A stretch of DNA of 64,000 nucleotides from Acidovorax sp. NB1 (GTDB lineage Bacteria; Pseudomonadota; Gammaproteobacteria; Burkholderiales; Burkholderiaceae_C), in the NCBI RefSeq assembly GCF_005405905.1, contig NZ_BJHU01000003.1, positions 1-64,000 of the forward strand, read 5' to 3'. Of this stretch, positions 1 through 64,000 are shown piece after piece. The translations under genes were made by a program, and so were the position numbers. Every line of letters begins with the position of its first letter. The first letter of the stretch is position 1. Under the pieces are notes generated by a model. That model did not search any database. It saw nothing but the letters and a program-made list of their open reading frames with translations, and was not told where the DNA came from.

Positions 1-1440
1 GGCGGCCACTTGCGACAAAAGCTGGTCGCCCATGTCGTGGCCCAGGGTGTCGTTCAGATCCTTGAAGTTGTCGAGGTCGATGAACAGCAGGGCGCCGAGG
101 TTTCTGGTGCGCTGGCAGGCGGCGATGGAGCGTTGCAGGCGATCGAGCAGCAGGCGGCGGTTGGGCAGGCCCGTGAGCGCGTCGTAGAACGCCAGGCGCT
201 CGATTTCTTGTTCGGCCAGCTTGCGGTCGGTGATGTCCATGGTGAAACCATGCGACACCACCGAGCCATCGGCCTCGCGGTGGGGAACGGCGTTGGTCAT
301 GTGCCAGCGCACGCTGCCATCGTTCATGCGCACGCGGTATTCGCACTGCCAGGGCACCAGCTTGCGCACCGACATCATGGCCGAGCGTTGTACCTGCGGC
401 AGGTCTTCGGGCACCACCCGGTGCATGAGCACACCGTGGTCGGTGGTCACCTCGTGTGGCTCCACACCCATGAATTCGCGCACCGCATCGCTGATGTACT
501 GCACGCTGGTGCTGCCATCGGAATGCAGGCGGTATTCGTAGATGAAGCCCGGAATGCGGCTGGCAATGCGCTGGATGAACAGCAGCTGTTCGCGCAGCTG
601 CTCGGCCGCACGGTGCTCGTCCGTCACGTCCTGCACCACGCCCATCACCACCTGCACCCCATCGCGAGGCAGCGTGCGCTGCACCCGAGACCGCATCCAC
701 CGCACTTCGCCATCGGGCCGGCGCCAGCGGTACTCCACATCCAGCCCCGCGCCCTGCATGCGGGCCTTGTCGAACACATGCCGGTCCTCAGGGAGGATGC
801 CGCTCACGGCGCGCTCGGGGTCTACCCACTCCTGTTGTTCAAAACCGGCAATCTCGCACAGACCCGGCGACCAGAGCAGCACGGTTTCGCCCGGGTCTTC
901 GATGCGGCGCCAGTGGCCCGTACGGGCCAGGCTCTCCATGGTGTTGAAGACTTCGGTCTGCTCGCGCAGTTCGCGACGGACCTCTTCGAGCGCGCGCTCG
1001 GACGCAGCCAGCGCAGTGCGCAAAGTCTCCGCCTCGGAGGCATCACGCACCGTGACCATGATGCAATCACTGGTGACCCGGCGCACCGACAGATCCCACG
1101 CCAGCAGCAACCGACCGGGCTCGCGCACCACCTGTCGGCACTCCAGCGGCGCTCCCACACGCACCACCCCGTACAACTGATCCAACAAGGGGGTACTGGC
1201 CAGAAGATCAAACACCTCGCTGGCGTCCGCACCAGGTTCACGCACAGCCCCCAGACCCGGCATGCGGCGGGCTGCTGCGTTGGCAGCCAGCAGCATCAAC
1301 CGGCCGTTCTGCAGCCGGAACTCCATCAACGCCACCGGCACCGCATCCACCAGCGCCTGCAGGCGTGCCTGCGCCATGGGCTCGATGAGGCCGTCGCCCA
1401 CGGGGGCGAGAAGGTCGGTCAACAGTTCGGACGAAATCAC
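1..1440 (-). CDS. PAS-domain diguanylate cyclase, 3' end outside window
   Basis: This is a sensor protein that probably makes cyclic di-GMP; 480 N-terminal codons are visible and the gene runs off the left edge. It starts at GTG 1440, the first possible start after an in-frame stop further upstream. After an N-terminal PAS-like stretch there are at least two PAS/PAC units: one ends in VVQDVTDEH near 630 and a second ends in [10 protein letters not shown] near 220. The GGDEF domain follows with [10 protein letters not shown] and [12 protein letters not shown]. The GG(D/E)EF motif itself lies beyond the window, so catalytic competence cannot be judged. No transmembrane segment is seen, so it is probably cytoplasmic. 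It is divergent from mutS. The weak AAGG upstream of the GTG leaves the exact start uncertain; ATG 1377 is an alternative. Confidence 0.85.
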
Positions 1441-1645
1441 GGTCGCTCTGAAACCTTCGAATCCTGGGGTTGGGAAAAGCGCCCTCGCAACGGACGGCGC
1501 CTGCGGTCAAAGCCAAACTGCCAGCATACAGCCAAGAGTATGTCCAAACGTAACAAAGCAACAAAACCTGTGGCAAATCATTGAGGGGAAACCCCATGGG
1601 CGAACTGCTACAGTCCACGCCTCATTTCCCGGCGCCCCCCCCAGC

Positions 1646-4264
1646 ATGTCCGACACGCTCGAACACCACACCCCCATGATGCAACAGTACCTGGCCCTCA
1701 AGGCCGGGTACCCGGAGACGCTTCTGTTCTACCGCATGGGCGACTTCTACGAAGTCTTCTGGCAAGACGCCGAAAAGGCCGCGCGCCTGCTCGACATCAC
1801 GCTCACGCAGCGCGGCCAGTCGGGCGGGCAACCGGTGATGATGGCGGGCGTGCCCTTCCACGCGCTGGAGAACTACCTCGCGCGCCTGATCAAGATGGGC
1901 GAGTCGGTGGCGATTGCCGAGCAGGTGGGCGAAGTGGGCGCGAGCAAGGGCCCAGTGGAGCGCAAGGTGGTGCGCGTGGTCACGCCCGGCACGCTGACCG
2001 ACACCGAGCTGCTGTCCGACAAATCCGAATCGCTGCTGATGGCCGTGCACCAGGCGCCCCGCGCGCGCTGCGGCATGGCGTGGTTGAGCGTGACGCAGGG
2101 CCGTGTCTTCCTGGCCGAATGTGCGCATGACGAACTGGGCGCCTGGCTGGCGCGCGTGGCACCCAGCGAGCTGATCTACAGCGCAGGCGTGACCGAGCGC
2201 TTTGAGCAACAACTGCAGGCGTTGCGCCAGGGTGGCGCCTTCACCTGCCCCATGAGCCTGCGGCCCGACTGGCAGTTTGACAGCGCCTTGGGCGAGCGCA
2301 AGCTGCTCGAAAACCTGGGCGCCGCCAGCCTGCAGGCCTGGGGCGCGCAAGACCTGGGTGAGGCCCACGCCGCCGCCGCCGGGCTGCTGACCTACGCCGA
2401 ACACACGCAAGGCCGCACGCTCACCCATGTGCACAGCGTGCAGGTGCAGCGCAACGACGACCTCATCGACCTGCCCGCCACCACGCGGCGCAACCTGGAG
2501 CTGGTGAAGACCCTGCGCGGGGACGATGCGCCCACGCTGTTCTCGCTGCTCGACACCTGCATGACCGGCATGGGCAGCCGCCTGCTCAAAACCTGGCTGC
2601 TGGAACCCCAGCGCGACCGCGCCGAGGCGCGCCAGCGCCTGTCGGCAACCACCGCCTTGCGGGGTGCGGGCGGCGCAGGTGGCGGCTCCGGCCCCTGGGC
2701 CACGCTGCGCGGCGAACTCAAGGGCGTGAGCGATGTGGAACGCATCACCGCGCGCATCGCGCTGCGCCAGGTGCGCCCGCGTGAACTCGTGGGCCTGGGC
2801 AAGACGCTACAAAAAGCAGAGCTACTAGCGCTTAATGGACAGGCGCCAGAGCCCTTTTTGGTTCAAATTTTCGGCCATCTTCAACCGCCCGAAGGCTGCA
2901 CGGCGCTGCTGCAGGCCGCCATTGCCGAAGAGCCCGCCGCCCTGGTGCGCGACGGCGGCGTGATCGCCAACGGCTTCGACACCGAGCTGGACGAGCTGCG
3001 CGCCATCCAGACCAATTGCGACGACTTCCTGCTGGAGCTGGAAACGCGCGAAAAAGCCCGCACCGGCATCCCCAACCTGCGCGTGCAGTTCAACAAGGTG
3101 CACGGCTTCTACATTGAAGTGACCGGCAGCCACCTCGACCGCGTGCCCGACGACTACCGCCGCCGCCAGACGCTGAAGAACGCAGAGCGCTTCATCACGC
3201 CCGAACTCAAGGCGTTTGAAGACAAGGCCCTGTCGGCCAACGAACGTGCGCTGGCGCGCGAGAAGTGGCTGTATGAGCAGATCCTCGACCAGCTCCAGCC
3301 CCACGTGCCCGCCCTCACCCGCCTGGCGCAGGCGCTGGCCACGCTGGATGTGCTGTGCACGCTGGCCGAGCGCTCCCTCACCCTCAACTGGTGCGCGCCC
3401 CAGTTCGTGCCCGAGCCCTGCATCGAGATCGAGGGTGGTCGCCACCCCGTGGTCGAAGCCCGCCTGGCCGAGACATCGAGCGGCAGCTTCATCGCCAACC
3501 ACACGCGCCTGAACGCCAACACGCGCATGCAGGTCATCACCGGCCCCAACATGGGCGGTAAATCGACCTACATGCGGCAGGTGGCGCTGATCGTGCTGCT
3601 GGCCAGTGTGGGCAGCCATGTGCCTGCGGCCAGTTGCCGCCTGGGGCCCATCGACGCCATCCACACCCGCATCGGCGCGGCGGACGACCTGGCGAACGCG
3701 CAGTCCACCTTCATGCTGGAGATGACCGAGGCCGCGCAAATATTGCACGCCGCCACGCCGCACAGCCTGGTGCTGATGGACGAGATCGGCCGGGGCACCA
3801 GCACGTTCGACGGCCTGGCGCTGGCCAGCGGCATTGCCACCCACTTGCATGACAAGACCCGCGCCTTCACGCTGTTTGCCACGCACTACTTCGAGCTGAC
3901 CGAGCTGCCCGCCAAGGCGCGCCACGCGATCAACATGCATGTGAGTGCCACCGAAAGCGGCGCAGACATCGTGTTCCTGCACGAGATCCAGCCCGGCCCG
4001 GCCAGCCGCAGCTACGGGATTCAGGTGGCCAAGCTGGCGGGCATGCCATCGCCCGTGCTGCACCACGCACGCCATGCGCTGGCTGCGCTGGAAGAGCGCG
4101 CGGGTGAAGACGAACTGCAGGTGGACCTGTTCGCCGCCCCCGAGGTGCCCGAGAGTGTCGGCGCCAGCCCGGTCGAGGCAGCGCTGGCAGGCATCAACCC
4201 CGATGCGCTGAGCCCGCGCGAAGCGCTGGATGCGCTGTACCAGCTCAAGCGGCTGGTGGGCTGA
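1646..4264 (+). CDS. mutS: DNA mismatch repair protein MutS
   Basis: MutS recognises mismatches and recruits MutL. The protein is 872 residues, normal for the family. The mismatch-wedging Phe-X-Glu motif is F34-Y35-E36 in RMGDFYEVF. The C-terminal ATPase has Walker [12 protein letters not shown], Walker [11 protein letters not shown] and the THYFELTEL segment. ATG 1646 is chosen because family similarity begins right there ([19 protein letters not shown]); the open frame extends further upstream without similarity. An AT-richer patch at about 2811-2870, encoding residues 389-408 in the connector/lever region ([10 protein letters not shown]), is a copy of a dispersed repeat found elsewhere in the window, so part of this protein appears to be repeat-derived. 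The gene is monocistronic between a divergent sensor and a convergent hydrolase. Confidence 0.98.
2811..2870 (+). repeat. Dispersed ~60-bp repeat, copy 1 (inside mutS)
   Basis: An AT-richer patch lies inside mutS. Its register is AGAGCT, then 13 bases, then GGACAGGCGCC, and it shares GAGCTACTAGCGCTTAATGG with copy 5 at 59374 (ATAGCTACCAGCGCTTGATGG). The reading frame is intact through it. The outer borders are approximate. Confidence 0.7.
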
Positions 4265-4300
4265 TGCGCCCACAGCACCCGCAGCGGAAACCGCTCCAAC

Positions 4301-5515
4301 CTACAGATCCTGCGCCACCGGCGCCAGCTGCCCCAGCATGAAGGTGATGAACGGTGGCACACATGGCAGGTGCCCGGCGGGCTGAGCGCGGCAGTCGGTC
4401 AGGCTGACCAGGTCGCCTGCGCCCCGATCCTGCATGGCGCGGACCGTGGCGGCGGAGCTGGCATAGGGCACCGTGCGGTCGTCGCGACCGTGGTACAGGC
4501 GCACGGGCAGCTGGGGCTTCCAGTCGTAGACGTTGCTGATCTCCTCCAGGGCGCGCACATCGTCCGCCAAAAAACGGTCGATGAAGTGCGTGTCATAGGC
4601 CACGTCGGCATCGCCCGGAATGAGTGCGCGCAGCAGCAGGCGGCGTACCTCGCGCTGCACGCTGCCGCCCAGGTAGCGCAGGAAGCCGGGGTTGATCAGG
4701 GCGCCAATCACCGGCTGTTCTTGCCGCACCAGGTCCACCAGCCCATCCATGGTGGCCTGCACGTTGTAGGGCCCGGCGCCGGGCACCACCATGCGCAGCT
4801 GCTGCAGGTGGGGCGAGCCGCTGGCCTGCAGCGCGCGGTGCGCGGCCATGGTCACGTAGCCGCCTTCCGAGTAGCCCGTGAGGAAAAGCTGCCCGTTGTC
4901 CGCTACACCGGTCTGGTTGCGCCAGGTGCGGGCAGCGGTCAGAAAATCGACCGTGGCGGCTGCCGATGGGCCTGCCAGCAGGTAGGGGTGGGGCGTGCCC
5001 TTGGAGGCACCAAAGCCCACATAGTCGGGCGCGAGCACGATGTAGCCCAGCGAGGCCAGCACCACGGCCACTTCCGACGCCACGGCGTTGTTGCCAGGGG
5101 CCTCGGCATCTTTGAAGAGGGTGCCGTGCTGGTAGCTCAGCACCGGGCTTTTGGCGCCTGCAGCCTTGATGGGCACGCTCACCAGGCCCGAGGCGCGCAC
5201 CTCGCGGCCATCGGCATCGGCGGTGAGGTATTCGAGCCGGTAGGAGGTGACGCCGTAGCGCGGCACCACGTCCTGGGCCAGCGACTCCTTGGCGGCAAGG
5301 GCGGCCGCGATCTCGCTGGCCGGGATGGCCCCGAGCAGGCGGGCGGACTCCAGCCGCCCCGAGCGCTCGGGCAGGATGGGCGGCACGGTGGGCGAGCCCC
5401 CATCGGCCGGGGTGCTGCTACCGCCCCCGCAGCCCGCAAGCCCCAACGCCAGGCACGCCCCCAGCGCGGCGGCGCACACACGGCGGTTGCCCGCCAGCTT
5501 CCCCACAATCCACAT
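4301..5515 (-). CDS. Secreted lipoprotein alpha/beta hydrolase (lipase/esterase-like)
   Basis: This is a predicted periplasmic or outer-membrane-anchored serine hydrolase of 404 residues. ATG 5515 gives a signal peptide II (MWIVGKLAGNRRV...) with lipobox LGLAGC, Cys29. A longer open frame to 5638 runs into a dispersed repeat and is not credible. The nucleophile elbow is GYSEGGY (Ser216). The likely acid is Asp345/346 in HGRDDRTVP and the likely His is His382 in AGHLPCVPP. Family knowledge suggests secretory-lipase or tannase-like esterases, but the substrate cannot be named. It is convergent with mutS across a 36-bp gap containing a weak AGCGG/CCGCT hairpin. Confidence 0.85.
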   Translation of the reverse strand: MWIVGKLAGNRRVCAAALGACLALGLAGCGGGSSTPADGGSPTVPPILPERSGRLESARLLGAIPASEIAAALAAKESLAQDVVPRYGVTSYRLEYLTADADGREVRASGLVSVPIKAAGAKSPVLSYQHGTLFKDAEAPGNNAVASEVAVVLASLGYIVLAPDYVGFGASKGTPHPYLLAGPSAAATVDFLTAARTWRNQTGVADNGQLFLTGYSEGGYVTMAAHRALQASGSPHLQQLRMVVPGAGPYNVQATMDGLVDLVRQEQPVIGALINPGFLRYLGGSVQREVRRLLLRALIPGDADVAYDTHFIDRFLADDVRALEEISNVYDWKPQLPVRLYHGRDDRTVPYASSAATVRAMQDRGAGDLVSLTDCRAQPAGHLPCVPPFITFMLGQLAPVAQDL

Positions 5516-5596
5516 GGTCCACCCCACCAGAAAGTCCAGCGCCGGATGATAGGGCGGCGGGCCCCAACGCGCCGGAGCGGCGCGGTTTGGCCCCTG

Positions 5597-5657
5597 AATC
5601 ATGGCCAAAATTGCCGTCACCGCGCGACCATCAAGCAAAGTTTGCTATCAAATTAAT
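5597..5657 (-). repeat. Dispersed ~60-bp repeat, copy 2
   Basis: Read on the minus strand it is ATAGCA, 13 bases, GGTCGCGCG, containing GCTTGATGG like copies 1 and 5. It lies between the lipoprotein hydrolase and the Anbu gene, upstream of both starts, and is flanked by AT-rich sequence (CAAATTAATAAC). It may supply promoter sequence to either neighbour, but no clear promoter was assigned. Confidence 0.6.
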
Positions 5658-5763
5658 AACAAACAAGTCTACAGCCGGGCGCGTGGCAGCCCGCCCATCA
5701 GGGGGTGAGGCACGCGCACGACTAAACTTGCGGGTTCCCCACACCACGGACCCATTCCTGTTC

Positions 5764-6591
5764 ATGACGTACTGCGTCGCCATCAAACTCAACGCCGGGC
5801 TGGTTTTCCTGTCCGATTCCCGCACCAATGCAGGCCTGGACCAGATCAGCTCGTTCCGCAAGATGATGGTCTATGAAAAGGCGGGTGACCGCTTCATGGT
5901 GCTGCTGTCGGCGGGCAATCTGTCTATTTCGCAATCGGTGCGCGAAATCCTCCAGAACGAGCAGATCAAGGACGGCGAGTCGGGCGAGGCCATCACGATC
6001 TGGAACGCCAAGAGCATGTTCGATGCCGCCCGCGTGCTGGGCGCTGCCGTGCGCCACGTGCATGAACGCGACGGCGCTGCGCTCAAGCGCTCGGGCGTGG
6101 ACTTCAATGTGTCCATGGTGTTTGGCGGCCAGATCAAGGGCGAGGGCATGCGCCTGTTCCAGGTCTACTCGGCGGGCAACTTCATCGAGGCCACGTCCGA
6201 GACGCCGTACTTCCAGGTGGGCGAGTCCAAATACGGCAAGCCGGTGCTCGACCGCGTGCTCACGCCCGAGACCCCGCTGGACGAGGCCGCCAAATGTGCG
6301 CTGGTGTCCATGGACAGCACGCTCAAGTCCAACCTGTCGGTGGGCCTGCCCCTGGACCTGGTGGTCTACGAGGCCGACCGCTTTGCCACCGACAAGGTGG
6401 TCTGCATCGACGAGAACAACCCCTACTTCCGCATGCTGCACGACAGCTGGGGCCAGAAACTGCGCCAGGTGTTCGACAGCATCGAGGACCCGGCCTGGAG
6501 CGGCGGTGCCACCGAGGTGCCAATCATGGTGAGTCCCGCGCGCAGCAAGCCGCTCAAGAAGATCACGACCCACACCGACCGGCTCATCTAA
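5764..6591 (+). CDS. Proteasome-type peptidase, Anbu family
   Basis: A 275-residue Ntn hydrolase of the ancestral proteasome-like type (Anbu, HslV-related). Removal of Met1 exposes a Thr1 nucleophile (MTYCVAIKLNAG); the conserved Asp17 lies in FLSDSRTN and a Lys at 32 in SSFRKM. It is predicted cytoplasmic, with no signal peptide. ATG 5764 was chosen because the N-terminal Thr is essential in the family; the open frame extends upstream into non-coding repeat sequence. From family knowledge, Anbu genes usually sit with genes for an alpha-E domain protein, an ATP-grasp ligase and a transglutaminase. None is within this window; the downstream neighbour is an alpha/beta hydrolase 48 bp away. The substrate is unknown. 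Confidence 0.9.
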   Translation: MTYCVAIKLNAGLVFLSDSRTNAGLDQISSFRKMMVYEKAGDRFMVLLSAGNLSISQSVREILQNEQIKDGESGEAITIWNAKSMFDAARVLGAAVRHVHERDGAALKRSGVDFNVSMVFGGQIKGEGMRLFQVYSAGNFIEATSETPYFQVGESKYGKPVLDRVLTPETPLDEAAKCALVSMDSTLKSNLSVGLPLDLVVYEADRFATDKVVCIDENNPYFRMLHDSWGQKLRQVFDSIEDPAWSGGATEVPIMVSPARSKPLKKITTHTDRLI

Positions 6592-6639
6592 GCCTTTCGG
6601 GCCGCCCTGCCCCTTGCCCTGCCGGTACGCCTTTTGCCC

Positions 6640-7461
6640 ATGCTCCCCATCGTTTTTTCGCACGCCAACAGCTTTCCAGCGGGCACCTACCGCCTGCTGT
6701 TCAAGCTGCTCAAGGCCCGTGGTTTCCAGATCAGCGCGGTGGAGCGCTATGGCCATGACCCGCAGTACCCGGTGACCAACAACTGGCCCCATCTGGTGCA
6801 GCACCTGGCCGACTTTGCGACCGCCCAGGTAGAGCGGCTGGGGCAACCGGTGTTTCTGGTGGGGCATTCGCTGGGCGGTTTTCTGAGCGTGATGGCGGCG
6901 GCCCGCCACCCGGAATTGGTGCGCGGCGTGCTGCTGATCGACTCGCCGCTGATCGGCGGCTGGAAGGCCAACGTGGTCGGTGTGGCCAAGCGGGCCCAGG
7001 TGGTGGGCTCCATCTCGCCGGGGCGGGTGAGCCGCCAGCGCCGCTTCAGCTGGGCCAGCGACGAAGAGGCCCTGGAGCATTTTCGCAAGAAGAAGGCATT
7101 TGCCCGCTGGCACCCCGAGGTGTTACAGGACTACATCACCCACGGCCTGCAGGACCAGGACGGCAAACGCGTGCTGGGCTTTGACCGTGCGGTGGAAACC
7201 GCCATCTACAACACCCTGCCCCACAACCTGGGCCGCCTGCTCAGCGCCCACCCGCTGCAGTGCCCGGCCGCCTTCATCGGCGGGCGTGACTCCGAAGAGA
7301 TGAAGCAGGTGGGCATGGCCATGACGCTGCGCATCACCGAGGGCCGCACCATGATGCTGGACGGCAGCCACCTGTTCCCCATGGAGCAGCCGCAGGCCAC
7401 GGCGGCGGCCATCGAGGCCGCGCTGCTGAACCTGGCCTCGCTCACCCCCGCACAGGCTTGA
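6640..7461 (+). CDS. Alpha/beta hydrolase
   Basis: A 273-residue cytoplasmic alpha/beta hydrolase. It shows the oxyanion-region SHANSFPAGTY at the N-terminus, the nucleophile elbow VGHSLGG (Ser77) and a terminal DGSHLFPMEQP with the likely catalytic His. There is no signal peptide. ATG 6640 is preferred over the in-frame TTG 6634. It follows the Anbu gene closely on the same strand, so the two may be co-transcribed. A strong GC hairpin just after the stop probably ends the transcript. The substrate cannot be predicted from sequence. Confidence 0.85.
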   Translation: MLPIVFSHANSFPAGTYRLLFKLLKARGFQISAVERYGHDPQYPVTNNWPHLVQHLADFATAQVERLGQPVFLVGHSLGGFLSVMAAARHPELVRGVLLIDSPLIGGWKANVVGVAKRAQVVGSISPGRVSRQRRFSWASDEEALEHFRKKKAFARWHPEVLQDYITHGLQDQDGKRVLGFDRAVETAIYNTLPHNLGRLLSAHPLQCPAAFIGGRDSEEMKQVGMAMTLRITEGRTMMLDGSHLFPMEQPQATAAAIEAALLNLASLTPAQA

Positions 7462-7466
7462 GCCCC

Positions 7467-7487
7467 GGGCCCGCTGCCTGCGGGCCC
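7467..7487 (+). terminator. GC-rich hairpin after alpha/beta hydrolase
   Basis: A perfect 8-bp stem GGGCCCGC / GCGGGCCC with the 5-base loop TGCCT begins six bases after the stop codon. There is no U-run after it, so it is only a probable transcription end. Confidence 0.5.
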
Positions 7488-7624
7488 TCCTATAGCACCA
7501 AAACCCCTGGTGCAGCGCCCCAAACAGCGCTGCTGAGACTGCCTTTGATCAGGGCAAACAGGGAGCACGGCGGTCTGGGCAATCCCCTACACTGGTGGAA
7601 TTGTTACAGCGTGATACAGCCGAC

Positions 7625-8446
7625 ATGCCTGCACAGCCCTACTTCGCCTCGCGCCTGCCCGCGCTGAGCTACGTGCTCCTGGCGATCTACCTGGTCATCC
7701 TCGCGTTTCGCACCCACAACGACACCACCATCGCCCTGGTGATTGCCTCGGTGGTGATGTTTGCCTGCTGCTGGGCCAGCGCCACCCATTTGCTGGGTGC
7801 GCGTCCCGCGCTGCAGTTTGTGCTGATCGCCGTGAGCTTTGGCTGGTTTGCCGAGCAGATGGGCTCGTCGCACGGCTGGTTCTTTGGCCACTACACCTAC
7901 ACCGATGTGCTCGGCCCCCGCCTGGGCGATGTGCCCCTGGTGATCCCCCTGATGTGGTTTGCGCTGACCTATGCAGGGTATGTGATTGCCAACCTGATCG
8001 TCTGGCAAAGCCCGGTGGACGGCGCACGGGGCCTGGGCAATACCGTCATGCTGTCATTTCTGGCGGCGATGATCGTCACCGCATTTGACCTGGGCGCAGA
8101 CCCTTACATGGTGTACACCCTCAAAGCCTGGATCATGACCAAAACCGATGGCGCCTGGTTTGGCGAGACGGTGCAGGGCTTTTTTGGCTGGGTGTTTGTC
8201 TCTTTTGTGATCCTTCTGGGCTTTCGCATGTCGGTCCGCACCCTGGCGATGCAACCCAGCAGCCCGTTTTTGCGCCACCATGCGCTGGTACCGCTTGCAC
8301 TGTATGGGAGCAACATGGTGTTTCAGATGATTCTGGGCAACCCCGTGGAAATCCGCTCGATTGCCCCCTTTGCGATGGGCATCCCCCTGTTGTGCGCGCT
8401 GGCGGGCTACCAGCGCTGGGTTGCACCCGCCAAGGCCCCCGTATGA
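7625..8446 (+). CDS. Carotenoid biosynthesis protein, CruF-like (DUF422)
   Basis: A 273-residue polytopic membrane protein of the CruF/DUF422 type. Family members include carotenoid 1,2-hydratases and bisanhydrobacterioruberin hydratase. Visible features are about seven hydrophobic segments, the family-like GWFAEQMGSSHGWFFGHYTY with acidic and aromatic residues, and ITAFDLGADPYMV-like sequence (VTAFDLGADPYM). ATG 7625 is chosen; the GTG/ATG-rich extension to 7595 has no similarity. The stop overlaps the next start as ATGA, suggesting translational coupling with the DUF2236 oxygenase. No crtB, crtI or crtE is in the window, so the pathway is incomplete here and the substrate could be another isoprenoid. 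Confidence 0.8.
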   Translation: MPAQPYFASRLPALSYVLLAIYLVILAFRTHNDTTIALVIASVVMFACCWASATHLLGARPALQFVLIAVSFGWFAEQMGSSHGWFFGHYTYTDVLGPRLGDVPLVIPLMWFALTYAGYVIANLIVWQSPVDGARGLGNTVMLSFLAAMIVTAFDLGADPYMVYTLKAWIMTKTDGAWFGETVQGFFGWVFVSFVILLGFRMSVRTLAMQPSSPFLRHHALVPLALYGSNMVFQMILGNPVEIRSIAPFAMGIPLLCALAGYQRWVAPAKAPV

Positions 8447-9915
8447 GCCAGAACACATTGCACACGCACCCCATTTCAGACGCCACGCTGGCGGGCATGG
8501 AGCACCACGCCGACCCGCTGGCCGACCAGACCATCGCCGACATCCTGGGCGACTGGCCCGCAGGGGATGTCGCGGTGGACGCCCCGCAATGGGCACGCAT
8601 CGACACCGTGAACCGCCTGTTCGGGGAGTGGACGGACAACAAGAGCCTGGTGGGCTGGACCGCCCAGGGTGACGGTGTGGACGCCGCCATGTCCAAGGCG
8701 CTGAACCACTACGTGCAGACCGCCCAGGTGCTGCCGTCCTGGGCCGATGCGAAAAAGATCGAACGCGCCGAGAAGCTCTTCATGGAGCACGGGGCACTGT
8801 CGTGCATCCTGCTGTTCTGCGCCAGCCTGCCCGAGTGTTATGTGATTCCCGATCTCTCCAGCGTGCTGCACACCTCGGGCCAGCTGGAGCAGAACGCCGA
8901 GTACCGCATCCGCTCCACGGCGGCGATGATCTTCCCGGTGATGATGCATGGCGGCCTGAGCCAGCGCGGCGCAGGCGTGGCGCAGGTGCTCAAGGTGCGG
9001 CTGATCCACGCCACCATCCGCAACCTGATCCTGCACGGCAGCCCGCAAAGTGCAGTGAAGCAGTTGGTGGCCGGCGGCAGCGGACATGTGCCCCCCCAGG
9101 CCCTGCCCACCGGGGGCGGGCGCCAGGCCATGTTCAAGACGCTGTACGCACGCGGCTGGAACCTGAAAGGCGACGGCCTGCCCTGCAACCAGGAGGAGCT
9201 GGCCTACACCTTGCTTACCTTTGGCTACGTGTTCCTGCGCAGCCTGCGCCGCCTGGGCATCGGTTTGCGCCCGGCCGAAGAAGAGGCCTACCTGCATGCC
9301 TGGAACGTGGTGGGCCACATCCTGGGCATCGACCGCGCCCTGATGGTGGACACCATGGACCAGGGCCAGGCCCTGATGGCCCGCATGCAGGCGCGGGGCC
9401 GCGCAGAACCAGTGCAGCCAGACCCTCGCCCCGCCCTGGGCCGGGCCTTGATGCAGACCATGGAGAAATCACTGCCCTGGAGCATTGTGAAGCCCTTCCC
9501 CGAACTCATGACCCGCTACCTGTGCGGGCGCGACACCGCCAACGACCTGGGCCTGACCCAGCCGGTGCCCTGGCCGTCTGCACTGCTGTTCTGGGGGGTG
9601 TTGCTGCTCGCACGGGCCCTTGATACGCTGCTGCGGATGGTGTTGCCACGTTTTTCCCTTGTGCGAACCCTCACCCGCATCCTGGGTTACCACTTCATGA
9701 GCCGTGTGCTGATGAGCCAGACCCGCCCCCTGCAACTGCCCACCGAACTGCTCAACCAGGTGGACGAGGTGGTGCACAGCTGGAGCGATGACCCCCACGC
9801 ACCCGACTGGATCAACCGGATCGAAGACCGGTTGACCACGCATGGCAGCTGGAGCCCGGGGCTGGCTCGCACGGCGCAGACTGCGCGCTCCGCAGAGGCG
9901 CAGCAACCCGCCTAG
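8443..9915 (+). CDS. DUF2236 oxygenase (MpaB / rubber-oxygenase-like)
   Basis: A 490-residue protein of the DUF2236 type, whose members include latex-clearing protein and fungal MpaB oxidative-cleavage enzymes. Visible features are LFCASLPECYVIPDLSSVL, the repeated conserved Arg/His-bearing helices (AMIFPVMMHGG) and FGYVFLRSLRRLGIGL followed by EAYLHAWNVVGHILG, the family's C-terminal signature. A hydrophobic segment occurs at SALLFWGVLLLARALD. Start ATG 8443 overlaps the previous stop by 4 bp. Being coupled to a CruF-like gene suggests an oxygenase acting on a carotenoid or polyisoprenoid; this is inference. The haem ligands cannot be assigned with certainty. Confidence 0.8.
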   Translation: MSQNTLHTHPISDATLAGMEHHADPLADQTIADILGDWPAGDVAVDAPQWARIDTVNRLFGEWTDNKSLVGWTAQGDGVDAAMSKALNHYVQTAQVLPSWADAKKIERAEKLFMEHGALSCILLFCASLPECYVIPDLSSVLHTSGQLEQNAEYRIRSTAAMIFPVMMHGGLSQRGAGVAQVLKVRLIHATIRNLILHGSPQSAVKQLVAGGSGHVPPQALPTGGGRQAMFKTLYARGWNLKGDGLPCNQEELAYTLLTFGYVFLRSLRRLGIGLRPAEEEAYLHAWNVVGHILGIDRALMVDTMDQGQALMARMQARGRAEPVQPDPRPALGRALMQTMEKSLPWSIVKPFPELMTRYLCGRDTANDLGLTQPVPWPSALLFWGVLLLARALDTLLRMVLPRFSLVRTLTRILGYHFMSRVLMSQTRPLQLPTELLNQVDEVVHSWSDDPHAPDWINRIEDRLTTHGSWSPGLARTAQTARSAEAQQPA

Positions 9916-9935
9916 CCGTAGTTGTTTCCACGCCG

Positions 9936-11720
9936 ATGTACCCGCTGCTCTGCGCCCTCCTGATGCTGGCCCGGCATTGGCACGCGCGTCGCGGCGTTGC
10001 GGCCACCCTGCTGTGGGTGATCGTGCCCATGGTGCTGCCCCTGGGCGTGCAGGCAGCCTCCCCCTTGGTGCTGACGCCTGACCGACCCCAGGTGGATGCC
10101 TGGGAGGCCGTCACGCTCAAGGCAGACCCGACCTACCAGCTCTCGGTGCAGGACATGCTGGGCCAGTTGCGGGCGTTCGATACGCCCGCCCAGCGGGGTG
10201 GGTCCATAGGCGTGCACAAGGCAGCGATGTGGCTGCACATCCCCATCATTGCGCCCGAGGCGCCGCGCACCCCCTGGGTCGTCAACATCGGCTACAGCTC
10301 GCTGCAGGCGGAGCTTTACCTCGCCCGCGATGGCAAGGTGCTCCAGCAGGCCCGCAAAAAGGAAGGCAACCAGACACAACTGTCCAGCCGCACGCCAGCC
10401 ATGGTGTTGGACCTGCAGCCCGGGCAACCTTATGACTTGCTCATACGGGTGCAGGCCACCGGTCCGCTGATCCTGCCCATTACGGTCAGCGAAATGCCCG
10501 TCTACCTGCACCAGTCCCTGAGCGAGCAGCTGTTGCAGGGCCTGCTCAATGGGCTGGCTTTGTGCCTGCTGGCCTACAGCCTTATCCAGTGGGTCACGCA
10601 GCGAGACCGCATGTTCGCCTTTTATGCGCTGGTGGTGCTGGGCAGTATGGGCTTTTCGATGCAGTTTTTTGGCATTGGCCCTCAATATCTGTGGCCTGAC
10701 AACCCGTGGATGAATCGGTATTCTGGCCCGGCGGCGGGGCTGATGGCCCTGGTCGGCTCGTTTCTCTTCCTGGGGCATATGCTGGCCGACAGCACGCAAA
10801 AAAGCCGCTATGCACGCACCATGCGCGCGGGCGCAGCCATCACTTCGGCGGTGTGCGGTGCCTTGCTGCTCGGTTGGCTGAGCGTACCCATCGCCATCGC
10901 ATTCATGAGCCTGGCGGGCCCCCTGCCATCCATCATCAGCTTGCCCGCCGCCATCGCGCGCGTACGACAAAAAGACCCGATCGGCATGACGCTGCTGTTG
11001 GCCTGGATCGCTTTTGGCGTGGCCGCTGGCGTGATGGTGTGCCTGGTACAGGGCTGGGTGCCCGCGAACTTCTGGACGCTGCACTCGTTCCAGTTCGGCG
11101 CCACGCTGGACATGCTGCTGTTCTTCCGCGTGCTGGGCCTGCGCGCCCAGGCCGCCAAGGCACAGGCGCAAGAGGCCATGCGTGAGCGCGACCTGATGCA
11201 ATCCCTGGCCAACACCGATCCGCTCACAGGCCTGAGCAACCGGCGCGGCCTTCAGCATGCCCTGCACACCGCACTGGCCCACTGTTCGCCACAGCGTCTG
11301 GTCGCGTTGTACCTCATGGATCTGGACGGTTTCAAGCCCGTCAATGACTCTCACGGCCACGATGTGGGCGACGAACTGCTGGTGGCCGTGGGCCAGCGGC
11401 TGCAAGCCAGCGTCCGCCAGCAGACCGATCTGGTCGCACGGTTGGGGGGTGACGAGTTCATCATCATGGCCTGCCACCTCGAAACGCCACAGCAGGCAGA
11501 GGATCTGGGCCGTGCATTGTTGCAAGCCGTCGATCAGCCGTTTTGCCTGGGCAATCTGCGCTTGAAAGTGGGCTTGACCATCGGTTACGCCCTGGCCCCC
11601 CTGGACAGCAACGACCCCCAGGGGCTGATCCGCCTGGCCGACGCCGCCATGTACGCGGGCAAGCAGGGGGGCAAGCGCTCGATCCGGCGCAACACTGGCA
11701 CGTTGGCGCTGGCACCATGA
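9936..11720 (+). CDS. 7TMR-DISM diguanylate cyclase (first of tandem pair)
   Basis: A 594-residue membrane sensor cyclase. The order is signal anchor, periplasmic 7TMR-DISMED2-type ligand domain (about 45-185), seven-helix DISM membrane domain (about 190-400), short coiled coil (AQAAKAQAQEAMRERD), then GGDEF domain (about 425-585) with DPLTGLSNRRG and an intact ARLGGDEF active motif. The product c-di-GMP should be made. The inhibitory I-site appears lost: the Arg and Asp are separated by three residues (RQQTD) rather than two. The stop overlaps the next start by 4 bp, and the next gene is a paralogue. The start is not well supported by a ribosome site. Confidence 0.92.
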   Translation: MYPLLCALLMLARHWHARRGVAATLLWVIVPMVLPLGVQAASPLVLTPDRPQVDAWEAVTLKADPTYQLSVQDMLGQLRAFDTPAQRGGSIGVHKAAMWLHIPIIAPEAPRTPWVVNIGYSSLQAELYLARDGKVLQQARKKEGNQTQLSSRTPAMVLDLQPGQPYDLLIRVQATGPLILPITVSEMPVYLHQSLSEQLLQGLLNGLALCLLAYSLIQWVTQRDRMFAFYALVVLGSMGFSMQFFGIGPQYLWPDNPWMNRYSGPAAGLMALVGSFLFLGHMLADSTQKSRYARTMRAGAAITSAVCGALLLGWLSVPIAIAFMSLAGPLPSIISLPAAIARVRQKDPIGMTLLLAWIAFGVAAGVMVCLVQGWVPANFWTLHSFQFGATLDMLLFFRVLGLRAQAAKAQAQEAMRERDLMQSLANTDPLTGLSNRRGLQHALHTALAHCSPQRLVALYLMDLDGFKPVNDSHGHDVGDELLVAVGQRLQASVRQQTDLVARLGGDEFIIMACHLETPQQAEDLGRALLQAVDQPFCLGNLRLKVGLTIGYALAPLDSNDPQGLIRLADAAMYAGKQGGKRSIRRNTGTLALAP

Positions 11721-13504
11721 CACGAGCCCTTCGCCCCATGCCGAACCGGCCCTGGCTGCGGCTGCAGCACACCCTCTGGCTGGCGCTGCTGTGGGTGCTG
11801 CTGGCCTGCACCGGCGCATGGGCCAACAGCCCCGTCTTGCAGCTCAACGATGAAAAGCGTGCCATCGACGCCTGGCCCTCCGTCAAGCTGCTGAGCGACC
11901 CCAGCCGCCAGCTTTCTGTGCGGGATGTGCTGCCGCTGGCCGACAAGTTCACCCCTCCATCCAGCGTGGGCGCCACGCTGGGCGTGCGGCCCGACGCAGT
12001 CTGGCTGCGCATCCCGTTCGAGGTGGCCTCCACCTCTGACGCCCAGTGGATTCTGGACATCAACCACTCCGACCTGAACCACATCGACATTTACCTCACG
12101 ACCAGCGGGTACCTGGTCCAGCAAGCCACCCTGGGCAGCCTGCACCCTTATACGCAGCGCCCCTTGCAAAGCCGCTCCCACGCCATCCCGCTGAACCTGA
12201 TGTCCGGGCTGCAGTACGAGTTGCTGGTGCGCGTCCAGACCCGGGGGGCCATGATCCTGCCGATCTCGTTCTACAAACCGGCAGCCATGCTCAGCAAGGC
12301 TGTCAACGAACAAATGCTGCAGGGGGTGTTGACCGGGCTGGCCCTGTGCCTGCTGGTGTACAGCCTGGGCCAATGGCTGAGCCTGCGCGACCCTCTTTTC
12401 ATCTACTACGCACTGCTGACGTCTGGCAGCCTGCTGTTCTCGATGCATCTGTTTGGGGTGGGGCGGCAATTCCTCTGGAGCGACAGTCTCTGGTTCGAAG
12501 TCCACATGGGGGGGATGTCGGCCTTGCTCGCCACCTGTGGCTCGTTCCTCTTCATCGGGCAGGCCCTGGCAGAGCCCGGATCCAGCAGCCGTTTCATGCG
12601 TTTCATGCGGGCCGGTGCCGTGTTGTGTGTGCTGCTGGCTGTGGCCTATGGGCTGGATGTGATCTCCACCCGCGCCATCGCAGCCATCGTGAGCATCCTG
12701 GGCCTGGTCCCGGCACTCATGGGCATCCCGGGCGCCGCGCGCCGCGCCATCCGGGGCGACGGAGTGGGCACCAGCCTGCTGCTGGCCTGGCTGGTTTACT
12801 TTGTGGCCACGGCCGTCGTCATCGGCGTGATCAATGGCCGGGTGCCCGTGAATTTCTGGACCATGCACTCCTTCCAGTTCGGCGCCACGCTGGACATGCT
12901 GCTCTTCATGCGGGTGCTGGGTCTGCGCACCAAGGCCCTGCGGCTGGAGGCGCTGGATGCCAACCGCGAGCGCGACGTGATGCGCTCGCTGGCGCACACC
13001 GATCCGCTGACTGGCCTGCCCAACCGGCGCGGGCTCAACATCGCGCTGGCATCGGCGCTCTCACGCTGCAGCCCAGAGCGGATGCTCGCGGTGTATGTGA
13101 TGGACCTGGACGGCTTCAAGCCCGTCAATGACCAGCATGGACACGATGTGGGCGACGAGCTGCTGATTGCGGTGACCCGGCGCCTGCAGGGCCATGTGCG
13201 CCAGAGCGACCTGGTGGCGCGCCTGGGCGGGGATGAGTTCGTGGTGATGGCTGGGCAGCTGCACAGCCTGCAGCAGGCGCAGGAGCTGGGCCACAAACTG
13301 CTGGATGCGTTCCGCGCACCGTTCTCGCTGCAGAACGTGCGGGTGGAAGTGGGGCTGACCATTGGCTATGCGATTGCCCCCCACGACGGCAACGATGCCA
13401 TCGGCCTGCTCAAGCTGGCCGATGCCGCCATGTACAGCGGCAAGCAGGGCGGCAAGTTCTGCCTGCGGCGCAACACGGGCGACCTGGCACTGTCATCCAC
13501 CTGA
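11717..13504 (+). CDS. 7TMR-DISM diguanylate cyclase (second of tandem pair)
   Basis: A 595-residue paralogue of the preceding protein with the same architecture: signal sequence ending near GAWA, periplasmic 7TMR-DISMED2 domain, seven transmembrane helices, and GGDEF domain with [11 protein letters not shown] and ARLGGDEF. Here the RxxD inhibitory I-site is intact (RQSD five residues before GGDEF), so this copy should be feedback-inhibited by c-di-GMP, unlike its neighbour. ATG 11717 overlaps the upstream stop (ATGA); the open frame extends upstream but in the wrong context. The pair looks like a gene duplication with separated regulation. Confidence 0.93.
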   Translation: MTRALRPMPNRPWLRLQHTLWLALLWVLLACTGAWANSPVLQLNDEKRAIDAWPSVKLLSDPSRQLSVRDVLPLADKFTPPSSVGATLGVRPDAVWLRIPFEVASTSDAQWILDINHSDLNHIDIYLTTSGYLVQQATLGSLHPYTQRPLQSRSHAIPLNLMSGLQYELLVRVQTRGAMILPISFYKPAAMLSKAVNEQMLQGVLTGLALCLLVYSLGQWLSLRDPLFIYYALLTSGSLLFSMHLFGVGRQFLWSDSLWFEVHMGGMSALLATCGSFLFIGQALAEPGSSSRFMRFMRAGAVLCVLLAVAYGLDVISTRAIAAIVSILGLVPALMGIPGAARRAIRGDGVGTSLLLAWLVYFVATAVVIGVINGRVPVNFWTMHSFQFGATLDMLLFMRVLGLRTKALRLEALDANRERDVMRSLAHTDPLTGLPNRRGLNIALASALSRCSPERMLAVYVMDLDGFKPVNDQHGHDVGDELLIAVTRRLQGHVRQSDLVARLGGDEFVVMAGQLHSLQQAQELGHKLLDAFRAPFSLQNVRVEVGLTIGYAIAPHDGNDAIGLLKLADAAMYSGKQGGKFCLRRNTGDLALSST

Positions 13505-13641
13505 CCAAGACGAGACCCGCAGCAGGCTGTCGGCCACATACGGCACGGCCCCAAAAAGCAACGCGGGCCATTTGCGGCTGTTCAATCCGGCGCTGATCCA
13601 TTACACACGGGACTTCGTCTTTTCACGGAGGATCGTTCGCC

Positions 13642-15138
13642 ATGGCCCATCGCAAAAGCCCTGCCCGCATTGCCAAAGACGCGCGTGTTGCGTATTTCCG
13701 CTCGCTGGCGGCCCCACAGGCCGCCGCCCTGAATGCAGCGGCCGCCCCCGGCCCGGCGCTTGCCTGGGACGCCATTGCCGCGCTGGAAGCCCGGCTGGTG
13801 GGCCGCATCGTGCTGCCCTCCAGCCCCGACTACAACGAGGCACGGCAAGAGTCCAACCCCGCCTTCCAGGCCTATCCCGAGATCATCGTGTACTGCGCCT
13901 GCGAGAACGACGTGCTGGAGTGTCTGGCCGTGGCCCGCGCCTACAAGGTGTGGGTGGCCGTGCGCTGCGGGGGGCACAGCACAGCGGGGTATTCCGTCAA
14001 CAGCGGCATGGTGGTGGACTTGAGCGACATGCAAGGCGTGGTACTGGACCCGGCACGCGAACGGGTGCATGTGCTGCCGGGTACCGACTTTGACCATTTC
14101 AATGGCGCCATGAACCACACCGGCTGGCATGTGCCCACCGGGGCCTGCGGCAGCGTGTGCGTGGGCGGGTTTGTACAGGGCGGCGGCTATGGCTACACCT
14201 CGCGGGCCTTTGGCATCCAGAGCGACCTGGTGGAGTCGTTCCGAGTGGCACTGGCCAACGGCACCATCATCACCGCCAGCGCCCAGGACCACGCCGACCT
14301 CTACTGGGCGATGCGGGGCGGCACGGGCGGCAACTTCGGAGTGCTGCTGCAGGTCACCTACCGCATGCACCGGCTCGACCAGGTGTGGGCCTGGGCCATC
14401 AGCTGGGACCAGGCCCATGCCGCCCAGGTGCTCACGCTGATGCAAAAGAGCTTCATGAAAACCGGCGCCCCCGATGCGCTGGGCTACATGATGAACCTGG
14501 GCTACCAGCAAGGTGTGCCGGTGTACATGGTGCAGGGCATGTTCTGCGGCACCCGCGAGGCCGGCCTGCAGGCCATTGCCCCCCTGCTCGCCATCCCCAG
14601 CGCCCAGCTGCTGGTGGACAAGACCGGCACCTACCCCGAAATGAACATCTGGCTCGAAGACCACCCCTACACCCTGCCCGACAACCTGCCGGACGGCGTG
14701 GCAGAGACCAAGGCCAGCGGCTACATCAGCACCCCGCTGTCGCCCGCCGACTGGCAGCGCATCATCGATTACTTCAAGACGTCGCCCAACCCCTGGTCCC
14801 TAGCTTACCTGGAGCCCTATGGTGGCGCCATCAACCGCTATCCGGTGGCCGACAGCGCCTTCATCCACCGCCATGTGGATGCCGACCTCGTGGTGGATGT
14901 GTTCTGGACCAACGACGCAGAGCGCACACAGATGGAGGCCTGGCTGGACGGTTTCATGCAGCTTGTGAAGCCCTTCCTGAACGGGCATGTCTACCAGAAC
15001 TACCCGGACGCACGCCTGGCAGATTTTGCGAACGCTTACTGGGGCCCTGCCTATCCCCGGCTGCAGCAGGTCAAGGCCACTCACGACCCGACCAACTTCT
15101 TCCACTTCCAGCAGAGCATCCGGCTGCCCCAGGGATGA
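13642..15138 (+). CDS. FAD-linked oxidase, berberine-bridge type
   Basis: A 498-residue flavoprotein oxidase or dehydrogenase of the PCMH/BBE class. The FAD-binding domain has RCGGHSTAGYS with His112, the usual 8-alpha-linked residue, and PTGACGSVCVGGFVQGGG where Cys169 aligns with the second, 6-S-cysteinyl link. That points to a bicovalent flavin. Cys173 replaces a usual glycine. The C-terminal BBE domain has YQNYPDARL and a VKATHDPTNFF segment. No signal peptide is present. The start ATG 13642 is backed by GGAGG at 13627-13631. Such enzymes oxidise sugars, alkaloids or aromatic alcohols; the substrate is unknown here. It stands alone and is convergent with the next gene across a hairpin. 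Confidence 0.92.
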   Translation: MAHRKSPARIAKDARVAYFRSLAAPQAAALNAAAAPGPALAWDAIAALEARLVGRIVLPSSPDYNEARQESNPAFQAYPEIIVYCACENDVLECLAVARAYKVWVAVRCGGHSTAGYSVNSGMVVDLSDMQGVVLDPARERVHVLPGTDFDHFNGAMNHTGWHVPTGACGSVCVGGFVQGGGYGYTSRAFGIQSDLVESFRVALANGTIITASAQDHADLYWAMRGGTGGNFGVLLQVTYRMHRLDQVWAWAISWDQAHAAQVLTLMQKSFMKTGAPDALGYMMNLGYQQGVPVYMVQGMFCGTREAGLQAIAPLLAIPSAQLLVDKTGTYPEMNIWLEDHPYTLPDNLPDGVAETKASGYISTPLSPADWQRIIDYFKTSPNPWSLAYLEPYGGAINRYPVADSAFIHRHVDADLVVDVFWTNDAERTQMEAWLDGFMQLVKPFLNGHVYQNYPDARLADFANAYWGPAYPRLQQVKATHDPTNFFHFQQSIRLPQG

Positions 15139-15143
15139 ACACA

Positions 15144-15168
15144 CCAGGCCGGAAGAGGCCCGGCCTGG
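15144..15168. terminator. Bidirectional hairpin between convergent genes
   Basis: A perfect 9-bp stem CCAGGCCGG / CCGGCCTGG with a 7-base loop fills the 31-bp gap between the convergent flavoprotein and PAS/GGDEF genes. It lacks a U-run, but its position fits a shared transcription end. Confidence 0.55.
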
Positions 15169-15169
15169 C

Positions 15170-16516
15170 TCAGGACACCGCCTGCTGCGCGTAGTGCAGC
15201 CGCCCCTTGCCCGCGCGCTTGGCCGCATACATGGCCTGGTCCGCGCGGTTCATGAGGGCATCGATATCGCCCTCCATCGGGGGGTACATCGCCACGCCAA
15301 TGCTGGCGCCGATGGACAGCTCGCGCCCGTCCACGGCCATGGGCTGGTGCAGGGCCTCGATGATGCGGTGACCGATGGTGTCGATCACTTCGCGCGTGAC
15401 CTCCTGGTCCAGCATGACCAGAAACTCATCGCCCCCCAGGCGCGCCAGGGTGTCGCCCGCGCGCACCGTGCTGGCGATGCGCTGGGCCACGGTGCGCAAC
15501 ACCTCGTCCCCGGCGCGGTGGCCCTCGGCATCGTTCACGCGCTTGAAGCCATCCAGATCGATGAACAACAGCGCCACCGCCCCGGCGCTATGGCGGGCCT
15601 GCAGCAGGGACTGCTCCAGACGCCCCTGGAACGCCGCGCGGTTGAGCAGCCCGGTCAGCGAATCGTGGTTGGCCAGATAGTGCTGCTGGCGCGCAATCTG
15701 GATTTTGGCCGATACATCCTGCACCAGGGCCATGATGGAGGTCACCTGGCCGTCCTCGTCTGTCAGTGCCGAGTTGAACCACTCGCAATGCACCTCGGTC
15801 CCGTCGCCGCGCACAAAGCTGGTCTCGGCGCGGTTCTGCGATTCTTCACCCGACTGCAGGCGCGACAGGGCCAGCTGCAGGCTGTCATCCACGAAAGCCG
15901 GGTCGAGCAGATCGGTCAGCAGACGCCCCTCCAGCCCCGCCACATGCAGCCAACCCATGAGCTGCACCGCCCGCTGCGAACAGTGCAGCAGCTGCAGCTT
16001 GTGGTCCATTTCCAGCACCGCCAACGGGCTGTTTTCCATGTGGGAGGACAGCCGCTGGTTGGCGGCACGCAGCGCGTTCATGGTCACCTGCAGCTCGTGC
16101 ACATCCAGCGCCGTGGTGATGAAGCCGTCGATTTCACCCTGGCTGTTGTGCCAGGGCGTGAGACAAATGGTGCGCCACTCGTCAAAACCGTAGGGCGTGT
16201 GCAGCATGCGCTGGTACTGCACCCGCTCGCCCCGCAGCACGCGCTCCACAAAAGGCATGAAGCGGGCACAGTCCTGCTCGCCATACACCTCCACCAGCGT
16301 CTTGCCTACGAGGCGCTCCGGCGCTGTGCCAAACCAGCGCGCATATTCTTCGTTGACGTAGATCATGGCCAGGCTGCGGTCGATGACCGCCATGGTCGCT
16401 CCGGCACTGCGGGAGATCAGGTCCAGCAGCTCCGCCTTGGACCACGTTTGCTTCCGCGCGGCAGCGGAAGGCAGTGACAACTCTGGCTCGTCTTGCATCA
16501 TGCGGAGAAAGCCCAT
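15170..16516 (-). CDS. PAS-PAS-GGDEF diguanylate cyclase
   Basis: A soluble sensor cyclase of about 448 residues. The first PAS domain (MAVIDRSLAMIYVNEEYARWFG) and a second (LAVLEMDHKLQLLHCSQRA) precede a GGDEF domain with DSLTGLLNRAA, FIDLDGFKRVND and LARLGGDEF. The inhibitory RxxD site is present (RAGD, five residues before GGDEF). No transmembrane segment is seen. The start is ambiguous: GTG 16576, ATG 16516 and ATG 16501/16498 are all in frame and none has a strong ribosome site; similarity to PAS sequence starts well downstream. Convergent with the flavoprotein gene. Confidence 0.9.
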   Translation of the reverse strand: MGFLRMMQDEPELSLPSAAARKQTWSKAELLDLISRSAGATMAVIDRSLAMIYVNEEYARWFGTAPERLVGKTLVEVYGEQDCARFMPFVERVLRGERVQYQRMLHTPYGFDEWRTICLTPWHNSQGEIDGFITTALDVHELQVTMNALRAANQRLSSHMENSPLAVLEMDHKLQLLHCSQRAVQLMGWLHVAGLEGRLLTDLLDPAFVDDSLQLALSRLQSGEESQNRAETSFVRGDGTEVHCEWFNSALTDEDGQVTSIMALVQDVSAKIQIARQQHYLANHDSLTGLLNRAAFQGRLEQSLLQARHSAGAVALLFIDLDGFKRVNDAEGHRAGDEVLRTVAQRIASTVRAGDTLARLGGDEFLVMLDQEVTREVIDTIGHRIIEALHQPMAVDGRELSIGASIGVAMYPPMEGDIDALMNRADQAMYAAKRAGKGRLHYAQQAVS

Positions 16517-16674
16517 CGGGGCATGGTCATCAACAGGAAGACTACAGCCCCAGGTGGCACGCAGCCGCCGGGGCACTGACAGCGGCCTGCAACGCGCGGC
16601 AGTGGGTTGCCGCAGCTTATCACTTTCGGTAACAGTTCCGCCTGCCCCCAGAGCAGCGGGCCATGCCCGGCACC

Positions 16675-17523
16675 TCAGCGGCAGCAGCGGTAGGCCAGCC
16701 CCACGGACACCGAATAACCCACGGGCTCCACCGTGAGGGGGCTGCGGCGCGCGTCCCCCTTGAGCTGCGACACCCGGGCCGCCCCCAGGATCACCCAGTG
16801 GCGGTTGATGGCGGACATCACCTCCACCCCGCCATCCACGCTGTAGAGACCCGCACCCGGATCAAACGCAGGCAACGGGCTGGCACTGCCCGCAGGCACA
16901 CCAAAATGCCCCCGGACATAGGCGCTGTCGCCAAAACTGGCCCCCGCGCCCATGGTGACCTTGGTCTGCTCGGTGAGGGGCCAGGTGTAGCCCACACTGG
17001 TGGACAGCTGGGCACCGCCATCGCGGCCCAGAATGTCCTGCGACACCCCTGCTCCCACCGACCAGCGGTCTGTGACCACGTACCCGGCGCTCAGCCGCGC
17101 GCGCAGCGTGGAACGCACCGATGGCAAGCCCACCAGGATAGGGGCATCGGAGCCATCGCGGCCCTTGTCAATGCGCAAGGCGGCGCTCAGGCTAGAGCGG
17201 TCGCTTTGCGCGAGGGTCGCGCTGGCGCCTGATTCGCGGGGAGTCCCCAGGCCGTGCCCCATGAAGGCGCTGCCGCGCGAGGTGCTCAGGCGGAAACGCC
17301 CGTACTCCACCGCCCAGGCAGGCCGCAGGCTGCTCTTGCGGCCATCGCCCCCCGCATAGTCCGGGCCATTGCTGGCAATAGCCCCCAGCGCGTAGTGCAG
17401 CCTGGGCCCAGCCGGTTCGTCCGAGGCAGCCGTGTCTTGCGCCCATACAGGCGACAAGGCAAACCCTGACGCCACGGCCAGGGCGCCAGCACGCAAAAAA
17501 ATCAAACCCGTAGAGCAATGCAT
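16675..17523 (-). CDS. MipA/OmpV-family outer membrane protein
   Basis: A 282-residue outer-membrane beta-barrel of the MipA/OmpV family. A signal peptide ends near SPVWA (about residue 28). The mature protein alternates hydrophobic and polar residues in barrel strands (LHYALGAIASNGPDYAGG, WAVEYGRFRLST) and ends in an aromatic strand YSVSVGLAYRCCR. Family members scaffold murein-synthesis enzymes or act as porin-like proteins. It lies 10 bp after uppP on the same strand, so both are probably one operon with a cell-envelope theme. Confidence 0.85.
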   Translation of the reverse strand: MHCSTGLIFLRAGALAVASGFALSPVWAQDTAASDEPAGPRLHYALGAIASNGPDYAGGDGRKSSLRPAWAVEYGRFRLSTSRGSAFMGHGLGTPRESGASATLAQSDRSSLSAALRIDKGRDGSDAPILVGLPSVRSTLRARLSAGYVVTDRWSVGAGVSQDILGRDGGAQLSTSVGYTWPLTEQTKVTMGAGASFGDSAYVRGHFGVPAGSASPLPAFDPGAGLYSVDGGVEVMSAINRHWVILGAARVSQLKGDARRSPLTVEPVGYSVSVGLAYRCCR

Positions 17524-17533
17524 GAACGGATTA

Positions 17534-18358
17534 TCAATCCGCCCACTGCACCCAACCCGTCCACGCTGTCACCAAAACAACGACCCCGAACACGATGCGG
17601 TAGTACGCAAACGGCACAAAGCTGTGGGTGCTGATGTAGCGCAGCAGCCAGCGCACACACAGCCAGGCGCTGAGGAAGGAAAAGACCAGTCCCGTGAGGA
17701 ACATCGGAAGGTCCGCCATGGACAGCAGCGCCCGCTCCTTGTAGAGGCTGTACACGCCCGCGCCGATGAGCGTAGGAATGGCCAGGAAGAAGGAGAAATC
17801 GGTGGCCGCCTGCCGCGACAGGCCCAGCAGCATGCCGCCGATGATGGTGGAGCCGCTGCGGCTGGTGCCGGGGATCATTGCCAGGCACTGCACCAGGCCC
17901 ACCTTGAGCGCATCCAGCGGTGTCATTTCATCCACGCTCTGCACCCGCGTGGCGGAGGCCGGGCGGCGCTCCGCCCACAGGATGATGAAGCCCCCGATGA
18001 TGAAGGTGCTGGCCACCACCACCGGTGTGAAAAGGTGCGCCTTGATGGCCTTGCCAAACAGCAGGCCCAGCACCACGGCGGGCAGAAACCCGATGAATAC
18101 GTTGAGCGCAAACCGCTGCGCCTGGCGCTCGGTGGGCAGGGCCACCAGGGTCGAACGGATCTTCTGCCAGTACACCAGGATCACCGCAAAGATGGCGCCA
18201 GTCTGGATCGCAATGTCGAACACCTTGGCCTTGGCATCGTCGAAACCCAGCAAGGAACCCGCCAGGATCAGGTGCCCCGTGGAAGAAATCGGCAAAAACT
18301 CGGTCAGCCCCTCGACGACCCCCATGATGGCGGCCTTCACCAGCAATACAACGTCCAC
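17534..18358 (-). CDS. uppP: Undecaprenyl-diphosphatase UppP (BacA)
   Basis: Integral membrane phosphatase that converts undecaprenyl diphosphate to the monophosphate carrier for peptidoglycan and O-antigen synthesis; overproduction gives bacitracin resistance. The protein is 274 residues. The two catalytic signatures are present: [15 protein letters not shown] (residues 16-30) and [13 protein letters not shown]. Several hydrophobic helices follow. Start GTG 18358 is chosen because AAGGAG (18364-18369, minus strand) sits five bases ahead of it; the upstream in-frame TTG 18373 would place this ribosome site inside the gene. It precedes the mipA-like gene by 10 bp and diverges from the DUF2306 gene. 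Confidence 0.96.
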
Positions 18359-18363
18359 GCGCA

Positions 18364-18369
18364 CTCCTT
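18364..18369 (-). promoter_or_regulatory. Ribosome binding site deciding the uppP start
   Basis: AAGGAG on the minus strand, five bases before GTG 18358. It supports the GTG start rather than TTG 18373. Confidence 0.7.
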
Positions 18370-18487
18370 GCAAATAGGTGCGGGATTATCCGCCGGGGCG
18401 TGGCGGTGCAGCGGGCGGCATGGCTCTCTCGCAGCCGTGCAACCTGCTTTCGCCCCCCAAAACGCCGCGCAACTCACGCCGCGCCCG

Positions 18488-18517
18488 TGCATTTCGCGGC
18501 CCGGCGGCTGCATTTCG
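18488..18517 (+). promoter_or_regulatory. Candidate LytTR regulator site: direct repeat of TGCATTTCG
   Basis: Two identical 9-mers TGCATTTCG at 18488-18496 and 18509-18517, 21 bp (two helical turns) apart. As 10-mers they read TGCATTTCGC-N11-TGCATTTCGT. LytTR response regulators bind paired direct repeats on one DNA face; the E. coli YpdB motif I recall is GGCATTTCAT-N11-GGCATTTCAC, the same core and spacing. The site lies 71 bp upstream of ATG 18589, the first gene of the run ending in a LytTR regulator at 23589-24449. Direct evidence is the repeat; function is inference. Confidence 0.65.
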
Positions 18518-18588
18518 TCGCAACGCGCTGGCCGCTAGCGCAGGCCCCCGGCACAGTCCACCCCATCGAACGCGCCAGGAGCCCCACC

Positions 18589-18999
18589 ATGCAAATCACC
18601 CCCGTCATCGCCATCCACCTTGCCGCCGCGCTGGCAGCCGTGGCCATCGGCCCCATCGCCCTGTGGGCCCGCCGGGGTGCCACGCAGCGCCCCCGCCTGC
18701 ACCGTGCGGCCGGGTATGCCTGGGTCACCCTGATGGTGGCCACTGCCGTGTCCGCCATCTTCATCACCGGCGGCCCTGGCCCACGCTGGGGCAGTTTTGG
18801 GCTGATCCACCTGCTGATCCCGGTCACGCTGGGCATGCTGGTGATGGCCTTTGTCTACCTGGCCCGCCGCAACATCGTCGGCCACCGCAAGACCATGCAG
18901 CAGATCTACATCGGTGCCTGCGTGGTGGCCGGTGGTTTCACCCTGCTGCCCGATCGCTTCCTGGGCCACTCGCTGTGGTCTGCACTGGGCGTGATCTGA
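18589..18999 (+). CDS. DUF2306-type small membrane protein
   Basis: A 136-residue inner-membrane protein with about four hydrophobic helices and the pattern RPRLHRAAGYAW, followed by conserved His in RRNIVGHRKTMQQIY, typical of DUF2306. No enzymatic role is known to me. Start ATG 18589 has AGGAG nearby (CCAGGAGCCCCACC). It is the first gene of the (+) run ending in the LytS/LytTR pair, with a candidate regulator site upstream. Confidence 0.8.
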   Translation: MQITPVIAIHLAAALAAVAIGPIALWARRGATQRPRLHRAAGYAWVTLMVATAVSAIFITGGPGPRWGSFGLIHLLIPVTLGMLVMAFVYLARRNIVGHRKTMQQIYIGACVVAGGFTLLPDRFLGHSLWSALGVI

Positions 19000-19035
19000 C
19001 CCCTCCTTCAACCCCTTATCTCTTCAGGACACCCC

Positions 19036-19617
19036 ATGCTTGCCAACCTGCTGATCCAACAACCCCAGATGCTGGGCGCCATCATCCAAAACACCCCGTA
19101 CTGGGTCTGGGCACTGCTCGCCGGCCTGCTGGCGCTGGGAGCCAGCCAGCTGATGGACCGCCACGTTGGCCTGACGCGGGCCCTGGCCATGCCGCTGGCC
19201 ATGACGGGCCTGTCGGTCTACGGCCTGGTGTCTGCCTTTGGCGGCGCAGGCCAGGCAGGCACTGCGATAGCTGCCTGGCTCGCGGCGGCTGGCGCCATCA
19301 CCGGGCTGGCGCTGTGGCTTCAGCCTGCAGCCCCCAGCGGCACGCTGTACGCCGCCAGCTCGCGCAGCTTCTTCATTCCGGGCAGTGCCATGCCCCTGGC
19401 GTTGATCCTCGGCATCTTCCTGACCAAGTACTTCGTGGGCGTGGAGCTGGCCTTGCAGCCCGCGCTGGCCCGCGACGGCAGCTTTGCCCTGCAGATTGCC
19501 GTGCTGTACGGCGTCTTCAACGGCCTGTTTGCTGCCCGGGCGCTGCGCCTGTGGAGCCTGGTTCGCCGCAGCGCCGCCTTCGTCACCACACCGGCGGCTT
19601 CGTCTGCATCGGCCTGA
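19036..19617 (+). CDS. Membrane protein of unknown function (DUF6622-like)
   Basis: A 193-residue inner-membrane protein with about five to six helices (YWVWALLAGLLALGASQLM, LALILGIFLTKYFVGVEL). It resembles proteins I recall as DUF6622; the family name is from memory. No catalytic motif is visible. It lies 36 bp after the DUF2306 gene in the putative LytTR-controlled run. Confidence 0.75.
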   Translation: MLANLLIQQPQMLGAIIQNTPYWVWALLAGLLALGASQLMDRHVGLTRALAMPLAMTGLSVYGLVSAFGGAGQAGTAIAAWLAAAGAITGLALWLQPAAPSGTLYAASSRSFFIPGSAMPLALILGIFLTKYFVGVELALQPALARDGSFALQIAVLYGVFNGLFAARALRLWSLVRRSAAFVTTPAASSASA

Positions 19618-19661
19618 ATCGCCCCGTCGCCGCCCCCCAACACTCACGAAAGCCCCCTGCC

Positions 19662-19955
19662 ATGTCACACCACCACCTGATCACCGACCCTCTGGAACGC
19701 CTGGCCCGCCGCCGTGCTGGAGCCAAGCTGGGCTGGTACCTCCATGCCGGGGTCTACCTGTTCGTCAACCTGCTGCTGGCCGTGCTGTCGATGAGCAGCG
19801 GGCACCACTGGGCCGTGTTCCCCGCCGTGGGCTGGGGCATCGGCCTGGCCATCCACGGTGTGGTGGTGTTTGTGCTGGCAGGCAGCAGCGGCCTGCACGA
19901 ACGCATGGTGCAGGCCGAGCGCGACCGCGTGGCGCAGCAAGGCCCACGCTCCTAA
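19662..19955 (+). CDS. 2TM-domain membrane protein, copy 1
   Basis: A 97-residue protein with the 2TM fold: an N-terminal basic segment LARRRAGAKLGWYLHAGVYL, two transmembrane helices, and a charged tail HERMVQAERDRVAQ. From family knowledge, 2TM domains often occur fused to or beside histidine kinases. A paralogue at 22211 shares ARRR-AKLGWYLHA, GWG-GL, H-and the L(H/R)ERMVQ-ER tail, and overlaps the kinase gene. Role unknown; an accessory sensor role is inference. Confidence 0.85.
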   Translation: MSHHHLITDPLERLARRRAGAKLGWYLHAGVYLFVNLLLAVLSMSSGHHWAVFPAVGWGIGLAIHGVVVFVLAGSSGLHERMVQAERDRVAQQGPRS

Positions 19956-19997
19956 AAAAGCGCTCCGTACAGCCCCAGCTTACGCAAAAGGAACCCC

Positions 19998-21053
19998 ATG
20001 AAGCTGCTCCAGCGCCTGACCCTCGCCCTGCTGACCCTGGGCGCCGCCGCCACCTGCCAGGCGGGCACTGGCCTGATGGAGTTGCCCGGTTTGCCAGGAG
20101 ACGGCCCCGTCACCGTGTTCTACCCTAGCAGCGGGGCGGACGCGCCCGTGCAGCGGGGCCCCTTCCAGCTGCAGCTGGCCTGGCAGGCGCCCCCCGTGCA
20201 GGGCAATGGCCGCCTTGTGGTCATCACCCACGGCTCGGGCGGCAACCCGTGGGTGCACACCGACCTGGCACGCGCGATGGTGGCAGCGGGCTTTGTCGTT
20301 GCGCTGCCCGAACACGCAGGGGACAACTCCCGGGACCCGTCCACGCCCGGCCCCGAGAGCTGGAAGCGCCGCCCTGCCGAGGTCTCCCGCGCCATCGATG
20401 CCGTGGCCCGGGACACCCGCCTGGCCCCGCTGCTCGCACTGGACAAGGTGGGCGTCTTTGGCGGCTCCGCCGGTGGCCACACCGCGCTGACGCTGGCAGG
20501 CGGCGCCTGGTCGCCCACGCGCTTTCGCCAGCACTGCGAGGCCCACATTGCCGATGACTTTTCCTCCTGCGTCGGCTTCATCACACGCCTGCATGGCAAC
20601 CTGCTGGATGGCCTGAAAAAATGGCTGGCACTGGCCGTGATACGCCACCGCTTCAACGACGACACCGCCTACACGCACGAGGACCCGCGCATCCAGGCCG
20701 CCGTGGCCAGCGTGCCTTTTGCGGCCGACTTCGATATGGCCACCCTTGCCCACCCACGCATCGCACTCGGGCTGGTCACGGCGGGGCTGGATGTAAACCA
20801 GGTGCCACAGTTTCACAGCAGCGCCGTGCTCGCCGCCTGCCAGGACCGCTGCACCCATGTGGCCCACTTGCCGGGCGCCAGCCATGGCGCCATGCTGTCG
20901 CCCATGCCACCGCTGCACCTGCTCAACGACGTGCAGACCGCGCTGCTGGGCGACCCGCCCGGCTTTGACCGCAAGGTGCTGCCCGAAGTGGACGCGCGCA
21001 TCGCGGACTTCTTTGCCCAGCACCTGCAGCCGCTACCAGCCCCCCAGCGCTGA
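19998..21053 (+). CDS. Exported alpha/beta hydrolase (dienelactone-hydrolase-like)
   Basis: A 351-residue predicted periplasmic hydrolase. A signal peptide ends near TCQAG (about residue 22). HGSGG-type oxyanion sequence (VITHGSGGNPW), the nucleophile elbow GVFGGSAGGHT, and a late GASHGAMLSP with the likely catalytic His are visible. The sequence resembles PAF-acetylhydrolase/dienelactone-type enzymes. It is 42 bp after the 2TM gene. Substrate unknown. Confidence 0.8.
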   Translation: MKLLQRLTLALLTLGAAATCQAGTGLMELPGLPGDGPVTVFYPSSGADAPVQRGPFQLQLAWQAPPVQGNGRLVVITHGSGGNPWVHTDLARAMVAAGFVVALPEHAGDNSRDPSTPGPESWKRRPAEVSRAIDAVARDTRLAPLLALDKVGVFGGSAGGHTALTLAGGAWSPTRFRQHCEAHIADDFSSCVGFITRLHGNLLDGLKKWLALAVIRHRFNDDTAYTHEDPRIQAAVASVPFAADFDMATLAHPRIALGLVTAGLDVNQVPQFHSSAVLAACQDRCTHVAHLPGASHGAMLSPMPPLHLLNDVQTALLGDPPGFDRKVLPEVDARIADFFAQHLQPLPAPQR

Positions 21054-21131
21054 ACCGCCAGCAGGTGGCGCCCTGGCCACCATCCACCGTATGCTCCCCA
21101 TCACCACGGCCAGCCAGGTCCGCCCGCCTCC

Positions 21132-22151
21132 ATGACACCCACCCGCACACCCCAGCACCACCGCCGTTACACCATGTTGATCGCAGCCCTCCTCCTGACC
21201 GCCGCCATCGCTGGGCTTGCCGCCGCCATTGCCTGGGGCGGCCCCAAAGACATCCCGCCGCTGGCCAGCATCAACAACCCGTTCAAGGATGTGGACTACA
21301 GCAATGTGCCTCCGGCCCAGCGCTACACGGCACGCGATGGCACATCGCTCGCCTGGCACGGCTACAGCCCTGCGGGGGGCACAGGGGGCACGGATGCCTC
21401 GGCAAGCGCCCCCTTGCGCCGGGTGGTGCTGGTGCACGGGTCTTCCGCACGGGGACAGTCCAACCATGTGCTGGCACAGGCGCTGGCGGCTGCAGGTTAC
21501 GCCGTGGCCTCCTTGGACATGCGGGGGCATGGCGAGTCCGGCCCCCGGGGCCAGGCCGCCTATATCGGACAGATGGAAGACGACATCGAGGACTTTTTGC
21601 GCGCCGTGCCCCACGTGGGCCCGCAAACGCTGATGGGCTTTTCGGCAGGCGGCGGGTTTGCGCTGCGTTTTGCGGGCAGCGCGCGGCAGGGCCTTTTTGA
21701 CCGCTACGTGCTGCTGTCACCTTTCCTGCACCACAACGCACCTACATCGCGGCCGGACAGCGGCGGCTGGGTCTCGGTGGGCCTGCCGCGCATGATTGCC
21801 GTCACGCTGATCAACCAGGTCGGCATCACCCGGTGGAACCATTTGCCGGTGCTCAGCTACGCGCTGAACGACGTGGCCCGCGGGCTGCTCACACCCTACT
21901 ACTCCTACACCGTGGCCACCAACTTCCGCCCCCACAACGACTACCAGGCCGACATCCGCAATGCCCGGGGCACCGTCTGCATCGTGGCCGGGCAGGACGA
22001 CGAGTTGTTCTACGCCGACCGCTTTGCCGACCTGTTTGCCCAGGCAGGCAAGCCCGTGCCCGTCACCCTGGTGCCGGGCGTGAACCACATCGGGCTGACG
22101 CTGGATGCGCAGGCCGTGGCCACAGTGGCGCGGCAGGCCTGCCCTGCGTAG
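21132..22151 (+). CDS. Membrane-anchored alpha/beta hydrolase
   Basis: A 339-residue serine hydrolase with an N-terminal hydrophobic anchor (MLIAALLLTAAIAGLAAAIA). It has VVLVHGSSARGQS, SLDMRGHGESG and the nucleophile elbow MGFSAGGGFAL; the acid is in VAGQDDELFY and the His in GVNHIGLTL. This is the lysophospholipase/serine aminopeptidase-like pattern. ATG 21132 is used; ATG 21174 is an alternative. It is the second hydrolase in the run. Confidence 0.8.
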   Translation: MTPTRTPQHHRRYTMLIAALLLTAAIAGLAAAIAWGGPKDIPPLASINNPFKDVDYSNVPPAQRYTARDGTSLAWHGYSPAGGTGGTDASASAPLRRVVLVHGSSARGQSNHVLAQALAAAGYAVASLDMRGHGESGPRGQAAYIGQMEDDIEDFLRAVPHVGPQTLMGFSAGGGFALRFAGSARQGLFDRYVLLSPFLHHNAPTSRPDSGGWVSVGLPRMIAVTLINQVGITRWNHLPVLSYALNDVARGLLTPYYSYTVATNFRPHNDYQADIRNARGTVCIVAGQDDELFYADRFADLFAQAGKPVPVTLVPGVNHIGLTLDAQAVATVARQACPA

Positions 22152-22210
22152 CAAGCCGCCGTGCCCCCTAAAATTCTGACCACCCTGCCCCACCACGCCC
22201 CTTTGCCGCC

Positions 22211-22507
22211 ATGCCAACTCCCCTGAGCCCCGAAGAACTGGACACGCTGGCCCGCCGCCGCGCCAACGCCAAGCTGGGCTGGTACCTGCACGCGGTGGCC
22301 TTTGTGCTGGTCAACGCACTGATCTTTGCCATGTCGCGCTATGCGTTTGGCACGCGCCCCTGGTCGGTGTACCCCCTGCTGGGCTGGGGACTGGGGCTGG
22401 TGCTGCATGGCGTGTCGGTGTTTTTGCTGGGCACCGGCAGCGGCCTGCGCGAGCGCATGGTGCAGCGTGAGCGCGAGGCCCTGCAGCGCCGCCACGACCG
22501 ATCATGA
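22211..22507 (+). CDS. 2TM-domain membrane protein, copy 2
   Basis: A 98-residue paralogue of the gene at 19662, with LARRRANAKLGWYLHA, two membrane helices and the tail LRERMVQREREALQ. Its stop overlaps the kinase start (ATGA at 22504-22507), which suggests translational coupling and perhaps a physical partnership with the LytS-type kinase. Function is not established. Confidence 0.85.
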   Translation: MPTPLSPEELDTLARRRANAKLGWYLHAVAFVLVNALIFAMSRYAFGTRPWSVYPLLGWGLGLVLHGVSVFLLGTGSGLRERMVQREREALQRRHDRS

Positions 22508-23592
22508 AGCTGCGCCAAGACTTTAACGGGGTCAGCAAGCTGCGGCACTACCTGCAGGTGGTGGCCTTCACGCTGGCCGTGGCCACGCTCCAGTACGCCT
22601 TCATGCCCGACAAGCCCTACGGGCCACCGGTGGTGTATTCGGTGCTGATCGGCACCTTCACCTGGGCCATCATCGACCTGGGGCGCGAAGTGATGCCCTC
22701 TGCCGCAGAGACCGGCTGGCCGCATGGCTGGCGAGGCGTTGCGCTGGTGGTGGTGGGCATCGTCGTCGGCTACCTGGCGGGCACCTTACTGGCCGACACG
22801 CTGTGTGTGCACTACTTTCACTTCTACCCGGCGGGTGCATCGCTGTCCGGTGCAGACCAGCGCACCTCCATCCTCATCACGGCCATTGCCGGGCTGGTGG
22901 GCACGTTCTACTTCTACGCTGTCAACAAGTCGGCCTATCTGGAAGGCAAGATGGCCGAGGCGCGCATGCACGCCACCGAGGCGCGCCTGAAGCTGCTGGA
23001 AACCCAGCTCGAACCCCACATGCTGTTCAACACACTGGCCAACCTGCGCGTGCTCATCGGCACCGACCCGGCCCGCGCTCAGGACATGCTGGACCGCATG
23101 ATTGCCTACCTGCGCGCCACGCTCAGCGCATCGCGCAGCACCCAACACCCACTGGAGAACGAGTTTGACCGCCTGCGCGACTACCTGGAGCTGATGGCCG
23201 TGCGCATGGGCCCACGCCTGGCCTACACGCTGGACCTGCCCGATGCGCTGCGCGAGGTGCCTGTGCCCCCGCTGCTGCTGCAGCCCCTGGTCGAGAACGC
23301 GATCCGCCACGGGCTGGAGCCCCAGGTGGAGGGCGGGCACGTCACCGTGCGCGCCACCACGCGGCCTGGCGGCAGCGGCCCCCAGCTGGTGCTGGAAGTG
23401 ATCGACACCGGCGTGGGCCTGCCGCAGCAGCTGCCCGCCTCCGGCCCCGGGCAGAGCTTTGGCCTGGCCCAGGCGCGCGAGCGGCTGGCCACCTTGCACG
23501 GCACCGCAGGCACTCTTGAATTGATAGCTGAAAAAGTAGGTGGGACGCGCGCAAGCATCACTTTTCCCTTAAAAAATTCGCCCACACCATGA
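22504..23592 (+). CDS. LytS/YehU-type sensor histidine kinase
   Basis: A 362-residue membrane kinase: about four transmembrane helices (residues 17-145), then a His_kinase domain with phospho-acceptor His172 in LETQLEPHMLFNTLANLR and a GHKL ATPase domain with VENAIRHGLEP and GVGLPQQ. It phosphorylates the LytTR regulator encoded next door, to which it is coupled by a 4-bp overlap. The last 24 codons (TLELIAEKVGGTRAS...) come from an AT-rich patch that is in the register of the dispersed repeat, unlike the rest of the gene. No large periplasmic ligand domain is present, so the signal is probably sensed in the membrane. Confidence 0.92.
   Translation: MKLRQDFNGVSKLRHYLQVVAFTLAVATLQYAFMPDKPYGPPVVYSVLIGTFTWAIIDLGREVMPSAAETGWPHGWRGVALVVVGIVVGYLAGTLLADTLCVHYFHFYPAGASLSGADQRTSILITAIAGLVGTFYFYAVNKSAYLEGKMAEARMHATEARLKLLETQLEPHMLFNTLANLRVLIGTDPARAQDMLDRMIAYLRATLSASRSTQHPLENEFDRLRDYLELMAVRMGPRLAYTLDLPDALREVPVPPLLLQPLVENAIRHGLEPQVEGGHVTVRATTRPGGSGPQLVLEVIDTGVGLPQQLPASGPGQSFGLAQARERLATLHGTAGTLELIAEKVGGTRASITFPLKNSPTP
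23519..23580 (+). repeat. Dispersed ~60-bp repeat, copy 3 (kinase 3' end)
   Basis: ATAGCT, 13 bases, then GGACGCGCGCA: the same register as copy 5 at 59374. It forms the last codons of the kinase gene and is AT-richer than its surroundings. The middle 13 bases have diverged, so homology rests on the two outer blocks and the spacing. Confidence 0.55.
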
Positions 23593-24449
23593 CGCTGCCC
23601 GCCCCCCGTGCCCTGATTGCCGAAGACGAACCCCTGCTGGCTGCCGCCCTGCGCCAGGAGCTGGCCCGCGCCTGGCCCGCGCTGGAGATCGTGGCCACCG
23701 TGGGTGACGGGCTCTCGGCCGTGCAGCAGGCGCTGGCACTGCAGCCCGATGTGCTGTTCTTCGACATCCGCATGCCCGGCCTGAGCGGGCTGGACGCCGC
23801 CGTGGAGCTGGCCGACGCCTGGCCTGCCGACACGCCCTTCCCGGCCCTGGTGTTTGCCACGGCCTACGACCAGTACGCCGTGCAGGCCTTTGATGCCCAG
23901 GCGGTGGACTACCTGCTCAAGCCCATCGATGCCCGCCGCCTGGCGCGCACCGTGGCCAAGGTACAGGACCTGCTCGCACAGCGCCAGCCCGCCCCTGCCC
24001 CCGCAGCAGCCGTGGCGCCCCCCGCGCTGGAAGCGACCATGGCCCAATTGCGCGCACTGCTGCAAGCGCCGGGCCTGGGTGCCAGCGCAGCACCACCGCC
24101 TTTGCAGCCCGCGCAACCCGCCACGCGGCTGAGCGTGATCCAAGCCAGCCATGGCACGCAGATCCACATGGTGCCGGTGGCAGAGGTGGTGTACTTCGAG
24201 GCGGCCGACAAGTACGTGCGGGTGTTGACCACCGAGCGTGAGTACCTGATCCGCACCGCGCTCAAGGAGCTGATCGAGCAGCTCGACCCGCAGGAGTTCT
24301 GGCAGGTGCACCGCAGCACCCTGGTGCGCGCCACGGCCATTGCCACCGTCACGCGCGACGAGGCAGGCAAGCAGCACCTGAGTCTGCGCGGGCGGCCCGA
24401 GCGCCTGCCGGTGAGCCGCCTCTACGCGCACCTGTTCAAGGCGATGTAG
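23589..24449 (+). CDS. LytTR-family response regulator
   Basis: A 286-residue response regulator. The receiver domain has AEDEP, the phospho-acceptor Asp59 in LFFDIRMPG and KPIDA. An Ala/Pro-rich linker (about 125-170) leads to a LytTR DNA-binding domain (about 185-280) with VYFEAADKYVRVLT and FWQVHRSTLVR. It overlaps the kinase by 4 bp. The TGCATTTCG direct repeat at 18488-18517 upstream of the run is its most likely target. The closest known systems by architecture are YehU/YehT and YpdA/YpdB of E. coli. Confidence 0.95.
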   Translation: MTLPAPRALIAEDEPLLAAALRQELARAWPALEIVATVGDGLSAVQQALALQPDVLFFDIRMPGLSGLDAAVELADAWPADTPFPALVFATAYDQYAVQAFDAQAVDYLLKPIDARRLARTVAKVQDLLAQRQPAPAPAAAVAPPALEATMAQLRALLQAPGLGASAAPPPLQPAQPATRLSVIQASHGTQIHMVPVAEVVYFEAADKYVRVLTTEREYLIRTALKELIEQLDPQEFWQVHRSTLVRATAIATVTRDEAGKQHLSLRGRPERLPVSRLYAHLFKAM

Positions 24450-24472
24450 CTGCGCCCCTTTTCAAGCGAGCT

Positions 24473-25930
24473 TCACGCGGGCGGCAGCGCCTCCCAGCGC
24501 CCGGCCACATTCTTCAGCAGCGCATTCACCGCCGTCAGGCGGCGGCCCTTCACGTCGATCAGGCTGCGCTGCGACGACAGCACGGTGGTCTGGGCCGCGA
24601 GCACATTCAGGTAGCCCACGGTGCCCGCACGGTACTGGTTCTCCACCACGTCCAGCGCACGCTGCGCGGCGGCGGTGGCCTCGCGCTGCAGTTGCTCCTC
24701 TTGCGCCAGGGCGGCGGCGGCCGTGAGGTTGTCCTCCACCTCCTGCAGCGCGGTCAGCACCGTCTGGCGGTAGGCGGCCGTGACTTGCGCGTGGTTGGCA
24801 CGGGCTGTCTCCACCGCCGCACTGCGCGCGCCGCCGTCAAAAATCGACGCCGCCAGCGCAGGCCCCAGCGACCAGAACAGGTTGGGCGCGCTGAACAGGT
24901 CCGCGAGCGGTGCCCCCCGGTAACCCCCCGCTGCCGACAGCGTGAGCGTGGGGAAATACGCCGCGCGCGCCACGCCAATCTGCGCGTTGGCAGCCGCCAC
25001 GCGGCGCTCGGCCGCCGCAATGTCGGGCCGGCGCTGCAGCAGGTCGGACGGCAGGGCCTGGGGCACGTCCGCCGGTGCGGGCAGCGTAGCCGTGGGCTCC
25101 AGAGCAAAGGCGGCAGGCGCCTGCCCCAGCAGCGCGGCCAGCGCGTGCTCCAGCTGGGTGCGCGTGGTTTGCGCCTCCAGCAGCTGCGCCTGGGTGGACT
25201 TGTACTGCACCTCGGCCTGCGCCACATCGGCGCTGGAGGCCACACCCGCCGCCTGGCGGTTGCGCGTCAGCTCCCAGCTCTTGTTGTAGGCCTTCAGCGT
25301 TTCGGCCAGCAGGGCGCTCTGCGCCTCGGCTGCACGCAAAGAAAAATAGGTCTGCGCCACGGCGGCCTGCAGCGACAGGCGGGCAGCAGCCAGGTCGTCG
25401 GCACTGGCCTGGGCGCTGGCCTGCGCGGCGCTCACCCCGGCCGACACGCGCCCCCACAGGTCCAGTTCCCAGCTGGCAGACAGGCCCAGCGAATGGCTGG
25501 TGCTGATGCGTGCGGTGCTGCTACCGTCGGCCAACTGCGTGCCGCTGCGCGCACGGCTACTGCTGGCATTGGCCCCCACCGTGGGCAAGGCGGCTGCACC
25601 ACTGCTGGTCACGGCCGCCTGGGCCGCGCGCAGCCGGGCAGCGCTTTGCGCCAGTGTCGGGCTGTTGGCATCGGCCTGCTGTTGCAGGCGGTCCAGCACG
25701 GCGTCGCCATACGCCGTCCACCATGCCTCGGGCAAGGCCGGGGCGGTCTGCGTTTGTGCGGGCTTCCAGATGCCCTGGGCCTGGGCCGCAGCCTGTTCTT
25801 TGTAGGCCCCTGGGATGTCCATGCCCGGGCGCTCGTAGGGCGGCGTCTGTGCGCAGCCTGCCAGCCACAGGCCGCTGGCCAGCACCACCGGCCAGGCGGC
25901 GTGGCGCGAAAAAATGGTAGGAGAGGTCAT
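24473..25930 (-). CDS. RND efflux outer-membrane lipoprotein (NodT/OprM family)
   Basis: A 485-residue TolC-like outer-membrane channel. It has a lipoprotein signal (LASGLWLAGC, Cys26) followed by two OEP repeats rich in long helices (AARLRAAQAAVTSSG, AAQASAQASADDLAAARLSL). It forms the exit duct for the RND pump. The start ATG 25930 overlaps the stop of the upstream permease by 4 bp (ATGA). It is the last gene of the efflux operon and is convergent with the LytTR gene. Confidence 0.92.
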   Translation of the reverse strand: MTSPTIFSRHAAWPVVLASGLWLAGCAQTPPYERPGMDIPGAYKEQAAAQAQGIWKPAQTQTAPALPEAWWTAYGDAVLDRLQQQADANSPTLAQSAARLRAAQAAVTSSGAAALPTVGANASSSRARSGTQLADGSSTARISTSHSLGLSASWELDLWGRVSAGVSAAQASAQASADDLAAARLSLQAAVAQTYFSLRAAEAQSALLAETLKAYNKSWELTRNRQAAGVASSADVAQAEVQYKSTQAQLLEAQTTRTQLEHALAALLGQAPAAFALEPTATLPAPADVPQALPSDLLQRRPDIAAAERRVAAANAQIGVARAAYFPTLTLSAAGGYRGAPLADLFSAPNLFWSLGPALAASIFDGGARSAAVETARANHAQVTAAYRQTVLTALQEVEDNLTAAAALAQEEQLQREATAAAQRALDVVENQYRAGTVGYLNVLAAQTTVLSSQRSLIDVKGRRLTAVNALLKNVAGRWEALPPA

Positions 25931-28900
25931 CCGTCGTTTCCTTGCAATACCGCCGGGGCCACAGCTGCGGCGCCCGCTTGCTTGCGGCGCCGTCCCACGG
26001 CGCGCAGCACCCGCGCACGCAGCCGGTCCAGCGCCACATACATCACCGGCGTGGTGTAGAGCGTGAGCAGCTGGCTCACCAGCAGGCCGCCCACAATCGC
26101 AATGCCCAGCGGCTGGCGCAGCTCGGCCCCATCGCCCCGGCCCAGGGCCAGTGGCAACGCCCCAAAAATGGCAGCCACCGTGGTCATGAGGATGGGCCGC
26201 AGGCGCAGGTTGCAGGCACGGTAGATGGCCTGCGCTGCCGTAACAGGCGCCCCGCCCTGCTGGCGCTGCCGTGTGAGCGCAAAGTCGATCATCAAGATCG
26301 CATTCTTTTTCACGATGCCGATCAGCAGGATCACCCCGATAAGCGCGATGAGCGAGAACTCGGTCTTGAAGAGCATCAGCGCCAGCAACGCCCCCACGCC
26401 CGCCGACGGCAGCGTGGACAAGATGGTGACCGGGTGTACCAGGCTTTCATACAACATGCCCAGCACCAGATAGATGGTGATCATGGCCGCCAGGATCAGC
26501 AGCGGCTGCCCCGCCAGCGCCGACTGGAAAGCCCCAGCCGTGCCACTGAAGGTGCCCCGCACGGCCACGGGCACGCCCAGCTCGGCCACCGCGTTGTTCA
26601 CCGCCTCGGTGGCCTGTGACAGCGAAACGCCCGGCGCCAGGCTGAAGCTGATGCTGCTGGCGGGCGTGCCCCGGTCGTGGTTGACCGACAGTGGCGTGTT
26701 GGTGGTGGTGATGCGCGCAAACGCCGTGAGCGGGATCTGTTGCCCCTGGCTGTTGACGAAGAAGAAGCCGCGCAGCGTTTCAGGGCTCTGAAGAAAGCGC
26801 GGCGCGGCCTCCATCACCACGCGGTACTGGTTGAGCGGGTTGTAGATCACCCCCACCTGGCGCTGGCCGAAGGCATTGTTGAGCGTGGAATCGATCTGCG
26901 CCATGGTCAGCCCCAGGCGCGTGACGGCATCGCGGTCGATGACCAGCGAGGTCTGCAGGCCATAGTCCTGCACGTCGCTGTTCACGTCCTCCAGTTCGGG
27001 CAGCTGGCTCAGCACCTGCCGCACACGCGGCTCCCAGGTGCGCAGGTCGCCAATCTCGTCGGCCTGCAGCGTGTAGTCGAACGATGCGCCGCTGCTTTGC
27101 CGCCCGCCAATGCGCACATCGCGCTGCGGCGACATGAACAGGCGCGCGCCCGGCTCGTTCTTGAGCTGCTCGCGCAGCCGCGCAATGACCGCATCCGAAC
27201 TCTCCTGCCCCGGCCCGCGCTTGAGGGTCATGAACAGGGCCGCAGCGTTGCGCTGCCAGCCGCCGGTGAAGCCGGTCACATGCTCCACAGCCGGGTCGGC
27301 CTGCACGATGGCCAGAAAACGCTGCAGCCGCTGCTCCATCGCCTGGTACGACGTGGCCTGGTCGGCCCGGATGAAGCCCGAGATGCGCCCGGTGTCCTGC
27401 TCGGGCATGAAGCCTTTGTCGATGGCGGTGTAGAGGTATACGTTGAGCCCCACCACACAGACCAGGGCCAGCAGGGCCACCGGCTGGTGGCGCAGGCACC
27501 AGGCCAGGCTGCGGCGGTACAGGCGCATGCCCCGCACCTGGACGCGGCCCATCCAGCGGCCCAGCCACTGGCCCACCGCCCCTCCCCAGCCCCTGCGCCG
27601 CACAGGGGCCAGATGGTGGGGCTTGAGCAGCGCCGCACACATCATGGGCGTGGTGGTGAGCGACACCACCATCGACACCAGGATGGCCGAGGACATGACG
27701 ATGGCGAACTCACGGAAGAACCGGCCCACGATGCCGCCCATGAAAAGGATAGGCACGAACACAGCAATCAGCGAGATGCTCATCGACACCACGGTGAAGC
27801 CGATCTCTCGCGCGCCGTCCAGCGACGCCCGCAGCGCGGTCTTGCCCCGCTCCATGTGGCGCATGATGTTTTCCAGCACCACAATGGCATCGTCCACCAC
27901 AAAACCCGTGGCCACCGTGAGCGCCATGAGCGAGAGGTTGTCGAGCGTGTAGCCCGCCAGGTACATCACGCCAAACGTGCCCGCCAGCGACACCGGCACC
28001 GCCACACTGGGGATGAGCGTGGCGCGCCCGTTGCGCAAGAACAGGAACACCACCAGCACCACCAGCGCCACGGCAATCAGCAGCGCGTGCTCCACCTCCT
28101 TGACCGAGGCGCGCAGCGTGGGCGTGCGGTCGGAGACGATTTCAATATCGATGGCCGCCGGGATGGAGGCCTTGAGCGCAGGCAGCAACGACCGCACCCG
28201 CTCCACGGCTTCGAGGATGTTGGCGCCCGGCTGCTTGTACACCTGCAACAGGATGGCGGGCCTGCCATTGGCCACGCCGAAGTTGCGCACGTCCTGCACC
28301 GAGTCCACCACTTCGGCCACGTCCTGCAGCCGCACGGCCTGGCCGTCCTTCCAGCGCAGCACCAGCGGCGCGTAGTCGGCCGCCACGCGGGCCTGGTCGT
28401 TGGTGGCCACCTGCCAGTAGTGGTCCTCGCGCTCCACCGCGCCCAGCGGGCGGTTGGCATTGGTGGTGACGATGGCGCTGCGCACCTGCTCCAGAGAGAT
28501 GCCGTTGGACGCGAGCCGCACCGGGTCCAGCTCCACGCGCACAGCGGGCAGCGCGCCGCCACTCACGGTGGCCTGGCCCACGCCCTCGACCTGCGAGAGC
28601 TTTTGCGCCAGCACCGTGGAGGCCGCGTCGTACATCTGCCCGCGCGTGAGCAGGTCGGACGTGAGCGCCAGGATCACGATGGGCGAATCGGCCGGGTTGA
28701 CCTTGCGGTAGGTCGGGTTGCTGGGCATGCCCGTGGGCAACAGCGTGCGAGCAGCGTTGATGGCGGCCTGCACATCGCGCGCGGCGCTGTCCACGTTGCG
28801 GTCCAGGTCGAACTGCAGCGTGATGGAGGTGCTGCCCAGGATGGAGCGCGAGGTGATTTCGGTGACACCCGCGATCGCGCCCAGCGACCGCTCCAGCGGC

Positions 28901-29094
28901 GTGGCGACGGTGGCGGCCATGGTGTCGGGGCTGGCGCCGGGGAGGCTGGCGCTGACCGAGATGGTGGGGTAGTCCACCTGCGGTAGCGGGGCCACGGGCA
29001 GCAAAAAGTACGACACCGCACCGGCCAGGGCCAGGCCCAGGGTGAGGAGCATGGTACCGATGGGGCGGTGGATGAAGGGGGTGGAGAGGCTCAT
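25927..29094 (-). CDS. RND efflux permease, MdtC-like
   Basis: A 1055-residue inner-membrane RND pump subunit. It begins MSLSTPFIHRPIGTMLLTL and shows the RND pattern of 12 helices with two large periplasmic loops. [17 protein letters not shown] in the fourth helix carries the adjacent Asp pair that drives proton coupling. Heterotrimeric MdtB/MdtC-type pumps export bile salts, novobiocin and related compounds. The gene is the third of the pump operon and is separated from the other permease by a 0.8-kb repeat block. The start has GGAGG close upstream (AAAAAAGGAGGCCCAACC), which lies at the edge of a dispersed-repeat copy. Confidence 0.95.
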   Translation of the reverse strand: MSLSTPFIHRPIGTMLLTLGLALAGAVSYFLLPVAPLPQVDYPTISVSASLPGASPDTMAATVATPLERSLGAIAGVTEITSRSILGSTSITLQFDLDRNVDSAARDVQAAINAARTLLPTGMPSNPTYRKVNPADSPIVILALTSDLLTRGQMYDAASTVLAQKLSQVEGVGQATVSGGALPAVRVELDPVRLASNGISLEQVRSAIVTTNANRPLGAVEREDHYWQVATNDQARVAADYAPLVLRWKDGQAVRLQDVAEVVDSVQDVRNFGVANGRPAILLQVYKQPGANILEAVERVRSLLPALKASIPAAIDIEIVSDRTPTLRASVKEVEHALLIAVALVVLVVFLFLRNGRATLIPSVAVPVSLAGTFGVMYLAGYTLDNLSLMALTVATGFVVDDAIVVLENIMRHMERGKTALRASLDGAREIGFTVVSMSISLIAVFVPILFMGGIVGRFFREFAIVMSSAILVSMVVSLTTTPMMCAALLKPHHLAPVRRRGWGGAVGQWLGRWMGRVQVRGMRLYRRSLAWCLRHQPVALLALVCVVGLNVYLYTAIDKGFMPEQDTGRISGFIRADQATSYQAMEQRLQRFLAIVQADPAVEHVTGFTGGWQRNAAALFMTLKRGPGQESSDAVIARLREQLKNEPGARLFMSPQRDVRIGGRQSSGASFDYTLQADEIGDLRTWEPRVRQVLSQLPELEDVNSDVQDYGLQTSLVIDRDAVTRLGLTMAQIDSTLNNAFGQRQVGVIYNPLNQYRVVMEAAPRFLQSPETLRGFFFVNSQGQQIPLTAFARITTTNTPLSVNHDRGTPASSISFSLAPGVSLSQATEAVNNAVAELGVPVAVRGTFSGTAGAFQSALAGQPLLILAAMITIYLVLGMLYESLVHPVTILSTLPSAGVGALLALMLFKTEFSLIALIGVILLIGIVKKNAILMIDFALTRQRQQGGAPVTAAQAIYRACNLRLRPILMTTVAAIFGALPLALGRGDGAELRQPLGIAIVGGLLVSQLLTLYTTPVMYVALDRLRARVLRAVGRRRKQAGAAAVAPAVLQGNDG

Positions 29095-29101
29095 GGTTGG
29101 G

Positions 29102-29161
29102 CCTCCTTTTTTAGGCTTTTTGAGGCTCTTCCGCGCGTTGTTATTGCCTTGTTAGCTATTG
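29102..29161 (-). repeat. Dispersed ~60-bp repeat, copy 4 (mdtC-like leader)
   Basis: Read on the minus strand: ATAGCT, 13 bases, CAACGCGCGGA, ending in AAAAAAGGAGG, which serves as ribosome site for the permease at 29094. Same register as the other copies but more degenerate. Confidence 0.5.
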
Positions 29162-29228
29162 TTTTTGTAGTTACTTGCGTGGTTTTGCCAAGGGCGGGGG
29201 CCGGGGTGTGCGCCCGGCGGCGCAGTGG

Positions 29229-29789
29229 CTTTCTTTTGCTTCGCCAAAAGAAAGTCACCAAAGAAAAGGCGACCCTGCAGGCTGCGTCCCTGCGCTTCGC
29301 TGCGGGCAACCTGCGGTGCTCGCGTCCAGCGGGGTCTCGCTCCAACTCGCTCCACTGCGTTGCGCTCAGACAATCGCGAGCCCTGATCCGCTGGCCGCTG
29401 CGCTCCTCGGCGCATCCTGAAGGGAACCCGGGGAGCGGACATCCACACGGGCCATTGCTTCGCTCGGCCCGGCCTGCGCAGCGCGTGGCGCTTGCGCCCG
29501 CGAGGTGGGGCCGAGCGAAGCAAAGGCCCGCGTGGCTGTTCGGCTGCCCAACCCCCTGCTGGCTGCGCCTGCGGCGGGGCGGTTGTGGGGTGAGCATGGG
29601 CGTCGAAGCGCCCATGCCTCGTGCTCTGACTCGCCGTGGCTGTCCGAGCGGCGCGCGCAGCGCAAAGCGAGTTCCACGGCGCACCCCGCAACCGACACGG
29701 CGCAGGTTTGCCCCTTCGCAACGCGAAGGGGTCGCAGACTGGGGGTCGCCTTTTCTTTGCTTACTTTCTTTTGGCGAAGCAAAAGAAAG
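29229..29789. repeat. Nested inverted-repeat block inside the efflux operon
   Basis: The 826-bp gap between the two permease genes holds no credible gene. Two outer 47-bp arms (29229-29275 and 29743-29789) are inverted copies, nearly identical. Each contains its own perfect palindrome of ACTTTCTTTTG type around GCGAAG. Inside lie a 23-bp inverted pair (29448-29470 and 29508-29530, 22 of 23 matching), an 8-bp hairpin CATGGGCG/CGCCCATG at 29595-29616, and a 9-bp hairpin CCCCTTCGC/GCGAAGGGG at 29711-29731. Open frames here are artefacts of GC bias. I recall similar CTTTCTTTTGCTTCGCC blocks in other Comamonadaceae. There is no transposase. Confidence 0.85.
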
Positions 29790-29920
29790 TGAGTCGCCCG
29801 CCGGGGCGACAACCCGGCTCCCGCCCTGAGCACAGGCACGTCGCCAAATCAACCCACAAGCCCTGGCTTCAACAGGCTCAGCCAGAACGGCAAATGACGA
29901 AGCGAAATCCAAGGATGCCA

Positions 29921-32900
29921 TCACGCCCCCTCACCCCGCCGCCCACGCCACCGCTGCGCCCACCCCTCAAACGTGAGGTAAATCACCGGCGTCGTGAACA
30001 GCGTGAGCAACTGACTCAGGATCAGCCCCCCCACCATCGTCACCCCCAACGGATGCCGCAGCTCACTGCCCACCCCCGTGCCCAACATCATCGGCAACGC
30101 CCCCAGCAAAGCCGCCAACGTCGTCATCAAAATCGGCCGGAACCGCAACAGACACGCCTGATAAATCGCATCGCGCGCACCCAAGCCTTCGTCCCGCTGA
30201 GCCTCCAGCGCAAAGTCGATCATCATGATCGCGTTCTTCTTCACGATGCCGATCAGCAGCACGATCCCGATGATCGCAATGATGTCCAGGTCCAGCCGCG
30301 CCGCCATCAACGCCAGCAAGGCCCCCACCCCGGCCGAGGGCAAAGTGGACAAGATCGTGACCGGATGCACCGTGCTCTCGTACAACACGCCCAGCACGAT
30401 GTACATGGTGACCACCGCCGCCAAAATAAGCAGTAGCGTGTTCGACAGCGACGCCTGGAACGCCAGCGCCGCGCCTTGAAAGCTCGTCTCCACCGACAGC
30501 GGCAACAACCCCTCGGCCTGCACGGCCGCCTTCTCGCGCTCGATAGCGGCCACGGCGTTGCCCAGCGACACGCCCGGCGCGGTGTTGAACGAAATGGTGG
30601 CGGCTGGCAGCTGGCCCACGTGGTTGACCACCAGCGGCATGTTGCGCTCCTCGATGCGCGCCACCGACGACAGCGGCACCGGCGCACCGGTGCTCGACGG
30701 CACATAGATGCTCTGCAGCGCCTCGGGCCCCACCTTGAACTGCGGCGCCACCTCCAGCACTACGCGGTACTGGTTGGACTGGGTGAAGATGGTCGAGATC
30801 AGCCGCTGGCCAAAGGCGTTGTACAGCGCCGCGTCAATGCCCGCCACCGTCACCCCCAGCCGGCTGGCTTGGGCGCGGTCGATCTGCACATAGGCCTGGC
30901 GGCCCTGGTCCTGCAGGTCGCTGGCCACGTCGGTCAGCTCGGGCAGGGCGCGCAAGCGGCGCAGCAGCTCGGTGGTGCTGGTGGTCAGTTGCTGCATGTC
31001 GGGCGACGACAGCAGCCACTGGTATTGCGTGCGCGCCACCCGGTCTTCAATCGTCAGGTCCTGCACGGGCTGAATGAACAGGCGGATGCCCGGCAGGTTC
31101 TGCACGCGCTCGGCCAGGCGCTGCTGCACCACATCGGCCTTGTCGCGGTCTGCATGGGGTTGCAGGTCGATCAGCAGACGGCCTGTGTTGAGCGTGGTGT
31201 TGGCGCCATCCACACCGATGAACGACGAGACGCTGCGCACGGCCGGGTCTTGCAGCAGGCGCTCGGCAACGGCCTGCTGGCGCGTGGCCATGCCGGCAAA
31301 CGAGATCGACTGGTCGGCCTCGGTGGTGGCCTGCAGCGTGCCGGCGTCCTGCACCGGAAAGAAGCCCTTGGGGATGAACAGGTACAGCACCACGGTGAGC
31401 GCCAGCGTGGCCGCAAACACCAGCCAGGTGGTGCCCCGGTGGTTCAGCACCCAGCCCAGCATGCGGCCATAGCCCGCAATGGTGCGGTCGAAGAAATGGC
31501 CCGTGGCGCGGTACAGGCGGCCGTGGCTCTCTTCGGGCGTGTGGCGCAGCAGGCGCGCGCACAGCATGGGTGTGAGCGTGAGCGACACCACGGCCGAGAT
31601 CAGGATGGACACGGCCAGCGTGATCGCGAACTCGTGGAACAACCGCCCCACCACATCGCCCATGAACAGCAGCGGGATCAGCACCGCGATCAGCGAGATG
31701 GTGAGCGAGATGATGGTGAAGCCGATCTGCTGCGAGCCCTTGAGCGCGGCTGCCAGCGGTGCCTCGCCCTCTTCCACATAGCGGGCAATGTTCTCGATCA
31801 TCACGATGGCATCGTCCACCACAAAGCCGGTGGAGATGGTCAGCGCCATCAGCGTGAGGTTGTTGATGGAAAACCCCGCGAGGTACATCACGCCACAGGT
31901 GCCGATGAGCGACAGCGGCACGGCCACGCTCGGGATCAGCGTGGCCGAGGGGCTGCGCAGGAACACAAAAATCACCGCCACCACCAGCAGCACGGCCAGG
32001 CCCAGCTCCACCTGCATGTCGCGTACCGAGGCGCGCACCGTGACCGTGCGGTCGGTCAGCACCTGCACATCCAGCGACGCAGGCAAGGTGCTTTGCAGCT
32101 GCGGCAGCAGGGCCTTGATGCGGTCTACCGTGTCGATCACGTTGGCGCCGGGCTGGCGGCGGATGTTGAGGATCACGCCGGGCTTGGCTCCGGTATCTGC
32201 CGTGCCCGCCCAGGCTGCGAGGCGCGTGTTCTCGGCATCGTCCACCGTTTCGGCCACATCCTTCAGGCGCACGGGGGCGCCGTTCTTGAAGGCGATGATG
32301 AGGTCGCGGTATTCGGCCGCCGACTGCAGCTGGTCGTTGGCATCGATGGTGGATGCACGGGCCGGGCCGTCGAAGCCGCCCTTGGCCTGCTTGACGTTGG
32401 CTGCTGCGATGGAGGTGCGCACGTCCTCCAGGGTGAGGCCCAGCTGCGCCAACGCCGTGGGGTTGGCCTGGATGCGCACGGCCGGGCGGCGCCCGCCCGC
32501 AATCGCAACCAGCCCCACGCCCTGCACCTGCGACAGCTTGGGTGCCAGGCGGTTTTCCACCAGATCGTTCACGCGGATCACGGGCAGCGAGGGCGAGGTG
32601 ATGGCCAGCGTGAGGATGGGCGCATCGGCCGGGTTGACCTTGCTGTACAGCGGCGGCATGGGCAGGTCGCTGGGCAGCAGGTTGCTGCCCGCGTTGATGG
32701 CTGCCTGCACCTGCTGCTCGGCCACGTCGAGCGCCATGTCGAGCGCAAAACGCAGCGTGATCACCGAAGCCCCGCCCGAGCTGGTGGAAGACATCTGCGA
32801 CAGACCCGGCATCTGGCCGAACTGCCGCTCCAGCGGCGCCGTGACGTTGGAGGTCATCACGTCCGGACTCGCGCCCGGGTAGAGCGTGGTGACCTGGATG

Positions 32901-33031
32901 GTGGGGTAGTCCACCTCGGGCAGGGCCGAGGTGGGCAGCAGCCGGTAGGCCATCAGCCCCGCGATCAGGATCGCCACCATCAGCAGCGCGGTGGCGATGG
33001 GGCGCAGGATGAAAAGGCGCGACAGATTCAT
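29921..33031 (-). CDS. RND efflux permease, MdtB-like
   Basis: A 1036-residue RND inner-membrane pump subunit that pairs with the permease at 25927. It begins [19 protein letters not shown] and has [19 protein letters not shown], with the proton-relay Asp pair, plus two porter-domain loops. Family members act as MdtB in an MdtB2C trimer. It follows the adaptor gene by 54 bp. The two permeases have clearly diverged, consistent with hetero-oligomer subunits rather than a recent duplication. Confidence 0.95.
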
Positions 33032-33085
33032 GGCGACGGGTGCGCTGGCAAAACAGGCAGGAGAGAAACCGGGGTGCAGCTGCGC

Positions 33086-34816
33086 TCAGCGCGCCGGGCT
33101 GGCCGTGCCACCGGGGGACAGCGGCTGCTGCAGCCGCTCGCGGATGTAGGCACGGCGCTCCTCCTGCGGCATTGCCATCACGCGGGCACGCTCGTCGGCG
33201 GGCATCTGGTCCAGCAGTGCCTTCACCTGCGGAGGAATGCCCCGTGGAGGTTCAGAGGCCCGGTCTGCAGGCACTGCTGAGGCGGCAGGTGGTGCAGCGC
33301 CAGGGGATGCTTGCGGTGCAGCGGCGCGGGCTGGGGCTTCACTGCGCCGCTGTTGTGGCGCTGCAGAGGCCTGCGGAGCAGAAGCAGAAGCAGCAGAGGC
33401 CGCCGATGCCGGCGCAGTTGCGCCGCTCGCACCCATCTGCGCACGCCGCTCGCGCAGGAAGGCGCGGCGTTCTTCGGGGCTCATCTTCTGCAGCTTTTCA
33501 CGCACATCGGGTGGCAGGGATGCGATGAAGGCACGGCGCTGCGCAGCCTGGTCCTGGGCCGCCTGGTCGGCACGGGTCACCGCACCGGCATCGATCACAG
33601 CAACCTTGGCGCCTTCGCGCAGGCGGTCGATGCCGTCCGTGACCACCTGCTCGCCCTCGCGCAGCTCGCCTTCAATGCTCACGCGGTCGCCATCGGTCAC
33701 GCCCACGCGGATGCGGCGCTGGGTCACGGTGCTGTCTTCCTGCACCAAGTACACGTAGTTGTTCTGCACAGCCGTGGCAGGCACGGTGAGCACGGATTCG
33801 ATCAGATTGACCTGCAGGCGCACATTGACGAACTGGTTGGGGTACAGCGCGCCGTCCTCATTGGCAAAGGCCGCCTTCACCTTGATGGTGCCCGTGGCTG
33901 TATCGATGGCGTTGTCCAGCGCCACCACGCGCCCCTTGGCCAGTTGGCGGCGCGCGTCGCGGTCCCACAGCTCCACAGGCAGTTCCTCACCGGCGGCCAG
34001 GCGGCGGCGCATCTGGGGCAGGTGCGCCTCGGGCACGGAAAACGCTGCGTCCATGGGGCGCACCTGGTTGATGGTGACGATCCCATTGGCATCGCTCGGC
34101 CCCACCACATTGCCCTTGTCGGCCTGGCGCAGGCCCAGCCGGCCGGCAAACGGCGCGGTGACCTGGGTGTAGCTCAGTTGCAGGCGTGCGGCATCGACCT
34201 GCGCCTGGTCCGAGGCCACGGTGCCTTCCAGCTGCCGCACAAGTGCGGCCTGGGTGTCCACCTGCTGGCTGGCGATGGAGTCGCGCGCCAGCAGGTCCTG
34301 GTAGCGCTTGAGGTCGAGCTGCGCATTCTTGAGCAGCGCCTGGTCGCGCTGCAAGGTGCCCTGGGCCTGCGACAGTGCGGCCTGGTAGCTGCGCGCATCG
34401 ATCTCGGCCAGCACCTGGCCTGCGCGCACCTCGTCACCCTCCTTGAAGCGCACCGACGTCAACTCACCACTGACTTTGGCACGCACCACGGCCGTGGCGC
34501 GGGCGCTCATGGTGCCGATGGCGCTGACCACCACCCGCACATCGCCCCGCTGCACCGTGCCCACCGACACGGGCTGGACGCCACCGCCGCCAAACCGGCC
34601 CGGGCCGCCCGCAGGCTTGCGTGCTGTGGAACCTGGGCCACCGGCGTCGGCCGTGGCGACAGCGGCCGCATCCTGGCGCTGCTTCCACCACCAGGCACCG
34701 CCCCCCACAGCGCCCACGAGCAGGGCCGCCAACAGCACAGAGGGCAACAGCCGCAGCTTGCCGGACTGCGATACAGCAGACCGCTGCGGACGGGCAAACG
34801 AACGGATCAGGGGCAT
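33086..34816 (-). CDS. RND periplasmic adaptor, MdtA-like, with long C-terminal extension
   Basis: A 576-residue membrane-fusion protein bridging the pump and outer-membrane channel. It has an N-terminal membrane anchor (LLPSVLLAALLVGAVGGGAWWW), the first barrel-sandwich half VRAKVSGELTSVRFKEGDEV, a helical hairpin, and the second half. MdtA is usually about 415 residues; here about 158 extra C-terminal residues follow ADQAAQDQAAQ. They consist of Ala/Pro/Ser-rich linker and two similar helical motifs: MSPEERRAFLRERRAQM and MPQEERRAYIRERLQQ. ATG 34816 is chosen over the in-frame TTG 34828. First gene of the pump operon. Confidence 0.92.
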   Translation of the reverse strand: MPLIRSFARPQRSAVSQSGKLRLLPSVLLAALLVGAVGGGAWWWKQRQDAAAVATADAGGPGSTARKPAGGPGRFGGGGVQPVSVGTVQRGDVRVVVSAIGTMSARATAVVRAKVSGELTSVRFKEGDEVRAGQVLAEIDARSYQAALSQAQGTLQRDQALLKNAQLDLKRYQDLLARDSIASQQVDTQAALVRQLEGTVASDQAQVDAARLQLSYTQVTAPFAGRLGLRQADKGNVVGPSDANGIVTINQVRPMDAAFSVPEAHLPQMRRRLAAGEELPVELWDRDARRQLAKGRVVALDNAIDTATGTIKVKAAFANEDGALYPNQFVNVRLQVNLIESVLTVPATAVQNNYVYLVQEDSTVTQRRIRVGVTDGDRVSIEGELREGEQVVTDGIDRLREGAKVAVIDAGAVTRADQAAQDQAAQRRAFIASLPPDVREKLQKMSPEERRAFLRERRAQMGASGATAPASAASAASASAPQASAAPQQRRSEAPARAAAPQASPGAAPPAASAVPADRASEPPRGIPPQVKALLDQMPADERARVMAMPQEERRAYIRERLQQPLSPGGTASPAR

Positions 34817-34967
34817 GGTCAGGCGCAACGGTGAATGGGCAAGGGGCTATGGTAGCCAGCGCAGCCCCGGGGATTGCCGCCAAGCAGCCCCCCTTTACCG
34901 AGGATTTACGCGGGCTTTGGGCGGGGTTTACCGGGGACACAAACGCCCCCCCGCCCCGCATGGGGGA

Positions 34968-35609
34968 TCAGCGGTTGGTGGCCAGCAGCAGGCCACCAGC
35001 ACCCATGAAGAAACCGCCCGTGGCCTTGTTCAGCCGCGCGACACCGCGCGAGGTGCGGATGAAGCGGCGGATCTGCCGGCCAAAGCTGGCGTACACGGCG
35101 GTAGAGACAAATTCGCTGCCCAGGTAGATGGAGCCCAGCACCAGGAACTGGCGCGCTGCAGGCTGCGCCGGGTCGATGAACTGCGGAAAAATCGCCGCAA
35201 ACAGGATGATGGCCTTGGGGTTGGTAATACCCAGCAGGAATTCCTGGGTGATGAGGGCCCGCAGATTGACCTGCGCCGGCTGGCCCGATGACGAGCCACT
35301 GCCGGGCGCATCTTCCAGCGCCAGGCCGCTGAACTCACGGCTGTGCCAAGCACGCCAGCCCAGCCAGAACAGGTAGGCTGCGCCCACCCATTTCACCGCC
35401 GTGAACGCCGCTTCGGACGCCAGCAGCATCGCACCCAGCCCCACCGCAGACACCGTGAGAAAGATCGCAAAAGCCGCTGCGCGGCCCACCGTCGCGATCA
35501 TGGCAGGGCCCACACCTGCGCGGATGCCGTTGTTCAGACCACAGAAGTTGTTGGGCCCAGGGGTGAGCGAAATAGCGATGGCGACCGGAACAAATAGCAG
35601 CGCATCCAT
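34968..35609 (-). CDS. LysE/RhtB-family amino acid exporter
   Basis: A 213-residue inner-membrane exporter. It shows ISLTPGPNNFCGLNNGIRAG at the N-terminus, five to six helices, and GITNPKAIILFAAIFPQF, the two family signatures. Members export lysine, homoserine, threonine or related compounds; the substrate is not predictable. ATG 35609 has AAGGAC upstream. It stands alone between the pump operon and the ABC ATPase. Confidence 0.88.
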   Translation of the reverse strand: MDALLFVPVAIAISLTPGPNNFCGLNNGIRAGVGPAMIATVGRAAAFAIFLTVSAVGLGAMLLASEAAFTAVKWVGAAYLFWLGWRAWHSREFSGLALEDAPGSGSSSGQPAQVNLRALITQEFLLGITNPKAIILFAAIFPQFIDPAQPAARQFLVLGSIYLGSEFVSTAVYASFGRQIRRFIRTSRGVARLNKATGGFFMGAGGLLLATNR

Positions 35610-35730
35610 GGGGCAGTCCTTGCGGCAGAAATGGGAGACAACGGGGGGACAGGACAGTCTACGGCAGTCTTCCCCACCCTGCGACCCAGGCAGCAGACGC
35701 CCCCGAAAATCCAGAATATGTTTTGAAAGG

Positions 35731-35757
35731 ATGAACGGGCACGACAGGCCCGTTCAT
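35731..35757 (-). terminator. Hairpin downstream of orphan ABC ATPase
   Basis: A perfect 10-bp stem ATGAACGGGC / GCCCGTTCAT with a 7-base loop lies six bases past the stop on the minus strand. The short CCTTTCAAAA after it is a poor U-run. Confidence 0.6.
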
Positions 35758-35763
35758 ACCTTG

Positions 35764-36393
35764 TCAGGGCCGCACCAGGTCCACCACCGTGCCCCGGGGC
35801 ACATCCGCCAGGGCCTCATAGTGCGCCACCACCGTCAGGCGGTCCTGCCGGGATGCCTCCGACGCCAGGGCTTGCGCCAGGTAGCGGATAGAGGGTTTGT
35901 CCAGCCCGCCCACGGGCTCGTCGATCAGGGTCAGGGGCGCGCCCGAGGCCAGGGCACCGGCCATGAGCACCTTGCGCTTGCTGCCGGTGGACAGCGCATA
36001 AAACGGTTTGTCCAGGTGCTCTTGCAGCGTGAACCCCTCGGTGTGTGCAGCCAGCGCGGCGGCATCCCAGAGCGGATAACGGGTGGGCAGTCCCTCCAGC
36101 CAGCCCCGGGCGGTGAACGAGTCCAGGTCACCCGCGCGGGGGTCGGCCCAGAAAACTTTTTGCGCATACGCCTTAGGGGTTTCGGCCGGGCCCGTACCCT
36201 GCAGCAAGATGCGCCCGGCCTGCGCGGCAAGCTCCCCGGCCAGCAGGCGCAGCAGCGTGGTCTTGCCACTGCTTTCATCGCCCCGCACCAGCGCCAGCCC
36301 TGCGGGCCATGCCAGAGACAGCCCGTCCAGCACGGCACACTCGGGATAAGAAAACCGCAGTCCATCGACCTGCAAAAAAACGCGCTCAGCCAC
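35764..36393 (-). CDS. Orphan ABC transporter ATP-binding protein
   Basis: A 209-residue ATPase subunit. It has Walker A GDESSGKTTLL, an atypical signature STGSKRKV (usually LSGGQ), Walker B LTLIDEP, and H-loop VAHYE. It starts at GTG 36393 with GGAGG ahead. There is no permease or binding protein next to it; the neighbours are a LysE exporter and a MITE-like element. It may work with a permease elsewhere or in a non-transport role. The degenerate signature and isolation are the odd points. Confidence 0.82.
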   Translation of the reverse strand: MAERVFLQVDGLRFSYPECAVLDGLSLAWPAGLALVRGDESSGKTTLLRLLAGELAAQAGRILLQGTGPAETPKAYAQKVFWADPRAGDLDSFTARGWLEGLPTRYPLWDAAALAAHTEGFTLQEHLDKPFYALSTGSKRKVLMAGALASGAPLTLIDEPVGGLDKPSIRYLAQALASEASRQDRLTVVAHYEALADVPRGTVVDLVRP

Positions 36394-36420
36394 CCTGCCT
36401 CCGTGATAGCAAAAGCGGGG

Positions 36421-36596
36421 ATTCTAGGGATCCTCTGCACGAACCGAGCGGAAAGTGAGCGTTGCGGATCGGGATAGACTGCAAGGCTGCAAAACGCAGC
36501 AATAGCCTTAGCTATTGCGAGTATTTGCAACGCCGCAGGCCGCCCGAGTCCGCAAATGCACACGGCGCGGTGATTCGTGCAGAGGGTCCCTAGGAA
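36421..36596. mobile_element. 176-bp MITE-like element
   Basis: Terminal inverted repeats of 23 bp with 20 matches share CTAGGGA and CCTCTGCACGAA at 36421-36443 and 36574-36596. There is an internal perfect palindrome GCAATAG-CCTTAG-CTATTGC. No open frame is present, as expected for a non-autonomous element. The right end contains the stop codon of the EamA gene (TAG at 36590-36592), so insertion probably replaced its original C-terminus. A target-site duplication is not obvious. Confidence 0.7.
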
Positions 36597-37504
36597 CCTG
36601 AAGCGCGGCGCGCCCACCACCAGCCACCAGCCTGGTTCACCACCAGACCACACAGCACGGCCGCCGCGCCCGCCCACTGCAGCGGTGCGGGGGTTTCCCC
36701 TAAAAAGGCATAGGCCGCCCACAAGCCCACCACAGGCACCAACAGTGAAAACGGCGTCACCCGCCCCGCCGCATGGCGCTGCAGTAACTGGGTCCACAGT
36801 GTGTACGCCAGCAAGGTGGCCAGGAAGGCCAGGTAGCCCACGGCCAGCAGCGCCGTGCCGTTGACGGCCTGCAGCTGCGCCGCTACGCCGCTCAGCCCTT
36901 CGCTCCACACCGCCAGGGCAAAAAACGGCATGATGGGCACCAGGCTGCTCCACACAATAAAGGGGAACGGCGCATAGGCCCCGGCCTGTGCCGCTCGGCG
37001 CACCACCAGGTTGGACACTGCCCACATGAACGCGGCCCCCAGCGTGAGCACAAACCCGGCCAGCGTCATCTGCCCCGGTCCTTCACCGTGCGCCAGGCCG
37101 ATGGTCATGAGCCCTCCGAACGCCAGCGTAAGCCCCGCCCATTGCCAGGGCTTGGCACGCTCACCCAACAGGGGTGCAGCCAACAGCAAGGTGAAAAATG
37201 CCTGCGTCTGCATGACCACCGAGGCCATGCCGGCAGTCATGCCCAGTTGCAGGCCCAGGAACAGAAAACCAAACTGCCCCAGCCCCTGCGCCAGCCCGTA
37301 CCCCAGCACAAAACGCCACGGCAGGGATGGACGCGGCACGAACAGCAGAAAGGGGAGCGAGGCTGCGGTGAAGCGCAGGGCCCCCAGCAGCATCGGGCTG
37401 AGCCCCTGCAGGCCGAGCTTCATCACCACAAAGTTCAGCCCCCAGATGACCACCACGGCCAATGCGCGCAGCAGGTCACCACGGCTCAACGCGGTGGTGG
37501 TCAT
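36590..37504 (-). CDS. EamA-family drug/metabolite exporter
   Basis: A 304-residue, ten-helix DMT-superfamily transporter with two EamA repeats (ALAVVVIWGLNFVVMKLGL and LGAAFMWAVSNLVVRR). It is the last gene of a five-gene operon and overlaps the extended SDR by 4 bp. Its final codons and stop sit inside the inverted end of the MITE-like element. It may export a pathway metabolite; substrate unknown. Confidence 0.88.
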   Translation of the reverse strand: MTTTALSRGDLLRALAVVVIWGLNFVVMKLGLQGLSPMLLGALRFTAASLPFLLFVPRPSLPWRFVLGYGLAQGLGQFGFLFLGLQLGMTAGMASVVMQTQAFFTLLLAAPLLGERAKPWQWAGLTLAFGGLMTIGLAHGEGPGQMTLAGFVLTLGAAFMWAVSNLVVRRAAQAGAYAPFPFIVWSSLVPIMPFFALAVWSEGLSGVAAQLQAVNGTALLAVGYLAFLATLLAYTLWTQLLQRHAAGRVTPFSLLVPVVGLWAAYAFLGETPAPLQWAGAAAVLCGLVVNQAGGWWWARRASGS

Positions 37505-38499
37505 GCGGGCGCCCCAGGCGCCGCTGCAGCCACGGGCCGCCCTTGCCGGGTGCGGGCGGCCACAAAGGCATCGAAGGCCTGTGCGCTGGTCTTGCCCGGC
37601 ACATAGCCCAGCACCTCCTTGAGCGCAGTGTTGAGCAGCACCGGGCGGTAGCGCAGAAAATCGAGCTGCTCCGGCCCGTAGCGGCTTACGCCGAGCGCGG
37701 AGCCCACGGCCAGCGCGGCGCGCAACAAGCCCGCAGGCAGCTCCAGCACAGGTTTTCCCAGGCGCCGCGCGATGTCCCTCAGCGGCAGCGCGCCATCACC
37801 TGCCAGGTTGAAACAGCCCGCTTTGCGGGTGCGCAGCGCATGCACGATGGCACCGGTCACGTCCTCGTCCCAGATGAAGACAAACGGGCTGGCGCTGCCG
37901 CGTATGGCCAGCAGGCGGGGCTTCTCGAACAAGGCAGTGATCTGGTTGTCCACCCGCTCGCCCAGGATGGTGCCGATGCGCAGCACCGTCTGCACCAGCG
38001 CCGGGTGTTCCACCCGGTAGCGCGCCAGCATCTCCTCCACCAACCGCTTGTGGTACGCATAGGCAAAAACCTCGTTGCCCCTCAGCGCGTCCGTCTCACG
38101 CAGCCACGCGGGGTTGTCCGCGTGGTAGCCATAAGCAGCGCCGCTGGAGCTGACGACCAGGTGTTGGACGCCCACGGCCACACAGGCATCGAGCACGTTC
38201 TGGCTGCCCAGCACGTCCACCGAATACTCGAACTCGCGGCTGGAGCCCTTGCCTGGCGTGACGATGGAGGCCAGGTGCACCACGCTGTCGATAGCGTGCG
38301 CGGACAAGGTCTGGGCCAGCGCCGGGTCGCGCACGTCCTGCACCACGTAGGCAACGCCAGGCAGGCGGCGCTCGGGCGGCACTTCGCGCACATCGGCCGC
38401 CACGATGGCCTGTGCGCCTTCGCCTTCGCGCGTCAGGGCCGCCACCACGCTGCGGCCCAGAAAGCCATCGGCACCGGTCACCAGGATGCGTGCACTCAT
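37501..38499 (-). CDS. Extended short-chain dehydrogenase / NAD-dependent epimerase-type protein
   Basis: A 332-residue Rossmann-fold protein: ILVTGADGFLGRSV at the N-terminus binds NAD(P), Asp40 region AADVREV, and YAYHK gives the catalytic YxxxK. It resembles epimerases, 3-beta-hydroxysteroid dehydrogenases and related enzymes. ATG 38499 overlaps the stop of the BASS gene (ATGA). It is the fourth gene of the IclR-divergent operon. Confidence 0.88.
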   Translation of the reverse strand: MSARILVTGADGFLGRSVVAALTREGEGAQAIVAADVREVPPERRLPGVAYVVQDVRDPALAQTLSAHAIDSVVHLASIVTPGKGSSREFEYSVDVLGSQNVLDACVAVGVQHLVVSSSGAAYGYHADNPAWLRETDALRGNEVFAYAYHKRLVEEMLARYRVEHPALVQTVLRIGTILGERVDNQITALFEKPRLLAIRGSASPFVFIWDEDVTGAIVHALRTRKAGCFNLAGDGALPLRDIARRLGKPVLELPAGLLRAALAVGSALGVSRYGPEQLDFLRYRPVLLNTALKEVLGYVPGKTSAQAFDAFVAARTRQGRPVAAAAPGAPA

Positions 38500-39434
38500 G
38501 CGCCGCCCTCCTGCCCCGCTGCTGCCGCGTGCGGCACCACGGGCGGGCGCCGCCCCCACCAGCCTGCGAGCGCGAGGCCCGCAATGATGTCCCAGAAGCC
38601 CCACACGCCCGCCACCACGGCCATGCCACCCAGGCCGCCGAAGAAGCTGAAGATCAGCACCAGGCCCAGCCCCGCGTTGCGGATGCCCACCTCGATGCTC
38701 ACGGCACGCCGGTCATAGTCGGAAAGGCCGCTCGTCCGCGCACAGGCATAGCCCGTGCCAAAGGCCAGTGCATCGTGCAGCGCCACGGCCAGCAGCACCA
38801 GGCCCACGTAGTCGAGGAAATAACGCCAGTTACCCGCCACAGCCCCCACGATGAAGCCGATGAGGCACAGGAAGCTCAGGATGCGCACCGGCTTGTGCAC
38901 GCGCTGCGTGAAGCGCGGCAACTTCTCGGCGCACAAGATGCCCAGCACAAACGGAATGCCGATGATGGCCACGATGTGGCCCGCCATCTCCAGCGGATCG
39001 AGCGCAATGCTGCGCAAGAGGGTGGACGCCGTGGGGTGCATGCCGCCCCAGAACGCGAAGTTGAGCGGCATGAGCACAATGGCCAAGGCATTCGAGATGG
39101 CCGTCATCGACACCGACAACGCCACATTGCCCCCGGCCCGGTGGGTGAGGATGTTGCTCACATTGCCTGGGGGGCAGCAGGCCACCAGGATCATGCCCAG
39201 CGCGATGCTGGGGCCGGGCTTGAGCAGCAGCGTTAGCACAAAGGTCACGGCCGGCAGCACGATGAACTGAGCCGCAATCCCCACCGCCATGGCGCCGGGC
39301 ATGCGCAGCACGCGCTTGAAATCAGCCACCCGCGTATCGAGCGCGATGCCGAACATGAGAAAACCCAGCACAACATTGAGCACCACCAGCGATGCAGGGT
39401 TGAAGTTGAGGCGTATTTCGTCCACAGGCAGCAT
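38496..39434 (-). CDS. Bile acid:sodium symporter (BASS) family transporter
   Basis: A 312-residue polytopic transporter of the SBF/BASS family. Visible features are MFGIALDTRVADFKRV, VACCPPGNVSNILTHRAGGN (the family's conserved crossover region) and VSIEVGIRNAGLGL. Members move bile acids, organic acids or other sodium-coupled anions. ATG 39434 is chosen, 13 bp after the monooxygenase stop. Being co-transcribed with a monooxygenase and two SDRs suggests uptake of their substrate. Confidence 0.9.
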   Translation of the reverse strand: MLPVDEIRLNFNPASLVVLNVVLGFLMFGIALDTRVADFKRVLRMPGAMAVGIAAQFIVLPAVTFVLTLLLKPGPSIALGMILVACCPPGNVSNILTHRAGGNVALSVSMTAISNALAIVLMPLNFAFWGGMHPTASTLLRSIALDPLEMAGHIVAIIGIPFVLGILCAEKLPRFTQRVHKPVRILSFLCLIGFIVGAVAGNWRYFLDYVGLVLLAVALHDALAFGTGYACARTSGLSDYDRRAVSIEVGIRNAGLGLVLIFSFFGGLGGMAVVAGVWGFWDIIAGLALAGWWGRRPPVVPHAAAAGQEGGA

Positions 39435-39447
39435 GGCGTTAGTCCTT

Positions 39448-40782
39448 TCAGGCAAGTGCAGCGGAAGCCGCGCGCACCGCGTTGCGGTAGGTGTCCTTGT
39501 GCACGTAGTACGCCATGCGTTCGAGCTGGAGGTACTTGAAGCCGCCCGACAGATCGGGCGGCGGCCCGGCCTTGGCCTGGCGCAGGGCCTCAGCACGTGG
39601 TGAGCCCTCAGCCTGCGCCTTGAAGAAGCGGGCCACCAGCTCGGCCTGCTCATAGCGCCCCTGCCAGCCGATACCGCTTGCCTCGATCATGCCCATCACG
39701 GCAAGGTTGTCGAAGCGGGGCGACAGGATGTTGAGGTACAGCTGCGGCGCCATGCCCTGCCAGTTGAGCAGGTTGTGGTCAATGAACGGATAGTGCAGCT
39801 TGTAGCCCGTAGCGCAAAGCACCAGGTCGTAGTCCTGCGCGCGGCCATCCTTGAAGTGCACCGTGTGACCGTCCAAACGGGCGATGTCGGGCTTCACATG
39901 GATGTCGCCATGGCCCAGGTGGTGCAGCACCAGCGAGTTCACCACGGGGTGGGATTCGTACATTTTGTAGTCCGGCTTGGGCAGGCCAAACCGCGCCGGG
40001 TCGCCCGTGAACCACTGCAACACCACCCGGTCGATTGTCTGCTTGAGCCAGGGCGGCATCTTGAACTTGCCACCCAGTGTGTCTGCAGGCTGGCCGAACA
40101 CATACTTGGGCACAAAGTAGTAGCCGCGCCGCACCGAGATGTCCACGCTGCGCGCGTAGTGCACCGCGTCCACCGCAATGTCGCAGCCCGAATTGCCAGC
40201 GCCCACAATCAGCACCCGTTTGCCCTTGAACAGCTCGGCACTTTTGTAGGCGCTGGTGTGCAGCAGCTCGCCATCAAACCGGCCTTCAAAACGGGGCATG
40301 TTGGGCTCGGCCAGCGTGCCGTTGGCGATCACCACGCCCTTGAATTCGGCGGTTTGCGCAGGGCCGCCCTGCTGGCTCCAGGTGATGCGCCACAGCGGAG
40401 CGGCGCCCTCGCCCACCGGCTCGACCTTGAGCACCCGGGTTCCAAACCGGTAGTGCGGGCGCAGGGCAAAGTGCTCGGCAAAGTCCATGAAGTACTGCCG
40501 CATCTCGCGGTGGCTGGGATAGTCAGCCACCTCGGCACGCATGGGGAACTCGCTGAACTCCGTTGTGTGCTTGCTGGAGATCAGGTGCGCGGATTCGTAC
40601 ACCGTGCTGCGCGGGTTTTCGATGTTCCACAGGCCGCCCACATCGGTGTGCGCTTCAAAGCCCTGGAAGGGCAGGCCCAGCTTTTGCAGGTTGCGGGCGG
40701 CCGCTAGGCCGCTGGGGCCTGCGCCGATCAGGGCGATCTGGGTGCGGGTGTCTGTCACAGTGGGTGTTGTCTCCGTTGTCAT
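39448..40782 (-). CDS. Flavin-containing monooxygenase
   Basis: A 444-residue FAD/NADPH monooxygenase. It has the FAD-binding IGAGPSGLAAARNL, the FMO-type signature region FDGELLHTSAY, and the NADPH-binding VGAGNSGCDIAVD. Family members oxidise N or S atoms or act as Baeyer-Villiger enzymes. ATG 40782 overlaps the upstream SDR stop by 4 bp. Membrane association is not evident. It sits between an SDR and a BASS transporter in one operon. Confidence 0.92.
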   Translation of the reverse strand: MTTETTPTVTDTRTQIALIGAGPSGLAAARNLQKLGLPFQGFEAHTDVGGLWNIENPRSTVYESAHLISSKHTTEFSEFPMRAEVADYPSHREMRQYFMDFAEHFALRPHYRFGTRVLKVEPVGEGAAPLWRITWSQQGGPAQTAEFKGVVIANGTLAEPNMPRFEGRFDGELLHTSAYKSAELFKGKRVLIVGAGNSGCDIAVDAVHYARSVDISVRRGYYFVPKYVFGQPADTLGGKFKMPPWLKQTIDRVVLQWFTGDPARFGLPKPDYKMYESHPVVNSLVLHHLGHGDIHVKPDIARLDGHTVHFKDGRAQDYDLVLCATGYKLHYPFIDHNLLNWQGMAPQLYLNILSPRFDNLAVMGMIEASGIGWQGRYEQAELVARFFKAQAEGSPRAEALRQAKAGPPPDLSGGFKYLQLERMAYYVHKDTYRNAVRAASAALA

Positions 40783-41624
40783 GCGTTTTTGCTTTCGTTC
40801 TTGATCGGTGTCTCTGCGGGCAGCAGCAGGCCTGGTATGGCCGTTGCACCCGCCTCGCCCACACGTGGCTTGCGCGGCTGGCCGAGCAGCAGACGGTCGT
40901 GCAGCGCATCGGGCAACAGGTTCAGCAGGCGGGCCAACCAACCGATGCGCGCGGGCAGCACGATGTGGGAGCGGCCTTGCGCAACGCCCGCCAGCAATGC
41001 CCGGGCGGCGGCTTCGGGCTCCATGAGGCCCGGCATGGCAAACCGGTTGCCCGCCGTGAGTGCGGTGCGCAAATAGCCGGGGCTGACCGTGCTCACCACG
41101 ATGGAATCGCTGCGCAGCTCGGCACGCAGGCTCTCCAGGTAGCGAATCAACCCCCCCTTGCTCGCGCAATAGGCTCCGTTACCCGGCATGCCGCGCCAGC
41201 CCGCAATGCTGGCCACACCCACCAGTGCGCCGCGCCGCTCCTCGCGCATGGCTTTTACAAAGGGCTGGAAGGTGGTGGCTGCGCCAAGCAGGTTGATCTC
41301 CAGCATGCGGCGCAGCACAGCCAGGTCGTCGGCTTCGGCAGTGTCAAAACCGCCTGCCACGCCCGCGTTCGCAATCACCAGGTCGGGGGTGCCAGCGCGC
41401 GCCATCCAATCGGCCGCCATGGCCTGCATCGCAGCGCTGTCGGCCACATCGGGCGTGTACACCGCACAGCGCTCGGGCGCAAGCGCTGCCAGCGCCTGCA
41501 GGCTGGGCCTGTCCAGCCCCACCAGCGCCACAGCGGCGCCATGGCCGATCAGCGCCCGCGCCAGGGCCTGGCCCAGGCCACCACAAGCGCCTGTGAGTAC
41601 CGCGTTCTGAAAAGTCGCCGCCAT
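40779..41624 (-). CDS. Short-chain dehydrogenase/reductase
   Basis: A 281-residue classical SDR. It has TGACGGLGQA for cofactor binding, NAGVAGG, and YCASK for catalysis, with a conserved Ser in VASIAG. ATG 41624 is chosen over an upstream in-frame start at 41663 because TGxxxGxG begins ten residues in. It is the first gene of the operon transcribed away from the IclR regulator, with a palindrome in the 90-bp gap. Confidence 0.9.
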   Translation of the reverse strand: MAATFQNAVLTGACGGLGQALARALIGHGAAVALVGLDRPSLQALAALAPERCAVYTPDVADSAAMQAMAADWMARAGTPDLVIANAGVAGGFDTAEADDLAVLRRMLEINLLGAATTFQPFVKAMREERRGALVGVASIAGWRGMPGNGAYCASKGGLIRYLESLRAELRSDSIVVSTVSPGYLRTALTAGNRFAMPGLMEPEAAARALLAGVAQGRSHIVLPARIGWLARLLNLLPDALHDRLLLGQPRKPRVGEAGATAIPGLLLPAETPIKNESKNA

Positions 41625-41671
41625 GACCACCCCGTGAAATGTTGGTTTGCAGCTTAGCCACAATGCTCAAT

Positions 41672-41713
41672 AATCCCGAAATGTTTTATGAATTCGTCTC
41701 GAATTCCGGGATT
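41672..41713. promoter_or_regulatory. Candidate IclR operator palindrome
   Basis: AATCCCGAAAT (41672-41682) and ATTCCGGGATT (41703-41713) form an inverted repeat (10 of 11) with a 20-bp spacer that contains two GAATTC sites five bases apart. It fills the gap between the divergent SDR and IclR genes, where an autoregulating IclR protein would bind. Confidence 0.6.
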
Positions 41714-41714
41714 T

Positions 41715-42467
41715 ATGACCAATCCTTCACCCAGCCTGCGTTTGTTTGAACTGCTGGAAATCATGTGCGCGCACGGTCGGCCGTTCAGCCTGGCGGACGC
41801 CATCGATGCATCGGGCTGGCCCAAGCCCAGCGTGCACCGGATGCTGGGCCAGCTTGAAAGCGGCGGCTTGCTGGCCCGCGAGCCCGACGGGCGCCGCTAC
41901 ACCCCCGCCCCCCGGCTGCTGCGCCTGGCCGAGAGCACCCTCAGCGCAGGCACCCAGCATGGCGTGCGGCACGCGGTGCTGCGCCAGTTGGTGGCCGACA
42001 TCGGCGAGAGCTGCAACCTCACGGCGCTCAGCGGCGCCGAGGTGATTTACCTGGACCGGGTGGAATCGGCCTTTCCGCTGCGCATGGAGCTGCGGCCCGG
42101 CACCCGGGTGCCCATCCACTGCTCGGCCAGCGGCAAGCTGTTTCTGGCCCACCTGTCGGCCGCGCGCCGGGCGGCGATTCTGGATGGCCTGCCCCTGACC
42201 CGCCACACGGCCACCACCTTGACCGACCGCGCCGCACTGGAGGCCGAACTGGAGCAAATCCTGCGGCAGGGTTATGCCACCGACGCCGAAGAGTTTGTGG
42301 ATGGCCTGGTCTGTGTGGCCGTGCCGGTGCTGGCTGGCGGGCGGCGCCATGTGCGCAGCGCCGTCGCACTGCAGGCGCCAGCAGCCCGCATGCCCCTGGC
42401 CCAGGCGTTGCAACTGGTGCCCCGCCTGGGCGAAGCCGCCCAGGCGCTGGGCCGCACCTGGGCATGA
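41715..42467 (+). CDS. IclR-family transcriptional regulator
   Basis: A 250-residue regulator: winged-helix N-terminus (LFELLEIMCAHGRPFSLAD, KPSVHRMLGQLESGGLL) and C-terminal effector-binding GAF-like domain (VPIHCSASGKLFLA, typical of IclR). ATG 41715 is used, just after the palindrome; ATG 41688 would put the palindrome inside the coding region. It diverges from the SDR/FMO/BASS/SDR/EamA operon and is its likely controller. Confidence 0.92.
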   Translation: MTNPSPSLRLFELLEIMCAHGRPFSLADAIDASGWPKPSVHRMLGQLESGGLLAREPDGRRYTPAPRLLRLAESTLSAGTQHGVRHAVLRQLVADIGESCNLTALSGAEVIYLDRVESAFPLRMELRPGTRVPIHCSASGKLFLAHLSAARRAAILDGLPLTRHTATTLTDRAALEAELEQILRQGYATDAEEFVDGLVCVAVPVLAGGRRHVRSAVALQAPAARMPLAQALQLVPRLGEAAQALGRTWA

Positions 42468-42473
42468 CCTTGA

Positions 42474-42851
42474 ATGAAAAACATGAACCTGAACTACCTG
42501 GATTTTGACTACAGCGAAGATGCCGAAGGCGTGGGCACCTTTGATGCCATGGCGAGCGTGTCGCCCGCGCAGGTTCCTGCGTTGCACGCCGAGATCAGCG
42601 CCGTGCTGGCCTGGGCGCACCAGCATTGGCCCGATGCCTGCGGCCCCTCAGAAGACGGGGGCGAGTGGCAATACGACCTGCAAGGTGTCCAGGAGGTAAG
42701 CACACCTCTGGTGCTGGCGTTTGACGGCGCCACCGGGCCACTGCGGGCTGCAGCAGGCAGCCCCGCACCGACTAGGACCACGATCACCCTGACAGTCAGC
42801 GGAACCCCGGCCTTTTGCAGTGCACTGCGCGAAGCCTTCGGAATTGAATAG
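42474..42851 (+). CDS. Conserved acidic hypothetical protein
   Basis: A 125-residue acidic protein (LNYLDFDYSEDAEGVGTFDAM) with a Trp-rich middle AWAHQHWPDACGP. I recall similar proteins in other Comamonadaceae but no function. It begins six bases after the IclR stop, so it is probably co-transcribed with it. ATG 42483 is an alternative start. No membrane segment or catalytic motif is visible. Confidence 0.7.
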   Translation: MKNMNLNYLDFDYSEDAEGVGTFDAMASVSPAQVPALHAEISAVLAWAHQHWPDACGPSEDGGEWQYDLQGVQEVSTPLVLAFDGATGPLRAAAGSPAPTRTTITLTVSGTPAFCSALREAFGIE

Positions 42852-42988
42852 GCCTTCAACAAGGGGTTAACCCCAGTTACTGGCAAAAAGCCCCACGTTG
42901 TGCACAGGTTAGTGCAGCGGCGCGTGATCGTCTCTCTGACAACGCTAAAGTTGCGACTCATCAGTTCAACTCAAGACCGGAGAGTTTC

Positions 42989-43957
42989 ATGCTGTCACGC
43001 CGTCACTTCCTGGGCGCAAGCCTGGCCACCACCGTTTACGCAGCGGGCTCCTTTGTCCCCGCGTGGGCGCAGAACGCTCCCAATTTCGGTATGCCCACGC
43101 TGCCCAGCCCGAGTTTCCGCCGCATGAAGGTGGGCGACGTGGAGGTGATTGCCCTGAACGATGGCATCACGCGCCGCCCGCTGGGAGAAGAGTTTGTGAA
43201 GAACGCGCCGCTGGCTGAAGTGCGCGCGCTGCTCGCGTCGCAAAGCCTGCCCACCGACTATATCGACGTGCCTTACACCCCGTTCCTGGTGGTAGCGGGT
43301 GCGCGCAAGATCCTGATCGACACGGGCCTGGGGGAGTTTGGCGGCCCCACCACCGGCAAGCTGCTGGAGAGCCTGCGCGCTGCAGGCATGCAGGCCTCTG
43401 ATATCGACACCGTCCTCATCAGCCACTACCACGGCGACCACATCAACGGCCTGCGCAACAAGGCAGGCGAATGGACCTTCCCCAACGCCAAGGTGATGGT
43501 GCCCGCCGCCGAGCACGCCTTCTGGATGGATGATGCCCGCATGGCGGCGGCCCCTGCGGGCATGAAAGGCGCATTCGACAACGCCCGCCGCACCTTTGCC
43601 AGCATGCCTGCAGACAAGCTGGTGCGGTTTGAAGCGGGTACCGAGGTTGCGCCGGGCATCCAGTCTGTGGCCGCCTACGGCCACACTCCGGGCCACACAC
43701 TGTTCGAGCTGAAGTCTGCAGGCCAGAACTTCTTCTATGTGGCCGACCTCACCAACGTGCCTGCACTGTTTGCCCGCAATCCCGACTGGGCCGTGACTTT
43801 TGACATGGATGCAGAGGCAGCCCGCAAGGTACGCCGCGATGTGTTCGCGCGCATCACCGCCAGCAACGCCATGCTGGGCGGCTTCCACTTCCCGTTCCCG
43901 GCATTCGGCCGGATGGCGGTTTCGGGCAACGGCTATGCCTTCCAGCCAGCCACCTGA
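42989..43957 (+). CDS. Exported MBL-fold metallo-hydrolase
   Basis: A 322-residue metallo-beta-lactamase-fold enzyme. The N-terminus SRRHFLGASLA plus a hydrophobic stretch ending PAWAQ is a twin-arginine-type signal. The zinc site is HYHGDH, GHTPGH and a late Asp (VADLTN) and His (GGFHFP). Start ATG 42989 follows GGAGAG. Family members include lactonases, glyoxalase II and sulfatases; the substrate is unknown. It overlaps the next gene by 23 bp. Confidence 0.88.
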   Translation: MLSRRHFLGASLATTVYAAGSFVPAWAQNAPNFGMPTLPSPSFRRMKVGDVEVIALNDGITRRPLGEEFVKNAPLAEVRALLASQSLPTDYIDVPYTPFLVVAGARKILIDTGLGEFGGPTTGKLLESLRAAGMQASDIDTVLISHYHGDHINGLRNKAGEWTFPNAKVMVPAAEHAFWMDDARMAAAPAGMKGAFDNARRTFASMPADKLVRFEAGTEVAPGIQSVAAYGHTPGHTLFELKSAGQNFFYVADLTNVPALFARNPDWAVTFDMDAEAARKVRRDVFARITASNAMLGGFHFPFPAFGRMAVSGNGYAFQPAT

Positions 43958-44537
43958 GCCCCGTGTTGCCCGCAGGGCGGTGCTGGGCGCAGGGCTGGCC
44001 TTCGCCAGCCTGCGCAGTTGGGCGGCACAAGACGCCAATGCCGAAACCTTGTTGCGCAAAGGCGGGGTGGTGGCAGCCTTTCGCCACTCGCTGGCCCCTG
44101 GCACGTTTGATCCCCCCGGATTCTGTTTGGGTGATTGCAGCACCCAACGCAATCTGAGCGAAGAAGGCCGGGCACAGGCGCGCAGCGTAGGTGCATGGTT
44201 TCAGCAGCGAAATCTTCAACCGAGCAAGGTCTTATCGAGCCCCTGGTGCCGCTGCGTGGACAGCGCCACCCTTGCCTTTGGGCCGCCAGAGGTCTGGGCA
44301 GCGCTCGGGTCACCCCGTGGCAGCCCGGGGACCACCAGTGCTGCCCATCTGCATGAGCTACGGGCCGCGCTGGCTGTGGCGTCCTCCCGGCCCAATCGTT
44401 TTGAGGTGTGGTTCACCCACATGTTTGTGCTGTCCGACCTGGCAAACGCCAACACCAGCTCTGGCGAAGCGCTGATCCTGCGGGCCAACCCCAGCGGCAA
44501 AGCCGAGGTACTGGCACGTCTTGCCATCCCTGCCTGA
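43935..44537 (+). CDS. Exported histidine phosphatase-family protein
   Basis: A 200-residue protein with the histidine phosphatase fold. The signal has RVARRAVLGAGLAF, again Tat-like. The phosphohistidine motif is AAFRHSLAPG (RHS in place of RHG), with the second half SSPWCRCVDSA and a late FTHMFVLSD His. It overlaps the MBL gene by 23 bp, suggesting coordinated translation of two exported enzymes. ATG 43935 is the best start in that overlap. Confidence 0.82.
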   Translation: MPSSQPPEPRVARRAVLGAGLAFASLRSWAAQDANAETLLRKGGVVAAFRHSLAPGTFDPPGFCLGDCSTQRNLSEEGRAQARSVGAWFQQRNLQPSKVLSSPWCRCVDSATLAFGPPEVWAALGSPRGSPGTTSAAHLHELRAALAVASSRPNRFEVWFTHMFVLSDLANANTSSGEALILRANPSGKAEVLARLAIPA

Positions 44538-44728
44538 CCAGAGAGCTTGCCGGTGCCCGAGCAGATCCGAAGGGAGCAGGCAAGGGAACGGCCATCCAGG
44601 GCATGGGGTGGGCAGCTGTTTTGTGGTGCCAGGGGCACTGCAAAAACACCCACCAAACACCTTTGAAAGTCTGGCAACCCGGCTGTGGCCTAAAATCCAT
44701 CTCTTTTCCACCAACTTTGAGACCTACC

Positions 44729-44899
44729 ATGGGCAACAAGATCGTCACCGAAGCAGACCGCAAGCGCACCCCCCGCCCTACGCCCGTGCCTGGCTACACC
44801 CTGGCTACCCCCGGCCGTGGCCAGCGCGTGAGCCTGGAGCGCGGTGTGGCAACCCGTAGCAAGAAGAACCCTGGCAAGCGCTCCAAGAAGGGCGGCTGA
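44729..44899 (+). CDS. Small basic protein of unknown function
   Basis: A 56-residue, strongly basic protein ending KKNPGKRSKKGG, with a Thr/Pro-rich N-terminus (TPRPTPVPGYTLATPGRG). It has its own strong terminator 42 bp downstream. An upstream TTGAAA and TAAAAT are 22 bp apart, too far for a classic promoter but suggestive. A nucleic-acid-binding role is possible from its charge, but I recognise no family. Confidence 0.75.
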   Translation: MGNKIVTEADRKRTPRPTPVPGYTLATPGRGQRVSLERGVATRSKKNPGKRSKKGG

Positions 44900-44941
44900 T
44901 CGCCCGTGTGCCATGGGCCGGCTGCAGCTGGCACCTTGCAG

Positions 44942-44966
44942 AAAAGCCCTCGCGAGAGGGCTTTTT
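44942..44966 (+). terminator. Rho-independent terminator after small basic gene
   Basis: A perfect stem AAAAGCCCTC / GAGGGCTTTT with loop GCGA ends in a five-T run. It can also stop the convergent LysR gene, since the stem is symmetric. Confidence 0.85.
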
Positions 44967-44996
44967 GCTTTGTGTGCCCACTCCGCCAGCGCGGCG

Positions 44997-45911
44997 CTAG
45001 GAAGGCATGGACGCAATATCCTCGCGCGCCATCTCCAGCAGCCACTGGCGGAAGACCGGCAGACTCGCCGCCATATGGCGGCCGGGCAAGCTGCACAGAA
45101 AGTATCCGCGCGGCAAGGTGATCGGCAGATCAAACGGCGCGACGAGACGGCCCGCATCCAGTTCAGCGCGCACTAGGCAGCGCTGCACCAGCGCCACTCC
45201 CATATCGGCCATGGCCGCCTGGATCAGGATGGAAACCTGGTCGAACACCGTCGAGAGTTCGGGCACCACCTCACCAGCCCCAGCGGCATGCAGCCAATGC
45301 GCCCAGTTGCTGGGAGAAGTGGAGTGGGCAAGCAAGGATTCGGCCATCAGGTCGGCGGGGTGCTGCCAGCGCTGCCTGGCAGCCCGCGCAGGATGGCACA
45401 CGGGCACCACTTCGCGGCCAATCAGGTAGTCGCACTCCCAGGCAGGCCACTGGGATGGCCCGAGGCCCGTCAGGATGGCGGCATGCGGCGTAGGACCAGA
45501 AAAATCCTCGTCCTTGCGATAGGGGACAAAGCGCACACGCACCTGCGGATGCCGCGCCTGAAAATCCGGCAGGCGAGGCACCAGCCACACACTGGCCAGC
45601 GTCGGCACCACCGACAGGACCAGCTCGGTGGTCTGCGAGGGGCCAACCCTCAGCGCCTCGCTGGCCGCTTCAATGGCGGCCAAGGGCTCCCGCACAGCCT
45701 CCAGCAACTGCGCTCCCGACTGGGTGAGCACCATCTGGTGCGCGCTGCGCCTCAGCAACACCTTGCCGTAGTGGCCCTCCAAGCGCGCCACAGCGCGACT
45801 GATGGCGCCCTGGGTCACGCACAGCTCCTCAGCCGCCCGCGAGAAGCTGCCCGTACGCACCACCGTGACAAAAGCATGCAGCTCGGACATGGACGGCGAG
45901 TGAAGGCGCAT
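44997..45911 (-). CDS. LysR-family transcriptional regulator
   Basis: A 304-residue LysR regulator: HTH AFVTVVRTGSFSRAAEEL with TQGAISRAVARLE, then the LysR substrate domain. It resembles the GcvA subgroup (RRSAHQMVLTQSG). ATG 45911 is chosen over a longer frame. It diverges from the Bug receptor / N-formylglutamate amidohydrolase operon, and an AACAGT-N9-ACTGTT inverted repeat lies between them. Confidence 0.92.
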   Translation of the reverse strand: MRLHSPSMSELHAFVTVVRTGSFSRAAEELCVTQGAISRAVARLEGHYGKVLLRRSAHQMVLTQSGAQLLEAVREPLAAIEAASEALRVGPSQTTELVLSVVPTLASVWLVPRLPDFQARHPQVRVRFVPYRKDEDFSGPTPHAAILTGLGPSQWPAWECDYLIGREVVPVCHPARAARQRWQHPADLMAESLLAHSTSPSNWAHWLHAAGAGEVVPELSTVFDQVSILIQAAMADMGVALVQRCLVRAELDAGRLVAPFDLPITLPRGYFLCSLPGRHMAASLPVFRQWLLEMAREDIASMPS

Positions 45912-45940
45912 GGTGTGGCGGAATGTGAAAAGACACGGAA

Positions 45941-45961
45941 AACAGTGGGCGGCCAACTGTT
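45941..45961. promoter_or_regulatory. Candidate LysR binding palindrome
   Basis: AACAGT-N9-ACTGTT, a perfect inverted repeat with 6-bp arms, 30 bp upstream of the LysR start and 97 bp upstream of the Bug receptor start, in the divergent control region. Confidence 0.55.
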
Positions 45962-46057
45962 TGTATGACCAATGGTAATGCGAGAGTGCCAGACTGTCGT
46001 TTGCCGGTACAGGCCGTTCCCCAGAGACTAGGCGTGTCATCCATCCATCCGACCACC

Positions 46058-47056
46058 ATGGCCACCACCCACACCCCTTTCTCACTTGCCCGGCGCGCTG
46101 CGTTGCTGGCACTGGCACTCGCACCATGGAGCGGTGCAGTCCAGGCGCAGGCAGCTTACCCAGACCGCCCCATCAAGCTGATCGTTCCTTTCGCGCCCAG
46201 CGGCTCCACAGACCTGGCGGCACGGCTGATTGCCGAGTTTGCAAGCCGCGAACTGGGCCAGCCCATCGTGGTGGAGAACAAGGCGGGCGCCGGCGGGTCA
46301 CTGGGCATGGAGCAGGTGGCCAAATCACGCGCCGATGGCTACACCCTGGGCATGGCCACCATGAGCACGCATGGCTCCAACGCAGCGGCCTACGGCAGCC
46401 GCATGAAATACGACGCTGTGAAGGACTTCGCCCCCATCTCCAATGTGGCCACCGTGCCCAGCGTGTTCGCGGTGCACGCAAACTTCCCCGCCAGGACCAT
46501 GCAGGAGTTCATCGCGCTGGCCAGGGCCAACCCCGACAAGTACACCTTCGGCTCGCCAGGCACAGGCTCGCTGGGACACGCGAATGTCGAACACTTCTCC
46601 AGTCTGGCGCAGATCCGGCTTCTGCATGTCCCCTACAAGGGCGCAGGCATGGCGCTCAACGACGCCGTGGCAGGCCAAGTCGATGGCATCACCGACAACC
46701 TGCCTTCGGCCCTGCCCCATATCAAGTCAGGGCGTTTGCGCGCCCTGGCAGTGCTGTCCGAGAGCCGCTCTGCCCTGCTGCCCGACGTGCCGACTTACGG
46801 CGAGCTGGGCTTCAAGGAAATGGGCTCGGGGGGCTGGTTCGGCGTGGTAGCTCCGGCTGGTACGCCCGCCCCGGTGGTCAACCGGCTCAACCAGGCGATT
46901 CATGCCGCCATGAAACAGCCCGACTTCATCAAGAAGATGAACGAGGCGGGCGCCACGTTGATTCCCGGCACGCCCGCACAGTTTGGTGTGCAGATCCAGC
47001 AGGCGCTGGACCGCTATGCACGTGTGGCAAAGGTCGCCAAGCTGGCTGCAGAATGA
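46058..47056 (+). CDS. Tripartite tricarboxylate transporter receptor (Bug family)
   Basis: A 332-residue periplasmic binding protein of the TctC/Bug family. The signal peptide ends near VQAQA; the mature start YPDRPIKLIVPFAPSGSTD is the family's N-terminal signature, and GITDNLPSALPHIKSGR follows. No TctA/TctB membrane genes adjoin it, which is common for Bug genes. It overlaps the N-formylglutamate amidohydrolase by 4 bp, so an N-acyl amino acid or carboxylate ligand is a reasonable guess. Confidence 0.9.
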   Translation: MATTHTPFSLARRAALLALALAPWSGAVQAQAAYPDRPIKLIVPFAPSGSTDLAARLIAEFASRELGQPIVVENKAGAGGSLGMEQVAKSRADGYTLGMATMSTHGSNAAAYGSRMKYDAVKDFAPISNVATVPSVFAVHANFPARTMQEFIALARANPDKYTFGSPGTGSLGHANVEHFSSLAQIRLLHVPYKGAGMALNDAVAGQVDGITDNLPSALPHIKSGRLRALAVLSESRSALLPDVPTYGELGFKEMGSGGWFGVVAPAGTPAPVVNRLNQAIHAAMKQPDFIKKMNEAGATLIPGTPAQFGVQIQQALDRYARVAKVAKLAAE

Positions 47057-47940
47057 ACATGGAGCACTTGCACGGCGGGTCATCTGCATTCACCCTTCGG
47101 ACCCCAGTGGCGCCCTCCATCCCACTGGTCTGCGACTCCCCGCACAGCGGCACCACCTACCCGGATGACTTCGGCCACGCGGTCCCGCGCGCGCTGCTGC
47201 GCGCTGCCGAGGACACGCATGTGGAGGCCCTCTGGCAGGCCGCACCGGATGTGGGCGCCACCTTGCTGGCGGCGCATTTCCCGCGCAGCTACATCGATGC
47301 CAACCGCACACTGGACGACCTGGACCCGGAATTGCTGGACGCGCCCTGGCCCACCCCTCTCGCCCCCAGCGAGAAAACCCGCCTGGGATACGGCCTCATC
47401 TGGCGCAATGTGAACGCCACCACCCCCATCTATGCCCGCAAACTCCCGGTGGCCGAGGTGCAGAGGCGCATCACACGCTGCTATCAGCCCTACCACACGG
47501 CACTCGCCACCGCCATTGAACAAACCCATGCGCGGTTCGGCGCCGTCTGGCACCTGAACCTGCACTCCATGCCCAACAACGCCTACGAGCGGTTGCAGAT
47601 CCAGAACACCCACCCACTGGCTGACTTCGTGCTGGGCGACCGCGACGGCACCACCTGCGAACCGGCGTTCGTGGACCTGGTGGAGCGGGAACTCAAGGCC
47701 CGGGGGTACACCGTGGCCCGGAACGACCCCTACAAAGGCGTACAGCTCATTGCCCACATCGGCCAGCCCGGGCGCCAGCGGCACAGCATGCAAGTGGAAA
47801 TCCGGCGACCGATCTACATGGACGAAACCAGCCGGGAGCGCAACGCCCAGTTCGGCACCGTGCAGCGCGATCTCACTGGCGTATTGCAGGCCATTGCCTG
47901 CTACCTTCGGGATCACTCTGCCGTACGGCAAGAATGCTGA
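47053..47940 (+). CDS. N-formylglutamate amidohydrolase
   Basis: A 295-residue zinc amidohydrolase of the FGase family, which hydrolyses N-formyl-L-glutamate in histidine catabolism, or related N-formyl/aspartoacylase substrates. Visible are PLVCDSPHSGTTYP, the metal-binding and catalytic region AAEDTHVEAL, and WHLNLHSMPNN, matching the family pattern. It lacks hut neighbours; here it is coupled to a Bug receptor and controlled by a LysR protein, so a different natural substrate is possible. Start ATG 47053 overlaps the Bug stop by 4 bp. Confidence 0.9.
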   Translation: MNMEHLHGGSSAFTLRTPVAPSIPLVCDSPHSGTTYPDDFGHAVPRALLRAAEDTHVEALWQAAPDVGATLLAAHFPRSYIDANRTLDDLDPELLDAPWPTPLAPSEKTRLGYGLIWRNVNATTPIYARKLPVAEVQRRITRCYQPYHTALATAIEQTHARFGAVWHLNLHSMPNNAYERLQIQNTHPLADFVLGDRDGTTCEPAFVDLVERELKARGYTVARNDPYKGVQLIAHIGQPGRQRHSMQVEIRRPIYMDETSRERNAQFGTVQRDLTGVLQAIACYLRDHSAVRQEC

Positions 47941-48055
47941 ACAAGAGTCCTGGCAAGCGGCACCGGTTTACCCCTAGTCGGCCCCGGTAGGAGCAACACC
48001 GACAGACCATCCGTCTGCAAAAAAGCTTGGAAGTGGGTGCATGGCCACTGATCGA

Positions 48056-50602
48056 CTATTCCAGTCCGAGGGGTGCGGGCATGGTTTCCGCCTGCCCTCG
48101 GGCTGGCAGGATGATGTGGAACGCCGCACCACTGGCCGGCACGTTGCGCGCATAAATCTGCCCCCCCATCGCCTCGACGATCTTGCGGCAGATGGCCAGC
48201 CCCAGACCGGTGCCCCCCGAGCCATCCTTGGTTTTGCTCGACTGCACAAACGCCTCGAAAATAGTTTCGATTTCGGACTCCGGGATTCCTGGCCCCTCGT
48301 CCTGCACCACCACGTGGGCCTGGCCCTGCGGGTCCATGAAGCCCTGCAGCGTGATCGTGCTTCCCGGAGGCGAAAACTTGATGGCGTTGGCGACCACGTT
48401 CCGAATCACCTGCTGAAAACGCAGTGGATCGGCCTTAGCCACCAGGGGCGTATCGGACATGTCCATATCCATCATCAAGTGGCTGCGCTCCAAGAGGGGC
48501 TCCAGCTCGCGGATGACCGGGCGCACCACGCCACGCAGGTCGATGCGCTCCAGGTGGAAGGTCCCCACCGTGCTCTCCAGCTTCGAAACCTCCAGCAGGT
48601 CGTTGACCAGCGTCAGCATGCGCTTGCCCGCAAGATGAATGTCTTCAAACATTCCCGCTAGCTTGGGCTGCGCACGCCCGCGCAACATGCCCAGCTCGGC
48701 GAAACCCAGGATGGACTGCAGTGGGGTACGCAGTTCATGGCTCATGTTGGCCACAAACTCCGACTTGGCCCGCGACGCCTCTTCGGCAGCATCACGTGCC
48801 TCCTGGGTCGCACGCTCGGCCTCGCGGAACTCACTCACGTCCATCAGGATGCTGAGCACACCCGTCACCCGGCCATGCTCGTCTTCAATCGCCGCCTTGG
48901 CGATACGCGTGTCACGCCGCGATCCGTCCCCGTGGCGAACCTTGGTGTCCAACAAGGCCCGCCCACCCCAGCGCAGCAACTGGACGTTGGAGGACTGGTG
49001 CACCTTGGCCTCATCAGGTGGAAGGACGGATACGAATTCCCGACCCAGCACGGTTGCGCGCTGCCGCCCTTTGTATTGCTCCCAGGCCTTGTTGACCAAT
49101 ATGAATCGCCCCTGCTCATCGGTGACCGAGATCGGAAGCGGGTTGGTTTCCAGCAACAAGTCCTGAAACGCCAACTGAGCATGCAACTGCTGCTGCGCGA
49201 CCCAACGTTCAGTCACATCCACTGCGCTGCCTGCAAAGCCGGTTACACGTCCGTCAGAAAGCAACGGGACCACAGCGAGCTGCAGCATCATCTCCTTGCC
49301 CTCACCCACATTCAGCACGACCTGGCATGTACGCACCCCGTCGGCGGAAATGGGATTCAGTATCCTGGCAAGGTCGGCGCGGCTCAAGGGGGCCACAACG
49401 TCCCGCAAATTCTGCCCCTTGGCACGCGTTGTTGCATCTCCCGTAAAGGCCGTCCAATGGGCATTGACATAGGTAATGACACCATCGGCATCGGTGCGAA
49501 AGATCAACTCCTGCACACTGCGCATTAGGACTGAAAGTTCCCGCTCATTGCGGGCTACACGGGCATGCGCCGCATCCAGCGCACGGCGCGCAAACTCGCG
49601 GGTTCTCACACTTCGCCACACCACAAAAGTCAAGCCAATTACCAGCAAAACCAGCGCAATGCCAATGCCCAGCAAGGCACGTGCCTCCCGCAACCAGCGC
49701 TGCACAGCACTGCGCGAGGATTCTTCAACAATGACCAACAGCGGCTTGGTGCCCGAAACGCGAAAGCCGACGATCTGGTCCTCGCCCAACACACCCGCGC
49801 CAAGGTAGGCCGCGTGTTCTTGGCCCGGCAGGTAATGCGTGAACACGGGGACGCGCTGGTTAACCCAGGTCCCGACGTGTCCAGCAGCGGGCCCGGAAGT
49901 AGCAAGAACCTGCCCCCCGTAAGAGGTCACCACTGAATCGAAGCTGTCTGTCTCCAGCGTCAGATGCTGAAAATTTGAGAGCGAATCCGGGTTGACCAAA
50001 GCGATCAATGTCAACTCGTGCCCGGCTTCGTTCTTGTAGCTGTACAGCATCGGTACGAACGCCACGCCAGCCGGTGCCGGTGCAGCAGCTCCATGAAGAC
50101 GGATTGCCTGCAGGCTGCGTCCGGGGGTCAATGGTCCCAGAACACTGCGCCCGAGGGTAGCCTTGCCTCCGAGCCGGGACATGTCCACAAACGTTTCCGC
50201 ATCCCCCTTCTGCGTACTGGCCACTATGCGGCCGCCGGCGTCTACCACCGCCAGGCTGCGCAGAAACGACAAGCCCGTCAACGCCTGGGTCAAAGCTTCT
50301 TCCATCCGCCGGGGGTCCGCCGCCACCGACCCCAGCGCAGGTGCAATAGCCAGCGCCTCCAGCGCCAACTCCGCGGTCTCGAAGGTTCGGGTGGCCTGGT
50401 CCTCCAGGATGCGGGCCAGCATCGTGGCATGCGACAGGTCATTGGCCCGGGCACTTCGAAAGTCATTCACAGCCAACGCCCCTACGGCAAGAAGACTCGC
50501 GAGCGCAGCGAGTGCCCCCACCACCAGGACCATGGTGCTTGCATGCGATATCCACGAAACAGACCTCATGGACAAATGCTCCAGATGGCGCTTGAGGCCC
50601 AT
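48056..50602 (-). CDS. PDC/PAS sensor histidine kinase
   Basis: An 848-residue membrane kinase. TM1 is near 24-46, a long periplasmic PDC (dCache-like) domain near 50-305, TM2 near 310-330, PAS domains near 360-470 and 480-600, HisKA with His622 in FVANMSHELRTPLQSI, and HATPase_c to about 845 with GGTGLGLAICRKI. It has no receiver domain. It starts with ATG 50602, overlapping the stop of the binding-protein gene by one base (TGATG), so the periplasmic protein is a likely ligand partner. It ends the four-gene signalling operon on this strand. Confidence 0.95.
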   Translation of the reverse strand: MGLKRHLEHLSMRSVSWISHASTMVLVVGALAALASLLAVGALAVNDFRSARANDLSHATMLARILEDQATRTFETAELALEALAIAPALGSVAADPRRMEEALTQALTGLSFLRSLAVVDAGGRIVASTQKGDAETFVDMSRLGGKATLGRSVLGPLTPGRSLQAIRLHGAAAPAPAGVAFVPMLYSYKNEAGHELTLIALVNPDSLSNFQHLTLETDSFDSVVTSYGGQVLATSGPAAGHVGTWVNQRVPVFTHYLPGQEHAAYLGAGVLGEDQIVGFRVSGTKPLLVIVEESSRSAVQRWLREARALLGIGIALVLLVIGLTFVVWRSVRTREFARRALDAAHARVARNERELSVLMRSVQELIFRTDADGVITYVNAHWTAFTGDATTRAKGQNLRDVVAPLSRADLARILNPISADGVRTCQVVLNVGEGKEMMLQLAVVPLLSDGRVTGFAGSAVDVTERWVAQQQLHAQLAFQDLLLETNPLPISVTDEQGRFILVNKAWEQYKGRQRATVLGREFVSVLPPDEAKVHQSSNVQLLRWGGRALLDTKVRHGDGSRRDTRIAKAAIEDEHGRVTGVLSILMDVSEFREAERATQEARDAAEEASRAKSEFVANMSHELRTPLQSILGFAELGMLRGRAQPKLAGMFEDIHLAGKRMLTLVNDLLEVSKLESTVGTFHLERIDLRGVVRPVIRELEPLLERSHLMMDMDMSDTPLVAKADPLRFQQVIRNVVANAIKFSPPGSTITLQGFMDPQGQAHVVVQDEGPGIPESEIETIFEAFVQSSKTKDGSGGTGLGLAICRKIVEAMGGQIYARNVPASGAAFHIILPARGQAETMPAPLGLE

Positions 50603-51402
50603 CAGCGCACCACGATCGATTTGAGGCTATGGTGGCTCGCAGCGCGTAGAAGCCGACCGTCTGCCTTTATGCGAGAGACAAAGGCATCCACAGCTGCGAG
50701 CCAAGCGGCATCCCCTTGCTTGACCGCATAAGCGTAAGGGAGCACGGAGAAGGGCTCCGAAGGTTCGATCAGCCGGGCCCAGTCCGCGTTGTCCAGCAAG
50801 CGTCTGCTGTAGGGGTAGTCGGTCATGAACACATCCACGCGCCCTGCGACCAGTTCACGCTCCCGGGTTGCGGGGGGGCTGATTTTCACCATGGTTGCAC
50901 TCCTGAGGCGCTGAGCCATGATGGGCTCCATGAACGTGCCTGCCTGAACGGCCACCATCACGCCAGGCTTGTCGATATCAGCCCATTGTTTGACCACCAC
51001 GTTGCTTTTGGTGGTGACAGCATAGATGTCGCTTTGCATGTAGGGCTGCGTGAACGCGAGTTTTTCCATGCGCTGGGGCAGCATGCCAACGGCAAACATC
51101 GCAACATCGCAGCGGTCTTGACGCAAATCTTCGATCAGCGTTGCGAATGAAGACTCCACGTATTCGACTTTGGCCTTGAGATCGCGCCCCAACTCTGCCG
51201 ACAGCTCGATGTCGATACCCGCCAGCTCCTGGGTGCGCGGGTGGCGATATGTCACCCCATAGTAGTCTGGCCAGATGCAGACCTTCACCAGGGCCTGGCC
51301 CTGCACACGATCCAGCACCGGGCCCGCAGCGGCACTTGGGGCGACCAAGGCCATGCACAGGCCCGCGGCTACGCTCCATCGACTCACACCAGACATCAGC
51401 AT
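50602..51402 (-). CDS. Periplasmic solute-binding protein (SBP_bac_3)
   Basis: A 266-residue periplasmic binding protein of the amino-acid (family 3) type. The signal peptide ends near PSAAAG. It has the paired lobes VCIWPDYYGVTYRHPRTQE, GIDIELSAELGRDL and VFMTDYPYSRRLL. The start ATG 51402 has AAGGAG five bases ahead. No ABC permease or ATPase accompanies it; its partner is the sensor kinase, suggesting a sensory rather than transport role. Confidence 0.9.
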   Translation of the reverse strand: MLMSGVSRWSVAAGLCMALVAPSAAAGPVLDRVQGQALVKVCIWPDYYGVTYRHPRTQELAGIDIELSAELGRDLKAKVEYVESSFATLIEDLRQDRCDVAMFAVGMLPQRMEKLAFTQPYMQSDIYAVTTKSNVVVKQWADIDKPGVMVAVQAGTFMEPIMAQRLRSATMVKISPPATRERELVAGRVDVFMTDYPYSRRLLDNADWARLIEPSEPFSVLPYAYAVKQGDAAWLAAVDAFVSRIKADGRLLRAASHHSLKSIVVR

Positions 51403-51407
51403 ACGAA

Positions 51408-51413
51408 CTCCTT
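51408..51413 (-). promoter_or_regulatory. Ribosome binding site of the SBP gene
   Basis: AAGGAG on the minus strand, five bases before ATG 51402, in the 43-bp gap after the HD-GYP gene. Confidence 0.7.
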
Positions 51414-51445
51414 GAATTTCGGTTGTTTACAGCACATGTTTCGCC

Positions 51446-52219
51446 CTAGGGCGAGTCAATCAGCGAATCGAAAGAAGGACACTCCTGCGTGATCCGGCAG
51501 CGCAGGGCATTGATGTCCTCGGCATGCGCCAGGAAGGCATCCACCACCGCCGGATCGAAGGCACGGCCCCGCTCTGCCTTCAGCATCTCCAGCGCCTCCG
51601 CCACACTGAAGGCGGGGCGGTAAACACGGTCCATGGTCAGCGCGTCAAAAAAATCGACCACAGCCGTGATACGACCAGACAGCGGAATGGCATCCGCGGC
51701 GAGCCCCGCCGGATACCCTGCGCCGTCAAAACGTTCATGGTGTGTCAACGCCACCTCCGCGGCCATGCGGAACACCGGGATACGAGAACGCCCCAGTATC
51801 TGCGCCCCCATGGCGGCATGGCCGTTCATGATCTCTCGCTCCTCAGGGGTCAGCTTGCCGGGTTTCTTGAGCACGCTGTCGGGTGTGCCAATCTTGCCGA
51901 CATCGTGCATAGGCGCTGCCTTGCGCAGCATGCGGGCAAAACCCACTGTTTGCCCCAGCGCCAAAGCCAGCGCTTCTGCGAGGTAGCCGATGCGCACGAT
52001 GTGTATGCCCGTGTCATCGTCCTTGAGATCGGCTGCCGCTGACAGGTGCAACAAGGCTTCGTGGTGAGCGCGGGTGACTTCGCGCAGGGCTTCGTTGCGC
52101 TCGCGGTACATTCGGCCGAAGTCGTCCACAAAACGCTCCATCTGCGCTGCGGCGGCTTCGTCGAAACAGCGCACCCCTTCTTCTGTCTGGGGCGCAGGGT
52201 CAACAAGAGCGGCCAGCAT
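51446..52219 (-). CDS. HD-GYP-type c-di-GMP phosphodiesterase
   Basis: A 257-residue c-di-GMP-degrading enzyme candidate. After a short N-terminal helical region it has the HD motif in AAPMHDVGKIG, HHERFDGAGYP (the GYP signature) and further metal-binding His residues in ALTHHE. It has no receiver domain; instead it is coupled to the preceding receiver gene by overlap (TGATG; a GTG three bases earlier at 52222 is an equally good start). It should counter the several GGDEF proteins in this region. Confidence 0.92.
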   Translation of the reverse strand: MLAALVDPAPQTEEGVRCFDEAAAAQMERFVDDFGRMYRERNEALREVTRAHHEALLHLSAAADLKDDDTGIHIVRIGYLAEALALALGQTVGFARMLRKAAPMHDVGKIGTPDSVLKKPGKLTPEEREIMNGHAAMGAQILGRSRIPVFRMAAEVALTHHERFDGAGYPAGLAADAIPLSGRITAVVDFFDALTMDRVYRPAFSVAEALEMLKAERGRAFDPAVVDAFLAHAEDINALRCRITQECPSFDSLIDSP

Positions 52220-52590
52220 CACAGTGCCGCCTCCATGCGGTAGATCGTCTCCAGGACCTGCAAGGTGCTGAAGGGCTTCATCAGGTAGTCATCCGCACCG
52301 GCAACGAAACCTGCGGCCCTGTCTTCGGACTGCACCCGTGCCGTGAGCATGATGACCTTGGTGTGCCGCATCTCAGGATCGGATTTGATGCGACGGCATA
52401 CATCCAGACCATTCAAGGCGCCCGGCATCATCACATCCAGCAGCACGATGTCGGGCTGCAGTTCGCGGGCCAGTACCCACCCGGCATCGCCGGTGGCAGC
52501 TTCATGGATCTCGAAGTCATCAAATTCCAGCGTCATCTTGAGCAGCTTGCGGATATCCATATGGTCTTCAACGATGAGGATCTTCTTCAC
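52219..52590 (-). CDS. Single-domain response regulator
   Basis: A 123-residue stand-alone receiver: acidic LIVEDH, phospho-acceptor Asp in IVLLDVMMPG and Lys in LMKPFS. Start GTG 52590 is favoured by GGAAAGG nearby; the longer TTG 52629 start adds residues without similarity. It lies first in the operon receiver / HD-GYP / binding protein / kinase and overlaps the HD-GYP gene. It may control the HD-GYP protein directly or be a phosphorelay intermediate. Confidence 0.93.
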   Translation of the reverse strand: MKKILIVEDHMDIRKLLKMTLEFDDFEIHEAATGDAGWVLARELQPDIVLLDVMMPGALNGLDVCRRIKSDPEMRHTKVIMLTARVQSEDRAAGFVAGADDYLMKPFSTLQVLETIYRMEAAL

Positions 52591-52660
52591 AGCGGGCCCC
52601 TTTCCAGGACATGAATCAATTGGGAGCAAAAAAACGCGACTTCAGGTGATTTTTTGCGAT

Positions 52661-52680
52661 TGATTGAATCATATCAATCA
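52661..52680. promoter_or_regulatory. AT-rich divergent control region with palindrome
   Basis: The 145-bp gap 52591-52735 between the two signalling operons is markedly AT-rich. It contains TGATTGA-N7... TCAATCA, a perfect inverted repeat with 7-bp arms at 52661-52667 and 52674-52680. The HTH-receiver protein encoded next to it is a candidate binder. Confidence 0.55.
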
Positions 52681-52735
52681 TTTTTATCAAATACAAGAGA
52701 TCTCCAACAGAAAAACCCGTCAAAATGCGGGATCT

Positions 52736-53431
52736 ATGCAATCTGACAAATATCCACCGGAGCGCCAGGTGCCGGATCACTACACCACACTGGAAGTCGC
52801 CAAGATCCTGGGTATGGCCGTGCGCTCGGTCCAGCTGATGGTGGACCGCAACGAACTGGAGGCCTGGAAGACCCCCGGCGGACACCGGCGGATATCCCGG
52901 GCCTCGGTAGAACGCTGGGCCAGCGCCCACGGCCTAGCCGGAGCTGGCGGCACTCCGCCCTCGCCCTCCCCCGCAGCATCTACAGCTGCCGTTGCCCCCC
53001 TCCCGGTGCCCCCCAGGACGGCTGCCGCTCCAGCGCCCGCACACACACCGCAGATCCTGCTGATTGAAGACTCGGTCCATTTCCAGAATCTGCTGGGGCT
53101 TATCGTGAAGCAGCACTTTCCGGCAGCGGCGCTGCAAGTGGCCAACGACGGGATCACGGGCCTGGCGCTGTACGGACAGATCCAGCCGGATGTGCTCATT
53201 GTTGACATCCTGCTGCCCGGCATCGACGGGGCCACCTTGATCACCACCCTACGTTCTCACCCGCAGTTTGCGCGCAGCCACCTCATCGTTGTCACCTCGC
53301 TGGACGAATCGCAGCGCGAGCCCTATGCATTTGCCCTGCAGGGCGTGAAAGTGATCCACAAGCCCCGGCTGGTGGCCGAGTTACCCGCCGCCCTCGCGGC
53401 CTGCCTGCCACCGGGCCAGGTGCCTTCATGA
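52736..53431 (+). CDS. HTH-receiver fusion regulator
   Basis: A 231-residue protein with the unusual order DNA-binding domain first, receiver second. The N-terminal excisionase/MerR-like helix-turn-helix is HYTTLEVAKILGMAVRSVQLM with the typical GGHRRIS wing. A Pro/Ala linker (about 80-105) leads to a receiver with LLIEDS, Asp in VLIVDILLPG and Lys in VIHKPR. ATG 52736 is the start; the open frame extends upstream. It overlaps the receiver-Hpt gene by 4 bp. Confidence 0.9.
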   Translation: MQSDKYPPERQVPDHYTTLEVAKILGMAVRSVQLMVDRNELEAWKTPGGHRRISRASVERWASAHGLAGAGGTPPSPSPAASTAAVAPLPVPPRTAAAPAPAHTPQILLIEDSVHFQNLLGLIVKQHFPAAALQVANDGITGLALYGQIQPDVLIVDILLPGIDGATLITTLRSHPQFARSHLIVVTSLDESQREPYAFALQGVKVIHKPRLVAELPAALAACLPPGQVPS

Positions 53432-54177
53432 ATCCGCCCCGGGTCCTGCTGGTCGAAGACGACGCCTCCATTGCACGCTTTGTGCAACTGGCCCTGGAAG
53501 AGCTTCCCATCGAGCTGGTCACCTGTACCAATGTGCGCGACGCCATGCAGGCGCTGCAGGCCCACGACACGCGGCTCATCATCACCGACCTCATGCTGCC
53601 CGGAGAGTCCGGCATTGACCTGGTGCAACGGCTGCTGCATGAGCCAGTCCCCGGCCACCCCATCCCCGTGGCCGTTTTCAGCGCGGGCCTGACGCCGGAT
53701 GTGCGCGACCAGCTGAGCGCCATGAAGGTCTGGCGCATGTTGTCCAAACCCACCTCGGTGATGGAGCTGGAAGACTGCGTGCGCGACGCCCTGGCGCTGC
53801 CCGCGCCCTCACCAACCAGCCAACCTACCGACGGAACCATCCGCACCTCGGCCCATGCGGAAACCACGGCCCAGGCCGAGGCAGAAGCGATTGCCACCCA
53901 CTTTGCGGGGGACGAATTCCTGTTCAAGGCCTACCGCGCCAGTTGCTTGCAGCAGTTCCCCAACGATGTGCGGCAAGGTGATGCGGCCTGCGCCGCACAG
54001 GACTGGCCCGCCCTGCGCCGTCTGGCGCATAGCCTGGCCACGGTGTTGCTGACCCTGGGGCACCCCACACAGAGCGTGCGGGCACGCCAGCTGGAGAACG
54101 CCGCCGCCCAGCCCGATCCCCTCCATTGCCTGGACCATTGGGGCAAGCTGCGCGCATTCCTCACCCAGCTCCAATAA
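53428..54177 (+). CDS. Receiver-Hpt phosphotransfer protein
   Basis: A 249-residue two-domain protein. The receiver (about 5-120) has VLLVEDDAS, Asp in IITDLMLPG and Lys in LSKPTS. After a linker, an Hpt-like domain (about 150-245) carries the transfer His in RRLAHSLATVLLTLG. It overlaps the HTH-receiver gene, forming a matching pair for a multi-step relay. It lacks a kinase domain; the kinase is probably the divergent one at 48056-50602. Confidence 0.85.
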   Translation: MNPPRVLLVEDDASIARFVQLALEELPIELVTCTNVRDAMQALQAHDTRLIITDLMLPGESGIDLVQRLLHEPVPGHPIPVAVFSAGLTPDVRDQLSAMKVWRMLSKPTSVMELEDCVRDALALPAPSPTSQPTDGTIRTSAHAETTAQAEAEAIATHFAGDEFLFKAYRASCLQQFPNDVRQGDAACAAQDWPALRRLAHSLATVLLTLGHPTQSVRARQLENAAAQPDPLHCLDHWGKLRAFLTQLQ

Positions 54178-54195
54178 CCCGCACAGGATCACACC

Positions 54196-54885
54196 ATGAT
54201 CACCCTCCACCACCTCGAAACCTCGCGATCGCAGCGCATTCTCTGGCTCCTGGAAGAACTGGGGGTGCCGTATGAACTCAAGATCTACCAACGCGACAAG
54301 GCCACCAAGCTGGCACCGCCAGCGCTGAAGAAGATCCACCCGCTGGGCAAATCGCCAGTGATCACCGACGGTGGCGAAGTGATTGCCGAGTCGGGCACGA
54401 TCATCGAATACCTGGTGGAGACCTACGGTGCCCAAGCCAGCGGTGACCTGGCCCACTTGCAGCCTGCACTGCGCACGCCCGAACACCGCCAGTGCCGCTT
54501 CTGGATGCACTATGCCGAGGGCTCGCTCATGAACTGGCTGGTGATGAAGCTGGTGTTCATGACCATCCCCACCCAGCCCATGCCTTTCTTCGTGAAACCC
54601 ATTGCGCGCCAGTTGTGCGGCACGGTACAGAAGAAGCTCATCGACCCCAACGTGGACGGTGCACTGGCTTTCATCGAGGCGCACCTGGCCACCCACCGCT
54701 GGTTTGCGGGCGAACACCTCACCATGGCCGACTTCCAGATGAGCTTTGCCGTGGAGGCCCTGCTGTCCCGCGCCAACGACACCAGCGCCAGCCCCCACTT
54801 GCTGGCCTTCAAGCAGCGCATGGAAGCCCGCCCCGCCTACCAGCGCGGCATCGCCAAAGGTGGCCCGGTGGTCATATCTGCTTGA
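54196..54885 (+). CDS. Glutathione S-transferase
   Basis: A 229-residue GST. The N-terminal thioredoxin-fold domain has HLETSRSQRILWLLEELG and the cis-Pro region GKSPVITDGG followed by ESGTIIEYL, and the helical C-terminal domain ends GEHLTMADFQMSF. It detoxifies electrophiles or acts in aromatic catabolism. The likely catalytic Ser/Tyr is in the TSRSQR segment. It lies 18 bp after the receiver-Hpt gene and before the phosphatase; no operon role is evident. Confidence 0.92.
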   Translation: MITLHHLETSRSQRILWLLEELGVPYELKIYQRDKATKLAPPALKKIHPLGKSPVITDGGEVIAESGTIIEYLVETYGAQASGDLAHLQPALRTPEHRQCRFWMHYAEGSLMNWLVMKLVFMTIPTQPMPFFVKPIARQLCGTVQKKLIDPNVDGALAFIEAHLATHRWFAGEHLTMADFQMSFAVEALLSRANDTSASPHLLAFKQRMEARPAYQRGIAKGGPVVISA

Positions 54886-54905
54886 ACACTGCCGGGGCCA
54901 AAGAC

Positions 54906-55427
54906 ATGCAGGATCGCATCGCCACCTATTCGGTGCTTTTTGTGTGCATGGGCAACATCTGCCGCAGCCCCACGGCCCACGGCGTGTTCCGGCACAAGAT
55001 GATTCACAGTGGCTTGGCAAACCAGGTGCAGGTGGACTCGGCGGGTACCCACAACTACCACCCGGGCGAAGCGCCAGATCACCGCACCCGGCGCCACGCG
55101 GTACAGCGCGGCTATGACCTGTCGGACCTGCGAGCACGCCAGATCACAGATGCCGACTTCGCCCGCCACGACCTGATCCTGGCGATGGACTGGGACAACC
55201 TGGCCTTGGCCCAAGACCAGTGCCCGCCAGAGCATGCCCACAAGCTGCGGCGCCTGACCGAGTTTTGCCTGCGCTTCGACAGCCCGGTAGTGCCCGACCC
55301 GTACTACGGCGGCAGCCAGGGCTTTGAGGAGGTGCTGGACCTGGTGGAAGACGCCTGCGAAGGGTTACTCAGGCATGTGCGGCGGCAGCTGCAGGCGCAG
55401 GCGCAGATGCCACCAGTGCAGCACTGA
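54906..55427 (+). CDS. Low-molecular-weight protein-tyrosine phosphatase
   Basis: A 173-residue LMW-PTP. The P-loop is FVCMGNICRSP (C-x5-R-S) and the general acid is in VPDPYYGG. The C-terminal tail LRRQ-LQAQAQMPPVQH-type extension is short and non-conserved. It may act in exopolysaccharide control, as for Wzb, but there is no kinase partner next to it. It lies 20 bp after the GST gene. Confidence 0.93.
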   Translation: MQDRIATYSVLFVCMGNICRSPTAHGVFRHKMIHSGLANQVQVDSAGTHNYHPGEAPDHRTRRHAVQRGYDLSDLRARQITDADFARHDLILAMDWDNLALAQDQCPPEHAHKLRRLTEFCLRFDSPVVPDPYYGGSQGFEEVLDLVEDACEGLLRHVRRQLQAQAQMPPVQH

Positions 55428-55442
55428 CACTGAAGCCCGGAG

Positions 55443-56516
55443 CTACCGCACCCCGCACACCAGCGCGCCGGGGTCGTTGTGCGCTTGCTCCCGCTCGTTC
55501 TTGGCCCGGGCCACTTCCACATCGCGCGGCAGGGCCACACCGTTCTTCACGGCCAGGATCTCGGCCATCACGCTCACCGCGATCTCGGGCGGCGTCTTGC
55601 TGCCGATGTAGATGCCAATCGGCCCGCGCAGGCGTGCCAGGCTGGCCTCGGTCTGCTCGAAGTGCTCGATCATGCGCGCGCGGCGCGCCTCGTTGTTGCG
55701 GCGCGAGCCGATGCCGCCCACGTAGAACGCCTCGGTGTTCAGCGCCTCCAGCAGCGCTAGGTCGTCGAGCTTGGGGTCGTGCGTGAGCGCCACCACGCAG
55801 CTGCGGCGGTCGGGCTTGAAGGCCTGCACCACGTCGTCGGGCATGTCGCTCACCACTCTGGCGCCAGGCACGCTCCAGCTGCCCCGGTATTCCTCGCGCG
55901 GGTCACACACCGTCACAGCAAAACCGTTGAACAAGGCCATGGTGGCCAGGTACTCGGTGAGCTGCCCGGCGCCGATGAGCAGCATGCGGTACTCGGGCCC
56001 GAAGGTATTGGTGAGCTGCGCCGCATCCACCGCCAGTTCTTCCGGCGCCTGGGTGGGGGCCAGGGTCACGGCACCATCGGACAGGCGCACCGTGCGCCGC
56101 ATCAGGCGCCCGACCTCCAGCGCGGCAATCAGCGCTGCCAGGCTGTCGGGGTCCGGGTCGTATTCCAGCAGCAGCTCCAGCGTGCCGCCACAGGGCAGGC
56201 CAAAGCGGTGGGCCTCATCGGCGCTGATGCCGTACTTGACGAAAGACGGCGGTCCGCTGGGGATGCTGTGGGCACCGCCAGCCGTTGACGCAGCCGCCTG
56301 CGCATAGGCGCGGGTGTGGCGGTCGATCAGGTCGTCCTCGATGCACCCGCCAGACACCGAACCCACCACTGCGCCATCCTCACACAGCGCCATGATGGAG
56401 CCCACGGGCCGGGGCGACGAGCCCCAGGTGCGCACCACCGTCGCCAGCAGCGCGCGGCGCCCGGCGGCACGCCAGCCCTGCAAGGTGCGCAGCACCACAA
56501 CGTCCAAATTTTCCAT
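55443..56516 (-). CDS. XdhC/CoxF-family maturation protein
   Basis: A 357-residue protein of the XdhC/CoxF family, which inserts or sulfurates the molybdenum cofactor of xanthine-dehydrogenase-type enzymes. The N-terminal VATVVRTWGSSPRPVGS-type region and SVSGGCIEDDL carry a conserved Cys, and the C-terminal Rossmann domain has LLIGAGQLTEYLA and GIGSRRNN. ATG 56516 is chosen. It is the last cox-cluster gene, 29 bp after coxG. Confidence 0.9.
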   Translation of the reverse strand: MENLDVVVLRTLQGWRAAGRRALLATVVRTWGSSPRPVGSIMALCEDGAVVGSVSGGCIEDDLIDRHTRAYAQAAASTAGGAHSIPSGPPSFVKYGISADEAHRFGLPCGGTLELLLEYDPDPDSLAALIAALEVGRLMRRTVRLSDGAVTLAPTQAPEELAVDAAQLTNTFGPEYRMLLIGAGQLTEYLATMALFNGFAVTVCDPREEYRGSWSVPGARVVSDMPDDVVQAFKPDRRSCVVALTHDPKLDDLALLEALNTEAFYVGGIGSRRNNEARRARMIEHFEQTEASLARLRGPIGIYIGSKTPPEIAVSVMAEILAVKNGVALPRDVEVARAKNEREQAHNDPGALVCGVR

Positions 56517-56545
56517 GACTCGCTTCCTCTGGCTACCCGGATCAC

Positions 56546-57178
56546 TCAGCCGCGATTGAACCACCAAGCCAGCAACACCAGGGCCCCCGCGCCAACACCC
56601 CACGCCCATGCAGGGATACCCCCGCCCTGGATGGCATCGCCTCCCGCACCCGGTGGATTGACAGCTTCGGCCTGCGCGGCATCCGACGCACCAGCTTGCG
56701 GAACCTCGGCACGCGGATAGCGGCGCTGCATCTCGTCGTCGAAGCGCTTGAAGAAGTCTTCCGCCATGGTCTTGGCGGCGCCGTCGATCAGCCGCTGGCC
56801 CAGCTGGGCGATCTTGCCGCCCACGGTGGCATGCACCGTGTAATGCAGCTCGCAGCCGGTCTGCCCCACCCCGTCCACAGCCAAGGGCACCAGCTTGACC
56901 TGTGCATTGCCCTTGCCGAAGCCCGCCACACCGCCCGAGCCATCAAAGGCGATGTGGTAGCTCTCGGGCGGCACGATGTCCGACAGCGTGATCTTGCCCG
57001 CGAACTTGGCCGACACGGGCCCGATCTTGAGCGCCATGGCCACGGCGTACTGGTTGTCACCCGTGGGCTCGATCTTGTCGCAGCCAGGGATGCACAGCTT
57101 GAGGACCTCGGGGTCGTTGAGCGCCTCCCAGGCCTGTTGCTGGCTCACGGCAAGGGTACGGCTGGCTTGCATTTCCAT
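56546..57178 (-). CDS. coxG: CoxG-like SRPBCC protein with C-terminal membrane anchor
   Basis: A 210-residue protein. The SRPBCC/CoxG domain (MQASRTLAVSQQQAWEALNDPEVL, IPGCDKIEP) occupies residues 1-145, an Ala/Gly-rich linker follows, and a C-terminal transmembrane helix (AWGVGAGALVLLAWW) precedes a short basic end. CoxG is thought to recruit the CO dehydrogenase to the membrane. Start ATG 57178, 36 bp after coxE. Confidence 0.9.
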   Translation of the reverse strand: MEMQASRTLAVSQQQAWEALNDPEVLKLCIPGCDKIEPTGDNQYAVAMALKIGPVSAKFAGKITLSDIVPPESYHIAFDGSGGVAGFGKGNAQVKLVPLAVDGVGQTGCELHYTVHATVGGKIAQLGQRLIDGAAKTMAEDFFKRFDDEMQRRYPRAEVPQAGASDAAQAEAVNPPGAGGDAIQGGGIPAWAWGVGAGALVLLAWWFNRG

Positions 57179-57214
57179 GGTGGGTTCCTCCTGGTGTCTT
57201 ATGTCTGAAATCGG

Positions 57215-58429
57215 TCATTGCCGCAGCACGCTGGCCAGGCTGGCCGCCAGGTCCTGCAGGCGGCTGAGGTTGTGCACAGCGAGCATGCCGTGGGCCTGGC
57301 GGTGCAGCTCGGCCGCCCCCCGTGCCGTGGGCGCATAGCCTTCAAAGCGCAGCAAGGGGTTGAGCCACAGCAGGCGGCCACAGTGGCGACGCAGCCAAGC
57401 CAGCTCCTGCGACAGCACCTCGGGCGTGCCGGTGTCCAGCCCGTCGCTGATCAGCAGCACCAGCGTGCGCCGCCCCACCAGGCGCCGCGCATGCTGCTGC
57501 CGCAGCTGGGCCAGGCTGTCCCCCATGCGTGTGCCGCCAGCAAAGTCGTTGATGGCGTGGCTGGCCACCTGCAGCATGGCATCGGTGTCGGCCAGGCGGA
57601 AGGCGGGGGTGAGGTCGGTCAGCCCCATGCCAAACGCAAACACGTCACGGCGCACGGCGGCGCCCACATGGCGCGGCGCCGTGGCGGCGTGCAAAAAGGC
57701 CAGCAGCAGGCGCGCGTAGCGCTCCATGGAGCCCGAGACATCCACCAGCACCAAGAGCGGCAGGGGTTGCTGGCGCCGCTGCAGCAGGGGCACGCGCAGC
57801 ACCTCGCCACCGCTGCGTGCGGCCAGGTGCATGGCACCCGGCCAGTGCGGGCGGCTGCCCCGCGCGCCGGGGCGCGTGCGGCGGGCCGCGTAGTGCGGCA
57901 GGGGCAAGGGAATCTCGCGTGCCAGGCGTTCCACCAGGATGTATTCGCTGGCCGAGAGCTGGTTGAAATCGGCCTGCCGCAGGCGCTGCAGGTCGCTGGC
58001 CGTCATCGCGGCATCGAAGTCCACCTTGTCTTCCTCACGCGGCGGCGGCGCGTTGCGCGCTGCGCGCACCGGGGCCAGCGCCTCGCTCACGCGCGGGCGG
58101 CGCTTGGCGGGCTCTGCCTTGGACTCGGCGCTGGGCAGCATCTGCGCGAGCAGCTTCTGGGCCACGTTGGGGTTCTTGAAGTAGGCGTCGAACAGCTCGC
58201 GAAAAACCAGCCGGTCTTGCTCGCGGCTGACCAGCACAGCCTCTAGCGCCGCGCAAAAATCCTCGCGCTGTAGGCCCACCAACATCACCGCCTGCTGGGC
58301 CAGCGCCATGCGGGCGGCGTCCACGCGCACCCCGGCGCGGCGCAGGGTGCGGCCAAAGCCGCTCAGGTTGTCGGCCAGCTTGCCAGTGCGGGCATCGCCG
58401 AGCTGGGAGATGGTTGCACCCTGAGCCAT
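57215..58429 (-). CDS. coxE: VWA-domain protein CoxE
   Basis: A 404-residue protein. The C-terminal von Willebrand A domain has the MIDAS sequence LVDVSGSME and later SDGLDTG. CoxE works with the CoxD AAA ATPase in maturation of the molybdenum/copper site. ATG 58429 is chosen because AGAAGG lies seven bases ahead; the GTG at 58453 is an alternative. Confidence 0.92.
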   Translation of the reverse strand: MAQGATISQLGDARTGKLADNLSGFGRTLRRAGVRVDAARMALAQQAVMLVGLQREDFCAALEAVLVSREQDRLVFRELFDAYFKNPNVAQKLLAQMLPSAESKAEPAKRRPRVSEALAPVRAARNAPPPREEDKVDFDAAMTASDLQRLRQADFNQLSASEYILVERLAREIPLPLPHYAARRTRPGARGSRPHWPGAMHLAARSGGEVLRVPLLQRRQQPLPLLVLVDVSGSMERYARLLLAFLHAATAPRHVGAAVRRDVFAFGMGLTDLTPAFRLADTDAMLQVASHAINDFAGGTRMGDSLAQLRQQHARRLVGRRTLVLLISDGLDTGTPEVLSQELAWLRRHCGRLLWLNPLLRFEGYAPTARGAAELHRQAHGMLAVHNLSRLQDLAASLASVLRQ

Positions 58430-58459
58430 GGCAACGCCTTCTGACGGGTTCACGCGGTC

Positions 58460-59362
58460 TCAGGCATCGGCGGGCTGCAGCAGCTGCACCGCCATGTCGC
58501 GCGTGAGCGCCGCCACATCCTCGCGCTGCTTGAACAAGATGCCGGCCGTGTCGGATACTACCTCGGGGTCCACCACGATGGTGTCGAGCGCGACCAGCGC
58601 CTTGGCCCATTCCACGCTCTCGGCAATGCCCGGCGCGCGCTGGAAGGCGTTGGCAAACGGCTGGCTGCGCAGGCGGCCCACAAACTCGGCCACCTGCTGC
58701 GCCAGCGCGGCGCTGGCGCCGGGCACCTGGGCGCGCACGATGGCCAGCTCGCGCTCGCGCTCCGGGTAGTCCAGCCAGTGGTAAAGGCAGCGGCGCTTGA
58801 CGGCGTCATGCAGGTCGCGCGTGCGGTTGCTGGTGAGGATGGTGACCGGCGTGGCCGTGGCACGCACGGTGCCAATCTCGGGGATGCTGACCTGGTACTC
58901 GCCCAGGTATTCGAGCAAGAAAGCCTCGAAGGGCTCGTCGGCGCGGTCCACCTCGTCGATGAGCAGCACCGCGCCGGGCGCGGGGGCCTGCAGGGCCTGC
59001 AGCAGGGGGCGGCGGATGAGGTAGCGGTCCTGATACACCTCGCGCTCCACCTGTGCCATGTCGGCACTGCCTTGGCCCTCCGCAGCGCGCATGTGCAGCA
59101 GCTGGGCGGCGTAGTTCCATTCGTACAGCGCCTCGCGCTGCTCCAGGCCGTCGTAGCACTGCAGGCGGATCAGGCTGCGCGCCAATACTTCCGACAGCGC
59201 CTTGGCCAGCGCCGTCTTGCCCACGCCGGGCTCGCCCTCCAGCAGCAGCGGGCGCTGCAGCTTGAGCGCCAAAAACACCGCCGTGGCCAGGCGCCGGTCG
59301 GCGAAGTAACCCACGCTTTGCAGCGCTTGCACCAGGGCATCGACGGTGGTTGGCAAACTCAT
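58460..59362 (-). CDS. coxD: MoxR-type AAA+ ATPase CoxD
   Basis: A 300-residue MoxR-family ATPase: Walker A GEPGVGKT (residues 43-50), Walker B LLIDEVDRAD, and sensor sequence LTSNRTRDL. In cox clusters it helps activate the enzyme. Its transcription unit is separated from coxM by a 197-bp gap holding a dispersed repeat and a strong hairpin. Confidence 0.93.
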   Translation of the reverse strand: MSLPTTVDALVQALQSVGYFADRRLATAVFLALKLQRPLLLEGEPGVGKTALAKALSEVLARSLIRLQCYDGLEQREALYEWNYAAQLLHMRAAEGQGSADMAQVEREVYQDRYLIRRPLLQALQAPAPGAVLLIDEVDRADEPFEAFLLEYLGEYQVSIPEIGTVRATATPVTILTSNRTRDLHDAVKRRCLYHWLDYPERERELAIVRAQVPGASAALAQQVAEFVGRLRSQPFANAFQRAPGIAESVEWAKALVALDTIVVDPEVVSDTAGILFKQREDVAALTRDMAVQLLQPADA

Positions 59363-59373
59363 TGCTACTCTTC

Positions 59374-59432
59374 ATATAGCTACCAGCGCTTGATGGACGC
59401 GCGCAGGAGGCCTGTTTGGCTATCAATTGATC
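59374..59432 (+). repeat. Dispersed ~60-bp repeat, copy 5 (reference copy)
   Basis: ATAGCTACCAGCGCTTGATGG leads into ACGCGCGCAGGAGG; followed by GCCTGTTTGGCTATCAATTGA. The cleanest of five copies. It lies between coxD and coxM. Confidence 0.75.
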
Positions 59433-59502
59433 TTGTCGGCAATGCGCCCGGGCTCTGGCAGGTGCTGTCCGGACGGTTGTCACGACCCGCGCCACACGCC
59501 AT

Positions 59503-59537
59503 AGGTCGGGGGACGCCCTGACGGGCCCACCCGACCT
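59503..59537 (-). terminator. Hairpin between coxM and coxD
   Basis: Outer 8-bp stem AGGTCGGG / CCCGACCT enclosing an inner stem GCCC/GGGC. It lies 23 bases past the coxM stop on the minus strand and may end or attenuate the coxSLM transcript. No U-run. Confidence 0.55.
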
Positions 59538-59559
59538 GCTGCGGTGCCGCGCGCCCTGC

Positions 59560-60351
59560 TCAACCAAGCATCTTCTGCACGGCCCTCTGCGTCTGCACGC
59601 TGATGAGGTTGGCGCGGTAGGCGGCACTCGCGTGGATGTCGCTGTTCAGGTCGCTCGCGTCGATCTTCACCGCTGCTGCCGCTGCAGGCGTGAAGCTCTG
59701 GCCCAGCGCCGCCTCCAGCCCTGCATGGCGGAACACGCTGGTCGCCGCGCCGGTGATGGCCACGCGCGCGCCGCTGTCGGTCTGCGCCACAAACACCCCC
59801 ACCAGCGAGAAGCGCGACGCAGGCTGCTTGAACTTCATGTAGGCCGCGCGCTTCGGTATGGGGAAGCGGATGGCGGTGATGATCTCGCCCTCATCCAGCG
59901 CCGTGGTGTACATGCCCACGAAGAAGTCGTCGGCCTTGATCTCGCGGCGGTTGGTGATGACCGTAGCGCCCAGGCCCAGCACCGCGCTGGGGTAGCAGGC
60001 GGCAGGGTCGTTGTTGGCCACCGAGCCGCCCAGCGTGCCGCGTGCGCGCACCTGCCGGTCGCCAATGTGCGCAGCCAGGTCGGCCAGCGCGGGGATGGCG
60101 GCCTTCACATCGGCGCTGTTCGCCACGTCCATGTGGCGCGTCATGGCGCCGATGACGAGGGCGTTGCCGTCGCGGCGTATGCCCGCCAGCTCGGCCACGC
60201 CGTTCAGGTCCACGATCTTCTCGGGGTTGGCCAGGCGCAGGCGCATGGAGGGCAGCAGGCTCTGCCCGCCCGCCAGCAGCTTGCCGCGCTGGGCGATGAG
60301 CTGCGCGGCAGCGGCGGTGGAGGTGGGCGCTTCAAAGGTGAATGCGTACAT
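59560..60351 (-). CDS. coxM: CO dehydrogenase-type medium (FAD) subunit CoxM
   Basis: A 263-residue FAD-binding subunit of the xanthine dehydrogenase family: FTFEAPTSTAAAAQLI, LLAGGQSLLPSMRLRL (FAD loop) and GTLGGSVANNDPAACYPS. It transfers electrons from the iron-sulfur subunit. Start ATG 60351, 11 bp after coxL. Confidence 0.93.
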   Translation of the reverse strand: MYAFTFEAPTSTAAAAQLIAQRGKLLAGGQSLLPSMRLRLANPEKIVDLNGVAELAGIRRDGNALVIGAMTRHMDVANSADVKAAIPALADLAAHIGDRQVRARGTLGGSVANNDPAACYPSAVLGLGATVITNRREIKADDFFVGMYTTALDEGEIITAIRFPIPKRAAYMKFKQPASRFSLVGVFVAQTDSGARVAITGAATSVFRHAGLEAALGQSFTPAAAAAVKIDASDLNSDIHASAAYRANLISVQTQRAVQKMLG

Positions 60352-60362
60352 GGTCGATCTCC

Positions 60363-62750
60363 TTATGCCTTGGCGTTCTGAATCGCTTCCCACACGCGGT
60401 GCGGCGACGCGGGCATGTCGAAGTCCTTCACGCCCAGGGGGCGCAGGGCGTCGAGCACGGCGTTGATCACCGCCGGGGGCGATCCGATGGCCCCGGCCTC
60501 GCCGCAGCCCTTGGTGCCCAGCGGGTTGTGGGTGCAGGGGGTGCAGACATGGCCGAGCTTGAACTCGGGGAAGTCGTCGGCGCGCGGCATGGCGTAGTCC
60601 ATGAAGCTGCCGGTGAGCAGCTGGCCCGTTTCGCGGTCGTACACGCAGTTTTCCAGCAGCGCCTGGCCAATGCCCTGCACCAGCCCGCCGTGCACCTGGC
60701 CCTCCACGATCATGGGGTTGATGATGGTGCCAAAGTCATCCACGGCGGTGAACTTGTCCACGCGCGTGCTGCCGGTGGCGGGGTCGATCTCCACCTCGCA
60801 GATGTAGGTGCCAGCGGGGAAGGTGAAGTTGGTCGGGTCGTAGAAGGCGGTTTCGTTCAAGCCCGGCTCCAGCTTGTCGAGCGGGTAGTTGTGTGGCACA
60901 TAGGCCGTGAGCGCCACCTGGCCAAACGGAATCTTCTTGTCCGTGCCGCGCACGGTGAATTCGCCGCCGCTGAAGTCGATGTCGGCGTCGCTGGCCTCCA
61001 TCAGGTGGGCCGCGATCTTCTTGGCCTTGGCCTCGATCTTGTCCAGCGCCTTCATGATGGCCGCTCCGCCCACGCTGATGGAGCGCGATCCATACGTGCC
61101 CATGCCAAACGGCACGCGGCCCGTGTCGCCGTGCACGATGTCCACGTTCTCCACCGGGATGCCCAGGCGCGCCGCCACCACCTGCGCAAACGTGGTCTCA
61201 TGCCCCTGGCCGTGGCTGTGCGAGCCGGTGAACACCGTCACGCTGCCCGTGGGGTGCACCCGCACCTCGCCGCATTCAAACAGCCCGGCGCGCGCACCCA
61301 GCGCCCCGGCGATGTTCGAAGGCGCAATGCCGCAGGCCTCGATGTAGCTGCTGTAGCCGATGCCACGCTTCAGGCCTTTGGCCTCGCTGGCCGCCTTGCG
61401 CGCGGCAAACCCGGCCACGTCGGCCAACTGCTGCGCCTGTGTCATGCACGCGTGGTAGTCACCAATGTCGTACTGCAGCGCCACAGGTGTCTGGTAGGGC
61501 CAGCTGGTGATGAAGTTGCGCTTGCGGATTTCGTCCTGGCCCAGGCCCATCTCCCAGCCGCAACGCGTGACCAGGCGCTCAAGCAGGTAGGTGGCCTCGG
61601 GCCGGCCCGCGCCCCGGTAGGCATCTACGGGCGCGGTGTTGGTGAACCACGAATCCACCTCCACGTACACCTGCGGCGTGGTGTACTGCCCCGCCAGCAG
61701 CGTGGCGTAGAGGATGGTGGGCACGGCGCTGGCAAAGGTGCTCAGGTAGGCGCCCAGATTGGCGTGGGTGTGCACGCGCATAGCCAGGAACTTGCCGTCC
61801 TTGTCCATGGCCATTTCGGCGTGGCTGATGTGGTCGCGGCCATGCGCGTCCGACAGGAAGGACTCGCTGCGGTCCGCCACCCACTTGATGTTGCGGTTGA
61901 GCTTCTTGGCGGCCCAGGTCAGGCACACGTCTTCGGCATACAGATAGATCTTGGAGCCGAATCCGCCCCCCACATCGGGCGCAATCACGCGCACCTTGTG
62001 TTCGGGCAGGCCCATCACAAACGCCGTCATCAGCAGGCGCTCGACGTGGGGGTTCTGGTTGCTCACGTACAGCGTGTATTCGTCGCTGGCCCGGTTGTAG
62101 CTACCGATGGCCGCGCGCGGCTCCATGGCGTTGGGGATGAGCCGGTTGTTGATCAAATCAAGCTGGGTGACATGGGCGGCGTTGGCAAACGCGGCGTCCA
62201 CCGCGCCCTTGTCGCCAATGGCCCACTTGAAGCAGTGGTTGTCGGGCGCGATGTCGTGCAGCGCAGCACCTGGCACGGCCCCTGCGGCCGCATCGGCCAC
62301 GTTGACCACGGCGGGCAGCACGTCGTAATCCACCTCCACCAGCTCGGCGGCATCGCGCGCCTGCTGCAGCGTCTGGGCCACCACCATGGCCACATGATCG
62401 CCCACATAGCGCACCTTGCCCTGCGCCAGGATGGGGTGTGGCGGCTCCTTCATGGGCTCGCCGTTGGTGCTGGTGATGAGCCAGCCGCAGGGCAGGCCAT
62501 TGATGTTGTCGGCCGCCACATCGGCGCCCACAAACACGCCCAGCACGCCGGGCGCGGCCTTGGCGGCGCTGGTGTTGATGCTGTTGATGGCGGCATGCGC
62601 GTGTGGCGAGCGCACAAACACCGCATGGCTTTGTGCGGCCAGCACCACGTCGTCGGTGTACTGGCCTGCGCCGGTGAGGAAGCGGTAGTCCTCCTTGCGC
62701 TTGAGCGATTCGCCAATGTGCGGCAGCTTGGAAAAGTCGGATGCACCCAT
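60363..62750 (-). CDS. coxL: Form II CO dehydrogenase-like molybdenum subunit CoxL
   Basis: A 795-residue molybdopterin hydroxylase subunit. The active-site loop is AYRGAGR (residues 377-383), the form II signature; form I CO dehydrogenases have AYRCSFR with a copper-binding Cys, which is absent here. The catalytic Glu is in [14 protein letters not shown] near residue 751. The Moco-binding region [12 protein letters not shown] is intact. The true substrate of form II enzymes is debated, so CO oxidation is not assured. Start ATG 62750 with GGAG ahead. Confidence 0.93.
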
Positions 62751-62768
62751 GGTTCTTCTCCTGTGTGT

Positions 62769-63239
62769 TTAAGCTGATGCCATGGCCTTTTGGCCGACCT
62801 GCACCGCACGCACGATGTTCTGATAGCCCGTGCAGCGGCAGATGTTGCCTTCGAGCAGCTCGCGGATCTCGCCTTCGCTGGCGTTGGGGTGGTTCTTGCA
62901 CAGGTCCACCGCGCTCATCACCATGCCGGGGGTGCAGAAGCCGCACTGCAGGCCGTGGCATTCCTTGAACGCCGCCTGCATGGGGTGCATGGTGCCGTCG
63001 GGCGCGGCCATGCCTTCAATGGTGGTCACCTCGGCCCCCTGGGCCTGCACGGCGAGCATGGCGCAGGATTTGACGGCGCGGCCGTTGACGTGCACGGTGC
63101 AAGCGCCGCACTGGCTGGTGTCGCAGCCCACATGGGTGCCGGTGAGCGCAAGGTGCTCTCGCAGCGCATGGACAAGCAGGGTGTTGGGAGGGACGTCAAC
63201 ACTGGCAGCGCGCCCGTTGACCGTGAACTGGACTTGCAT
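62769..63239 (-). CDS. coxS: CO dehydrogenase-type small iron-sulfur subunit CoxS
   Basis: A 156-residue subunit with two [2Fe-2S] clusters: a plant-type site ([16 protein letters not shown], with a further Cys in VKSCAML) and the C-terminal site ([18 protein letters not shown]). First gene of the cox operon. ATG 63239 has GGAGA ahead (CAGGAGACAGCCAG); the frame extends upstream without similarity. Confidence 0.94.
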
Positions 63240-63383
63240 CTGGCTGTCTCCTGGGTAGGTTTTGGCTGGACTTACCTCGCGCATCTTCTGCCGCCCCCTA
63301 CCACCCATCCCTAGGGACAACCCTAGATTTTCGGGCCCCCTCGCTGGATATTCTCAAAATGAAACATGTTGCAGCGCACACCG

Positions 63384-63396
63384 GCGCATCATGCGC
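63384..63396. promoter_or_regulatory. Palindrome in cox/regulator divergent region
   Basis: GCGCATCATGCGC, a perfect palindrome with 6-bp arms and a one-base centre, 22 bp upstream of the regulator start. A further hairpin CTAGGG-ACAA-CCCTAG lies at 63311-63326. Either could bind the AcoR-like regulator; a clear sigma-54 promoter was not found. Confidence 0.4.
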
Positions 63397-63417
63397 AGCT
63401 CAAGGATTCGGATCACC

Positions 63418-64000
63418 ATGCTGTCCTCCGCCCCCAGCTCCACCGCCCACCGCCACGCGCTGATTGCGCAGGCCCGCCAGACCCTGCTGGTGGATGGCGC
63501 AGCGCCCCTGCGTGCAGAGGTGGAGCCCTGGATTGCGCGGTCGTGGCAGCGCTGCCTGGCACAGGGCATGGACCCCACGCAGCGTGTGGTGTTCGAGGCC
63601 GTCAGCGCCCCAGCGCTGCGCCACAGCCTGGAGCAGAACCAGGCCCTGCTGCGCGCGGCCCGCCCCGTGCTGGAGCAGCTCACGCGCGCCATCGCGGGCA
63701 TGCGCTACTTCGCCATCCTGACCGACGCCCGGGGCACCGTGGTCGAGGTGCAGGGCCACTGCGACGCGAGCGACCCACGCGCCAGCAGCATCGGCCGCGT
63801 GGGCATTGACCTCTCGGAAGCCGCTGTGGGCACCACGGCCATTGGCGCGGCGCTGGCCGAGCTGCAGCCCGTGTGGCTGCACCGGGGCGAGCATTTTCTG
63901 GATGACAACGGCAGCTACAGCTGCGCGGGCGCACCGCTGTTCGACCCCGAAGGCCGGTGCATGGGCATGCTGGACTTGACTGGCATCGACGTGCCCGAAC
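63418..64000 (+). CDS. AcoR-like sigma-54-dependent regulator, 3' end outside window
   Basis: The N-terminal 194 codons of a probable Fis-family activator. The start region has EVEPWIARSWQRCLAQGMDP, typical of AcoR-type proteins, followed by a GAF-like domain (YFAILTDARGTVVEVQGHC, GAPLFDPEGRCMGMLDLTG). The AAA+ and DNA-binding domains would lie beyond the window. ATG 63418 is preferred (AAGGA ahead); ATG 63391 is in frame. Divergent from coxS, so a likely controller. Confidence 0.85.
   Translation, partial: MLSSAPSSTAHRHALIAQARQTLLVDGAAPLRAEVEPWIARSWQRCLAQGMDPTQRVVFEAVSAPALRHSLEQNQALLRAARPVLEQLTRAIAGMRYFAILTDARGTVVEVQGHCDASDPRASSIGRVGIDLSEAAVGTTAIGAALAELQPVWLHRGEHFLDDNGSYSCAGAPLFDPEGRCMGMLDLTGIDVPE

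Follow-up and report, generated by a model that had tools for sequence, protein, structure and literature searches.

The window analysed here, a 64,000-nucleotide stretch from Acidovorax sp. NB1, carries eight open reading frames at 18589–24449, all on the forward strand. The first two encode membrane proteins of the DUF2306 (18589–18999; PF10067, 67.3 bits) and DUF6622 (19036–19617; PF20327, 196 bits) families. These are followed by a 2TM protein (19662–19955; PF13239), the alpha/beta hydrolases HydA (19998–21053) and HydB (21132–22151; S33 type, PF12146) and a second 2TM protein (22211–22507; PF13239) beside the kinase gene. The last two genes encode a LytS-type membrane histidine kinase (22504–23592; PF06580 and PF02518) and a LytTR response regulator (23589–24449; PF00072 and PF04397), the proposed binder of the promoter element described below. 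With all four domains above cut-off and in adjacent genes, the pair is a LytS/LytTR two-component system. Taking the first 2TM gene from the ATG at 19662, the genes are separated by gaps of 36, 44, 42, 78 and 59 nt and then by two 4-nt overlaps. A preliminary description of this DNA had listed eight same-strand genes with short gaps and with LytS and LytTR at the end, and both the reading frames and the Pfam domains agree with it.

HydA has no Pfam match, and its class was assigned from the names of its relatives, several of which are called dienelactone hydrolase in the databases, and from a fold comparison of its AlphaFold model (mean pLDDT 90.5). The fold comparison gave 897 matches at E ≤ 0.001, which indicate the general class only; the 50 listed PDB matches include Lp-PLA2/PAF acetylhydrolase, PETase/cutinase and feruloyl esterase, at 12–16% identity and query TM scores of 0.43–0.60. 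A sequence search of the PDB with HydA returned no match. The N-terminus of HydA reads like a signal peptide, and its hydropathy profile has no segment above the threshold; HydB has one N-terminal hydrophobic segment by hydropathy. In the kinase, hydrophobic segments precede both domains, and a Pfam search with E values up to 0.001 found no domain besides His_kinase and HATPase_c. The nearest named relatives are from Acidovorax; the closest LytTR match among those listed, which may omit the window's own record, is 90% identical (Acidovorax sp. GW101-3H11).

The divergent gap between uppP and DUF2306 holds two perfect copies of TGCATTTCG, which start at 18488 and 18509, a period of 21 bp; in this respect the sequence confirms what had been described. 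The pattern TGCATTTC-N13-TGCATTTC, with up to 3 mismatches allowed, has a single match in the window, at 0 mismatches, against a chance mean of 0.38 and at least one match in 31 of 100 shuffles. A genome-wide search for this pair, as the preliminary description had proposed, returned it as the sole pair at 0 mismatches in 5.49 Mb, the runner-up having 1 mismatch. Allowing as many as 3 mismatches gives 47 matches in the genome (29 + 18), compared with 8 (6 + 2) for the backward control. The degenerate bare repeat is not rare in this genome, while the perfect pair is.

For comparison with relatives we used a strict pattern of 48 nt, running from half-site B (see below) to the −10-like block, with up to 3 mismatches and with the backward pattern as a control. 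The strict site was present in 87 of 99 stretches, and the 77 sites left once near-duplicates had been removed formed the training set of the matrices. Thirty-eight stretches from relatives surround a LytTR match, and 29 of these are orthologue-centred loci of the same genus. Together with the window the same genus thus provides 30 loci; upstream regions were aligned for 28, L049 (contig end) and L066 (rearranged) being omitted. Judged from this conservation, the repeat is two of three predicted half-sites that lie in phase inside a larger promoter. Half-site A (TGCATTTCGCGGC, 18488–18500, +) and the most conserved one, half-site B (TGCATTTCGTCGCA, 18509–18522, +), are the two copies recognised earlier and are supported by both sequence and alignment. 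Half-site 0 (GCAACTCACGCC, 18469–18480, +) is a degenerate form 20 bp upstream of A, detected by aligned conservation and by an A-type matrix. The longer form of the half-site is GCATTTCRCGCC and that of the proximal one, B, is GCATTTCGTCGCA; the consensus of A over the 77 non-redundant sites is GCATTTCRCGcC. At these sites, the A-derived matrix averages +3.2 when set 20 bp upstream of A; the mean falls to −3.5 if it is set at 21 bp, and other offsets tried gave −6 to −12. In 42 of the 77 loci, 20 bp is the best offset for half-site 0. Being 20 and 21 bp apart, the three half-sites would thus lie on one face of the DNA. The A–B period is 20 bp at four loci (L054, L062, L063 and L067) and likewise at some sites before the HydA2 gene discussed below. 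Information content over the 77 sites peaks in five places: half-site 0, A, B (GCATTTCGTCGCA), a TGGC block six nt beyond B, and the GGCACAGT block. Columns inside the strict pattern owe part of their conservation to the use of this pattern in finding the sites, while half-sites 0 and A lie outside it. LytTR-type operators are defined as direct repeats of about 9 bp that are 10–13 bp apart and mostly lie upstream of the −35 region (PMC11347149 and PMC4847170, both cited throughout from the parts available), and the element agrees with this definition.

Downstream of B, a −35-like CTGGCC (18528–18533, +) begins after 5 bp, its TGGC being conserved at a fixed distance, and a −10-like CACAGT (18552–18557, +), part of a conserved GCACAGT block, follows after an 18-nt spacer. 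Both boxes, whose promoter function is putative, agree with their consensus at 3 of 6 positions. Our guess for the transcript start is near 18565, and a ribosome-binding-like AGGAG is found in the sequence at 18577–18581 (+). A scan of 18300–24600 for consensus sigma-70 promoters gave no site, and the 4 terminator-like sites in the same interval, compared with 2.5 expected, are unconvincing. With hexamers matching at three positions each and no consensus sigma-70 site, this therefore looks like an activator-dependent promoter. The preliminary description had noticed neither the third half-site nor the core promoter, nor the second genomic target described below.

Within the same genus, 40 of 47 genomes carry the 48-nt element, whereas the control matched none of the 47; across the family, it is present in 111 of 399 genomes, representing 60 of 141 genera (control, 3 of 399). 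Such strict-pattern counts understate its presence, and the matrix counts that follow hang on the chosen threshold (score > 0). When same-genus loci are chosen by their LytTR gene, 28 of 30 carry a site above this threshold at a distance of under 300 nt upstream of the first operon gene, most of these sites having helped to train the matrix. The loci without a site are L049 and L066, and the genome of the latter (G030) has one before hydB elsewhere (L117). Of 80 named loci, likewise chosen by LytTR and representing the best 80 of 538 relatives, 67 have the site at this position. The preliminary description had named absence of the repeat upstream of orthologous operons as the observation that would speak against it, and both counts point the other way. 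When training sites are excluded, 48 of 61 of the loci from these best 80 relatives retain a site at score > 0 and 37 of 61 pass the strictest null threshold of 22.4. The opposite-strand null maximum was −10.7 over 32 stretches and 22.4 over 80, the higher value being due to two matches (L249 and L287) that look like real divergent sites. Opposite-strand copies of the element, some of them weak, are seen near the LytTR loci L249, L287 and L253 and are perhaps the promoters of other targets. The misses among the best 80 number 13: by our reading, the contigs of seven end inside the operon, and L249, L255, L268, L288, L290 and L297 have no site before the operon though the sequence is present.

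The composition of the operon varies behind the site, which stays in place at a locus without DUF2306 (L041) and at one where only 2TM–LytS–LytTR make up the operon (L064). At the 67 site-bearing loci among the 80 best relatives, the first gene after the site is DUF2306 in 29, DUF6622 in 19, 2TM in 12, LytS in six and hydA in one. The strict pattern is absent from 57 of the 96 family genomes with a LytTR match (E ≤ 1e-30, paralogues included). Twenty of these 57 were sampled, and in 17 a diverged site lies before the operon, less than 300 nt upstream; all 17 exceed the null maximum of that comparison (−10.7) and 16 score above 0. In the others, L200 and L217 have no site and the match in L208 is 4.9 kb away. 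Forty loci were also chosen by the site itself, hand-picked from the family matches and mostly from different genera. An operon gene follows within 300 nt in 33 and a LytTR homologue lies downstream in 32, while seven have other genes nearby and no recognised operon gene. At one site-chosen locus (L181, G180), the element precedes a reading frame that by eye resembles an exported alpha/beta hydrolase. Four genomes from other families of the order, represented by eight stretches, gave matches at L068, L072, L074 and L075 with scores of 17–29, of which only that in L068 stands immediately in front of the operon, at 128 bp from 2TM; the occurrence of the element in those families is suggestive at most.

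The presence of the element follows that of the operon's LytTR regulator. With orthology assigned by similarity searches, the strict element was found in 29 of 30 same-genus genomes with a LytTR orthologue, compared with one of six without (36 genomes covered by both the LytTR and the element search; Fisher 9e-5). The exception with an orthologue, G035, has a weaker site (L054, score 30.4); in the exception without one, G019, the operon start lies on a partly read contig (L125), read to the second gene. Three of the five same-genus genomes that lack both are only 72–82% complete. Across 146 genomes of the family, the element is present in 39 of 96 with a LytTR match and in two of 50 without (Fisher 6e-7), where 30 of the 50 LytTR-negative genomes were assigned as the remainder and the contingency tables were tallied by hand. 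The element occurs without a LytTR match in G110 (74% complete) and G120 (93%), and incompleteness may explain the former more than the latter. These comparative genomics data support the earlier proposal that the repeat is a regulatory element of this operon.

The same preliminary description suggested a self-contained operon, a view that is not supported because the same predicted promoter stands before HydA2, a second hydrolase and paralogue of HydA, on another contig and before distal genes in relatives. In this genome, the HydA2 orthologue (71%) lies at G000:C40:167683-168780 on contig 40, with the site between the stop of the preceding reading frame and the HydA2 start. Searched with a relaxed pattern of 21 positions and a tolerance of 3 mismatches, the genome gave just two matches, both at 0 mismatches and with none for the control: the promoter in the window and that of HydA2. 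All 25 HydA2 orthologues considered (27 at E ≤ 1e-140, with G031 and G069 left out), that of this genome among them, have the site, five by the strict pattern and 20 of 20 among fetched stretches. A lone HydA2, 31–33% identical to HydA, follows the promoter in relatives L112–L116, and a lone HydB does so in L117. In L107–L111 the promoter precedes a pair formed by DUF2141 and an RPE65-type carotenoid oxygenase; Pfam was run on one member of each, and RPE65 was found in all five genomes. In other genera, the same pair lies inside the LytTR operon (L174, L192, L270 and L284), as do DUF2141 alone in L211 and a HydA2-like gene in L178. As these genes are inside the operon in some genomes and distal in others, they seem to enter and leave it while keeping the promoter. 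Close RPE65 orthologues have the site in six of six genomes (five by the strict pattern, G029 with a weaker site). A distant RPE65 paralogue has it in four of nine examined genomes and lacks it in five of nine, this genome included (G069 left out). The N-terminus of the relatives' oxygenase reads as Tat-like. At one locus (L205, G148), two element matches occur in a single cluster, one before hydA and a weaker one before DUF2306.

The YpdAB and BtsSR kinases carry additional LytS-type sensor domains (5TM receptor, GAF), whereas no sensor domain of the 5TM receptor or GAF type was found in the window kinase (Pfam, E up to 0.001). The window regulator also falls below the BtsR family cut-off (NF008677, 134.1 bits versus 246). 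In LytTR regulatory systems (LRS), small membrane proteins are co-encoded with the LytTR protein. These systems, which have a membrane inhibitor, are named in PMC11347149; the small membrane proteins beside LytTR are alike, but the present operon has a full two-component pair. The YpdB site consists of GGCATTTCAT, 11 nt and GGCATTTCAT, with a period of 21 (PMC4847170). Thus, the earlier label of a YpdB-like repeat holds for the core and the spacing: E. coli YpdA/YpdB (PyrS/PyrR in NC_000913.3), with its yhjX site, shares the LytS/LytTR pair, the GCATTTC core and the 21-bp period. It does not hold beyond this, since there are three longer half-sites that resemble those of AlgR and RcoM, and the regulator is only 27% identical to YpdB. 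Here, moreover, the site is carried by the operon itself and the kinase has only His_kinase and HATPase domains. RcoM1 and CoxC, one-component CO sensors, are LytTR regulators with three direct repeats (PMC11347149). The likeness lies in the presence of three direct repeats spaced by roughly two helical turns, here 20 bp for 0–A and 21 bp for A–B with half-site 0 degenerate, and in the half-sites: TTCNNGCA/TTNNNGCN of RcoM1/CoxC resemble TTCRCGCC of 0 and A, which fit TTCNNGC, while B has an extra base (TTCGTCGCA). Unlike RcoM and CoxC, which have a gas-sensing domain of their own, the window protein combines a receiver with LytTR and is paired with a kinase, and the targets are unrelated. We found no description of this operon or promoter, nor of the system's spread and targets, in the open-licence papers searched.

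Our best reading is a LytS/LytTR regulon that comprises envelope proteins and ester hydrolases and is under positive autoregulation; the regulator very probably turns on both the operon that encodes it and a hydrolase gene located elsewhere. We are fairly confident that the eight-gene operon has its operator and core promoter at 18469–18557 and that it activates itself through them. In this model, the adjacent LytS kinase would phosphorylate the operon's own LytTR regulator, which would then bind the tandem half-sites 0, A and B directly upstream of the weak −35/−10 pair. The bound regulator would recruit RNA polymerase, giving positive autoregulation; it would also activate HydA2 on contig 40 and, in relatives, the DUF2141–carotenoid oxygenase pair, HydB and other hydrolases. 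The sequences show the element with its conservation and fixed geometry, its independence of the genes around it, its co-occurrence with this LytTR and its distal copies. We infer the binding, the control by phosphorylation, activation rather than repression and the function, a response to the envelope or to a hydrophobic ester that LytS would sense with a 2TM partner, the direction of control being read solely from geometry. Direct repeats are the usual binding sites of LytTR regulators, which mostly act from upstream of −35 and as activators (PMC11347149; PMC4847170); as B ends 5 nt before a poor −35-like box that is followed by a poor −10, positive autoregulation is proposed. Given its hydrophobic segments and the lack of another Pfam domain, the kinase may detect its signal inside the membrane or at its surface, possibly together with the adjacent 2TM protein. 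The predicted outputs point to the envelope: the membrane proteins, HydA with its signal-like N-terminus, HydB with its hydrophobic segment and the Tat-like oxygenase. For the signal, a hydrophobic ester or lipid is our guess.

The regulator that acts on this element could be another one. Two more LytTR proteins are encoded in this genome, namely a response regulator on contig 13 (C13) beside a His_kinase gene and a C25 protein without a receiver, and the former, being AlgR-like, might be the main binder while the operon's own regulator has its targets elsewhere. The C13 regulator and kinase form a pair that we take to be AlgZR-like by its arrangement. The AlgR half-site of Pseudomonas aeruginosa AlgZ/AlgR, CCGTTCGTC, resembles variants of the element (PMC4064291, from the part available): the window half-sites, checked against it, read CATTTCGTC and CATTTCGCG, and the variant GCCGTTCGTCGCA in relative L183 includes the AlgR core. 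AlgR sites are, however, scattered and some lie far upstream (PMC4064291), and the AlgR-like pair found here is encoded at another locus. An AlgR-like regulator, 83–95% identical, is present in all six same-genus genomes without the LytTR orthologue, yet five of the six lack the element, so that this regulator does not explain where the element occurs. No such site was found in the stretches around the C13 and C25 LytTR genes, and the element follows the operon's LytTR; we therefore regard binding mainly by another LytTR protein as improbable.

Somewhat less remote, though still unlikely, is a reversed sign of control, in which the operon's LytTR represses the promoter as CoxC does and a signal relieves the repression. 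CoxC represses through three direct repeats 18–21 bp apart, but its repeats overlap the −35 region, whereas here the −35-like box begins only after half-site B has ended, a layout shared with RcoM1 and the majority of LytTR activators (PMC11347149). The poor core promoter, with 3 of 6 positions in each hexamer and no consensus site, also suits activation. The position of the repeat in the uppP/DUF2306 gap would allow it to serve the divergent uppP (undecaprenyl-diphosphatase) or both directions. This is very unlikely, because uppP is not seen beside the site at 15 of 28 same-genus loci and at 32 of the 67 site-bearing loci among the 80 best relatives (some stretches, L263 for one, start too near the site to judge), and the −35/−10-like boxes are oriented toward the operon; control of uppP is thus disfavoured, as the site is kept where that gene is not seen. 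Finally, there is hardly any chance that the repeat is an accident or a general GC-rich motif: the degenerate form with up to 3 mismatches does occur at 46 other places in the genome, but the full element shows conservation, fixed geometry and near-empty backward controls (0 of 47 and 3 of 399), on which the general-repeat reading was rejected. Activation by the operon's own LytTR regulator remains the preferred reading.

A mechanism of this kind is known, since three-repeat LytTR operators have been described; its widespread member is new. For a LytTR protein matched in 96 of 146 family genomes, the analysis yields a precise operator together with a regulon predicted to have two units here, and it places DUF2306, DUF6622, 2TM and DUF2141 in the same control circuit as ester hydrolases. 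If a LytTR response regulator does use three in-phase half-sites, this would broaden the arrangement reported in the CoxC paper for one-component CO sensors (PMC11347149). A wider picture, offered tentatively as possible rather than probable, is that of an undescribed Comamonadaceae/Burkholderiales regulon in which LytS and 2TM sense the envelope state or a hydrophobic ester. Through a three-half-site operator, which would be unusual for a response regulator, LytTR might then deploy exported PAF-acetylhydrolase/cutinase-like esterases, the DUF2306, DUF6622 and 2TM proteins and an exported carotenoid oxygenase.

Several minor observations concern the surroundings of the operon and its regulators. 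The C25 LytTR protein (L330:2375-3409), which has no receiver, has a hydrophobic-looking N-terminal half and recalls membrane-fused LytTR regulators of the CoxC kind. At 15170–16576 (−) of the window lies a gene for a PAS-GGDEF diguanylate cyclase-like protein (by eye), and at 24473–29094 (−) outer-membrane factor-like and RND pump-like genes (by eye) converge on the operon end; the outer-membrane-factor-like gene still adjoins the operon in several relatives. In locus L123 (G070), at about 5160–5690 reversed, the promoter is followed after about 130 nt by a 133-residue reading frame that corresponds to the DNA-binding part of LytTR only. The other operon genes were not found there between uppP and the outer-membrane-factor-like gene, and a transporter-like reading frame takes their place.
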